Virus record (IMG/VR): IMGVR_UViG_3300028595_000036
Span: 1 to 35,464 of that record
Strand: one strand, 5' to 3'
Source of the DNA: a virus
DNA length: 35,464 nucleotides
Below, piece by piece: positions 1-35,464 of this stretch (positions are counted from its first letter, which is position 1; each line of letters starts with the position of its first letter). A program made the position numbers and the translations under genes. The notes under the pieces were generated by a model. The model searched no databases. It was not told the DNA's origin and worked only from the letters and a program-made list of their open reading frames with translations.

Positions 1-648
1 GAGAACCTTGCCCTCATCAGTATCTTTCCACCACAAAACCCATTCTTTAATGGACTTTGTGCCGTCATCTGTTTCAACAGTTCGGGTTCCATTATCATCA
101 ACTACTACTTGAGCTTTGCTCTTAGCAATCAATCCTGGAATTACCAAACCAACAGTTCTTGGATCATAACCCTCAGTTATCAACGAATCCTTGAACTCTT
201 TATTAATCATAATCTCACTAATAAAACTATTAGCAGATTGGATTTCCATATCTTTCTTTTCAAGAATTGAATCTCTGTCTTTCAAAGACTTGTTCAATCT
301 GTCAAAGTCTCTCTCTAATTTCAGTTTAGCTTTTTCTAGCTCTACTGCTTTTTCGTCGGCTTCTGGATTTCTGTACTTAAATATTGCATCATGCAATTCG
401 TCTTCATCCTTAACACCATACTTTTCCAAAAGACTTGTAATTCCACTATTGGAATTTTCTTCTGGTTTGCTATCCTGGACCTTCTTGAGTTTACCTAACA
501 ACTCATCTCTTTTCTTCTTTAGTCCTGCTGTTTCTTCGTCAACCTTTTGCTTGACAAGTTCCTCCACACTATCACTTGGCATTAAGCCTAATGACTGAAT
601 CAACTCTGGACTCTCCTCAAGAGCCTTCTTCAATTCTTCCGCTGTCAA
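1..648 (-). CDS. Scaffold-like coiled-coil phage protein (partial, runs off window start)
   Basis: An open frame of 216 codons runs leftwards to the window edge without a stop. It starts with TTG at 648, preceded by AAGGAG six bases away and by a sigma-28-type promoter at 735-761. The first ~50 residues are acidic and Leu/Glu/Lys rich. Residues about 90-140 form a highly charged heptad-like stretch (KAVELEKAKLKLERDFD...), followed by a more globular part ending in a Trp-rich KEWVLWWKD. Charged coiled-coil proteins just upstream of the major capsid gene are usually scaffolding (GP20-like) proteins, and the position after portal and minor head genes fits. Function is inferred from composition and position; the C-terminus and the expected capsid gene lie outside the window. 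Confidence 0.6.
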   Translation of the reverse strand, partial: MTAEELKKALEESPELIQSLGLMPSDSVEELVKQKVDEETAGLKKKRDELLGKLKKVQDSKPEENSNSGITSLLEKYGVKDEDELHDAIFKYRNPEADEKAVELEKAKLKLERDFDRLNKSLKDRDSILEKKDMEIQSANSFISEIMINKEFKDSLITEGYDPRTVGLVIPGLIAKSKAQVVVDDNGTRTVETDDGTKSIKEWVLWWKDTDEGKVL

Positions 649-734
649 TATTTTCTCCTTGAGATTTTTTAATGCTGAATACTGTATGTATCAACAATTA
701 ATTAAAAAGTATTCCTAAAATACTATTAGTTACA

Positions 735-761
735 TTATCGGCAATTATAGAGAAAACTTTA
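735..761 (-). promoter_or_regulatory. Sigma-28-type promoter for the scaffold-like gene
   Basis: Read on the minus strand: TAAAGTTT (761-754), 11 bases, GCCGATAA (742-735), an exact match to the FliA/sigma-28 consensus with the canonical spacer. It lies 87 bp upstream of the TTG start at 648. Confidence 0.85.
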
Positions 762-810
762 GCTTTTTGGTATTTTTTGGGTGATTTTTGTTTATTTGTA
801 TATTTTTTAA

Positions 811-838
811 AATAAAAAACCCACCAAAAAGGTGGGTT
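811..838 (-). terminator. Rho-independent terminator after the phosphoesterase gene
   Basis: On the minus strand an AACCCACC / GGTGGGTT hairpin with a T5 loop is followed by TTTTTATTTT. It separates the phosphoesterase gene from the next sigma-28-type promoter. The 839-947 stretch between it and the stop codon has a small TCAGA-GCTG-TCTGA hairpin and no gene. Confidence 0.8.
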
Positions 839-947
839 AGTGTGGAAGCTCAGACAGCTCTGACCCGTCTCTTTCACTTATGATAGTGCGTGTTTGCCAA
901 CATTCACCTCTAGCTTCCTATCAAATCCTTGCAAGGGTAAGACCAAT

Positions 948-2219
948 TTAAACTAGAGAGTTGATGACAACCTGCACATTAGATTTTTTTGTCTTCACTC
1001 TGTATCGCTCCAATTCTTTATCAATGTAATAAGCTTCTTCATCCTTAATAAAATCTTCAACATCTTGAAGATCAATTCTTAATCCTTCAACACTATGACC
1101 ATACTTGTAATAAATATTTTGTGATGCTCGTGTGGTATACATGAGATCACCAGTAGAATACTCATCTCCACCCATCATAGTACCTGTACCACTCCATGTA
1201 TCTGAAATCTTAGAATTATGGTAATGAGAAAAGATTACATAATCTATCAATACTCCATGTAATGTTGCATATTTAGCAACTAAATCTCTTATTGATTTTT
1301 CTTTGTCTTTCTTTAAAATATCTCCATGTAAAAATAGATAAGTAATATCATCTACTTCTAAGACAACTTCCCTGTAATTAGTTTCTATGAATTTTACATG
1401 ACTTGAAATAGCTTCTTTAAGAATATTATGTACTAGATAGTCGCCATTGTTTGATACTAAAAGATCTACGGAAGACATTCCTTCATTAGAATCGTAGAAC
1501 CTAGATTCATTACCACATACTGTCATATAACTGACATTAAACATATCTGATAGTTCTAGTAAAGCCTGTTTAACTATATGAGTTACTAATAATGTAGCTC
1601 TCATTGTTGATGTGGCTTGAGTCATTTGTTCTGATAGTCTTCTGTCTGATGAAATCATATCTCCATTGTTTACTACTAAGACACTTGTGATCTCCATTGA
1701 TTTGAATTGTTTTATAGCTCTTGTTATTAAGAATTTAAGTCTTTTTGATAGTACCTTAAAATCATAAGTATTAAAGTCTGTGTATACATTGTTATTTGCA
1801 TGTATATCTGATAATACTATTATTCCCGTATCTGGTGATAAACTGGAATGTTTAATCTTATCAAATTTTTTATGTTCTGTATTTACTGTTGATAAATCTG
1901 AGGAGACAAGAGCATCTATTAATGCTCTGTTGTATTCTTCTAAAGTATTATATACTCTAAAACTCTCTCTTGATATTTTCCTGGCAACTCTATTAGAATC
2001 TAAAAGCTTTTGATGTTCTGCTTTGAATCTAACATCATCTTTAGTTCTATCTGGTAATTCTGACTCTTTAATTAGATTCCAAAATTTCCTACAATATCTT
2101 TTGTACGTATCTAATGGAATATCACCTACTTCTTGACAATAATCATCATATAAAGAGTATAAATCTATTGATCCATTCTTATCTTTGATATTCTCCGAGA
2201 ACCATTCTTTTCTATTCAC
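948..2219 (-). CDS. Calcineurin-like metallophosphoesterase
   Basis: 423 residues from a GTG start with TAGGAG upstream. The two-metal phosphoesterase motifs are in order: LSDIH (D138, H140), NNGDM (D187), GNES (N237, E238), LHGD (H298-D300) and SHYH (H332, H334). The ~125-residue N-terminal extension has a helix-turn-helix-like segment (around residues 17-50) and is not part of the catalytic fold. The family hydrolyses phosphodiester or phosphomonoester bonds in nucleic acids or nucleotides; the substrate cannot be read from sequence. It is transcribed from a sigma-28-type promoter (2262-2289) and sits in the head gene block, where such enzymes are often seen in phages. All metal ligands appear intact. 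Confidence 0.85.
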   Translation of the reverse strand: MNRKEWFSENIKDKNGSIDLYSLYDDYCQEVGDIPLDTYKRYCRKFWNLIKESELPDRTKDDVRFKAEHQKLLDSNRVARKISRESFRVYNTLEEYNRALIDALVSSDLSTVNTEHKKFDKIKHSSLSPDTGIIVLSDIHANNNVYTDFNTYDFKVLSKRLKFLITRAIKQFKSMEITSVLVVNNGDMISSDRRLSEQMTQATSTMRATLLVTHIVKQALLELSDMFNVSYMTVCGNESRFYDSNEGMSSVDLLVSNNGDYLVHNILKEAISSHVKFIETNYREVVLEVDDITYLFLHGDILKKDKEKSIRDLVAKYATLHGVLIDYVIFSHYHNSKISDTWSGTGTMMGGDEYSTGDLMYTTRASQNIYYKYGHSVEGLRIDLQDVEDFIKDEEAYYIDKELERYRVKTKKSNVQVVINSLV

Positions 2220-2261
2220 TTGAACTCCTAGAGTTTTTAATGACTTTATTACTTAGTTTTA

Positions 2262-2289
2262 TTATCGGCAAGAAAAGAAAAAAACTTTA
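2262..2289 (-). promoter_or_regulatory. Sigma-28-type promoter for the phosphoesterase gene
   Basis: Minus strand TAAAGTTT (2289-2282), 12-base spacer, GCCGATAA (2269-2262). The -35 octamer is also the 3' arm of a terminator-like hairpin (2282-2308). Confidence 0.8.
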
Positions 2290-2308
2290 GCCTTTTAGAC
2301 TAAAGTTT
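2282..2308 (-). terminator. Hairpin ending the antirepressor transcript, overlapping the next promoter
   Basis: AAACTTTAG pairs with CTAAAGTTT. On the minus strand the 3' arm runs into TTTTCTTTTC, so this is a plausible intrinsic terminator. The same arm provides the TAAAGTTT -35 element of the downstream promoter. Confidence 0.6.
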
Positions 2309-2338
2309 AGAAAAATTGTTTTACTTTCCATTTCAATT

Positions 2339-2366
2339 TTGAGTCCCCCAAATTTGGGGGACTCAA
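2339..2366. repeat. 28-bp perfect palindrome
   Basis: A perfect inverted repeat centred on AAATTT with five-G/five-C arms flanked by GAGT/ACTC and TT/AA. It sits 30 bp after the BRO-N antirepressor stop. There is no T-run on either side in the minus direction, so it may be an operator, an mRNA-stabilising hairpin or part of a two-hairpin terminator. Confidence 0.7.
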
Positions 2367-2395
2367 ATTCTATACAACAATGATCTTTTTAGTAT

Positions 2396-3121
2396 CTATG
2401 TTAGCTTGTCACCAACGATCTTAGATTTATTCTCAAACAACTTAGCATCACGCTTTCGTTTTATATCAGGAAGGAACTCCATTATCTTCTCAGCAGTCTC
2501 AGTAGAAGAATCACGGAGCTGGTAGTATCCATAATCATGATTGTCTGGAGAAGCCAATCTGAAACTCTCTAAAATTTCAAATGCACCAAGCAGAGCGATC
2601 TCATCATCATTCATGTTGTACTTCCTTATTTTTCTATCACCAAACAAACCCTTATACTCATTTTCTGTGAGATTTCTATACTGATGATTTCCTATAGCTC
2701 CATGAATGTGCCATTGTGATGTCAATTTGTTTCTTCTCTTTGTAGATTCTTCTTTTGTTAAATGAGGCACAGCAGATTCAATAGAATATGATCCTGTCTT
2801 TCTAATTGCAGGGAGAACAGTCTTAGTTAGCCATTTTCTAAATGGCTTTGCTTTGGGAGATTTACTTCTAATCATAAATTCATACATACCAGACTCATTA
2901 ATAAATGAGAGATTCTGTCTCCCACCCTGGGTGTCCATCTGTATGTACGTCCTTTCATCATCATCAAGATTAGATAACATGTCTCTATACTTACTAATCT
3001 CTACAACCTGTGCTACATCCTTTGCCGCAAACCAAGGTTCTCCATCTTTGAAGACAACCCTAATTTCACCAAAATCCTTGTTCCGAAACAATTTAACTAA
3101 ATTATTTCCTCCCATTTCCAT
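2396..3121 (-). CDS. BRO-N domain antirepressor
   Basis: 241 residues; ATG at 3121 with GGAG six bases upstream. Residues about 8-110 match the BRO-N fold: FGEIRVVFKDGEPWFAAKDV, then INESGMYEFMIRS and KPFRKWLTKTVLPAIRKTGSY, all hallmarks of phage antirepressors. The C-terminal half (about 130-215) has YRNLTENEYKGLFG followed by DDEIALLGAFEI, related in pattern to the C-termini of the genes at 20516 and 27344. BRO-N proteins bind DNA or repressors and commonly act in lysis-lysogeny switches. It has tandem promoters, one sigma-70 type (3344-3372) and one sigma-28 type (3284-3310). That dual input is unusual for an antirepressor lying between structural genes. Confidence 0.85.
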   Translation of the reverse strand: MEMGGNNLVKLFRNKDFGEIRVVFKDGEPWFAAKDVAQVVEISKYRDMLSNLDDDERTYIQMDTQGGRQNLSFINESGMYEFMIRSKSPKAKPFRKWLTKTVLPAIRKTGSYSIESAVPHLTKEESTKRRNKLTSQWHIHGAIGNHQYRNLTENEYKGLFGDRKIRKYNMNDDEIALLGAFEILESFRLASPDNHDYGYYQLRDSSTETAEKIMEFLPDIKRKRDAKLFENKSKIVGDKLT

Positions 3122-3231
3122 AGTTCACTCCTTGACTCCGCCCAGCATCAATCCAAAAATAAATTAACGTGGCAAAATCTAATTTTGGCAAGACAAAGCC
3201 AAGGAATAAACCATGGAATCGCTCGCCACGC

Positions 3232-3315
3232 TCAAAACATAATTGTGTGTGATGACACACAAGAAGCAACGCTTCTATTTTTATTATCGACCAATTTAGA
3301 AAAAACTTTAATCAT
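3232..3315 (-). CDS. Possible 27-residue leader ORF
   Basis: ATG at 3315 is preceded by a strong AAGGAGG, and the frame runs 27 codons to TGA. It begins just after the sigma-70-type promoter at 3344-3372 and overlaps the sigma-28-type promoter at 3284-3310. It could be a leader peptide of the antirepressor transcript, or chance. The predicted peptide is MIKVFSKLVDNKNRS... with no recognisable domain. The following 110 bp to the antirepressor start contains hairpins (GTGTGT...ACACAC near 3245-3260; CAAAAT...ATTTTG near 3174-3191). Confidence 0.3.
   Translation of the reverse strand: MIKVFSKLVDNKNRSVASCVSSHTIMF
3284..3310 (-). promoter_or_regulatory. Sigma-28-type promoter for the BRO-N antirepressor
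   Basis: Minus strand TAAAGTTT (3310-3303), 11-base spacer, GTCGATAA (3291-3284), one mismatch to the -10 consensus. Confidence 0.75.
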
Positions 3316-3343
3316 TTATATTATCCTCCTTAGTCTTGAACTA

Positions 3344-3372
3344 AAAGTATCATAAAATATAAATAATGTCAA
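3344..3372 (-). promoter_or_regulatory. Sigma-70-type promoter upstream of the BRO-N antirepressor
   Basis: Minus strand TTGACA (3372-3367), 17 bp, TACTTT (3349-3344) preceded by TATGA. It is nearly identical to the promoters at 8537-8565 and 16887-16915, including the flanking CCCC upstream of the -35 in two of the three. Confidence 0.7.
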
Positions 3373-3390
3373 GGGGAATTTGGAAAAAGT

Positions 3391-4482
3391 TTAATAAATT
3401 TTAGGAATATCTACACCACGTTCAATAAGCTCTTCTATAGTGTATCTTCTCATGGTATTTTTGTTCATGATCAGGTCGAAGAACTCACTTCCATTCATAT
3501 TAGAATCCTTCCACATCTTATATCTAGTAGTGCCTAAGATACTCTTCTGTATTACTTCTGATTGTCTCTGAAACCAATCACCTAAAGATTCTACTGGTTG
3601 CTTAATCTTAGGGAACAACTCCCTGTTCTCTGGAGTATCATCTAAACCTAGAGTCTTCCAATCAAAGAAGATATAAGAAATACCACTTCTGCACCTATAA
3701 TGTGCTGGTGGGTATATCTCATAAGGCAAAGTAGATCTAGTATTATCAAAATACCATATACCTCCATTAAGGTTCAAACAAATATCTGATGTTTTTCCAT
3801 CAAGAATAGCATCCCATCTATAGCCACGAACAATATCACCATTCTTATTCATTGTGTATGCTGATATATTGTTAGAAATATTAGTGAGAACTGTCTTTAA
3901 GTTTGCATCTAAATTATTATAGTATCTGGAATTAAGTCCATTTCTATAATTTAATGATCTATTCCCTACTAGCTTATCTGCGATTTCTCTTAATGATAGC
4001 TTATTCTGATATCCATTATCTATAGAAGAAATTAAATTATTCAATCTTCCTTCCATGATAGAATCAAATAGTAGAGCAATCTCTAAGACCTCACCATTAT
4101 CTAAATATATTTTTTCATTTAAAATATCTGACTGATTTCTTTTATCTTTCTTTATATCTGCATATTCTGATAATTCATTATCTAGTAAATTATTATAGTA
4201 ATCTTTCTCTTCTTTAATAAAAACTTTCAGTAGAGCATCTATTTCTTCATTGAAGATTTTTCTGTATGCTTTCTCTATTGCTTTAGTATTTTTTAGTAAT
4301 TTCAAATATCCTGCTGAGTCTAAAGGAACATCAACTTCTAATGATAAAATAGCTGTTCTTATTTCTTGGTCTGCTTGTCTCAATAATGCTGATAATCTAT
4401 CCACCTCTTGTTGGGAAAAACCATACACATCAAGAGAGTGGATAATCAATAAGTCATTGAATCTTTGAAATTTCGAGGCCAT
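3391..4482 (-). CDS. MuF-like minor head / head morphogenesis protein
   Basis: 363 residues; its ATG overlaps the portal stop codon (TAATG), so the two are translationally coupled. The C-terminal third has the minor-head signature: GYRWDAILDGKTSDICLNLNGG (about 219-240) and YPPAHYRCRSGISY (about 257-270), matching the W-x-a-x-l-D...C...PPxHxxCRS pattern of Mu gpF / SPP1 gp7-type proteins. The N-terminal two thirds are helical. In other phages this protein joins the procapsid with the portal and can enter the host with DNA. The position directly after portal supports the call. It is part of the sigma-28-type portal transcript. Confidence 0.85.
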   Translation of the reverse strand: MASKFQRFNDLLIIHSLDVYGFSQQEVDRLSALLRQADQEIRTAILSLEVDVPLDSAGYLKLLKNTKAIEKAYRKIFNEEIDALLKVFIKEEKDYYNNLLDNELSEYADIKKDKRNQSDILNEKIYLDNGEVLEIALLFDSIMEGRLNNLISSIDNGYQNKLSLREIADKLVGNRSLNYRNGLNSRYYNNLDANLKTVLTNISNNISAYTMNKNGDIVRGYRWDAILDGKTSDICLNLNGGIWYFDNTRSTLPYEIYPPAHYRCRSGISYIFFDWKTLGLDDTPENRELFPKIKQPVESLGDWFQRQSEVIQKSILGTTRYKMWKDSNMNGSEFFDLIMNKNTMRRYTIEELIERGVDIPKIY

Positions 4483-6152
4483 TATTCATCCTCTTCTTGT
4501 TCTTCTTCCTGGTTATTATTTGTGTCTTCTTGTTTTAATGTTCCCTGTGCTAACTGATTGTACTTCCCTGTCATAGAAGCAAATGTAGTATTGTAATCAC
4601 CTGTACTTGGTAATGGATTATTTTTAATCTCATTCAACTCTTTGTCTATTGTCCAACCTTCTGGATAAACATTAAGTGCTGATAGCTTATTGAAATAAGT
4701 TCTAAATGACATCATTCCTGACATTACGGCAGAAGATAGAGAAGTTAATAATTGACCATCAAGTTTATCATTAAAATAGTCTTTAGATAATTCAATATTA
4801 ACAAGAATATTCTGTATTCCTGTCCACTCTAATTTAAAATTTAATACTTCTGTAATAATCTCTGACAATACATGAGAAATATCTGCTAATGTAGCTTCCT
4901 CTGAGGCTATATTTATTTCTGATGTAACTCCTGATGCTACATATCTTCCTTCCTGAGATATTTTTGAAGCCCCTAAAACTGCCATTAGTTTTTCGTCTTC
5001 TTCCATAGCCTTTGATAACATAGAATCTGAACTAGCTTCTAACATATATGCTTGTGAACCTTCACCTTCCAAGCACAATGCTTGTCCTAAAGTTGGAACA
5101 AAGTCTTCTGGCTGATTAGTGAATATAGCCGTCTTTACGCCTAACCAATGACACATTGAAGAATGATCAACAGAGAGATTCCAATGGTGAATATTTACAT
5201 CGGCTATATCTAATAACAATGATTTAACACTCTTCTTGTATTCATTTCCATTATTTGTAACAACCCAAAATGGTATTCTATCTAAAGGCTTTCCATCTTT
5301 TAATGGTCTGGAAACCTCTATAACTGAATAACTTCCTGATGGAATACCACCTATTTCAAAAGAATCTGGATATTTATTAGGGGCTTTCGTTTTCTTAAAA
5401 ACTATTTGTCTGTACTCTGGTTTAGTTAAAGCATTAGATAAATATAGTATTCTGTATGCTGTGACTGATTCATTCTGTAATGGATTATCTGGATTCTGTT
5501 CTTTTACTTGTTCTCTCAATGAAAACATAACAGGAACTTCTTGATGATCAATTATCGCTGTTTGCCAATTAACTATATTCTCTGCTGAATATATACAAGA
5601 TACTGAATGTATTCCACTCTTTTCATAGTCATACTGATTGTACTTTTTTACATTTCCGTCAATATCCAATTGAACTGGAAAATCTTCTAAGATACCTACT
5701 TTCCCTGTTTGTAAAAGTTCATCTGCCATATCTTTAAGGAATGCCTGGATGGACTTTCCATCTGGAGTAACATGTTTGAAAATTTCAAAAATACGATTTC
5801 TTGTATCTTCTTTTACTAATCTTGATGCCTCTACTGGATTATCTTTCTTGTCCTTCTGATAAATCTCTATTGTGGGAGTTCTGTAGAAAAGCATTGATTT
5901 ATACCCTTCCTTGGTAGCTCCTGTGGCATTAAAGAACAATCCTCTTTTTAAATATTTATCATATTGGTCATCTGTATGTCCATTTGGCTTAGGAACATAA
6001 GTTTCTTTTTTAGCTTTTACTTCCTGCTGTCCTGCTACACAATCTCTGACTTTTTCCCATTTAAAAATATCATTATCATAATCATTATGTGTTATTCCAA
6101 CATTGTAATTTACACTGTCACCAACTTTGAGACTATCAAATTGTTCAAACAT
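4482..6152 (-). CDS. Portal protein (DUF4055-like)
   Basis: 556 residues; ATG at 6152 with AAGGAG six to seven bases upstream. The N-terminus (THNDYDNDIFKWEKVRDCVAGQQEVK, then YDKYLKRGLFFNATGATKEGYKSMLFYRTPTIEI) follows the layout of DUF4055-type portals. The acidic tail (EEEQEEDE) is typical of disordered portal C-termini. The protein forms the dodecameric ring through which terminase pumps DNA. In this genome it is separated from terminase by the cassette array and has its own sigma-28-type promoter (6171-6197). Assignment to DUF4055 is from memory of the pattern; the portal role is supported by the order terL - portal - minor head. Confidence 0.8.
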   Translation of the reverse strand: MFEQFDSLKVGDSVNYNVGITHNDYDNDIFKWEKVRDCVAGQQEVKAKKETYVPKPNGHTDDQYDKYLKRGLFFNATGATKEGYKSMLFYRTPTIEIYQKDKKDNPVEASRLVKEDTRNRIFEIFKHVTPDGKSIQAFLKDMADELLQTGKVGILEDFPVQLDIDGNVKKYNQYDYEKSGIHSVSCIYSAENIVNWQTAIIDHQEVPVMFSLREQVKEQNPDNPLQNESVTAYRILYLSNALTKPEYRQIVFKKTKAPNKYPDSFEIGGIPSGSYSVIEVSRPLKDGKPLDRIPFWVVTNNGNEYKKSVKSLLLDIADVNIHHWNLSVDHSSMCHWLGVKTAIFTNQPEDFVPTLGQALCLEGEGSQAYMLEASSDSMLSKAMEEDEKLMAVLGASKISQEGRYVASGVTSEINIASEEATLADISHVLSEIITEVLNFKLEWTGIQNILVNIELSKDYFNDKLDGQLLTSLSSAVMSGMMSFRTYFNKLSALNVYPEGWTIDKELNEIKNNPLPSTGDYNTTFASMTGKYNQLAQGTLKQEDTNNNQEEEQEEDE

Positions 6153-6170
6153 TTATCACTCCTTAGTTGA

Positions 6171-6197
6171 TTATCGGCATAAAATAAAAAAACTTTA
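6171..6197 (-). promoter_or_regulatory. Sigma-28-type promoter for portal and minor head genes
   Basis: Minus strand TAAAGTTT (6197-6190), 11-base spacer, GCCGATAA (6178-6171): a perfect consensus, just upstream of the portal ribosome binding site. The -35 box lies in the 3' arm of a terminator hairpin (6192-6217). Confidence 0.9.
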
Positions 6198-6217
6198 GCT
6201 CTATGAAGAACTAAAGT
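6192..6217 (-). terminator. Terminator closing the cassette array, merged with the portal promoter
   Basis: ACTTTAG / CTAAAGT stem followed on the minus strand by TTTTTTTATTTT. It would stop transcription coming from the cassette array exactly where the portal promoter starts. Confidence 0.7.
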
Positions 6218-6249
6218 CTTATTTGGAATGTACACCTTAAAAAAACTAC

Positions 6250-6337
6250 ACATAACGTTCCAAGAATATGAGAAGTTGGCGACCAACGGGAGCCAATTTG
6301 GGCGGAGTGAATCGGAGCCTGGTACTCGCTGTTAAGT
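6250..6337 (-). repeat. attC-like site A (last of the array)
   Basis: Left end ACATAACGTTC, right end CTCGCTGTTAAGT. The centre contains GTTGGC...GCCAAT arms shared with site H. The outer arms pair poorly, so this may be a decayed or terminal site. Confidence 0.6.
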
Positions 6338-6410
6338 GAAGAAATTTCTTGTCGCACCGGTGCGACACTTTCATTATAGCTTAGTTTAAAAATTCACAAA
6401 ATATTTTTTC
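6338..6410 (-). other. Gene-less cassette with a perfect 16-bp palindrome
   Basis: The unit between sites A and B has no ORF. It holds the palindrome GTCGCACCGGTGCGAC at about 6352-6367, adjoining AAGAAATTTCTT (also palindromic). It may supply a hairpin, terminator or protein site at the array end. Confidence 0.55.
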
Positions 6411-6603
6411 ACTTAATGTCCCGAGAATATGAGACGTGCGAAGCATTTGGATGAACACAGTGAATCTCATATTCTTTGTTAAGCGAAGTGAGTTCAGGGG
6501 CAACATACTGCGAACTGTATATACAATAATCATTTAAGCAATATTTAATATTGTTGATAATTATAGCACTCCTGCATGTAATATTACATTGTGTTTCTTT
6601 CAT
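6409..6603 (-). CDS. Cassette ORF, small cysteine-containing protein
   Basis: 64 residues from ATG at 6603, preceded by GGGG six bases upstream. It is not a recognised family. It has five cysteines (NITCRS, KYCLNDYC and others) and no clear membrane segment. The last ~25 residues (TSLNKEYEIHCVHPNASHVSYSRD...) are encoded by the attC-like site B, so the C-terminus is a by-product of, or adapted to, the recombination site. It shares the array promoter at 8537-8565. Confidence 0.55.
   Translation of the reverse strand: MKETQCNITCRSAIIINNIKYCLNDYCIYSSQYVAPELTSLNKEYEIHCVHPNASHVSYSRDIK
6411..6484 (-). repeat. attC-like site B
   Basis: Ends ACTTAAT and GTTAAGC with complementary arms GAGAATATGAGA and TCTCATATTCTT and a ~35-bp centre. 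Confidence 0.75.
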
Positions 6604-6620
6604 TTCTATCCCCAAATTAC

Positions 6621-6763
6621 ATATAACGTTCTGCGAATATATGCAGTGCTAATCGCACACGCTACCAGCAGTACATAGCCCTTTATCGTAGCCATTACAA
6701 CCCTTTTCACTTCCATCTGTGCGAGTGCATTGAGCCGAAGGTGGCATATATTCGCTGTTAGGT
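6621..6763 (-). repeat. attC-like site C
   Basis: Ends ATATAAC and GTTAGGT with a perfect 12-bp arm pair GCGAATATATGC/GCATATATTCGC. The right half, containing GAGCCGAAGG, is almost identical to that of site E. Confidence 0.85.
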
Positions 6764-6915
6764 GAAGATTTGGAGGATCTTACGATTTCCAAGCCTTCCT
6801 TTTTAAGTGCTGGTAAAATGTGTCTTGGCACTATCATTCCAAGATCTTCACACATTCTACTTGTTTCAATCGACTCCATAATTATTTGGCTAAACACATT
6901 TTCTATTTTTTCCAC
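6649..6915 (-). CDS. Cassette ORF with attC-encoded tail
   Basis: 88 residues from GTG at 6915 with GGAGG four bases upstream. Residues 1-50 are helical, with no known domain that I recognise. From about residue 52 the frame enters attC site C and reads NSEYMPPSAQ, then a Cys/Gly-rich end (CTRTDGSEKGCNGYDKGLC). The NSxYMPPSAQ segment recurs in the cassette ORF at 7286-7531, although the two proteins are otherwise unrelated. Confidence 0.6.
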   Translation of the reverse strand: MEKIENVFSQIIMESIETSRMCEDLGMIVPRHILPALKKEGLEIVRSSKSSPNSEYMPPSAQCTRTDGSEKGCNGYDKGLCTAGSVCD

Positions 6916-6932
6916 GCTTCCTCCAAAATTTC

Positions 6933-6989
6933 GCCTAACGTTCCGATGCTATGTGTCGTGTTCCTAATGACATATAGCATCTGTTATAT
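6933..6989 (-). repeat. attC-like site D
   Basis: Compact 57-bp site: ends GCCTAAC and GTTATAT with arms GATGCTATGTGTC / GACATATAGCATC. Confidence 0.85.
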
Positions 6990-7002
6990 TTAGTTTTGCA
7001 AA

Positions 7003-7236
7003 CTAATACGACATCGGCATAATTAACAAATTATCGCCACCAGAAAAAAAATATTTACTATTTAAAGCTGGCTGTACTTCATGAGCTAACAATATTATCT
7101 TAAAAACTTTTCTTTTTTCAGAAAACCCATAATTTTCATTATTAAGATGCTCTTCTAAAAAAATCTGTGCCGATGTTGGGTCTTTGGCAATTAAATACCA
7201 TGATCCAATCCCATTTTCTAATAAATATAAATTCAC
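7003..7236 (-). CDS. Cassette ORF, unknown small protein
   Basis: 77 residues from GTG at 7236, chosen because GGAGG lies five bases upstream; a longer frame reaches 7374 but would start inside the previous attC site. The sequence MNLYLLENGIGSWYLIAKDPTSAQ...FLEEHL...KVFKIILLAHEVQP looks like a compact alpha/beta domain. It ends before attC site D, so unlike most neighbours it has no attC-encoded tail. No family recognised. Confidence 0.65.
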   Translation of the reverse strand: MNLYLLENGIGSWYLIAKDPTSAQIFLEEHLNNENYGFSEKRKVFKIILLAHEVQPALNSKYFFSGGDNLLIMPMSY

Positions 7237-7259
7237 CCTTACCTCCTTTGCAAAATTGA

Positions 7260-7412
7260 ATATAACGTTCTGCGAATATATGCAGTCATGTGACTGTTTC
7301 AAACATATCAGTAGCATATGGATTGCGAATACATTTATTACAGGTTTCGCTTCCAATATTAAGACACGCCTCACATGATTGAGCCGAAGGCGGCATATAA
7401 TCGCTGTTATGT
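7260..7412 (-). repeat. attC-like site E
   Basis: Ends ATATAAC and GTTATGT; arms GCGAATATATGC and GCATATAATCGC. 153 bp long, with its right half similar to site C. Confidence 0.8.
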
Positions 7413-7531
7413 GCTGTTATTTTTGGACGCTGGAAATCACACCCTCTTTCATACTTACAACCAAAACCATTTTCACATAAAACAGAATGCTCACACTGAT
7501 TTAAAAACTCTATACCTGTACATCTTTTCAT
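7286..7531 (-). CDS. Cassette ORF, cysteine-rich protein with attC-encoded tail
   Basis: 81 residues from ATG at 7531 with GGAGG five bases upstream. Residues 1-35 have CTGIEFLNQCEHSVLC..GFGCKYERGC, a dense cysteine pattern that could bind zinc or another metal. From about residue 43 the frame enters attC site E and reads NSDYMPPSAQ followed by CEACLNIGSETCNKC, so even the attC-derived tail is cysteine rich. No family recognised. Confidence 0.6.
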   Translation of the reverse strand: MKRCTGIEFLNQCEHSVLCENGFGCKYERGCDFQRPKITAHNSDYMPPSAQSCEACLNIGSETCNKCIRNPYATDMFETVT

Positions 7532-7553
7532 AAAAACCTCCAAAAATTATTGC

Positions 7554-7684
7554 ACATAACGTTCTGCGATTATGCGAAGTGCTTTTTAATTATATCTCTG
7601 ACATCTCGACCAGCCTGAGAATCTATAGAATATCTTATATATTTTAACACTTCTTTTGTACATTTCGCATAATCGCTGTTAGAT
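7554..7684 (-). repeat. attC-like site F
   Basis: Ends ACATAAC and GTTAGAT; arms GCGATTATGCG and CGCATAATCGC perfectly complementary. Confidence 0.85.
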
Positions 7685-7818
7685 AATGTTAATTTTAAAA
7701 CCTCATCATATAAATCTAATATAGCAACTTGAGTAACCTTTTCTCGTTTCGCTAAAATTGCACCATGTTTCATGCAGATTTCCCATAGTTCAGGGTTTTC
7801 TGGTTTAAAATCTCCCAT
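7570..7818 (-). CDS. Cassette ORF, small helical protein
   Basis: 82 residues from ATG at 7818 with GAGGTGG seven bases upstream. The first 45 residues (FKPENPELWEICMKHGAILAKREKV...) look helical. At about residue 46 the frame enters attC site F and reads LSNSDYAK, after which ~35 residues of amphipathic helix (CTKEVLKYIRYSIDSQAGRD) are encoded by the site's centre. The attC spacer here seems to have become real coding sequence. No family recognised. Confidence 0.6.
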   Translation of the reverse strand: MGDFKPENPELWEICMKHGAILAKREKVTQVAILDLYDEVLKLTLSNSDYAKCTKEVLKYIRYSIDSQAGRDVRDIIKKHFA

Positions 7819-7847
7819 ACTAATACCACCTCTTTAAAATTAATTTC

Positions 7848-7901
7848 ATCTAACGTTCCGATGCTATACGAAGTTTCAATTTTGTATAGCATCTGTTATA
7901 T
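7848..7901 (-). repeat. attC-like site G
   Basis: Compact 54-bp site, ends ATCTAAC and GTTATAT; arms GATGCTATAC and GTATAGCATC perfectly complementary. Closely related to site D. Confidence 0.85.
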
Positions 7902-8008
7902 TTAGTTTTATGTGCTGTTTAGAGTTCTGACTAGTCTCAGAGTTGAAACATATACTCACTCTGCCACCGAATCTATTTTATCCATAATATTGCCCTCCAT
8001 AAAATTGA
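7902..8008 (-). other. Cassette without a clear gene
   Basis: Between sites G and H there is only the 3' end of the preceding ORF and a start-like GGAGGGCAATATTATG followed after eight codons by TGA. The region holds no other plausible ORF; it may encode an RNA or a minimal peptide. Confidence 0.5.
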
Positions 8009-8220
8009 ATATAACGTTTCAGAAATGCATGAAGTTGGCGTAGCCAATTTGGGTGACCAACGGGAACCATGTATTTCTTGTTAGATGATTTTAAATTGGT
8101 TACGTCAACCAGCTTATTATTTATTCCGCATTGTGGACAAAAAGGTGCAGACACACCACTTCCAGTAGGGATACCATAAACATACCCAATGTATCCACAA
8201 TGTAAACATTCCTTTATCAT
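7978..8220 (-). CDS. Cassette ORF, zinc-ribbon protein
   Basis: 80 residues from ATG at 8220 with GGAGG five bases upstream. C5-x2-C8 and C28-x2-C31 (CLHCG ... CPQCG) form a zinc ribbon spanning the first 35 residues. Residues about 43 on are encoded through attC site H (KSSNKKYMVPVGHPNWLR) and the frame continues past the recombination point into the next cassette, adding FYGGQYYG. A cassette swap downstream would therefore change this protein's C-terminus. Confidence 0.65.
   Translation of the reverse strand: MIKECLHCGYIGYVYGIPTGSGVSAPFCPQCGINNKLVDVTNLKSSNKKYMVPVGHPNWLRQLHAFLKRYIQFYGGQYYG
8009..8086 (-). repeat. attC-like site H
   Basis: Ends ATATAAC and GTTAGAT; arms AGAAATGCATG / CATGTATTTCT with a G-T pair; centre GTTGGCGTAGCCAAT resembles site A. 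Confidence 0.75.
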
Positions 8221-8241
8221 ACTAACCTCCAATTTAATTTC

Positions 8242-8363
8242 ATCTAACGTTCTGCGATTATGCGAAGTTGCCAAGCTTTTCAATTGCAACTTGAATGTTT
8301 TTAATACACCTACTTAACTCTGGGTCTTTAACTTTTGGCAATTTTGCATAATCGCTGTTAGAT
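8242..8363 (-). repeat. attC-like site I (first of the array)
   Basis: Ends ATCTAAC and GTTAGAT; arms GCGATTATGCG and TGCATAATCGC. It is closely related to site F. Confidence 0.85.
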
Positions 8364-8473
8364 GATGTGTTTTGGAGCTTGGTTTCAAGCCATTCAACAT
8401 ACTCTTCATAAAATAGCCCATCTTCATTACACGGCATACCGTTTTTTAAAAAATATTCTTTTCTTAAACTCAT
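8258..8473 (-). CDS. First cassette ORF, small acidic protein
   Basis: 71 residues from ATG at 8473 with GGAGG five bases upstream; first gene after the array promoter. Residues 1-37 (SLRKEYFLKNGMPCNEDGLFYEEYVEWLETKL) resemble a short domain I have seen in small phage and mobile-element proteins, but I cannot name it. At about residue 41 the frame enters attC site I and reads SSNSDYAK, then ends in a helical ~25-residue tail. Function unknown. Confidence 0.6.
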   Translation of the reverse strand: MSLRKEYFLKNGMPCNEDGLFYEEYVEWLETKLQNTSSNSDYAKLPKVKDPELSRCIKNIQVAIEKLGNFA

Positions 8474-8493
8474 AAATTCCTCCAAAATATTTC

Positions 8494-8530
8494 ATCTAAC
8501 TCTTTTTATACGCATTGCGTGATAACCAAC
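8494..8530 (-). other. attI-like junction at the start of the array
   Basis: On the minus strand GTTAGAT (8500-8494) directly follows a short stretch containing the palindrome ACGCAATGCGT (near 8510-8520) but no full attC partner. It lies between the leftward promoter and the first cassette, the place an attI recombination site occupies in integrons. Function is inferred from position. Confidence 0.5.
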
Positions 8531-8536
8531 AAAAAC

Positions 8537-8565
8537 AAAGTATCATAAAATTACAACAATGTCAA
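8537..8565 (-). promoter_or_regulatory. Sigma-70-type promoter reading into the cassette array (Pc-like)
   Basis: Minus strand TTGACA (8565-8560), 17 bp, TACTTT (8542-8537) preceded by TATGA. It points into the array 40 bp before the attI-like junction, as an integron Pc promoter would. Confidence 0.75.
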
Positions 8566-8584
8566 GGGGATTATGAAAAAAGTT

Positions 8585-10915
8585 CTAAATTCCTTTAACT
8601 TTAGTAATTCTTGCTGTTCTAGGCTTAGAAGATATAAGATAACGAAGAGTATCAAATAAGTGATCCTCCGAAGTAGTTAATACATCGTCTGGATTTTTAC
8701 TATCTCTAGGAAGCCCTGGAATAGTTCTAATACAATGTTTGCAATGATCAAAGAAATATAACTCTGGAAATTCTGTATTTTCGTCCTGCACAGCATTATA
8801 CAAATATTGTCTTATAATTTGAATACCTCTAATACGAGAACCATGAGTCTTGTCCCCTGTAGTAAATAAAGTCTTATGTGCTCTACCACTATGCCCTAAA
8901 GCTAATAATTGATGAATAGTTTCATAACCGCCAGACCTATGTTTTCTCTCTTTATTAAATATCTGATTATCTGCTGGACCTGGACGAACCCATCTTCCCC
9001 AATAATTATTTTTCTCTACTTCCCTTATTTTTGACCCTGTAACATCTGGAGTCTCCTGTAAGCCTTTATTGTCCTCATCTTCTTTTGCTCCATACAATTC
9101 TTGGATTACAAACTTAGACCCTTTAGGGAATGCGTGCATTGTACCGTCTGCTAGTTTAATATGAGTACCGTCACTTGTAGCCACCCACAATACAGCATAA
9201 GGATGGGAAGAACCCCAGTCAAATCCTCTAGCAATAGACCATGATGAAGGGATTTTAAATGGTTCTATTACATGAACATTCCTATCCCATACCATATCAA
9301 AAACACCACCGGAAGGAAGATCCCAATTACCTAAAACCCATGCTTTATATTTTCTTGGGTCTGCATCCGAAGAAAACTTTAAACGATTAATGTATTCTGG
9401 GTCATTATCCATCATGTAGGTATTATCTGTTGTTTTGGAATTTATCCAAGTCCTTTTAACGCCTGTCTTTGGATCTGATATAATTTCACAAGGATCACCA
9501 GCATCTATAAATCTTCTCTTCACTGCATTGTGTGAAGGTCCCATGGGGTTTGTAGTGGAACGATAACGTAAAGGTACACCTGGAGTAGATGTACGACAAA
9601 TAGACATAGCTTTAAAATATAACTCTAAATTCTTCTGGGAAGTTAATTCCTCAAATCCGATAAAAGGTACGTTAAATCCATGAAGTTTCCTATTATATTC
9701 TCTTTCATCTGCAATGCCCTGAAAATATAACTTCTCCCCTTTAGGCCATTTCCAATAATTCTGAGAGTGGTGATATATGGCTTCTGGAAAAATTCTAGGG
9801 AACCATTCTAATGATTTATTTATCATATCTCTCAAGTCAGGAAAGGACTCTCTTATGATCATTCCCTTCCATCCTGGACCAAAACCACGATCAACAAATT
9901 GGGCAAAATCCATTAAAAGTGCATCACTATTATGAGTAACTATAAAATCTTTTAGTACAAACAAATGGGATGGATGTTTTACTCTAAAGCATATTGTATC
10001 TCCATACCCTGCTTCTTCTATACTTTCTATACTTCTAGCACAATTTTTTACATTTTGGACACGTTCTGCTTTTCTAGGCATTCTGAAAGGATTAAACTTA
10101 TTAGCATGAGATAAAGTAGCCTGATAAATTACTTGACTACTATCTAAATCACGTTTTATTTTTACAGTAGCCATACCACCCAAAGACATAACGAGGGATC
10201 TAACACCTTCAACTAAACTTTTAAAAATGGAACTGTAAGTGCATCTACCTTCTTTATCACAAGAACCATCGGAATCCATAAGTCCCTGTAAAACTGCTAA
10301 TCTTGTTTCTGGATCAGCACAGAAAAGACTTTCTGGAATATTTTTACATTTATTTTTGATCACAAGACTATAAGGTTCTTCTCCTTCCCACTTTTTACCG
10401 GGGGCTGGTGCATATATAAGAGGAGTTTTATATTTAACCGTAGTATTAAATAAAGCATCTGTATCTTTGACTATATAACCTTCTTTGGCACTAGCTTTCA
10501 TAGATCGAACAAACCACTTATGAGATCCATCAACGGTAACTTGTGTGTGATCAGTAAAACACATCTTGTATAATTTCTGATTGTTATTTCGATAGATTCC
10601 TTCAATCTCTGTGTATGTTCCATCTGGGGCAAGTAACTTATCTTCATAAGTTATTTCGTCAACACGCTTTAATCCTGAGTCTGTAATTACTTGTTCATTA
10701 AGCAATAATCCCTTGCCTGACCCACGTGTCCCTGAGAACAATACTTCAAACACTTCAAATGGTACTGACATGAATTTCTGCTGCACTGGAGTAGGCTTCC
10801 ATATCACTTTCATCATCTTTTGGTGTTTTTTATCCCGCTGGTCTTCTGTCACAGCATAGTAATCATCACCGTCTTTAACAAAGTTACCTGAAAATACCTT
10901 TTGTTCTTTCCCCAT
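8585..10915 (-). CDS. terL: Terminase large subunit, interrupted in Walker A by an intein
   Basis: 776 residues, of which 69-329 are an intein; the spliced protein is 515 residues, normal for TerL. The spliced Walker A reads GTRGSGK|S(330)DALL. Further ATPase and nuclease features include FEELTSQ (after the adenine-binding region), the long central ATPase and the nuclease-domain RGFDWGSSHPYAVLW. The protein pumps DNA through the portal and cuts the concatemer. It starts 2 bp after the HAD gene stop and belongs to the terS transcript from the sigma-28-type promoter at 13039-13065. Without splicing, the ATPase cannot form its P-loop, so packaging depends on intein activity. Confidence 0.93.
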   Translation of the reverse strand: MGKEQKVFSGNFVKDGDDYYAVTEDQRDKKHQKMMKVIWKPTPVQQKFMSVPFEVFEVLFSGTRGSGKGLLLNEQVITDSGLKRVDEITYEDKLLAPDGTYTEIEGIYRNNNQKLYKMCFTDHTQVTVDGSHKWFVRSMKASAKEGYIVKDTDALFNTTVKYKTPLIYAPAPGKKWEGEEPYSLVIKNKCKNIPESLFCADPETRLAVLQGLMDSDGSCDKEGRCTYSSIFKSLVEGVRSLVMSLGGMATVKIKRDLDSSQVIYQATLSHANKFNPFRMPRKAERVQNVKNCARSIESIEEAGYGDTICFRVKHPSHLFVLKDFIVTHNSDALLMDFAQFVDRGFGPGWKGMIIRESFPDLRDMINKSLEWFPRIFPEAIYHHSQNYWKWPKGEKLYFQGIADEREYNRKLHGFNVPFIGFEELTSQKNLELYFKAMSICRTSTPGVPLRYRSTTNPMGPSHNAVKRRFIDAGDPCEIISDPKTGVKRTWINSKTTDNTYMMDNDPEYINRLKFSSDADPRKYKAWVLGNWDLPSGGVFDMVWDRNVHVIEPFKIPSSWSIARGFDWGSSHPYAVLWVATSDGTHIKLADGTMHAFPKGSKFVIQELYGAKEDEDNKGLQETPDVTGSKIREVEKNNYWGRWVRPGPADNQIFNKERKHRSGGYETIHQLLALGHSGRAHKTLFTTGDKTHGSRIRGIQIIRQYLYNAVQDENTEFPELYFFDHCKHCIRTIPGLPRDSKNPDDVLTTSEDHLFDTLRYLISSKPRTARITKVKGI
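9929..10711 (-). other. Class-3-like intein in TerL (261 residues) with remnant LAGLIDADG endonuclease
   Basis: Intein residues are TerL positions 69-329. Residue 1 is Gly rather than Cys/Ser/Ala (block A: GLLLNEQVITDSG). Block B is GSHKW with H132 and W134; block F is TICFRV with C309 where most inteins have Asp; block G is VTHN|S with T327, H328, N329 and Ser as +1. Trp-Cys-Thr at these three places is the signature of class 3 inteins, which splice through the block F cysteine without an N-terminal nucleophile. One LAGLIDADG-like motif (VLQGLMDSDG, 208-217) is clear. The first motif of the pair is not, so the endonuclease may be degenerate. Confidence 0.88.
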
Positions 10916-10917
10916 GA

Positions 10918-11478
10918 TTAAAACACCCTTATCACATTATCATCATCAACACAAGAAGAATAGAAATCCAATGGAGGATGCATAGTACATTCTAAAATGT
11001 CTATCATGAAATAATTAAACAATACTCTGAAATTAGCATAAAAATCAGCAGAGATAAGCTCACGCATAAACAATATTTGTGTCACACGACACCAATCAAC
11101 AAATGGTCTACTAGAATAAGTATCTGAATATAACAATGGAACACCTAAAGCCATATTGTCTATATAAATATCTGCATAAACCTTTCTACTACCTGTCCAT
11201 GTATTCTGCTTAGGATTATCATTAACACTAAATAGTTTTATATTATTATCAGCAAACCAATTAACAGCATCAGTGAGGAAGTCACCTTCACATGGTACTA
11301 TATTAGGGTTATCTGATTTTGGAGATATTCCCTTATTATCATCCCTCATAGTAAGAAGAATCAATTCATGTCCTAGATGTGATAACTCTTGCAATACTGG
11401 AACTGCTAAAATATCTTTTCCCATTTTTGGAAATTCATGGGTTACACATGTACCATCAAAGTCAACTGCTATCTGCAT
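10918..11478 (-). CDS. HAD-superfamily phosphatase
   Basis: 186 residues from ATG at 11478. Motif I is DFDGT (D6, D8), motif II LLTMRD (T43), a candidate motif III lysine is K99 (GSRKVYAD), and motif IV is YIDN (D107). The small-phosphatase core fills the first 110 residues; the last 70 are unassigned. HAD phosphatases in phages act on nucleotides or 3'-phosphate DNA ends; the substrate here is unknown. It starts 6 bp after the stop of the upstream gene and ends 2 bp before terL, so it is part of the packaging operon. A longer frame begins in the upstream gene but lacks a ribosome binding site and precedes motif I poorly. Confidence 0.8.
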   Translation of the reverse strand: MQIAVDFDGTCVTHEFPKMGKDILAVPVLQELSHLGHELILLTMRDDNKGISPKSDNPNIVPCEGDFLTDAVNWFADNNIKLFSVNDNPKQNTWTGSRKVYADIYIDNMALGVPLLYSDTYSSRPFVDWCRVTQILFMRELISADFYANFRVLFNYFMIDILECTMHPPLDFYSSCVDDDNVIRVF

Positions 11479-11483
11479 TTGTA

Positions 11484-12200
11484 TTAACTCACCCCCATAG
11501 CAAAATCTATTGCCATCTGCTTTGCATCTTCCAAAGTTTGTGCTTTCCATTCCCCTTTCCCATATTCAGCTAAATACTCATGAGTATGCCCCAACCTACC
11601 TTCTTGATTTAATACATAACTATTCTCTAATTGCTCTATTACAACCTTATCCTTGTCAAATTCAAAAAAATCAATTGAACAAGCAATCTGATCTTCTCTA
11701 TCCTTTGGCACGTAAGCACAATCTCCATTTTTTATTTCACTACCAATGCCAAAACCGAATATAGCACGATGACTCCAACCATACCACTTATGTTCTTTCT
11801 CACACCAACCAACAGAAGCGGTATTATGCCCTTTCTGAGCCACTTGAAAATCAGTTATTCCTCTATGTAGTAAATCCCAAACATCCTCTGGATTACCAAC
11901 GTAAGAATTGTCAACCTTAGAAAAGCATTTAGTCATGATTAAGGGCTTCTTTGTACTATCCTCTTTTTCAGGATAAGATGCTATATTCTCATAATGGATT
12001 ACACATTCTTCTTTTATTTTAGCAATTGCCCAATCATAATAATCTATACCATATTGACGAAATGGATAAACAACCTTTTTAAAATTAAAAAATGGAGTTC
12101 TAAAAATAGTCTCTACTGATTCCATTTTACCATTAGACCACCCACCATACTTTCCTTTAAAAAAACGAAACCCTACCCTACCTTTAATAATGTTTCTCAC
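11484..12200 (-). CDS. Conserved phage-type protein of unknown function
   Basis: 238 residues from GTG at 12200, preceded by GGGGG eight bases upstream, which overlaps the end of the small acidic ORF. The middle part contains ASVGWCEKEHKWYGWSHRA, then FGIGSEIKNGDCAYVP. This aromatic motif looks familiar from phage and plasmid proteins of unknown role but I cannot name the family. The end, EWKAQTLEDAKQMAIDFA, resembles a short DUF-type C-terminal helix. No signal peptide or membrane segment is seen. Its place between terS and terL suggests a packaging or DNA-end role, by position only. Confidence 0.7.
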   Translation of the reverse strand: MRNIIKGRVGFRFFKGKYGGWSNGKMESVETIFRTPFFNFKKVVYPFRQYGIDYYDWAIAKIKEECVIHYENIASYPEKEDSTKKPLIMTKCFSKVDNSYVGNPEDVWDLLHRGITDFQVAQKGHNTASVGWCEKEHKWYGWSHRAIFGFGIGSEIKNGDCAYVPKDREDQIACSIDFFEFDKDKVVIEQLENSYVLNQEGRLGHTHEYLAEYGKGEWKAQTLEDAKQMAIDFAMGVS

Positions 12201-12205
12201 AATAA

Positions 12206-12361
12206 CTACCCCCAAATATTAATTAAACTACCAATGTCACCATCAAAAATTTCTTCTGGTTCCATAGGTTCCACACGATCAATCTGAACTTCTGGTTTAT
12301 CTATAAACATGTCAAAGTCCTCTTCATAAGTTCTAACACCATTTACTTCATTAACACCCAC
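12206..12361 (-). CDS. Small acidic protein between terS and the next gene
   Basis: 51 residues from GTG at 12361, overlapping the terS stop (TAATGTG), with GGAGG (the last codons of terS) eight bases upstream. It is strongly acidic (YEEDFDMF, EPMEPEEIFDGD) and ends ISLINIWG-like (GSLINIWG). Its own 3' end provides the GGGGG used by the following gene, so terS, this ORF and the next gene form a coupled chain. No family recognised; acidic composition suggests a DNA mimic or disordered partner, which is speculation. Confidence 0.65.
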   Translation of the reverse strand: MGVNEVNGVRTYEEDFDMFIDKPEVQIDRVEPMEPEEIFDGDIGSLINIWG

Positions 12362-12362
12362 A

Positions 12363-13019
12363 TTAAACACCTCCGACCTGTTTAGACCAATAATCTAAAG
12401 ACAATGCTGCTGTAGGGGCTAATAACACGCCTGATGTTGGGTTTCCATCACCATCAAGGCCACCAACACCCACTGCCACTTTTTTTGTCTCTGGCTTAAT
12501 CATAGCAATATACTTGTCTAATCTTTCCAATGCCTTATCACGATTACAAAGATTCAATTCTAGCACTGCCACGTCACCTTCTTTACCATATCGTTTTTCC
12601 ACAACACCGTCTATAACACATCGCCACTCTTTCGGAACTTTATCTAAGGCTTTCCACTGCAAGGACCCGTCTGAACGGTAACCATCAATAAACGTAGATA
12701 TATCATAAAAGGCTCTTTTCATGTACACATTTACAATCTCATGTTCCAACTTATCCTTGATTGGATCTAAGATGGAATTCATATATATCTTTATAGCCTC
12801 TCTAACTTTAGGCTTATTTACAATGTTGTGAGCTTCAACTTTAACTACACTAGGATTGTTACTATATCCAGCATCAAGGTAAGCTTGTCTTCTATTGTAA
12901 CCGTTATTACAATAATTAACCACAAAGGCTACTTGTTTATCTGTTAGACCTAAATTCTTCATTTCTGAATATAAATCTTCCTCAACTTCTTCTACGTGAC
13001 CACTCAATATGTTAGACAA
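12363..13019 (-). CDS. terS: Terminase small subunit
   Basis: 218 residues from TTG at 13019 with GGAGG six bases upstream. Residues 25-75 have the terminase_2-type N-terminus: LTDKQVAFVVNYCNNGYNRRQAY, DAGYSN, then VRE/IKIYM, matching the helix-turn-helix DNA-binding domain of TerS. TerS recognises the packaging site and hands DNA to TerL. It is the first gene of the leftward late operon, with a sigma-28-type promoter 20 bp upstream. One copy of the CCCACTGCCA repeat lies inside the gene (12469-12478) and four more just upstream. Confidence 0.88.
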   Translation of the reverse strand: MSNILSGHVEEVEEDLYSEMKNLGLTDKQVAFVVNYCNNGYNRRQAYLDAGYSNNPSVVKVEAHNIVNKPKVREAIKIYMNSILDPIKDKLEHEIVNVYMKRAFYDISTFIDGYRSDGSLQWKALDKVPKEWRCVIDGVVEKRYGKEGDVAVLELNLCNRDKALERLDKYIAMIKPETKKVAVGVGGLDGDGNPTSGVLLAPTAALSLDYWSKQVGGV

Positions 13020-13038
13020 TCTTAGCCTCCTATTACAA

Positions 13039-13065
13039 TTATCGGCAATTTGTTGAAAAACTTTA
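13039..13065 (-). promoter_or_regulatory. Sigma-28-type promoter for the terminase operon
   Basis: Minus strand TAAAGTTT (13065-13058), 11-base spacer, GCCGATAA (13046-13039): perfect consensus. Confidence 0.9.
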
Positions 13066-13112
13066 ATTTTTTATTTCATATGTGTACAACCCACGGAAAA
13101 AACGTGTGTAGA

Positions 13113-13267
13113 CCCACTGCCACTTTTTTGCACGTGGGTATCTGGACCCACTGCCAATAGTGTTTCTGTGGGTATAAAAAACACCCATAAAACTACCCTG
13201 GAAACCACCTAGAAAGCATGGTTTAACCAACACCCACTGCCAATAAATGTTCTGTGACCCACTGCCA
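13113..13267. repeat. Cluster of four CCCACTGCCA direct repeats upstream of terS
   Basis: Copies at 13113-13122, 13147-13156, 13233-13242 and 13258-13267, all same orientation. A fifth lies inside terS at 12469-12478. A partial inverted copy (GGGCAGTGC) follows at about 13274. Spacings are 34, 86 and 25 bp. Location next to terS suggests a packaging (pac/cos) recognition region or an operator. Confidence 0.7.
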
Positions 13268-13296
13268 ATTTTTGGGCAGTGCTTATAAATATACAC

Positions 13297-13606
13297 ACTA
13301 CTAAATAAGAATAATACTAAAGTATTATCCTTATATAACAGCGGTGGTGTATAGTATAAAAAATCCTTCTACTAAAAGAAGAATATGTTCCCTACGGGAA
13401 CAGCACGCACCGCCACTTCGTGTCGGGTGCGAAGCCTTGAAATTCCAGGAAGATCTACAGGTTGGATAACAAAGGATCATTCTGTAGCATTCTTCTGATT
13501 TTTAATTTTCTCTGTTTTTCATTTGAAAGTATTTCGCTGGCCGACGGCTGCCGATGTTTCTATTTGTAGAAACAAAAATAAAAATAGTGGATATTTTAAA
13601 AAATGC
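13297..13606. other. Non-coding region with hairpins between the divergent transcription units
   Basis: No plausible gene. Hairpins include AATAATAC/GTATTATC (about 13310-13330), TTCCC/GGGAA (about 13387-13400), GCACC/GGGTGC (about 13407-13432) and a perfect GTTTCTA-TTTG-TAGAAAC at about 13554-13571. The GC-richer stretch 13385-13440 may be part of a structured RNA or cis site. Confidence 0.5.
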
Positions 13607-13633
13607 TAAAGTTTTTCACCATTCTGCCGATAC
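13607..13633 (+). promoter_or_regulatory. Sigma-28-type promoter for the first rightward genes
   Basis: TAAAGTTT (13607-13614), 11-base spacer, GCCGATAC (13626-13633). Confidence 0.88.
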
Positions 13634-13700
13634 TATTAGTAACCCGAAAGATGCCCTAATCATCGAGTAGGGAAATTTATTTATTAGGGGAATTTTCTGT

Positions 13701-13796
13701 GTAACGCCAGAAATAGCACGAAGATTCAGGTCACTATGGTGATCGGGGAAGTCTTTTTTAGGCTTGCGTTACCTCCGATCACCATAGTGCCTTTTT
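13701..13796 (+). terminator. Leader hairpin with interlocked (A-B-A'-B') inverted repeats, attenuator-like
   Basis: CACTATGGTGATCGG (13732-13746) is perfectly complementary to CCGATCACCATAGTG (13775-13789), which is followed by CCTTTTTAT: a strong intrinsic terminator. A second perfect pair, GTAACGC (13701-13707) and GCGTTAC (13766-13772), interlocks with it, so the two can form a pseudoknot or be alternative structures. It lies in the leader of the gene at 13814, between its promoter and ribosome binding site. Confidence 0.65.
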
Positions 13797-13813
13797 ATAT
13801 TAGGGAGTTTAGT

Positions 13814-14422
13814 ATGGAAAAGTCTGAGTATTTATTTTATTTATCATGTTTGTTAGAAGATTGGATTGCCAATGGTATCATTTTAAGAAATGATACAATG
13901 GAAGTTTATTCTTTTTGTGAAATGTTGTATCAAGAAATATATTCATATCCAGCAAGAATAATGGATGATTTATCTCTATTGGAAAAATGGATCTACTTGC
14001 GTTTAGATGGTAACAGTTCCATGACCGTAGGTCTTTCTTTTATAGATTATATTGATGATGAAGATGAGGATAACCGCTATATCTACATAGCTTCTGACGG
14101 CAATAAATATAAGATAGGTGTTTCAGTCAATACTTATAGTAGGGTTTCTTCCTTGAACACAGATAATCCAAAAGAAGTTAAAATAATATATAGTAAGAAA
14201 TTCAAAAATGCATCTAAAGTAGAACACAAAATTCACGAAAATTTTAAGTCTAATAGAGTAAAGGGTGAATGGTTCAATTTTACTGAAAATGAATTGTCTA
14301 ATGTTATTAATTATATTAAAAATTATCAAGACCCTCTACATAAATCCAAAAAAATTTCAAAAAACACTAAAGTTTTTCAAAAGAGTACCGATACTTATAT
14401 TAGGGGGTACGAATGCTTTTAA
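13814..14422 (+). CDS. T5orf172 / MUG113-type GIY-YIG domain protein
   Basis: 202 residues; ATG at 13814 with AGGGAG seven bases upstream (an upstream ATG lies inside the leader hairpin and has no ribosome binding site). Residues 88-165 carry the domain: YIYIASD (89-95), KIGVSVNTYSRVSSLNTDNP (100-119), KVEHKIHENF (135-144) and KGEWFNF (150-156). This is the usual GIY-YIG-derived layout, with the catalytic Tyr/Arg/Glu region present. The domain is found alone or with antirepressor domains in phages; nuclease activity is possible but unproven. The first 80 residues are acidic and unassigned. The last 30 codons hold the next sigma-28-type promoter. Confidence 0.8.
   Translation: MEKSEYLFYLSCLLEDWIANGIILRNDTMEVYSFCEMLYQEIYSYPARIMDDLSLLEKWIYLRLDGNSSMTVGLSFIDYIDDEDEDNRYIYIASDGNKYKIGVSVNTYSRVSSLNTDNPKEVKIIYSKKFKNASKVEHKIHENFKSNRVKGEWFNFTENELSNVINYIKNYQDPLHKSKKISKNTKVFQKSTDTYIRGYECF
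14368..14394 (+). promoter_or_regulatory. Sigma-28-type promoter inside the end of the T5orf172 gene
   Basis: TAAAGTTT (14368-14375), 11-base spacer, ACCGATAC (14387-14394). It precedes the gene at 14413 by 19 bp. Confidence 0.75.
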
Positions 14423-14682
14423 TTAAAAAACCTAAGTTGTACATCTTTTCTAAAAGACAAAAGAAAAACAAATATTCCTTCAAGGGATTTTTTACATATA
14501 GGGATGTGTTCAACGAAGTTGTATCTTTTGGTGTGGTTGGTTCTTTAACTAAGTCATATGGTAAGTTTTTCCCTAGTGGATTACATTTTCAGACTTGGGA
14601 TGAGGATTCAGGTATTTATGTTGAAAATGAATGTTCTTTTGTGCAAAAGATCGTATATGATCAGGTGAAGGGGTTTTTGTGA
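14413..14682 (+). CDS. Unknown small basic protein
   Basis: 89 residues; ATG overlaps the end of the previous gene by 10 bp, with TAGGGGG seven bases upstream. The first 25 residues are basic (KKPKLYIFSKRQKKNKYSFK) and the rest aromatic-rich (GFFTYRDVFNEVVSFGVVGS). No family recognised. It starts a chain of overlapping small genes (14413-15404) that likely form one operon from the promoter at 14368. Confidence 0.6.
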   Translation: MLLIKKPKLYIFSKRQKKNKYSFKGFFTYRDVFNEVVSFGVVGSLTKSYGKFFPSGLHFQTWDEDSGIYVENECSFVQKIVYDQVKGFL

Positions 14683-14882
14683 TAGTATATATTGAAAAAT
14701 CGCAAGAAGAGTTTCTTGCGTCAGACTTAGATGGGGAATTCCATAAAAGACTTTCCCATGATATTGTGCAGGATTTATTGTCAGATGAACAATACAATAT
14801 TTTTGTTATTCGTGGTTTTAAGGGATTTTTTAGTGTCAATGATGACAAATTGGAGGTAGCATGTCAGAAAAAGAAAAAGTAA
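14679..14882 (+). CDS. Unknown small protein
   Basis: 67 residues from GTG at 14679, which overlaps the previous stop (GTGA); GAAGGGG lies six bases upstream. The sequence is acidic in the middle (SDLDGEFHKRLSHDIVQDLL) and ends in a lysine run that overlaps the next start. No domain recognised. Translational coupling with both neighbours is likely. Confidence 0.6.
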   Translation: MIVYIEKSQEEFLASDLDGEFHKRLSHDIVQDLLSDEQYNIFVIRGFKGFFSVNDDKLEVACQKKKK

Positions 14883-15073
14883 TTAAATTGCTTTTATGGG
14901 GAGGAGACAATTCAGATGATATTGCATTCAAACTTCCAGTAGCCGTTAATCAAGCATTGCTTTTCATGACTAATGGTGCAGTTGGTGTTGGTAAGTTGGA
15001 TGAAGATCTTTTAGAATCAGTTTTCAATGACAAGAAGGAAGTTGGAAAGCAGTTATGGTTCCCAGAGATGTAA
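14861..15073 (+). CDS. Unknown small protein
   Basis: 70 residues; ATG at 14861 with TTGGAGG six bases upstream. It overlaps the previous gene by 22 bp in another frame. It contains a hydrophobic stretch (PVAVNQALLFMTNGAVGVG) that is too short and polar to call a membrane helix with confidence. No family recognised. Confidence 0.6.
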   Translation: MSEKEKVIKLLLWGGDNSDDIAFKLPVAVNQALLFMTNGAVGVGKLDEDLLESVFNDKKEVGKQLWFPEM

Positions 15074-15261
15074 AGATGGTTTTATGGGATAAGCTAACAA
15101 ACCAAGGTGGTAGTTGGCTTTTGGAAACTAAAGATGCTTCATGCACGTTTGATTCCTATAGGCAATTGTGTTTTACTACAAAAGCAAGATTGTCCAATGG
15201 AACAAATCTTTTAGCAGAAGCATACAAAATAATGGAAAATATTTTTAAGGAGAATAATTAA
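15055..15261 (+). CDS. Unknown small protein
   Basis: 68 residues from ATG at 15055 with GGAAAG upstream; an internal ATG at 15076 is an alternative start. The composition is ordinary, with Trp residues (MVLWDKL, GGSWLLE) and a helical end (LLAEAYKIMENIFKENN). It overlaps both neighbours (TAATG at the end). No family recognised. Confidence 0.55.
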   Translation: MVPRDVKMVLWDKLTNQGGSWLLETKDASCTFDSYRQLCFTTKARLSNGTNLLAEAYKIMENIFKENN

Positions 15262-15404
15262 TGAAAGAAGTTTATGATGAATCATGGATGTGTAAAGGTT
15301 GCGGAGAGGTTTATGATATTCCATCTAGTGAATCAGATGAATACTCTTGTCCTGTTTGTGGCTCTACCTCTGTTGAGTATATTCAAGTGATTAATAGGGA
15401 TTAG
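15261..15404 (+). CDS. Small zinc-ribbon protein
   Basis: 47 residues; ATG at 15261 overlaps the previous stop, with AAGGAG eight bases upstream. C11-x2-C14 and C30-x2-C33 (CKGCG ... CPVCG) form a complete rubredoxin-like zinc ribbon covering nearly the whole protein. Such mini zinc ribbons are common in phage operons, where they may bind nucleic acid or a partner. It is the last gene before the tRNA cluster. Confidence 0.75.
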   Translation: MKEVYDESWMCKGCGEVYDIPSSESDEYSCPVCGSTSVEYIQVINRD

Positions 15405-15410
15405 TTCTTT

Positions 15411-15483
15411 ATTGGAGTGGTCTAGTGTGTAGGCCACGTGCGTTTGTAGCACGGGATCGTGGGTTCGATTCCCACCTCCGCTA
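15411..15483 (+). tRNA. tRNA-Gln(UUG)
   Basis: Anticodon arm CGTGC-GTTTGTA-GCACG gives anticodon TTG. T arm GTGGG-TTCGATT-CCCAC is perfect. The acceptor stem ATTGGAG/CTCCGCT has one mismatch at the second pair. Position 37 is T, unusual. No CCA is encoded. Confidence 0.8.
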
Positions 15484-15548
15484 TAATCACCCTTTCAGGC
15501 GAGTAGGTAAGTTATAGGCAGACCTATACAGCCATGACGGGGTTAATT
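15484..15548 (+). other. Short structured spacer between tRNAs, possibly a degenerate tRNA
   Basis: Contains TATAGG-CAGA-CCTATA and a GGCGAGTAGGTAAGT segment like a D loop, but no normal T arm. It is not a functional tRNA by eye; it could be a decayed one. Confidence 0.3.
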
Positions 15549-15633
15549 GGAAGGTTGCCTGAGCGGCTAAAGGAGGGGATTGCTAATCCTTGGGTATGCA
15601 AGTGCCCCGTGGGTTCGAGTCCCACACCTTCCG
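15549..15633 (+). tRNA. tRNA-Ser(GCU)
   Basis: Acceptor GGAAGGT/ACCTTCC, discriminator G, anticodon loop TTGCTAA, long variable arm typical of class II tRNA-Ser, T arm GTGGG-TTCGAGT-CCCAC. Confidence 0.92.
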
Positions 15634-15639
15634 TTTTTT

Positions 15640-15712
15640 GCACCGATAGCTCAATTGGTAGAGCTACCGACTTGTAATCGGTAGGTTAAGGGTTCGATTC
15701 CCTTTTGGTGCT
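15640..15712 (+). tRNA. tRNA-Thr(UGU)
   Basis: Acceptor GCACCGA/TTGGTGC, D arm GCTC...GAGC, anticodon stem ACCGA-CTTGTAA-TCGGT with anticodon TGT, T arm AAGGG-TTCGATT-CCCTT. Confidence 0.92.
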
Positions 15713-15717
15713 TTTTT

Positions 15718-15790
15718 AGTGGGGTAGAAAAGAGGTTAATTTGCTTGGTTCATATCCAAGAGATCGTGGGTTCGACTCCCACCCCCACCA
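15718..15790 (+). tRNA. tRNA with CAU anticodon (Met, or Ile2 if modified)
   Basis: Anticodon arm CTTGG-TTCATAT-CCAAG, T arm GTGGG-TTCGACT-CCCAC, acceptor AGTGGGG against CCCCACC with an A-C mismatch at the first pair and discriminator A. The D stem is weak. The first-pair mismatch is reminiscent of initiator tRNA. Confidence 0.82.
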
Positions 15791-15793
15791 TAG

Positions 15794-15813
15794 TCCTAAA
15801 ATATTTTTTAGGA
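15794..15813 (+). terminator. Hairpin after the tRNA cluster
   Basis: TCCTAAA / TTTAGGA stem, followed by TTTCATC. Weak T-run. Confidence 0.5.
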
Positions 15814-15828
15814 TTTCATCATAAGTGT

Positions 15829-15857
15829 TGATTTTTTTCCAGTATCATGTTAGAATG
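15829..15857 (+). promoter_or_regulatory. Sigma-70-type promoter for the gene at 15911
   Basis: TTGATT, 17 bp, TAGAAT. The leader holds the hairpin AGAGAA-GTTT-TTCTCT (about 15871-15887). Confidence 0.65.
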
Positions 15858-15910
15858 GCAGTGAGGCTGAGAGAAGTTTTTCTCTTGGTACTAAAACTGG
15901 AGGAAAAGAT

Positions 15911-16237
15911 ATGATTTTTTTTAATTTCATGAAAACACCTGTGATGTTGAATGATGGTAGTGTTTTTCCATCTAATGGAGAAACACTAGAACTGAGAATT
16001 AATTCTCATAATGTGATTAGAAAAACAAATTCTTTAATCACCTTCTTTGAAGAAGACTTTAATATTAGAGGATTACCAGAGAAGCGGTTTGGGACCTACT
16101 ACATAGTGCCAAATGAAATTAGGATGATGGCAAAGCTTAGTGGAAGAAAAGATTTTGTTTCTCCAGCCTTAAATCATCCAGATGTGGTAAAGGACAAAGA
16201 AGGAAATGTAATCTCTGTTCCTGGGTTTGTTCGTTGA
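15911..16237 (+). CDS. Unknown protein
   Basis: 108 residues; ATG at 15911 with GGAGG eight bases upstream. The sequence looks like a soluble beta-rich domain (LNDGSVFPSNGETLELRI, KRFGTYYIVPNEIRMMAKL) ending NHPDVVKDKEGNVISVPGF. The pattern 'LN-HPDV...G...VPGF' feels like a phage or archaeal conserved family but I cannot name it. It is a monocistronic unit with its own promoter and a strong terminator (16327-16384). Confidence 0.7.
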   Translation: MIFFNFMKTPVMLNDGSVFPSNGETLELRINSHNVIRKTNSLITFFEEDFNIRGLPEKRFGTYYIVPNEIRMMAKLSGRKDFVSPALNHPDVVKDKEGNVISVPGFVR

Positions 16238-16326
16238 TTTTTGTTGTAAACATATTTTTCAGATATATGCCATTTTTCCAAAATTTTGACATTGTATGTT
16301 TACAATACAAATTTTATTATTTTTTA

Positions 16327-16384
16327 TGCACCGAGACAAAAAGATCATCCTCCTTAAAAATTATTATGTCTCGGTGCACTTTTT
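16327..16384 (+). terminator. Strong terminator hairpin with a CCTCCTT loop
   Basis: TGCACCGAGACA pairs perfectly with TGTCTCGGTGCA (12 bp), followed by CTTTTTG. The 28-base loop contains CCTCCTT, complementary to Shine-Dalgarno sequences. About 90 bp separate it from the stop of the preceding gene. The stretch 16385-16581 that follows is AT-rich with no gene seen. Confidence 0.8.
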
Positions 16385-16581
16385 GTATATAAAAATATAT
16401 TTACATGGTATTTTATAGCAATTTTAAGATTTTCACTTAATTTTGTCATAATTTGAACATTTCCCACTTATTTGTCTTAAAAAACACTTTTTGGAATTTT
16501 TTAATTTTCATACATTAAAGATAATATGGTTACAGTTTCCTAAAATCATTGAACCTAACCAATTATTTTTAAGAAGGCTCC

Positions 16582-16866
16582 TTAGAATAGCTCTTCTTCA
16601 TCATCTTGTTCTAGCCAATTTTGAAAATCTTCTACAGATTGCAACCATTTATTATACAATAGAAAAGCATCAGTAGAATCCATTGAGAGCATTTTCTTTC
16701 TTCTAGCCTCCTCATATTCTACATGAGAGGTCCCATCCTCATTATCATTAATCTCTATTTCTGTAACATCGGATAAAATAATAAGCGTTCCTTTTGTTCT
16801 TCTTGCCCCATGTGCAGTCACTAATACAACATTGTTTGTAATAAATTCAATTTGTTTTCCCTTCAT
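16582..16866 (-). CDS. Unknown acidic protein on the opposite strand
   Basis: 94 residues; ATG at 16866 with AAGGAG five to six bases upstream and a sigma-70-type promoter at 16887-16915. Residues 1-50 look like a small beta barrel (KQIEFITNNVVLVTAHGARRTKGTLIILSDV), the last 20 are very acidic (NWLEQDDEEELF). It is alone on the minus strand inside a rightward region, an arrangement typical of a regulator or moron gene. The promoter matches those of the antirepressor and the cassette array. Confidence 0.7.
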   Translation of the reverse strand: MKGKQIEFITNNVVLVTAHGARRTKGTLIILSDVTEIEINDNEDGTSHVEYEEARRKKMLSMDSTDAFLLYNKWLQSVEDFQNWLEQDDEEELF

Positions 16867-16886
16867 CTGATCTCCTTAGGAAAAGA

Positions 16887-16915
16887 AAAGTATCATAATA
16901 TTAAAAGAAAGTCAA
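16887..16915 (-). promoter_or_regulatory. Sigma-70-type promoter for the gene at 16582
   Basis: Minus strand TTGACT (16915-16910), 17 bp, TACTTT (16892-16887) preceded by TATGA; same module as at 3344 and 8537. Confidence 0.7.
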
Positions 16916-16928
16916 GTGAATTGTCAAA

Positions 16929-17010
16929 ATGACACACCAATTTTCTAATATTTTTCTCATTGTTACTATATGACACACATAAAAATTAGTTTTGTATCTT
17001 AATGACACAC
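16929..17010 (+). repeat. Three ATGACACAC repeats upstream of a sigma-54 promoter
   Basis: Copies at 16929-16937, 16970-16978 and 17002-17010, spaced 41 and 32 bp, close to four and three helical turns. The first is part of a TGTCA-AAA-TGACA palindrome. Placement about 75-155 bp upstream of the predicted start fits binding sites for a sigma-54 activator. Confidence 0.7.
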
Positions 17011-17056
17011 TACATAATAATTTCCATTTCTTCTATCATTACAGCCTATGTAGAAA

Positions 17057-17073
17057 TTGGCACGCTGATTGCA
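17057..17073 (+). promoter_or_regulatory. Consensus sigma-54 promoter for hsp20
   Basis: TTGGCACG-N4-TTGCA: GG and GC are exactly 12 bases apart, as the -24/-12 elements require. The predicted start is near 17084, 26 bp before the hsp20 ATG. No similar site was found elsewhere in the window. Confidence 0.85.
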
Positions 17074-17109
17074 ATACAGAGAGAAAGATTAAAATTAAAG
17101 GAGTTTGTT

Positions 17110-17484
17110 ATGGCAAAAAATGATTTTAGTACGGAGTTTTTATTGGATGCTTTATTTGGAGATGTTACTATGAGTAGTGGGCATAATGCTGATGTGTTGG
17201 AAAATGATAGTTCCTACACAATCATACAAGACATGCCTGGGGTGAAAAAGGAAGATGTAGACATCAAATTAGAAAGTGGTGTTCTACATGTGGTTGGTGA
17301 ACGTACCAGAGATGATAAGGATCTTCTAATTAAAGGTTCTAGGAAAATGAAATTCACATCAAACTTTAGATTGCCTAGAGATGTAGATACTTCTAGTATT
17401 TCTGCTAATCTTGAAGACGGTGTGCTTAGTATTGTCATTCTAAAGGATGAAGAAAAAGCACCTAAAAAAATTGAAATTAAATAA
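17110..17484 (+). CDS. hsp20: Small heat shock protein, Hsp20/alpha-crystallin family
   Basis: 124 residues from ATG at 17110 with AAAGGAG eight bases upstream. The alpha-crystallin domain runs from about residue 28 (ADVLENDSSYTIIQDMPGVKKED) to DGVLSIVILKDE near 110, with the conserved G-x-L-x-I/V strand. The C-terminus ends KKIEIK, containing an I-x-I motif used for oligomer assembly. The family holds unfolded proteins in a refoldable state. Phage copies are known, mainly in cyanophages, but here the gene is under a consensus sigma-54 promoter with three upstream repeats. It is followed by a strong terminator, so it is a single-gene unit. Confidence 0.92.
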   Translation: MAKNDFSTEFLLDALFGDVTMSSGHNADVLENDSSYTIIQDMPGVKKEDVDIKLESGVLHVVGERTRDDKDLLIKGSRKMKFTSNFRLPRDVDTSSISANLEDGVLSIVILKDEEKAPKKIEIK

Positions 17485-17499
17485 AGGAGGAAGATTTTA

Positions 17500-17530
17500 G
17501 CCGTTAAGTTTGTTCTTAACGGCCTTTTTT
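17500..17530 (+). terminator. Terminator after hsp20
   Basis: GCCGTTAAG / CTTAACGGC stem, TTTGTT-type loop, then CTTTTTT. The T-run is one base from the -35 of the next sigma-28-type promoter. Confidence 0.92.
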
Positions 17531-17531
17531 C

Positions 17532-17559
17532 TAAAGTTTTGTCCATACCATGCCGATAA
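17532..17559 (+). promoter_or_regulatory. Sigma-28-type promoter for the gene at 17579
   Basis: TAAAGTTT (17532-17539), 12-base spacer, GCCGATAA (17552-17559). Confidence 0.82.
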
Positions 17560-17578
17560 TTAAAGCATGGAGGTTCTA

Positions 17579-17887
17579 ATGGACAAAAAACAACTAACGA
17601 AAGATCTAAATTTTCTTCTCTCAGTTTCAAATCAAATAGACATTGCTATTAATTTTGGCTTTTCTCTTGAGTGTGGAATGTTAGATACATTTAGTAGACT
17701 ATATGATAAATATATCGACGAACTAGCAAGTAAGTACAACCTTTTTGACGGATTTTTTCAATGGTTTATTTTTGAAAATGACTTTGGAAAAGATCAATTG
17801 TCAATCATAATTGATGGTAAGGAATACTTAATTGATTCAATCAAATCATTTGTAGATCTATCAGAACAGATTTCTAATACCCCATAA
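17579..17887 (+). CDS. Unknown protein
   Basis: 102 residues; ATG at 17579 with GGAGG five bases upstream (an ATG at 17567 lacks one). It is probably helical, with Phe-rich segments (INFGFSLECGML, NLFDGFFQWFIFENDFG) and an acidic C-terminal half. No domain recognised. It is a single gene under a sigma-28-type promoter, between hsp20 and the tmRNA-like RNA. Two palindromes (17877-17919) overlap its 3' end. Confidence 0.65.
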   Translation: MDKKQLTKDLNFLLSVSNQIDIAINFGFSLECGMLDTFSRLYDKYIDELASKYNLFDGFFQWFIFENDFGKDQLSIIIDGKEYLIDSIKSFVDLSEQISNTP

Positions 17888-17919
17888 GGTATAAAATAAT
17901 TATATACCCTATAAGGTAT
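17877..17919. promoter_or_regulatory. Pair of ATACC-N6-GGTAT palindromes, operator-like
   Basis: Palindromes at 17877-17892 and 17904-17919, centres 27 bp apart, with similar spacers (CCATAA, CTATAA). They lie 34 bp upstream of the -35 of the tmRNA-like RNA promoter. They could be an operator or form an RNA hairpin ending the upstream transcript. Confidence 0.5.
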
Positions 17920-17952
17920 TGCATATTTTTTCTAAAAAAATAAAGAATTCAC

Positions 17953-17981
17953 TTGACATTTTTTAATTTTTTTGATATTGT
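17953..17981 (+). promoter_or_regulatory. Sigma-70-type promoter for the tmRNA-like RNA
   Basis: TTGACA (17953-17958), 17 bp, TATTGT (17976-17981). The predicted start is within a few bases of the RNA's 5' GGGG at 17993. Confidence 0.8.
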
Positions 17982-17992
17982 TCTTTTCATAC

Positions 17993-18107
17993 GGGGATGA
18001 AATGGTTTCGACTATATAACCTAAGAGCGAAAGGCCCATGCAGAAGCTCAGTCTATCTATATGGTAGGTGGTTATATAACATTTGGGTTCGACTCCCAAC
18101 ATCTCCA
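17993..18107 (+). ncRNA. 115-nt tmRNA-like RNA without a tag reading frame
   Basis: The 5' end GGGGATGAAATGGTTTCGAC and the 3' end TTGGGTTCGACTCCCAACATCTCCA match the ends of tmRNA. The acceptor stem GGGGATG/CATCTCC is complete, with a G-U at the third pair and discriminator A, the alanine identity set. The T arm TTGGG-TTCGACT-CCCAA is perfect and abuts the acceptor. A 9-bp P2-like stem TATATAACC/GGTTATATA (18013-18021, 18070-18078) closes a 48-nt insert with GAGC/GCTC and CTATC/GGTAG hairpins. Normal tmRNA is about 350 nt with pseudoknots and a tag ORF ending in Ala-Ala; none of that fits here. CCA is not encoded. It is co-oriented with the following genes, with no terminator after it. Confidence 0.8.
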
Positions 18108-18136
18108 TACAACATAAGGATTTAGGAGGTAATAGT

Positions 18137-18313
18137 ATGTTGTGTTATGCAGATAAAACATTTTGTCCTTTTCATGAAGAATGCACTAAGGGAAAAGAAT
18201 GTAGACTTGCATTGACAGAAGAAGTTAAAGCGAATGCAGATAAATGGTGGGGAGCTAAAGATGCTACAATAGCAGTCTATCTGGATAGACCGGTTTGTTT
18301 TTCAAAAAATTAA
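18137..18313 (+). CDS. Small cysteine-rich protein
   Basis: 58 residues; ATG at 18137 with AGGAGG seven bases upstream, 30 bp after the tmRNA-like RNA. The N-terminus has C3, C10, H13, C16 and C22 (CYADKTFCPFHEECTKGKEC), a likely metal-binding knot seen in other small phage proteins. The rest is helical and acidic, with a WWG motif. It probably shares the transcript of the tmRNA-like RNA. Confidence 0.7.
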   Translation: MLCYADKTFCPFHEECTKGKECRLALTEEVKANADKWWGAKDATIAVYLDRPVCFSKN

Positions 18314-18325
18314 AGGAGATAAAAA

Positions 18326-18526
18326 ATGACTATAATTTTAAGATCAGAAGATGATTATGATGATGATGGGCAAGTAATTGAACATAGATTAGAAGGAAAT
18401 GAATTACTTAGAAGTGATCTGGTTAAGCAATTTCTTAGATTCCTTAATGCGAATGAATATGTTTTCACTAAAAAGTCAATTAAAAGAGACATGGAAGATT
18501 TTGAAGGCTTTTTTCAAAAAGACTAA
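18326..18526 (+). CDS. Unknown small acidic protein
   Basis: 66 residues; ATG at 18326 with AAAGGAG seven bases upstream. Acidic N-terminus (SEDDYDDDGQ), then a helical domain (LLRSDLVKQFLRFLNANEYVFTKKSI). No family recognised. Second gene of the unit starting at 18137. Confidence 0.65.
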   Translation: MTIILRSEDDYDDDGQVIEHRLEGNELLRSDLVKQFLRFLNANEYVFTKKSIKRDMEDFEGFFQKD

Positions 18527-18531
18527 TTTGC

Positions 18532-18640
18532 TCATATATTGTCGCCATTGAACGATTTTACATCAAAAGGTGTTTGGATACCACAATGGGGTAAAAGATT
18601 CAATGAGAGTACAATATGAAGAAATGGTGGGATTTTAGAG
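18532..18640. repeat. Dispersed ~109-bp repeat, copy 1
   Basis: Related over its length to 29227-29334. Shared blocks include TCATATATTG, GTGTTTGGATACCA, GGGTAAAAGAT, ACAATATGA and GGGATTTTAG. It fills the 140-bp gap before the gene at 18667 and contains no ORF. Confidence 0.75.
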
Positions 18641-18666
18641 TTAAATATATAATATGAGGTAATAAA

Positions 18667-18939
18667 ATGAGTACATATAGTTATAATAAAGAGGAATTAG
18701 AGGATTTTGCTGATAATATTAAATGTTCTATTTTGCAAGATGTAGCAAAAGAATTTGATATTGATCATAAAAAATTAGCGATGTATTCTGCAAATACATC
18801 TATAATGCTTTTCAAGCGTAGTAGATTTAAAGCAATATTTGAAAAGTTTTTGCCAAAGTTAGAATTCTCAAAGGATTCATTTAATATAAAAGTAATTAAA
18901 TCCGATAATGTGGTTTATAAAACAGAAGAGGAAGAATAA
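18667..18939 (+). CDS. Unknown protein
   Basis: 90 residues; ATG at 18667, with GAGG upstream in TATGAGGTAATAAA. Helical, charged, ending in EEEE. No domain recognised. It heads a run of closely packed small genes (18667-20426) that are probably co-transcribed. Confidence 0.65.
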   Translation: MSTYSYNKEELEDFADNIKCSILQDVAKEFDIDHKKLAMYSANTSIMLFKRSRFKAIFEKFLPKLEFSKDSFNIKVIKSDNVVYKTEEEE

Positions 18940-18942
18940 AAA

Positions 18943-19218
18943 ATGATAAGTGGGATTTGGGATAATAAGTATATGCAGGAATTAGGTATTTTTGATCATT
19001 GTCAGGAGATTCTTGTGTTGCATGACGAGTTAAGGGTTAAGAAAGTCAGACAAACAGCATTTCCCTCTTCATACAACGATACTACAGCTATAGAAGAGAC
19101 TTTAGAGAGAGAAATGATGGATTTATTTTTGATTTTGGAGAAGTGGTCCGTAGGAAGATCAAAAATAAAAGCTGATAGAGTTCAAAAATTTTTAAGTAGA
19201 TCAATGGGAGATAAATAA
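18943..19218 (+). CDS. Unknown protein
   Basis: 91 residues; starts 3 bp after the previous stop, with GAGG in the end of the previous gene as ribosome binding site. The middle (TTAIEETLEREMMDLFLILEKWSVG) looks like a helical bundle with an acidic face. No family recognised. Its end overlaps the start of the zincin gene by one base. Confidence 0.65.
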   Translation: MISGIWDNKYMQELGIFDHCQEILVLHDELRVKKVRQTAFPSSYNDTTAIEETLEREMMDLFLILEKWSVGRSKIKADRVQKFLSRSMGDK

Positions 19219-19535
19219 TGCATCACAAATTTTTGTTGCCAATATTTGACGTTGAAATTGAGATCTATGTTGGAGAAAAAACCTTCAAAAAGTTCAAAAA
19301 GGAATCATCTAAACGTGGGTACGATATAAAAGCAGGAGGTTATTCTGGTTATTCTGCTGGATCTTTGATCTGGCTAAAAAGATTAGATTTCCTAATTTTG
19401 ACTCATGAGATTTCACATGCTACCAATAATATATTGAATTATATCGGGGTGAACGATGAAGAAACTAGAGCGTATACTTTAGAATATATCATGAAAAAAT
19501 CAACTAAGAAATTTTTTAAGATAAAGGAGAAATAA
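19218..19535 (+). CDS. Small zincin-type metallopeptidase-like protein
   Basis: 105 residues. The zinc motif HEISH (H63, E64, H67) is followed by NDEETRAYTLEYI, where E82 or E89 can be the third ligand. This HExxH...E(x)nAY pattern recurs in small phage proteins annotated as putative peptidases. The 60-residue N-terminal part is a short basic alpha/beta segment. A substrate cannot be inferred; it may act on host or phage proteins, or be an inactive zinc protein. It is embedded in the small gene operon. Confidence 0.75.
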   Translation: MHHKFLLPIFDVEIEIYVGEKTFKKFKKESSKRGYDIKAGGYSGYSAGSLIWLKRLDFLILTHEISHATNNILNYIGVNDEETRAYTLEYIMKKSTKKFFKIKEK

Positions 19536-19536
19536 A

Positions 19537-19683
19537 TTGATATCGGTAAAGAACTTAGGATTTAGAGCTAAGTTAAAAAAGAAGACAAAGATGAAGCTAA
19601 TTGATCTTTTAATCAAATTAGATCAAAAGAGAAAGGGAAGAAAATGGAGTTCCAATGGAAGTTATCGAAAATTTTATTCATAG
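19537..19683 (+). CDS. Small very basic protein
   Basis: 48 residues from TTG at 19537 with AAGGAG seven bases upstream, one base after the zincin stop. It is highly basic (FRAKLKKKTKMKL, DQKRKGRKW), compatible with nucleic acid binding. It overlaps the next gene by 29 bp. The strong ribosome binding site and tight packing support it; no homologue is recalled. Confidence 0.55.
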   Translation: MISVKNLGFRAKLKKKTKMKLIDLLIKLDQKRKGRKWSSNGSYRKFYS

Positions 19684-19969
19684 TTTTTGTAATAGGACAG
19701 ATACTACTCCAGAAGAAGTGAAAGAATTGTTTTTAAATGGCAATTGCTTCCATTTTGTCACAATCCTTGAGAATGTATTCCCTGGCGGTAAAAGGGTTTA
19801 TGACCCAATAAATATTCATTTCCTGTATGAACATCATGGACATTATTTTGATATCACAGGAGAAGTTTTTGATAATTGTGAGTTCTTTGAGGATTGGGAC
19901 AAGGTAGATACTTTGCTTAGAGATAGATTGATAAAAAATTGTTGTTATCTATTAGATTCAACTAAATAG
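19655..19969 (+). CDS. Conserved phage-type protein of unknown function
   Basis: 104 residues; ATG at 19655 with TGGAG five bases upstream. The segments FLNGNCFHFVTILENVFPGG, INIHFLYEHHGHYFDITGEV form a pattern (NGNC...HF...DITG) I have seen in uncharacterised phage and bacterial proteins. The conserved Cys and His could suggest a papain-like or NlpC-like fold, which is speculative. Confidence 0.65.
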   Translation: MEVIENFIHSFCNRTDTTPEEVKELFLNGNCFHFVTILENVFPGGKRVYDPINIHFLYEHHGHYFDITGEVFDNCEFFEDWDKVDTLLRDRLIKNCCYLLDSTK

Positions 19970-19990
19970 TTATATTAAAAGGAGTTATTA

Positions 19991-20230
19991 ATGAGTGGTG
20001 TAGAATTTAAAACATTTATGGATGGTTTAAGGGACATAACAAAAGAGTTAAGAGGAATCAAAGAGGAGTTGGTCAAGCAAAGAGAGACTGCTGAAAAGAA
20101 TGTAATTCATGGCGTTCTTTGTAGCACAACGCCGGTTGATCTTGATGATAATAAATTGAATGATTCCTACACTACAACTAAAATGAATGTGTATGAACCA
20201 TTAGACGATAATGAAAATGACATGAAATAA
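19991..20230 (+). CDS. Unknown protein with N-terminal coiled coil
   Basis: 79 residues; ATG at 19991 with AAAGGAG eight bases upstream. Residues 5-40 have heptad character (FMDGLRDITKELRGIKEELVKQ), the rest is polar and acidic. No family recognised. Confidence 0.6.
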   Translation: MSGVEFKTFMDGLRDITKELRGIKEELVKQRETAEKNVIHGVLCSTTPVDLDDNKLNDSYTTTKMNVYEPLDDNENDMK

Positions 20231-20249
20231 ATACTTAGGAGGTAAGTAA

Positions 20250-20426
20250 ATGACATATATTTATTATTGTAAGAAATGTGGTAAGGAGATAGAGGTAGAT
20301 CATTCTATTAAGGAGTCTCCTACTATTATTTGTGATGAATGTAAAAATGAGATGAGCATTAAGGTTACTGGTGGGCATGGGTTTATTTTGAAAGGTATTG
20401 GTTGGGCAAGTCAATACCCTACGTGA
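20250..20426 (+). CDS. Small zinc-ribbon (FmdB-like) protein
   Basis: 58 residues; ATG at 20250 with AGGAGG seven bases upstream. C7-x2-C10 and C28-x2-C31 form a zinc ribbon. The end, GGHGFILKGIGWAS, matches the F-x-L-K-G-x-G-W tail of FmdB-like regulatory zinc ribbons. It closes the gene run before the sigma-28-type promoter at 20439. Confidence 0.78.
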   Translation: MTYIYYCKKCGKEIEVDHSIKESPTIICDECKNEMSIKVTGGHGFILKGIGWASQYPT

Positions 20427-20438
20427 GCTACACAAAGC

Positions 20439-20465
20439 TAAAGTTTTTTAAAAAACTGCCGATAT
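20439..20465 (+). promoter_or_regulatory. Sigma-28-type promoter for the ORF6N-type antirepressor
   Basis: TAAAGTTT (20439-20446), 11-base spacer, GCCGATAT (20458-20465). It is nearly identical over ~40 bp to the promoter at 23511. Confidence 0.88.
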
Positions 20466-20515
20466 TATAAGTAATGGATGTTAGACGTCCAAAAATTTAT
20501 ATTATGGAGGTTCTT

Positions 20516-21259
20516 ATGCAAAAAGAACTACAAGGTTTAGAAGAGTTGGGTCTATCTACAAAGATAGACATAGGTGGTGTGAATTTAATCTCAGCACAGC
20601 AGATTGCTAGAGTACATGGTATAGACACATACGATGTCACAAGAGCTTTTAACAGACACAAAAGAGAATTCAGCAAAGGTGAACACTATTATACCTTCAC
20701 CAGAGAAGAATTTAGAGAGATGTTCCCTGACCAACATTGTGGGGGTCAGGAAATATTCACTAATAACAAACAAAAGATTGTGTATTTCTTCACTCAGAAA
20801 GGTTATTTCAATTATGTAAAGATATTGAACACCTCGGTAGCCTGGGATATGTACAAAAAGATTATCAACAATTTCTTTGGTATCGTAGAGCTAAAAAAAG
20901 AAGAGTTAGATAAGTACATAGAGCGTATGGTAGGTAAAGAAGTCAGAAAAAATCTATCTGAAACTATAGATGAATCTGGTGAAAATGAAAGAATGCACAA
21001 TCATGGACATTCTAATTACACACTATTGTTGTACTCTGTTTGTGGTTTAAAAGAGAGATACTTAGAATATAAGAAACATAATAAAGACCACAATTTTCGT
21101 AATACCTTATCACCAAAAGAACTTAAAACTGTATCCGCTTGGGAATCAATCATAAAGTCTTACATTGACTTAGGGGATACATATCAAGAAGTAAAGGCTA
21201 AAATGAATATGACTTTGGCTATAGATAGAGAACGCCTAAAGCAGTTAGAATCAAGATAG
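20516..21259 (+). CDS. ORF6N-type antirepressor
   Basis: 247 residues; ATG at 20516 with GGAGG five bases upstream. Residues about 15-115 resemble ORF6N/KilA-N-like domains: NLISAQQIARVHGIDTYDVTRAF, FSKGEHYYTFTREEF, KIVYFFTQKGYFNYVKILN. The C-terminal region has HSNYTLLLYSVCG and LSPKELKTVSAWES, closely paralleling YSNYTRLIYRTVFG and LSVEELKAVQDLES in the Rha-type protein at 27344. Antirepressors of this type control the lysis-lysogeny decision. It is a single-gene unit ending at the terminator at 21313. Confidence 0.8.
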   Translation: MQKELQGLEELGLSTKIDIGGVNLISAQQIARVHGIDTYDVTRAFNRHKREFSKGEHYYTFTREEFREMFPDQHCGGQEIFTNNKQKIVYFFTQKGYFNYVKILNTSVAWDMYKKIINNFFGIVELKKEELDKYIERMVGKEVRKNLSETIDESGENERMHNHGHSNYTLLLYSVCGLKERYLEYKKHNKDHNFRNTLSPKELKTVSAWESIIKSYIDLGDTYQEVKAKMNMTLAIDRERLKQLESR

Positions 21260-21312
21260 GTTCGTAATAACACACCACATGAAAAATTTAATAAAAATGT
21301 AAAAATGTGCTT

Positions 21313-21346
21313 GACACTATCGTGATTTTGTGGTAGTGTCTTTTTT
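21313..21346 (+). terminator. Terminator directly before the next ribosome binding site, overlapping a promoter-like sequence
   Basis: GACACTATC / GGTAGTGTC stem and T6, followed at once by AGGAGG. The 5' arm is also TTGACA of a promoter-like TTGACA-N17-TAGTGT (21311-21339), so the hairpin and a promoter share sequence. Confidence 0.8.
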
Positions 21347-21361
21347 AGGAGGAACAGAAAA

Positions 21362-22186
21362 ATGGTAATGGTTTATATTGCAAGTCCCTATACATTAGGG
21401 GACAAATTAAAAAATGTTTATAGGCAGATTGATGTGGCAGATCAATTAATGAATGATGGGTTTTGTCCAGTGGTTCCTTTATTAACACACTATCAAGAAG
21501 AAAGACACCATAAAAGTTATGAAGATTGGATGAAGATTGATTTTGAAAAGTTAAAAAGGTGTGATGCTCTACTAAGGCTAGAAGGACAATCATCAGGAGC
21601 AGATAGGGAAGTGAAGTTTGCGATAGAGAATAGAATACCAGTATTTTATGACATTGAAACACTTTATGATGCTTTTAATAAAGTTAGTGATAAGTCTCTT
21701 GTTTTTTATCAGAACGGAAAAAGGATGTTTCGATTGCCTACGGAAGAAACAGGGGCTGAGAATTCATCTGATGTTATTCGTATTAATCCCGAAAACGGTG
21801 ATATAGGTATAGGATCAATTTTTAATAAAAGTGAGAAAAAACATGGTGATTGGGAATTGCCTAGTGAGAATGTTCTTAATGGTATGTATGAGAACAAAGA
21901 TAAGATAGGAGGCTTTACTGATACCACCTATTGGAGTTCCTCGGAGTATTCATCGGGAATTGCGTGGAACCAGCTATTCTCCAGTGGGTATCAGTACGGT
22001 TACTTTAAGGTTAGTTACCTTTATGTTCGTCCTGTCAGGGCTTTGAATCATAATCATAACAAAACTAAAAGGGTTTTCACTGTCAGTGGTGTAGATTATC
22101 AAGCCTATAAGAAAGATCTTCCAGGAGTATATATGTGGGATGAAGCTTTAAAAGCGTGTAAGAAATTAAATAAGAGGGAGAAATGA
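21362..22186 (+). CDS. Deoxyribosyltransferase-like domain fused to a DUF1566 / C-type-lectin-like domain
   Basis: 274 residues; ATG at 21362 with AGGAGG. Residues 1-105 resemble nucleoside 2-deoxyribosyltransferase-like proteins (VYIASPYTLGD at the start; SGADREVKFAIENRIPVFYD near 78-98). Residues about 160-225 have the lectin-fold signature DWELPSENVL, GGFTDTTYWSSSEYSSG, IAWNQLFSSGYQYGY, YVRPVRAL. That signature is shared with DUF1566 proteins and with variable proteins of diversity-generating retroelements, including in Treponema. The C-terminus has MWDEALKACKKLN, normally at the start of DUF1566, suggesting permutation or duplication. The 21930-22045 DNA is GC-richer than its surroundings. 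No reverse transcriptase or template repeat is in the window. Confidence 0.72.
   Translation: MVMVYIASPYTLGDKLKNVYRQIDVADQLMNDGFCPVVPLLTHYQEERHHKSYEDWMKIDFEKLKRCDALLRLEGQSSGADREVKFAIENRIPVFYDIETLYDAFNKVSDKSLVFYQNGKRMFRLPTEETGAENSSDVIRINPENGDIGIGSIFNKSEKKHGDWELPSENVLNGMYENKDKIGGFTDTTYWSSSEYSSGIAWNQLFSSGYQYGYFKVSYLYVRPVRALNHNHNKTKRVFTVSGVDYQAYKKDLPGVYMWDEALKACKKLNKREK
21950..22045 (+). other. Candidate variable region (DGR VR-like)
   Basis: The segment coding IAWNQLFSSGYQYGYFKV...YVRPVRAL is GC-rich relative to flanks. It has aromatic, Ser, Gly and Asn residues at alternating positions, and ends in GTTCGTCCTGTCAGGGC. A small AAAAC/GTTTT hairpin lies ~20 bp downstream. This resembles a DGR variable repeat, but without a template copy it remains a hypothesis. 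Confidence 0.45.
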
Positions 22187-23073
22187 AAGAACCTAAAGCT
22201 AAATATAGTAAGAAATTAGAAAAGAAGATGCGTAAGCATTACAAGAAGTTGGTTGAGATGGGTGGAAGATGTGCTACACTAGAGTGTAGGTGTTGCCCTG
22301 GCCATAGCATGTATAATGAAGGTGTTGATTGTGGCCGTAATGGCTGGGCTACCATGAATCATGATAATGTAATAAAGGACCCAAAAGCAATAAAATCAGC
22401 TAAGAAGTGGCTGAAAGACCATCCGAAGATGGAGAAAGATAGCTATTTTAAAATTACGGAAGATCTTAAAAAATACAAGGAAGCAATAAATGAGGCTATT
22501 AAGAAATTGCAAAAAACACACGATTTCTTATATTTAAAAGATCTCAGAGATGCTATTGAAAGAGAAGAAAAATCAGAAGCTATGGTTAATAGTAATGGTT
22601 CTGGCATAACAAACGAATCTGGAATAGTATGCGTCACTAAAGAAGAGATTGATGAGTTAAAAGATGCTATTGAAGAAGATCCATATCTCCATTTTAATGG
22701 CGAAGACCCAAGGCTACCAGCTGGAACGCCTGTTTATATAGCTGATAATACCGATGAAGTTTGGGTTAAGTGTAACTATGATGGGATGGTTAAGACAATT
22801 TCTTCTAAGAAATACGTTGGATCTGGCATAATAGGGGATGAACTAAAAGTTAAAAAATCAGACATTATAGATATAGAACATCGGGCAGAAGGACAAATGG
22901 TGGAAGCGTGGGATGATGTTTACAACTTCAAAAAAGTTGGTTTTTGCATAGCCTACTACAAAGACAAGAAGAGACCATATGTTGTTATCCTTGATGACGA
23001 TTACCGGTCAGACTACAAACACATTCGTATAATCGACACAAAATATCCTGGAGACAAAAATGATACACTTTGA
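22183..23073 (+). CDS. Unknown protein with N-terminal cysteine cluster
   Basis: 296 residues; ATG overlaps the previous stop (ATGA), GAGGGAG lies upstream. Residues 1-25 are very basic; then comes a cysteine cluster (CATLECRCCPGHSMYNEGVDC, about 30-50) that could bind metal. The middle is a charged helical region, and the last 120 residues look like a beta-rich domain (PRLPAGTPVYIADNTDEVWVKC, VGFCIAYYKDKKRPYVVILDDD). No family recognised. It is coupled to the lectin-like gene upstream. Confidence 0.65.
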   Translation: MKEPKAKYSKKLEKKMRKHYKKLVEMGGRCATLECRCCPGHSMYNEGVDCGRNGWATMNHDNVIKDPKAIKSAKKWLKDHPKMEKDSYFKITEDLKKYKEAINEAIKKLQKTHDFLYLKDLRDAIEREEKSEAMVNSNGSGITNESGIVCVTKEEIDELKDAIEEDPYLHFNGEDPRLPAGTPVYIADNTDEVWVKCNYDGMVKTISSKKYVGSGIIGDELKVKKSDIIDIEHRAEGQMVEAWDDVYNFKKVGFCIAYYKDKKRPYVVILDDDYRSDYKHIRIIDTKYPGDKNDTL

Positions 23074-23425
23074 TTTTGTAGTTAGTGAAGAGGATGCTGA
23101 GACTATATTAGAAGCTCTTGACATTGAAATCATCTATAGGAACGAGCAGATAATGAGTATTTCGTCTTATCCTTATTTCCCACAAGAAGATAAAGAAAAA
23201 ATGGTAAAGCGACATGAGGACAAAATTAACTATCTGAAAGATCTTAAAACAAAGATGAAATATGAAAAGATAGAAGATGAAGGGCTAAAGGTGGTTAAAA
23301 TCTTCACAAAAGAAGAATCACAAAAGATCAGAAGTGGTATAGATAAATACATGGAGGAGGTTAGAAGAGATTCTAACATCAAACAAGCTAAGTCAATAGA
23401 GAATTCTAATACTATTTTGCAATAA
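23060..23425 (+). CDS. Unknown charged protein
   Basis: 121 residues; ATG at 23060, overlapping the previous gene by 14 bp, with GGAG six to seven bases upstream. Almost entirely helical and charged (HEDKINYLKDLKTKMKYEKI). Its N-terminal FDFVVSEEDAETILEAL resembles a short regulatory fold. No family recognised. The 85-bp gap after it holds an inverted repeat around TTTAATTAAA (about 23476-23490), possibly part of the IS left end. Confidence 0.6.
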   Translation: MIHFDFVVSEEDAETILEALDIEIIYRNEQIMSISSYPYFPQEDKEKMVKRHEDKINYLKDLKTKMKYEKIEDEGLKVVKIFTKEESQKIRSGIDKYMEEVRRDSNIKQAKSIENSNTILQ

Positions 23426-23510
23426 ATTTTCAAGAAAACCCAATGTTTTAACTTTGAGATGAATTGAAATAGATAATTTAATTAAATCTATGCAAAAAAG
23501 TAGAAAAAGC

Positions 23511-23537
23511 TAAAGTTTTTTAAAAAACTGCCGATAA
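23511..23537 (+). promoter_or_regulatory. Sigma-28-type promoter for tnpA-tnpB
   Basis: TAAAGTTT (23511-23518), 11-base spacer, GCCGATAA (23530-23537): perfect consensus, 20 bp upstream of the tnpA ATG. Confidence 0.88.
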
Positions 23538-23544
23538 TATAAAT

Positions 23545-25240
23545 ATGGAGAATAAAATGGAAATAAAAGAGTGTTCAAAAATATATAATACAAAATCATC
23601 GAAAGTGTATAGTTGTCAATATCATGTAATTTTCTCACCTAAGTATAGACGAAGTGTGCTAATCAATGGTATTGATAATAGATTCAAAGAAATTGTATTT
23701 TCTTTAACCGAAGATTTTCCATTTTCCATAATAGACATGGAGGTGATGCCAGATCATGTACATCTACTAATTGATTGCGATCCTGATTTCGGTATAGGTA
23801 ATGTAGTAAAAAAGATAAAAGGTCGGTCATCTCACATATTGAGAAACGAATTTCCAGAATTAAGAAGAAAATTGCCATCTCTGTGGACTAGAGGCAAATT
23901 TATATCTTCTGTTGGGTCAGTATCTTTAGAAGTTGTAAAGAAATATATCGAGGATCAAAAAGGCGTATAATGGATAATGTAAGAAAACAAACTAAATTAA
24001 ATACAATAAAAAAACGAAAATCCCAAATATGCAAAGCATATAAAATAAAAGTAGATAGATCAAGATTGAACAAAGAACAAAAGACTTGGCTTAGAATGAT
24101 ATTTATAGAAGCTAAATGGTTATATAATCACATTTTATCACAAGAAGATATTTTTAAACACAATACAAAAGAAAAAACTATTTCTAAGTTAAACAAAGAT
24201 AGAGAAAAAGAGGATATTGAGTTAAAGTTTATTACAGCCCAGATGAAACAGGGAATTCATGAAAAGATTAAATGGAGCATTAAGGGACTTTCTGCTAAAA
24301 AGAAAAAAGGTTCAAATGGTATAGGTAAGTTAAAGTTTAAATCAGAAGTTAATTGTGTTCCTTTGAAGCAGTATAATGTGTCTTACAAAATATTGGATAA
24401 AAAGAACATAAAATTGCAAGGATTAAAGAAACCTATATATTGTTTAGGTTTACAGCAAATTCCAGAGGGATCAGAGTTTGCTTGTGGGAGTATACTCTGT
24501 GTTGGAAATGACTATTATATTACACTAACTACATATCAAGAGAATAATTTAGAATTGGAAAAAACACTAACTCCCATTGGTATTGATTTTGGAATTAAAA
24601 ATTCAATAATTACTTCTAATGGAAGTAAATATGATATAAAGATTAAAGAAAATAATAAACTTAAAAAGGCACAAAAGAACACATCCAAGAAACAAAAAGG
24701 TTCTAATAATAGAAGAAAATCATTAAATAAAATTAAAAAAGAATATAAGAAATTGCAAAATAGAAGGAAGGATAAGGCAAATAAGGTTATACACGATTTA
24801 AAAGATAATCTTGTAATAATGCAAGATGAAAACATTAAGGGTTGGCATAAAGGGTTATTTGGAAAGCAAGTTCAAAATTCAGCATTAGGAAGGATAAAGT
24901 CAGAATTGAAGAAGTCTGAGACTACTATTGTTGTGGATCGTTACTTCCCATCTACAAAATTATGTCCTATCTGTGGGAATAAGGAAACAATGTCTTTAGA
25001 AGAAAGGTCTTTTTCTTGTTCGTCCTGTGGATTTAAACATTCTGATAGAGATGTTAAAGCAGCTTTGACTATCTTAGTTGCTGGTCTATCCATTGGTACG
25101 GAGCGTATCAATGAAATGCCTGTGGAGCCTATAACCGCTACTCTTTGGAAAAGAAATATAGATTTTTATTTTAAAGAACAAGTTGAGGCTATGAAGCAGG
25201 AAGCACAAAGTTTTAACCTTTGTGTAGCTCACGAAGAAAC
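23545..25240 (+). mobile_element. IS200/IS605-family element (ends not resolved)
   Basis: Adjacent tnpA (HUH Y1) and tnpB in the same orientation. A right-end-like hairpin CACAAAG-TTTTAAC-CTTTGTG lies at about 25206-25226, within the tnpB frame. The left end probably lies between 23440 and 23545. Exact cleavage sites cannot be fixed without a related copy. Confidence 0.7.
23557..23970 (+). CDS. tnpA: IS200/IS605 transposase TnpA (Y1, HUH)
   Basis: 137 residues from ATG at 23557 with GGAG six bases upstream. The HUH motif is H67-V-H69 in MPDHVHLLID, and the catalytic tyrosine is Y130 in KKYIEDQKG; the IKGRSSHILRNEFPEL and LWTRGKF segments are standard. Length is close to the 130-150 residues typical of the family. 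TnpA cuts and joins single-stranded DNA at hairpin ends. All catalytic residues are intact. The gene overlaps tnpB (TAATG). Confidence 0.95.
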   Translation: MEIKECSKIYNTKSSKVYSCQYHVIFSPKYRRSVLINGIDNRFKEIVFSLTEDFPFSIIDMEVMPDHVHLLIDCDPDFGIGNVVKKIKGRSSHILRNEFPELRRKLPSLWTRGKFISSVGSVSLEVVKKYIEDQKGV

Positions 25241-25454
25241 GAAAGACTACAACTACTTAATGGAAGATGTTGATGATTATGTGGTCAATGAAATAATTCC
25301 ATTGATATTTTTGAATGTAGAAGACTTGAAACCAATAGAAGGTGGAGCAACAAAAGAATCCTTTAAAAGTTCAACTGATCGAGTAATCGAAAATATTACA
25401 GAAGAGTTTAAAGCAATGACTAAGAATAAAATTTTCCCAAAGGAGTTAGAATAA
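23970..25454 (+). CDS. tnpB: TnpB RNA-guided nuclease with a C-terminal extension
   Basis: 494 residues; ordinary TnpB is about 370-420. RuvC residues are D206 (GIDFG), E287 (MQDENIKGW) and the Asp of SDRDVKAA (359/361). The zinc finger is C332/C335/C350/C353. The family ending EPITATLWKR...EAMKQEAQSF is followed, past a right-end-like hairpin in DNA, by about 70 acidic residues (YLMEDVDDYVVNEII ... KIFPKELE) not typical of TnpB. These may be the in-frame remainder of a phage gene the IS landed in. TnpB proteins are guided by an RNA from the element's right end; here that end lies inside the reading frame. The catalytic residues are intact. Expression from a sigma-28-type promoter is unusual. 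Confidence 0.9.
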   Translation: MDNVRKQTKLNTIKKRKSQICKAYKIKVDRSRLNKEQKTWLRMIFIEAKWLYNHILSQEDIFKHNTKEKTISKLNKDREKEDIELKFITAQMKQGIHEKIKWSIKGLSAKKKKGSNGIGKLKFKSEVNCVPLKQYNVSYKILDKKNIKLQGLKKPIYCLGLQQIPEGSEFACGSILCVGNDYYITLTTYQENNLELEKTLTPIGIDFGIKNSIITSNGSKYDIKIKENNKLKKAQKNTSKKQKGSNNRRKSLNKIKKEYKKLQNRRKDKANKVIHDLKDNLVIMQDENIKGWHKGLFGKQVQNSALGRIKSELKKSETTIVVDRYFPSTKLCPICGNKETMSLEERSFSCSSCGFKHSDRDVKAALTILVAGLSIGTERINEMPVEPITATLWKRNIDFYFKEQVEAMKQEAQSFNLCVAHEETKDYNYLMEDVDDYVVNEIIPLIFLNVEDLKPIEGGATKESFKSSTDRVIENITEEFKAMTKNKIFPKELE

Positions 25455-25621
25455 TGAAAGTAATATTTAACATACCAGATCATACTAACAGACAAAACAT
25501 GATTTTAGCATTAGTGGAATCAGGGTATATTGTAGAGATGAAATACCGAAAAGAGGGGCTTAATACTATATATGCTTTAGAGGTAGATGTACCAGAGTTG
25601 ATAAGGGTGGAAGAAGAATGA
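25454..25621 (+). CDS. Unknown small protein
   Basis: 55 residues; ATG overlaps the tnpB stop (TAATG), with AAGGAG nine bases upstream; its stop overlaps the next ATG (ATGA). A small alpha/beta fold is suggested (MKVIFNIPDHTNRQN, LNTIYALEVDVPELI). No family recognised. If the tnpB extension is phage-derived, this gene was the original neighbour. Confidence 0.65.
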   Translation: MKVIFNIPDHTNRQNMILALVESGYIVEMKYRKEGLNTIYALEVDVPELIRVEEE

Positions 25622-26013
25622 GAGAAATTAAGTTTATATCAATCATTGGTCTAGTATTATCTTTTTTAATGATAATTGCTTTGCTAGTAGTGAATAGCAA
25701 TACTGAAAAGAGAATAGTGGCTTATGAAGTCATAGGAAAGTATTCTGGAACAACTAAATATGATATTCAATATGAACTAGCATTATTTAATATGGAAACT
25801 GAGGAATATGAAGAAAAGATAGTAACCGCTAGTACATATTCTACCTCAGAAGTAGGGAAAATAGTGTATTTTAAAAATTTTAATACAATATATAGTAAGA
25901 TTTCAATTTTCATGATAATTCCGATTGCACTCCTATTAATGTTGTATATTTGTTGTGATTTAGTATTATCAGCATACGAAGAAGATACCATAGTTAAATC
26001 AATTTATGATTAA
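25618..26013 (+). CDS. Small membrane protein with two transmembrane segments
   Basis: 131 residues. Hydrophobic segments at about 6-26 (FISIIGLVLSFLMIIALLVV) and about 96-117 (SIFMIIPIALLLMLYICC), with an ~70-residue polar domain between. This resembles the layout of DUF3592-type membrane proteins, with the central part outside the membrane. Function unknown; possible superinfection exclusion or envelope role by analogy only. Translation is coupled to the gene before. Confidence 0.7.
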   Translation: MREIKFISIIGLVLSFLMIIALLVVNSNTEKRIVAYEVIGKYSGTTKYDIQYELALFNMETEEYEEKIVTASTYSTSEVGKIVYFKNFNTIYSKISIFMIIPIALLLMLYICCDLVLSAYEEDTIVKSIYD

Positions 26014-26025
26014 AGGAGAAGGAGA

Positions 26026-26802
26026 ATGAATTATAAGTTAATTAAAGGCGATTGCCTAGAAGAAATGGAGAAATTGATAGAAAAAGGTGTCAAGGTTGAT
26101 GCTATAATCACCGATCCTCCTTACGGAACGACAGCTTGTAAGTGGGATTCAGTTATACCTTTTGAACCAATGTGGGAAAGGTTGAATAAATTGATCAAGC
26201 CTAACGGTGCTATTGTGTTGTTTGGTAGTGAGCCTTTCAGTAGTGCTTTAAGGATGAGTAATATTAAGAACTATAAGTATGATTGGGTTTGGGATAAAAA
26301 AATCCCAAGTGGTATGAGTTATGCTAGATACAGACCAATGCAGCAGACTGAAAGTCTATCGGTTTTTACAAATAATGGAGCAAAGACCGTTTACAACCCA
26401 CAAATGGTGAAAAGGGATATAGCAATAAAAAGCGGCGGGACAATGTATAGCGAGACAGCACCTATAAAATACAAAGACAAGAAATATAAGAAAACATACA
26501 CGCATAAACAACCAGTAACAACTTTATATTTTGATAAGGTGAGAAGGGGGACAGTACACCCCACTCAGAAACCAGTCCCTTTAATGGAGTACCTGATAAA
26601 AACCTACACCAATGAAGGTGAAACCGTGCTTGATTTTACCATGGGCTCATGCTCTACAGGAGTCGCAGCGGTCAACACTAACAGAAACTTTATAGGCATT
26701 GAACTCGATGACAAATATTTCGAGACAGCACAAAATAGAATTAAAGAGGCTAGCAATAAAATAAACGCTACAGGTGAAGCGATTATGGGAGATAATACCT
26801 AA
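26026..26802 (+). CDS. DNA adenine or N4-cytosine methyltransferase
   Basis: 258 residues; ATG at 26026 with AAAGGAGAAGGAG. The catalytic motif IV is D30-P-P-Y33 near the N-terminus, and the SAM-binding motif I DFTMGSCSTGVA is near residue 205. That order (IV - recognition - I) is typical of beta-class amino-methyltransferases. The usual GSGSTG is GSCSTG here. HPTQKPVPLMEYLI is also typical. There is no restriction gene adjacent, so it is an orphan enzyme, possibly protecting phage DNA or regulating genes. Confidence 0.92.
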   Translation: MNYKLIKGDCLEEMEKLIEKGVKVDAIITDPPYGTTACKWDSVIPFEPMWERLNKLIKPNGAIVLFGSEPFSSALRMSNIKNYKYDWVWDKKIPSGMSYARYRPMQQTESLSVFTNNGAKTVYNPQMVKRDIAIKSGGTMYSETAPIKYKDKKYKKTYTHKQPVTTLYFDKVRRGTVHPTQKPVPLMEYLIKTYTNEGETVLDFTMGSCSTGVAAVNTNRNFIGIELDDKYFETAQNRIKEASNKINATGEAIMGDNT

Positions 26803-26875
26803 ACACCATATAAGCCCAAAAGGTCTCATATAAGGCTAATATGAGCAAATGGGAGGAAATAAAATTAAGAATCAG
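26803..26875. repeat. Short copy of a dispersed intergenic repeat
   Basis: AAACACCATATAAG...CTCATATAAGGCTAATATGAGCAAATGGGAGG is related to 28205-28262 (AAACACC...CGTATAAAGCCAATATGAGCAAATGAGAGG). It contains an ATATGAG inverted motif. Confidence 0.6.
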
Positions 26876-26876
26876 C

Positions 26877-26905
26877 TTGACAAGAAAATAAAAATATGAT
26901 ATAAA
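26877..26905 (+). promoter_or_regulatory. Sigma-70-type promoter for the gene at 26928
   Basis: TTGACA (26877-26882), 17 bp, TATAAA (26900-26905). Confidence 0.78.
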
Positions 26906-26927
26906 AGGTAAAAAGGGGGATAGAAGA

Positions 26928-27266
26928 ATGAGTATGAATTTACATTGTGAAGGTGATGGATACATTACACTACCTAATGGTGAAAAGAAGAGAGACATAA
27001 GAGAGGTTTATTTATATCAAACACCAACAGAAGTGTCCTATAACCTAATAAAACAGGATAATGTCAAAGAAGCCTATTTTGATTGGGTAAGAAGTATAAG
27101 TGAAGAAGAGCAAGTACCTATATATGCAAAAGATGATATTTTTAGTGAAGGAGAGATCATTGGATATAGAACAGTGAACTACGGAGAAGTGCATATTGAG
27201 GATGTAAAACAAGAGATAGAGAACATAAAAGAAGACGGTTATGAGATACAATGGGAAGTGTGGTGA
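26928..27266 (+). CDS. Unknown acidic protein
   Basis: 112 residues; ATG at 26928 with GGGGGATAG upstream. Beta-rich start (NLHCEGDGYITLPNGEKKRDI), acidic later (EEEQVPIYAKDD, EIENIKEDGYEIQWEVW). No family recognised. It is a single-gene unit with its own promoter, bounded by a GC-rich hairpin at 27312-27334 and meeting the leftward Rha-type gene. Confidence 0.65.
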   Translation: MSMNLHCEGDGYITLPNGEKKRDIREVYLYQTPTEVSYNLIKQDNVKEAYFDWVRSISEEEQVPIYAKDDIFSEGEIIGYRTVNYGEVHIEDVKQEIENIKEDGYEIQWEVW

Positions 27267-27311
27267 GAGGAAAAATAATATCTACCTAAATCAAAAAATT
27301 GTGCTTCAAAC

Positions 27312-27334
27312 GGTGGGGTAAGAAATACCCCACC
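27312..27334. terminator. Bidirectional hairpin between convergent genes
   Basis: GGTGGGGTA-AGAAA-TACCCCACC, perfect 9-bp stem. T-runs are short on both sides. Confidence 0.6.
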
Positions 27335-27343
27335 ATATAAAAA

Positions 27344-28000
27344 CTATAATCCAGCTAGATATCTCTTAACTTCATCATATACTTCTTTATCATCAGTAAG
27401 ATCACTACGCATTTCAATAAAGGCAGCAATTTTACTTTCTAAATCTTGAACAGCCTTTAATTCCTCTACAGAAAGATAGTTTCTCAATTCTTTACCTTTT
27501 TCTATACCTTTATCCTTCTTAATCTCACTAACCGTCTTACCAAAGACAGTTCTATAGATAAGTCTAGTATAGTTACTATAAGCATAATGTTTAAATTTCC
27601 CTTCATCTTTAACAAACTCTTTAATACTATCAGTTAATTCTCTTCTAATACCCACAGAGAATGCTCTAGTCTGTATTCTAGCTTGTAGTTCAGCCTTCAT
27701 ACGATAAAAAGCCTGTATAAAAAGATCTTTTACTTTTTTTGCCTTTTCTCCAGTATACCCCATAACAAGATAAAAGAAAGCTGCTTCATTTAGTAGATAT
27801 TCTTTGTTAGTCTTTCCACTAGCATCCACATATTCACTGCATACAAATCTGTATCCAGTCCAAGTCAGTTCTTCGGATAGTTTTTTTATATCCCTCAGAA
27901 CAATGAAATGTTTCTTGTTAAATTCCTGAGCAATAATCCTACTTGTTGTAATTGGTTCCGCATTTGATACGTCTTGCGTTGACAGTCTCACTAATTGCAT
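27344..28000 (-). CDS. Rha-type phage regulatory protein / antirepressor
   Basis: 218 residues; ATG at 28000 with GGAG six bases upstream. Residues 15-100 match the phage_pRha domain: EPITTSRIIAQEFNKKHFIVLRDI, then YVDASGKTNKEYLLNEAAFFYLVMGYTGEKA and FIQAFYRMKAEL. The C-terminal part (about 135-215) has YSNYTRLIYRTVFG and LSVEELKAVQDLES, shared in pattern with the ORF6N-type gene. Rha proteins interfere with phage growth in some hosts and often pair with antirepressors. It is transcribed leftwards from a near-consensus promoter (28026-28054). Confidence 0.88.
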   Translation of the reverse strand: MQLVRLSTQDVSNAEPITTSRIIAQEFNKKHFIVLRDIKKLSEELTWTGYRFVCSEYVDASGKTNKEYLLNEAAFFYLVMGYTGEKAKKVKDLFIQAFYRMKAELQARIQTRAFSVGIRRELTDSIKEFVKDEGKFKHYAYSNYTRLIYRTVFGKTVSEIKKDKGIEKGKELRNYLSVEELKAVQDLESKIAAFIEMRSDLTDDKEVYDEVKRYLAGL

Positions 28001-28025
28001 TAGCTACTCCTTAAATTGTTTTTCC

Positions 28026-28054
28026 ATTATACATGGTATTTATAGTATCGTCAA
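28026..28054 (-). promoter_or_regulatory. Sigma-70-type promoter for the Rha-type gene
   Basis: Minus strand TTGACG (28054-28049), 17 bp, TATAAT (28031-28026). Confidence 0.88.
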
Positions 28055-28377
28055 CTTTTCACAAAACTTTAGTAAAACCCCAATATAGACATAAAAAAAT
28101 ATTATAAAAAATTTTCACACCCCCGAATATACTCACAAACAAAAATATAAAAAGGACACCCCCCTATACAAATAAGCTCCACACAAGCACGGAATAAGAA
28201 AAACATAGCTAAACACCTTATTCATATAAAAAGCCCCGTATAAAGCCAATATGAGCAAATGAGAGGGAAATAGAGAGTATATATTGTGTGAAGAGAGTAG
28301 AGAACAGTAGAGTGTATATTCTGTAGATCCTGGAATAGAGGAGAAGGGAGAGGAGAAAGAGAGTAAGGGGTGGTAGA

Positions 28378-28522
28378 GATATACATAAGATGGGAAATAG
28401 ATTAAATATGTGTGATTGCAAATAAGAGAAGGAAAAATAGTAATGAAAGACATAAAGATATACATAAGTGGTAGAAGATATTAAATATATAGAGATGCAA
28501 ATAAGAGAAGGAAAAATAGTAA
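28378..28522. repeat. Imperfect tandem repeat, two 66-bp copies
   Basis: Copies at 28378-28443 and 28457-28522, sharing GATATACATAAG at the start and GCAAATAAGAGAAGGAAAA at the end. Almost all purine on the plus strand. Confidence 0.8.
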
Positions 28523-28670
28523 CCAACATGGATGGGAGTGGGTACCAGCACACCTCAACCGTTCCCTACCTTACTATACCCCCCTCAACCATTTACACTA
28601 TAACTAATGATAAGATAATAAACGACACGAAAAGCAATCAATAAAACTCTCTCATTTACTCATATTGTTT

Positions 28671-29070
28671 CACTATTGAACGTTTTCCTATACAATAGTG
28701 TCTAACTATCAAATCATGTCAAACAAGCTCATAGAGACAATATTTGATAAGTAGATGGTTTGTAATAGAACAATATAGGATCAAAACAATTTAAAATAAC
28801 ATTCTTTTATTCCCTAATCCTACACTATTAAACTATCAAATAGTACATTAAAAATAAACCTATTTACATCAATTTTAAAATTGCACTATGGAACAATCAC
28901 ACTCTAAATTATCTACAAGTACACTAGAGACCATTTCTAAAAAATGGCAAAATGTTATTTTATCAATTAATCACCTAAAAACAGGCTAGTTATTGACATT
29001 TTACGGCTTTTTTTCAATTCATACCTATACGATAGTAAATTTTTAATTATATGATATTGCACTATAAAAC
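28671..29070. repeat. Iteron-like CACTATNNAAC motifs
   Basis: Copies start at 28671 (CACTATTGAAC), 28823 (CACTATTAAAC), 28884 (CACTATGGAAC) and 29060 (CACTATAAAAC). The first faces an inverted CAATAGTG at 28693-28700. Confidence 0.55.
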
Positions 29071-29226
29071 AGTATGTTAGCTTTAGTTTATTATATAATC
29101 TTTGCTATAATTTTCCCTATATTCTGTTATACTGTTAAACCGTTGTAATACGGATAACCAGACAATCAGAAAGAATGATTAATCAATGGAATGGATTCTC
29201 ATATAATTTACTAGATATCTATTTCT

Positions 29227-29334
29227 TCATATATTGCCGTCATTGGATCTTTTTAGGGTAAAATGTGTTTGGATACCATAATAGGGTAAAAGATAGCGTG
29301 ACGGGACAATATGAGCAAATGACGGGATTTTAGG
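29227..29334. repeat. Dispersed ~109-bp repeat, copy 2
   Basis: Homologous to 18532-18640; shared blocks are GTGTTTGGATACCA, GGGTAAAAGAT, ACAATATGA and GGGATTTTAG. Confidence 0.75.
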
Positions 29335-29825
29335 GACTTATTTTATATGGTATTGTAAGAAAAACAGGGAAAAACAGAGAAAAACACCTTTTTTTGGTAT
29401 TGTTTCGTGGGGAATGTTTGCTTATTGGATATATTAGGGTGTTATTGGGTTGATTAGTGGATTAATGGGGTTTTAGTGCTATTTGTGTGGGAATGGTTGA
29501 TTTTATGATCTTTTAGGATAGTTTTTTAGTTATTAAGTGTCCTTTTTAGTTATTAAGGGAACCGTTTAGATAGTGAAGCTACATAAGCGGATAATTTACC
29601 ACGTAAGTATTGATAGCGTAACGATATACACTATTACTTCTCTCTATTTTACCGTTATTTCATCGGCTTTTTAATTTTTTAGCCTTTCCTTTTTTGCTCT
29701 TTATCTCTTAACATGGCATTTTTTACCGATTAATGGTATTTTTTACCATATCTTAATATTATTATACTATTTCATGATTTTAATTAATTTTTTTAATTAT
29801 TGTTTTGTTTTTTCTTAATATTCTT

Positions 29826-29955
29826 GTTTTATACTTTTAATTGCTTTGTTTTTAGTTTGATATCATACTATACTTATATTATATCAATTATAGTTTAATT
29901 CTTATTTTTTTATTATGTTTTTCTTATATTGTTTTATACTTTTAATTGATTTGTT
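29826..29955. repeat. Direct repeat TTTTATACTTTTAATTG
   Basis: Copies at about 29827-29850 and 29932-29955, each followed by (C/A)TTTGTT. Confidence 0.7.
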
Positions 29956-29970
29956 ATGTTTTAGGGAATA

Positions 29971-29998
29971 AAAAGCCGACTTTTTACAGCCGGTTTTT
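29971..29998. terminator. Bidirectional terminator at the left end of the right-hand gene cluster
   Basis: AAAAGCCGAC / GCCGGTTTTT stem (one mismatch) with an A/T-rich loop. There are T-runs in both directions. It would end the leftward transcript of the cluster. Confidence 0.75.
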
Positions 29999-30012
29999 AG
30001 AATAGTTATGGT

Positions 30013-30189
30013 TTAAACTATGTCATAATCAATATAATATAAAATGCACTTATCATTATTCTGTTTTTGATAGTCTTTCAATAGTTTGTTAGCAGTCTTT
30101 TTATTGATTATGTTTTTTTGTACTATTTCAAAGTGTCCACCGTCTGTATAATAAAATGTATCTTTTACGATTCTATAAATTTTTTTCAT
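30013..30189 (-). CDS. Small protein, unknown
   Basis: 58 residues; ATG at 30189 with AAAGG upstream, overlapping the stop of the preceding gene (ATGA). Basic and Lys/Tyr-rich (KKIYRIVKDTFYYTDGGHF, NNDKCILYYIDYD). It resembles small beta-hairpin proteins but no family is recognised. Last gene before the bidirectional terminator. Confidence 0.65.
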   Translation of the reverse strand: MKKIYRIVKDTFYYTDGGHFEIVQKNIINKKTANKLLKDYQKQNNDKCILYYIDYDIV

Positions 30190-30338
30190 TTTCCTTTTTC
30201 CCCTTTGGTTATGGTTGATATGATTAATAATATTGATGATACTACTAATCCCGTTAAATTTTCGGTTGATTGTTCAATTAATAACATCATACCGAAGCCT
30301 AGATTTGATATGGTTGATAAGTAGAATAAACTTTTCAT
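30186..30338 (-). CDS. Small membrane protein
   Basis: 50 residues; ATG at 30338 directly after the preceding stop (TAATATG). Two hydrophobic segments (LFYLSTISNLGFGMMLLI and LTGLVVSSILLIISTI) followed by a basic tail KGEKGK. The ribosome binding site is weak, so translation may be coupled. Function unknown. Confidence 0.6.
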   Translation of the reverse strand: MKSLFYLSTISNLGFGMMLLIEQSTENLTGLVVSSILLIISTITKGEKGK

Positions 30339-30339
30339 A

Positions 30340-30627
30340 TTAGTATTTCTTTTTTAGTTCATATGGAAATACTTTTTTGATTATTGTTTCTATATGATTA
30401 TCATTACAATCATATTTATTATATAATGAACAAATATAATCATTTCCCATAGTCCAACGGTACAAATCCCATAAAAATCTAATTTTAAGATTGTTTACTT
30501 GGTGACTATTAAAAAAATCACCTGTTTCATACCGATTAATTATATATTCAATTGTAATATCTTGCTCTTTTAGTTTTTTATTAAACTTTTCCCTTGCAAT
30601 GTCGATTTCTTTTTTGTCAATTTTCAT
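30340..30627 (-). CDS. Unknown charged protein
   Basis: 95 residues; ATG at 30627 with AAGGAG seven bases upstream. Helical, basic. Its C-terminal half (YDCNDNHIETIIKKVFPYEL) is similar to the end of the gene at 30643 (LGCNDDHLIVIMEKIEKEY), suggesting the two are paralogues. No family recognised. Confidence 0.65.
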   Translation of the reverse strand: MKIDKKEIDIAREKFNKKLKEQDITIEYIINRYETGDFFNSHQVNNLKIRFLWDLYRWTMGNDYICSLYNKYDCNDNHIETIIKKVFPYELKKKY

Positions 30628-30642
30628 CTTTTTCTCCTTTTA

Positions 30643-30867
30643 TTATACTATTATATAGTCCATCACCAGATTATATTCTTTTTCTATCTTTTCCATAATC
30701 ACTATTAAGTGGTCATCATTACAGCCTAGATTATTTATTATATAATCATAGACTTGTGATATACAATTATCTAATAGTTGAATTGTTGCTTTTTGTCCAA
30801 GTTTTATTCTTTCCTTGAATAGTTCCCTGATCATCGTTTCGGCTATCTTTGTTGCACTGGCTACCAT
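30643..30867 (-). CDS. Unknown helical protein, paralogue-like to its neighbour
   Basis: 74 residues from ATG at 30867, chosen for the AAGGAG ten bases upstream; a longer frame to 30927 would overlap the previous gene. Sequence MVASATKIAETMIRELFKERIKLGQK is helical. It shares the CNDxHxxxIxxK motif with the gene at 30340. No family recognised. Confidence 0.6.
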   Translation of the reverse strand: MVASATKIAETMIRELFKERIKLGQKATIQLLDNCISQVYDYIINNLGCNDDHLIVIMEKIEKEYNLVMDYIIV

Positions 30868-30889
30868 TTTAGTTATTCTCCTTTTTATT

Positions 30890-31078
30890 TTATAGAAATA
30901 TAATTCCATTGCTATTTTTTTCTTCACAAGCTTTCAATAGTAGCCTGTGAAACTTATTGTCTAAAGACTGTTTCTTTTCTAGTCTTTGTTTTGTGTAGTA
31001 ATACCCTTGCCTTGTATACTTTTCCCTTTCTTGTTGTGAAAGAGAATGTTGACTTGACATTGTTTTCTTAACTATCAT
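30890..31078 (-). CDS. Unknown basic protein
   Basis: 62 residues; ATG at 31078 overlaps the preceding stop (TAATG), with GAGG ten bases upstream. Rich in Gln, Lys and Arg (SQQEREKYTRQGYYYTKQRLEKKQS). Possibly nucleic-acid binding; no family recognised. Confidence 0.6.
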   Translation of the reverse strand: MIVKKTMSSQHSLSQQEREKYTRQGYYYTKQRLEKKQSLDNKFHRLLLKACEEKNSNGIIFL

Positions 31079-31338
31079 TATTCTTGTTCCTCTTTCAAAG
31101 TTTTAAGAATGTATCGTAATGAACTTTCCACGTTGTAGGACTGAAAAACAAAACCGCCGCCGAAACTCTTACCAGTATACTTTTTTAATCCCGCTTTTCT
31201 TGTAGCCTTGGTTGATACGTGGTCTTTTAGATCTAAGTCTAAAAAATGTATTAGATAACGTGGGTTCCCGTTAGAATCATTATCTATCCTGTATAGAGGA
31301 TAATTTACACCATTGATCTTTTCAATACACTTAGTCAT
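31078..31338 (-). CDS. Unknown small phage-type protein
   Basis: 86 residues; ATG at 31338 with TAGGAG eight bases upstream. Compact alpha/beta composition (YPLYRIDNDSNGNPRYLIHF, GGGFVFQSYNVESSLRYIL). I recall similar short proteins from phages but cannot name the family. First gene of the unit driven by the promoter at 31397-31425. Confidence 0.7.
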   Translation of the reverse strand: MTKCIEKINGVNYPLYRIDNDSNGNPRYLIHFLDLDLKDHVSTKATRKAGLKKYTGKSFGGGFVFQSYNVESSLRYILKTLKEEQE

Positions 31339-31396
31339 TTTTTTGCTCCTATACGATAGCCTATAAATTTTTTTGTGTCTCTGCTATCTGATAAAG

Positions 31397-31425
31397 ATAA
31401 TAACAGAGGCACAAAGAAAAATCAA
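31397..31425 (-). promoter_or_regulatory. Sigma-70-type promoter for the 31338-30013 gene run
   Basis: Minus strand TTGATT (31425-31420), 17 bp, TATTAT (31402-31397). Confidence 0.8.
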
Positions 31426-31634
31426 CCCCCCCTAGAAAAAAATATCACTTTTTTTAATTCCTTGTAGTATAAAGAATTATAGAAAGAACAAGAAAAAAAT
31501 AAAAAATATTTTTTATATGACATATCAATAATTGATAAAAATTAGCTTGTTTTTACTTTGTTTTGTCTATAGGGTGCAACTAAGAAAAAGCAAAAAAAGA
31601 AAAAAGGAGAATAATAAAAAAATCTATAAAATTA

Positions 31635-31767
31635 TTAAATTTAATCAATACAAGAACAATATCAAAAAAAGTATAAAAAATCTTAAATTTAATCAATACA
31701 TGAACAATAAGAGTAAAAAAATCACAAAGCCCAAAAAATGTTAAATTTAAACAACACAGGAACAATA
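31635..31767. repeat. Three 27-bp direct repeats
   Basis: Copies at 31635-31661, 31683-31709 and 31741-31767, each TTAAATTTAA followed by (T/A)CAA(T/C)ACA-N-GAACAATA. Spacing 48 and 58 bp. They lie in a ~400-bp AT-rich gap (31440-31830) without a gene. Confidence 0.8.
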
Positions 31768-31787
31768 AGGACTACAAAAAAATTATC

Positions 31788-31880
31788 CCTATACAAGACT
31801 AGCTCGCAATTTTTTTTGACATAATAAACCCCATGTCAACTATCAACATGGGGTCACTTAAATTTAAAATCGGCGTTTTT
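31788..31880. repeat. Long direct repeat, copy 1 (see 35331)
   Basis: CTATACAAGACTAG...GCAATTTTTTTTGA, a variable ~30-bp centre, then CACTTAAATTTAAAA...GTTTTTT. It matches 35331-35420. The centre here is the terminator hairpin at 31829. Confidence 0.82.
31829..31853 (-). terminator. Terminator after the gene at 31880
   Basis: CCCCATGT / ACATGGGG perfect stem; on the minus strand followed by TTTATTATG. Confidence 0.75.
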
Positions 31881-32134
31881 TACAAAGCTTTCTTAATTTT
31901 TTCAATTAAATTTTCTATTTCTTCCACTGTCATTGTTTCCATGTCAACCACTGATATGACAGCTTCATTAATATTATCAAATCCCATAGGATCAACGCCG
32001 TTGTCGGTAGTCACCCAAAAAGGGGAACTAGAAAAATCCATATTCTTTGAGGAATCCCCGTCATCCCAAGTCTTTTGATCTTCCTGGATATCTTCCCTAG
32101 TCTGAATAAATACACCATCAATAATTTTTTCCAT
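31880..32134 (-). CDS. Unknown acidic protein
   Basis: 84 residues; ATG at 32134 with TAGGAG nine bases upstream and its own promoter (32169-32197). Acidic and Asp-rich (TWDDGDSSKNMDFSSS); ends with a helical MTVEEIENLIEKIKKAL. No family recognised; acidic small right-hand proteins of phages are sometimes inhibitors of host enzymes, but nothing here shows that. Confidence 0.68.
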   Translation of the reverse strand: MEKIIDGVFIQTREDIQEDQKTWDDGDSSKNMDFSSSPFWVTTDNGVDPMGFDNINEAVISVVDMETMTVEEIENLIEKIKKAL

Positions 32135-32168
32135 TTTCTTAACTCCTATTATTTTTTAACCTTGAATC

Positions 32169-32197
32169 ATTTTACCATTTTGACTTAATATTGACAA
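32169..32197 (-). promoter_or_regulatory. Right-hand-cluster promoter 1
   Basis: Minus strand TTGTCA (32197-32192), 17 bp, TAAAAT (32174-32169). The ~70-bp promoter plus leader is nearly identical to that at 32608-32636. Confidence 0.85.
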
Positions 32198-32303
32198 GGT
32201 GATTATCCAAAAACAATGATTTTTTCTAAAAAATGAAATAATCCAGAAAATTCAAGAACCCCAGATATAGTTATATGAAAAACTATTTCTTTAGCAAGCT
32301 TTT

Positions 32304-32573
32304 TCATTTTTTCACCGTCCTATATACGTTTATACCATAGTATTCATTACAAATTAGTTGTTCAATGCACTTATCATACAATTCCGTAGCATTGACAAAA
32401 TCCCATTTTGTTGACTTGTTGTATTCTTTGGACTCTTCAACAAAAAAGATATAGTCTTTAGTATCCCAATCCATAGACCAACCTTCCACTCGTAAACCTT
32501 TCTTAGTAGTTGATATATCTACCGTCCCTTGTCTTCCATCAATACTTAATGAACCGCCACAAAATAAAATCAT
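32304..32573 (-). CDS. Unknown protein
   Basis: 89 residues; ATG at 32573 with TAGGAG nine bases upstream. Beta-rich N-terminus (MILFCGGSLSIDGRQGTVDIS) and polar C-terminus with a YDKCIEQLICNEYYG segment. No family recognised. Single-gene unit; the 100-bp gap after it contains no gene. Confidence 0.65.
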   Translation of the reverse strand: MILFCGGSLSIDGRQGTVDISTTKKGLRVEGWSMDWDTKDYIFFVEESKEYNKSTKWDFVNATELYDKCIEQLICNEYYGINVYRTVKK

Positions 32574-32607
32574 TTTCTTAACTCCTATTATTTTTTAACC
32601 TTGAATC

Positions 32608-32636
32608 ATTTTACCATTTTGACTTAATACTGTCAA
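32608..32636 (-). promoter_or_regulatory. Right-hand-cluster promoter 2
   Basis: Minus strand TTGACA (32636-32631), 17 bp, TAAAAT (32613-32608). Confidence 0.88.
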
Positions 32637-32652
32637 GGTGATTATATAAAAA

Positions 32653-32922
32653 CTAGAAAAAAGCTCTCATATTATCAGCCCAGGCTTCAATCTCTTCATT
32701 TGTCAACGATTTAACGCCGTCATTAAAAAAGCTGTATCCCATATTTAACAATGCAATTGTTTTTTTATTGGATATCTTTCGCAAGGAGACAATTGATTTT
32801 TTCAAATAATCAATGTCATCCTGGATCTTTCCATTTTTGACTTTCTCCAATCGGGTTTCTAATTCACCAATTTTCCGATTAATCACTTGTTTATGGTTTA
32901 ATAGTGTATCTTTTCGGCTCAT
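32653..32922 (-). CDS. Unknown helical protein
   Basis: 89 residues; ATG at 32922 overlaps the preceding stop (ATGA). Coiled-coil-like N-terminal half (HKQVINRKIGELETRLEKVK), then a short helical domain. No family recognised. Coupled to the DUF8033-like gene. Confidence 0.65.
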   Translation of the reverse strand: MSRKDTLLNHKQVINRKIGELETRLEKVKNGKIQDDIDYLKKSIVSLRKISNKKTIALLNMGYSFFNDGVKSLTNEEIEAWADNMRAFF

Positions 32923-33194
32923 ACTTTACCGCCGTTAAGGTTAACAAGTGTATATTCTCCTGAATCAATTTTTTTCTTTGTATCTTTTGTTGTCTCACCT
33001 AAAAATATATTTCGATATTTTGATGTAGTTTTTGAATAATCCCAATAATGGTTATCAAGGAAAACTTTTCCGTTATGATCAATCTTTGCTATTACTGAAT
33101 CATAGCTTTGAAAGTATCTCCCGTCATTACTTTCTACTATAAATTGATTAGGAACCTCTCTTCCTGAATTGCTTGCCATGTTTCTTACTCTCAT
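32919..33194 (-). CDS. DUF8033-like phage protein
   Basis: 91 residues; ATG at 33194 with GGAG eight bases upstream. The segment YFQSYDSVIAKIDHNGKVFL followed by WDYSKTTSKYRNIFLGET has the F-x-S-Y-x-S-x-I-A ... W-D-Y-S-x-T-T-x-K-Y-R pattern of a widespread small phage protein family of unknown function. The family name is from memory. The promoter at 33231-33259 drives this gene and the next. Confidence 0.72.
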   Translation of the reverse strand: MRVRNMASNSGREVPNQFIVESNDGRYFQSYDSVIAKIDHNGKVFLDNHYWDYSKTTSKYRNIFLGETTKDTKKKIDSGEYTLVNLNGGKV

Positions 33195-33230
33195 TTTTTT
33201 AACTCCTTTTGTTTTCTTAATTTATGGTTT

Positions 33231-33263
33231 ATTTTATCAATTCCCCTTGAAAGGGTCAAGGGG
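33231..33263 (-). promoter_or_regulatory. Right-hand-cluster promoter 3 with a palindromic operator over the -35
   Basis: Minus strand TTGACC (33259-33254), 17 bp, TAAAAT (33236-33231). CCCCTTGA-N5-TCAAGGGG (33243-33263) covers the -35 and part of the spacer. Confidence 0.85.
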
Positions 33264-33276
33264 ATTCTAAAAAAAT

Positions 33277-34287
33277 CTAACTCATTGGCATAATAACAAT
33301 TTTATCTTTGGTATCATTAAAAACAATGGCTTGATTATTATAGTTATGATTCACTTGAATATATTTACCAAGTGTATTAATCATATCAACGATATAATTA
33401 GAATTCAAATAAAAACCCTCATCACTGTCAATAAAAGTTCTCTTGTTTACTGTGTAGTATTCATTATCACCAGAAACACAGGCTATTTTATTCTTATTGA
33501 ATAAAGTTTTATATGCAGCATCCCTCTCCGCCTTCTGAATCTTGACGACTTCTTTTATTTCTTGTAAAAATGAATTGTCACTGAATACCGTTGTATACTG
33601 AAATATTTCGGGGATGACTCTTTTATAGTTAGGAAAATTCCCCTCTATATGATTGACCATAATTGTAATACCATCTTTTTCAAAAAATACCTTTTCTTTC
33701 GTATAATAAAAAGCGTCAATACTTTTCCATTCTTTGAACACTGAAACAGTAAAAGAGAATTGTTTTTCTTCATTTCGTTCATTGATAAACAATCTTTTTC
33801 CGTCCGTTGCTACAATGTCCCCATTTTCAGCAAAATGTACGCCAGTAATGAAATATCTTGTCTCATCGTTTGACGTGTAATCTATTGCTCTAAGATATGT
33901 TTCGTATTCATCAATGAATACATGAATTTTAGATTCATTTTCAGGGAGATTTATCTCAGGATATTTATTGGCATCAAGGGACGATACCATTTTCTTTTCT
34001 TTGTTCTCATTAATAAGATATACCGAATCATTCTTGACAGTCAAAAAAAGATTATTATTGTTTTTCCATAAATTCAGCATCTTATACAATCCTTCAATAC
34101 TTACAAGAAAGTTATCACCATAACTATCTACATCAAGATACCCTGATTTTTCAAGATTAGTAAAATACAGTGTGCCATTAACATGGGCTAACATGGATAA
34201 TATAGAACCATCTTTGACCCTTTTCTCCTTTCTAGTCTTTTCAGCCAATCTCACAAGCTCCCTCACTCTCTCATCAATCTTAATCAT
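33277..34287 (-). CDS. DnaN-like sliding clamp
   Basis: 336 residues; ATG at 34287 with AAGGAG eight bases upstream. Clamp features: ETRYFITGVHFAENGDIVATDG-K-RLF (middle domain, like the 'GV-x-ATDGHRL' signature of bacterial beta clamps), EGNFPNYKRVIPE, and the C-terminal strand IVIMPM. Bacterial DnaN is about 370 residues, so this copy is slightly short, mainly in the first domain. The ring tethers DNA polymerase to DNA; a phage copy may serve phage replication or compete with host factors for clamp binding. It has its own promoter (34324-34352). Confidence 0.82.
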   Translation of the reverse strand: MIKIDERVRELVRLAEKTRKEKRVKDGSILSMLAHVNGTLYFTNLEKSGYLDVDSYGDNFLVSIEGLYKMLNLWKNNNNLFLTVKNDSVYLINENKEKKMVSSLDANKYPEINLPENESKIHVFIDEYETYLRAIDYTSNDETRYFITGVHFAENGDIVATDGKRLFINERNEEKQFSFTVSVFKEWKSIDAFYYTKEKVFFEKDGITIMVNHIEGNFPNYKRVIPEIFQYTTVFSDNSFLQEIKEVVKIQKAERDAAYKTLFNKNKIACVSGDNEYYTVNKRTFIDSDEGFYLNSNYIVDMINTLGKYIQVNHNYNNQAIVFNDTKDKIVIMPMS

Positions 34288-34323
34288 TTTCTTTGTTCTC
34301 CTTGTCTTTCTTAATGTTAAGTC

Positions 34324-34352
34324 ATTTTATCAATTCCCCTTGAAAGGGTCAA
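34324..34352 (-). promoter_or_regulatory. Right-hand-cluster promoter 4 (clamp gene)
   Basis: Minus strand TTGACC (34352-34347), 17 bp, TAAAAT (34329-34324). It is almost the same as promoter 3; the palindrome over the -35 is imperfect here. Confidence 0.86.
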
Positions 34353-34368
34353 GTGGATTCTAAAAAAA

Positions 34369-34794
34369 TTATTCTTTTTCTTCTAATAATTCCTCAAGCT
34401 CCTCTCTTAACTCTTCTAACTCTTCGTCTAGCTCTTCTGTCTCTTCTTGCAATGCCTCCAGGTCATTTTCTAAATTTTCCTTATCAAGAATTAACTCTTG
34501 ATAGTCTTCACTTTCCTCAATATCTATGGAATCCATGTAATCATTTAGACCGCAACGATATGCAATAGGATCCACCCGTTTTAATGTCAATGAAGCATCA
34601 TAGCGACCCATAAAATCATCATAGCACTCATCTAACATATCATCATATTGGTCTATGTAGTCGTCGGGATCAAGTTCAAAGCGATCAATAGAATTTTCAA
34701 CGGCTTTTATTTGTCCTCTTATGACTTCTGTACTCTTTTCAATCTCTTCCTTTCTAATCTCGATCTTTTCAATTTGACTCTTAATCTTTTCCAT
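34369..34794 (-). CDS. Acidic coiled-coil phage protein
   Basis: 141 residues; ATG at 34794, AAGGAG upstream in a leader shared with the clamp gene. N-terminal coiled coil (IEKIEIRKEEIEKSTEVIRGQ), a central conserved block (LDPDDYIDQYDDMLDE..., DPIAYRCGLNDYMDS) that I recall from many phages, and a long Glu/Leu C-terminal coiled coil. Function unknown. Confidence 0.78.
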   Translation of the reverse strand: MEKIKSQIEKIEIRKEEIEKSTEVIRGQIKAVENSIDRFELDPDDYIDQYDDMLDECYDDFMGRYDASLTLKRVDPIAYRCGLNDYMDSIDIEESEDYQELILDKENLENDLEALQEETEELDEELEELREELEELLEEKE

Positions 34795-34830
34795 TTTCTT
34801 TGTTCTCCTTGTCTTTCTTAATGTTGAGTC

Positions 34831-34859
34831 ATTTTATCATTTTGTCCTGGTACCGTCAA
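34831..34859 (-). promoter_or_regulatory. Right-hand-cluster promoter 5
   Basis: Minus strand TTGACG (34859-34854), 17 bp, TAAAAT (34836-34831). Confidence 0.87.
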
Positions 34860-34946
34860 GGGGGTTCTATAAAAAAATAATAAAAAAATTGTCACCTTAT
34901 ATATAGGGGAAAAGAAAAAATATTTTCAAAAAAGTTTAAAATCTAC

Positions 34947-34975
34947 TTGATCAAAAAAATCTAAAATGGTATAAT
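34947..34975 (+). promoter_or_regulatory. Sigma-70-type promoter for a small RNA
   Basis: TTGATC (34947-34952), 17 bp, TATAAT (34970-34975), start expected near 34982. Confidence 0.85.
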
Positions 34976-34981
34976 GATTTT

Positions 34982-35052
34982 AACGATAAGGGTTCTGATA
35001 GTAGCAACCTCCCCTTTCTGATCGGGTAAGAAGAGGGAGAACCGTTTTCTTA
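34982..35052 (+). ncRNA. Candidate ~70-nt structured small RNA
   Basis: Follows a consensus promoter. GGTTCT (34991-34996) pairs with AGAACC (35038-35043), enclosing a CCCTTT / AAGAGGG-type inner stem. GTTTTCTT after the hairpin could terminate. No ORF follows within 400 bp. Class unknown. Confidence 0.6.
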
Positions 35053-35330
35053 AAATAACGATTGTTTACATTACAAACAAATAAAAAATTTTATTCTTTT
35101 TTTAAAATCTCCTTGACATTTTTTAAAATTTATGGATGTATGCAATCAAGAAAAAAATTATTCAGAGGGGTTGACAAAAAATAAATTTTATGAGTCATTC
35201 TACATTCCCAATATCCTATATAGTATTTACTCTATATTGCTATCATTCTATATAGTATTTGATCTATACAATATCAATCATACATATAATTTCTAATATA
35301 TAGGAAAAGGACAAACTCTTTTTTTGGCTC
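35053..35330. other. AT-rich gap with a 32-bp tandem repeat
   Basis: No gene seen. Two copies of CTATATAGTATTT(A/G)(C/A)TCTATA at 35216-35247 and 35248-35279. TTGACA occurs at 35113 and near 35171 without a good -10. Confidence 0.6.
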
Positions 35331-35420
35331 TATACAAGACTAGGTGGCAATTTTTTTTGAGTAGTAAATATCTACAGTATATAAAAATAGAGACCACTTA
35401 AATTTAAAAACGCTGTTTTT
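35331..35420. repeat. Long direct repeat, copy 2
   Basis: Same conserved flanks as 31788-31880 with a different centre (weak TCTA/TAGA hairpin). The two copies bracket the right-hand promoter cluster 31880-35330. Confidence 0.82.
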
Positions 35421-35430
35421 TGAAAATGGT

Positions 35431-35459
35431 ATTGACAAGATTTTAAAAATTTGATATAA
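35431..35459 (+). promoter_or_regulatory. Sigma-70-type promoter at the window end
   Basis: TTGACA, 17 bp, TATAAG, pointing out of the window to the right. Confidence 0.78.
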
Positions 35460-35464
35460 GTATA

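Follow-up and report, generated by a model that had tools for sequence, protein, structure and literature searches.

By its sequence anatomy, a 115-nt RNA encoded by a phage is a tmRNA without a tag coding region, consisting of a tRNA-like domain and a capped P2 helix. The gene for this RNA, which we term a mini-tmRNA, lies in positions 1–35,464 of the IMG/VR virus record IMGVR_UViG_3300028595_000036; this stretch of 35,464 nucleotides is referred to here as the window, and coordinates given without a locus label are window positions. The window also carries portal, terminase and antirepressor genes together with four tRNA genes. Molecules of this kind are already known, and what the present analysis adds is the size of the class, the covariation of its structure and its fixed alanine identity.

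Anatomy and detection of the window RNA

The component parts of the window RNA are collected in Table 1. An initial annotation of this DNA had described an RNA that keeps both tmRNA ends, the third-pair G-U, the discriminator A, a perfect T arm and a P2-like helix, and each of these can be read in the sequence. Specifically, the acceptor strands form 7/7 pairs with G·U as the third, the P2 strands form 9/9 pairs, and with the T arm included 21/21 pairs are intact. The segment enclosed by P2 is exactly 48 nt long, in agreement with the proposal that an insert of this length replaces the mRNA-like domain and the pseudoknots, and it is predicted to fold into two hairpins (18025–18049 and 18052–18068). 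Also as proposed, G3·U70 and A73, which underlie the assignment of alanine identity, are present, and no GCN-started, stop-ended frame is found inside the RNA. The gene does not encode CCA, and position 18107 is followed by TAC.

Table 1. Window positions of the mini-tmRNA, its parts and the promoter-like site
Feature	Position	Strand	Basis
Promoter-like TTGACA-17-TATTGT, TG before second hexamer, 10/12, ending 11 nt upstream of the RNA	17953..17981	+	position supportive
Tag-less tmRNA (mini-tmRNA), 115 nt	17993..18107	+	R1 55.7 bits, E 2.9e-10; RF00023 43 bits, E 1.1e-17
Acceptor stem 5′ strand GGGGATG, G3 (of G3·U70) at 17995	17993..17999	+	sequence reading, R1
tmRNA-type D-loop region AAATGGTTTCGAC	18000..18012	+	sequence reading, R1
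P2 5′ strand TATATAACC	18013..18021	+	fold of 18012–18081, z −2.2; P2 covaries in relatives
48-nt insert replacing tag frame and pseudoknots	18022..18069	+	frame scan, fold
P2 3′ strand GGTTATATA	18070..18078	+	sequence reading, fold
T arm TTGGG-TTCGACT-CCCAA, 5/5 pairs	18083..18099	+	sequence reading, R1
Acceptor stem 3′ strand CATCTCC (18100–18106) and discriminator A (18107)	18100..18107	+	sequence reading, R1

In terms of detection, the covariance model R1 was derived from 20 other RNAs, with the window RNA left out. The score of the window RNA lies at the low end of the members yet clear of the gap below them, with the window tRNAs reaching at most 25 bits and none of 38 non-member loci exceeding 33 bits. 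An Infernal search with tmRNA models had been suggested as a check, and the Rfam tmRNA model RF00023, applied to the whole record, aligns from model position 1 to 374 with its middle deleted and scores below its gathering threshold of 47 bits, a threshold reached in 29/30 of the records with other members or host tmRNAs. A first cmscan score of 14 bits, obtained on a short stretch, is taken as an artefact of truncation and filters. Neither ARAGORN nor plain cmscan at the Rfam threshold calls the window RNA. Other identities were rejected: the RNA is no full standard tmRNA, given its score under the RF00023 threshold and the 48-nt insert that stands where a tag frame and pseudoknots would be; its parts stand in standard order and RF04321, the permuted two-piece model, gives 15.6 bits against a threshold of 47; and it is called as a tRNA by neither ARAGORN nor RF00005, while both call the four tRNAs at 15410–15791.

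The initial annotation had also assigned the RNA a dedicated promoter. A promoter-like site is indeed well placed (Table 1), but sites of this quality are no more frequent than after shuffling (one site versus 2.4 expected), such that position speaks for the assignment and frequency does not. Elsewhere in the window, the second gene upstream of the RNA encodes a small heat shock protein (Hsp20; 17002–17484), possibly another protein-quality function, and positions 23970–25454 encode an IS605 OrfB/TnpB-like protein with OrfB_IS605 and Cas12f1-like TNB domains.

A class of phage RNAs with covarying P2 and alanine identity

Three pattern scans of IMG/VR were carried out. The first, which sought a tmRNA D-loop close to a T arm, returned five additional short RNAs of tmRNA-like form whose acceptors match (L004, L010, L023, L025 and L040), its other matches being tRNA arrays; the second, for an acceptor, a D-region GAC and a T arm at 25–55 nt, matched at least 120 contigs, most of which hold an RNA of the mini-tmRNA plan; and the third, with the acceptor unconstrained, gave 63 further distinct matches. 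ARAGORN calls two of all pattern matches tRNAs. Pattern scans and model together yielded 98 further dereplicated loci, nearly all from phages, and R1 finds 99 members scoring 55–85 bits in 100 dereplicated sources. Most members are 75–81 nt long, largely 77–80 nt, placing the window RNA among the longer ones, and an AAAGCC-like stretch before a small hairpin is frequent.

Isolated phages that carry a mini-tmRNA, identified by BLAST with members, include the Streptomyces phages GiJojo, LuckySocke, pSt2308 and BRock, where it sits among tRNA genes, and Pontimonas phage phiPsal1, where it lies just before the major capsid gene; Alone3 gives a partial match. It is annotated as RNA in none of them, and in GiJojo a hypothetical gene, gp44, which is probably not a gene, is annotated over it (L170:1989–2231). 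Several further matches were not accepted. The one in Mycobacterium phage Shandong1 stands beside an integrase gene and is probably an att site, that in Stenotrophomonas phage Marzo is an ordinary 375-nt tmRNA, those in Stenotrophomonas phages QDWS359 (33 bits) and Jojan60 are weak, and those in L173, L067, L136, L151 and L159, which look like 3′ parts of ordinary tmRNAs, were left out of the set.

Two other RNA elements were encountered near members or in related searches. A Pistol self-cleaving ribozyme occurs upstream on the same strand, at about 0.1 to 4.4 kb, in 7/99 dereplicated mini-tmRNA loci (L091:6093–6154, L040:5471–5534, L074:3110–3201, L104:13302–13377, L068:5883–5946, L083:4341–4422 and L126:5916–6012), and among these 99 loci it is never found downstream or on the opposite strand. 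An ARAGORN call of a 324-nt tmRNA in L091, in which the mini-tmRNA is fused to upstream sequence holding this ribozyme, was rejected on reading. In Synechococcus phage S-CAM1, a T arm and 3′ acceptor strand are followed directly by the tmRNA 5′ end (L171:1478–1560; GGGGGTGCCATGGTTTCGAC), and by this order of parts the element is an unannotated permuted tmRNA.

With respect to setting, five instances of the pattern were found across 84,980 species genomes, on contigs some of which are perhaps viral, versus at least 47 viral loci. SmpB is found in none of 42 viral records tested, nor in the window, and RF00023 finds no full-length tmRNA in 27 phage records searched. On these counts and absences, the mini-tmRNA belongs chiefly to phages and would rely on factors of the host. 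Each of the three bacterial assemblies with a mini-tmRNA copy has a separate full-size tmRNA match (368, 388 and 390 nt), and SmpB is present as well in the cyanobacterial assembly. In Cyanobacteria bacterium FACHB-471, whose genome likewise carries SmpB and a full-size tmRNA match, the mini-tmRNA is embedded among 11 arrayed tRNA genes on a contig of 312 kb (L176:7189–7269).

The capped P2 is, as its pattern of substitutions indicates, a maintained structure, because P2 was constrained by none of the searches and yet 5/6 of its model pairs change on both sides. Over the whole structure, 98.3% of cells pair, compared with 42–58% when the structure is slid, and double changes number 508 versus 150 in shuffles. 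The alignment used here was fitted to the model, which favours the structure somewhat, and a smaller MAFFT alignment (A2) agrees.

G3·U70 is the main alanine identity element for alanyl-tRNA synthetase (AlaRS). Since G3 and U70 were forced in two of the scans, their conservation in those matches is uninformative; in the scan with a free acceptor, matches with at least six acceptor pairs have G3·U70 in 57/60 cases and A73 in 59/60. Likewise, the alignment members taken as unconstrained all have G3·U70 (34/34), while four or five different pair types are seen at each of pairs 4, 5 and 6. Selection therefore seems, from this contrast between kept and covarying positions, to keep alanine identity, that is, chargeability. 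Plain inheritance of G3·U70 from tmRNA is a weaker account because so much else in the RNA has changed.

These data also bear on a further reading, highly improbable in our view, in which the insert hides a tag and the RNA functions as a short tmRNA. The window insert does contain one stop-ended frame and very short tags (Ala-Ala) are known in tmRNAs (PMC11915505 / PMC4131195), but that frame is not GCN-started, Ala-started closed frames across the class (31/99) do not exceed the mean of 34.8 in shuffled interiors, and the roughly 30 nt between the P2 strands of the class leave hardly any space for a tag or pseudoknots.

Origin of the window copy

The first 20 and last 27 nt of the window RNA are identical to those of a 310-nt ordinary tmRNA in locus L294, and the first 20 nt are identical in 20 IMG/VR contigs, including some with full-length and permuted tmRNAs. 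Moreover, an insert stretch, CATGCAGAAG, matches the tmRNA motif CAUGCCGAGG at 8/10 positions (0.02 in shuffles), a possible vestige. The window copy, with its two-hairpin cap, may therefore have been reduced independently from a full tmRNA and not be descended from the 80-nt form, with the about sixty conserved nucleotides that bear on its descent being too few to decide.

The initial annotation had itself raised the alternative of a recent deletion remnant of a normal ssrA gene, here one without function. The identity with the L294 tmRNA, the possible vestige and the lack of a known orthologue are what such a remnant would leave; nonetheless, every acceptor, P2 and T-arm pair is intact, a promoter-like site is in place, and the same reduced plan with covarying P2 recurs in many phages. 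We consider this origin improbable for the window RNA. For the class, P2 covariation and the retained G3·U make it unlikely, although for the window copy itself no orthologue with the same insert is known. The suggested comparison with homologues had a corresponding outcome: about a hundred relatives share the reduced plan, and none of those found conserves the 48-nt insert. The insert being unique, the signal of selection comes from the class and not from the window copy itself.

In BLAST searches of phages with the window RNA and its flanking sequence, and of plasmids with the RNA, only T-arm or chance matches came up. The portal protein has only distant relatives (25–27% identity among the matches listed), and the terminase matched two short contigs at 44%. 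With relatives this distant or short, the RNA, flank, portal and terminase searches led to no sister phage that carries an orthologous RNA.

Known systems and candidate function

The initial annotation knew of no form reduced this far; mycobacteriophage DS6A, however, is listed as having a 'TLD only' tmRNA in PMC4131195 and PMC11915505 (citing Mao et al. 2009), and most of the relatives described above are shorter still than the window RNA. Like the window RNA, that of DS6A is a phage gene with standard end order, little beyond the tRNA-like domain and no tag frame; by description, which is the form in which DS6A was compared, the window RNA differs in its extra 48-nt two-hairpin cap. The standard-order ends, 7-bp acceptor, G3·U70, A73, D-loop, T arm and P2, together with the missing tag frame, place the window RNA with CDS-less standard tmRNAs of the DS6A type. 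The 2025 tmRNA database contains nine 'standard, no CDS' genes among 97,179, according to PMC11915505, which also reports two ~65-bp plastid forms from Mallomonadaceae. A description of the wider phage class was not found in the open-access literature, the search lying outside most subscription journals.

Standard tmRNA (RF00023) has in common with the window RNA both ends, G3·U70, A73, the D-loop, the T arm and P2, whereas the window RNA has no tag frame or pseudoknots and is 115 nt rather than 230–400 nt long. Mitochondrial tmRNA (RF02544) and the Mallomonadaceae plastid forms (PMC11915505) also have no tag frame, but these are organellar genes found alongside an SmpB, either their own or a nuclear one, and are believed to assist rescue, whereas the phage RNA comes without an SmpB of its own; mitochondrial tmRNA is, in addition, usually permuted. 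Laboratory TLD fragments, such as a 59-nt T. thermophilus TLD closed by UUCG (PDB 2CZJ, PMC3929946), have the same cut through P2 and a small-loop cap and bind SmpB. Such fragments are engineered, whereas the phage RNAs are natural and have a longer, covarying P2.

Building from this anatomy and these analogues, we propose, at about even confidence, that the mini-tmRNA is an alanylated, SmpB-bound competitor of host tmRNA at stalled ribosomes that lowers trans-translation in infection. The steps beyond the anatomy are ones that we infer. The RNA would be transcribed, trimmed by host tRNA-processing enzymes, completed with CCA and charged with alanine by host AlaRS, and host SmpB and EF-Tu would bind the charged form. 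The Ala-RNA·SmpB·EF-Tu complex would then go into the empty A site of a stalled ribosome, as TLD·SmpB·EF-Tu is known to bind and enter stalled ribosomes (PMC3929946, PMC3968760), and would offer no resume codon. Rescue could not proceed, because the mini-tmRNA has none, and competition for SmpB and stalled ribosomes would leave less trans-translation during infection. A trans-translation block, an SmpB decoy and addition of a single Ala had all been put forward by the initial annotation, and these are the right candidates.

According to PMC4131195 (citing Mao et al. 2009), E. coli tmRNA is strongly inhibited by a DS6A-like molecule regardless of whether this can be charged, perhaps because SmpB is titrated, and PMC11915505 restates the inhibition. 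This precedent would also suit a pure sponge that ties up SmpB (or AlaRS/EF-Tu) without ribosome entry and without any need for charging. An inhibition independent of chargeability nevertheless leaves the conserved G3·U unexplained, and G3·U70 and A73 are retained in members where no search required them while neighbouring pairs covary; a pure sponge is in our judgment rather unlikely.

Charging, which appears to be selected, would equally suit a template-free addition of alanine, in which Ala-mini-tmRNA·SmpB extends stalled chains by one or several Ala, providing a crude tail or a release step. In vitro, SmpB and a TLD fragment make polyalanine with no mRNA present (Shimizu and Ueda 2006), and a ribosome can accommodate two SmpB molecules (Shimizu and Ueda 2006 / Kurita 2007), both as cited in PMC3929946. 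We found no in vivo precedent, however, and the DS6A-like molecule is reported as an inhibitor, so that we hold such a tailing role to be doubtful. By analogy with the in vitro reaction, many unrelated phages might use a charged TLD-only tmRNA in turning trans-translation into template-free alanine tailing, a broader proposal that we likewise think improbable. Blocking and tailing share all steps up to peptidyl transfer.

Taken together, these observations extend tag-less phage tmRNA from one named phage and nine database genes to at least 98 further dereplicated examples. The fixed G3·U predicts that the mini-tmRNA must be charged to work, and therefore that its action would involve the ribosome and go beyond that of an SmpB sponge. 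If members act like the DS6A-like molecule in E. coli, interference with ribosome rescue would be a common phage strategy, one that could be tested with the cultured Streptomyces phages that carry a mini-tmRNA.
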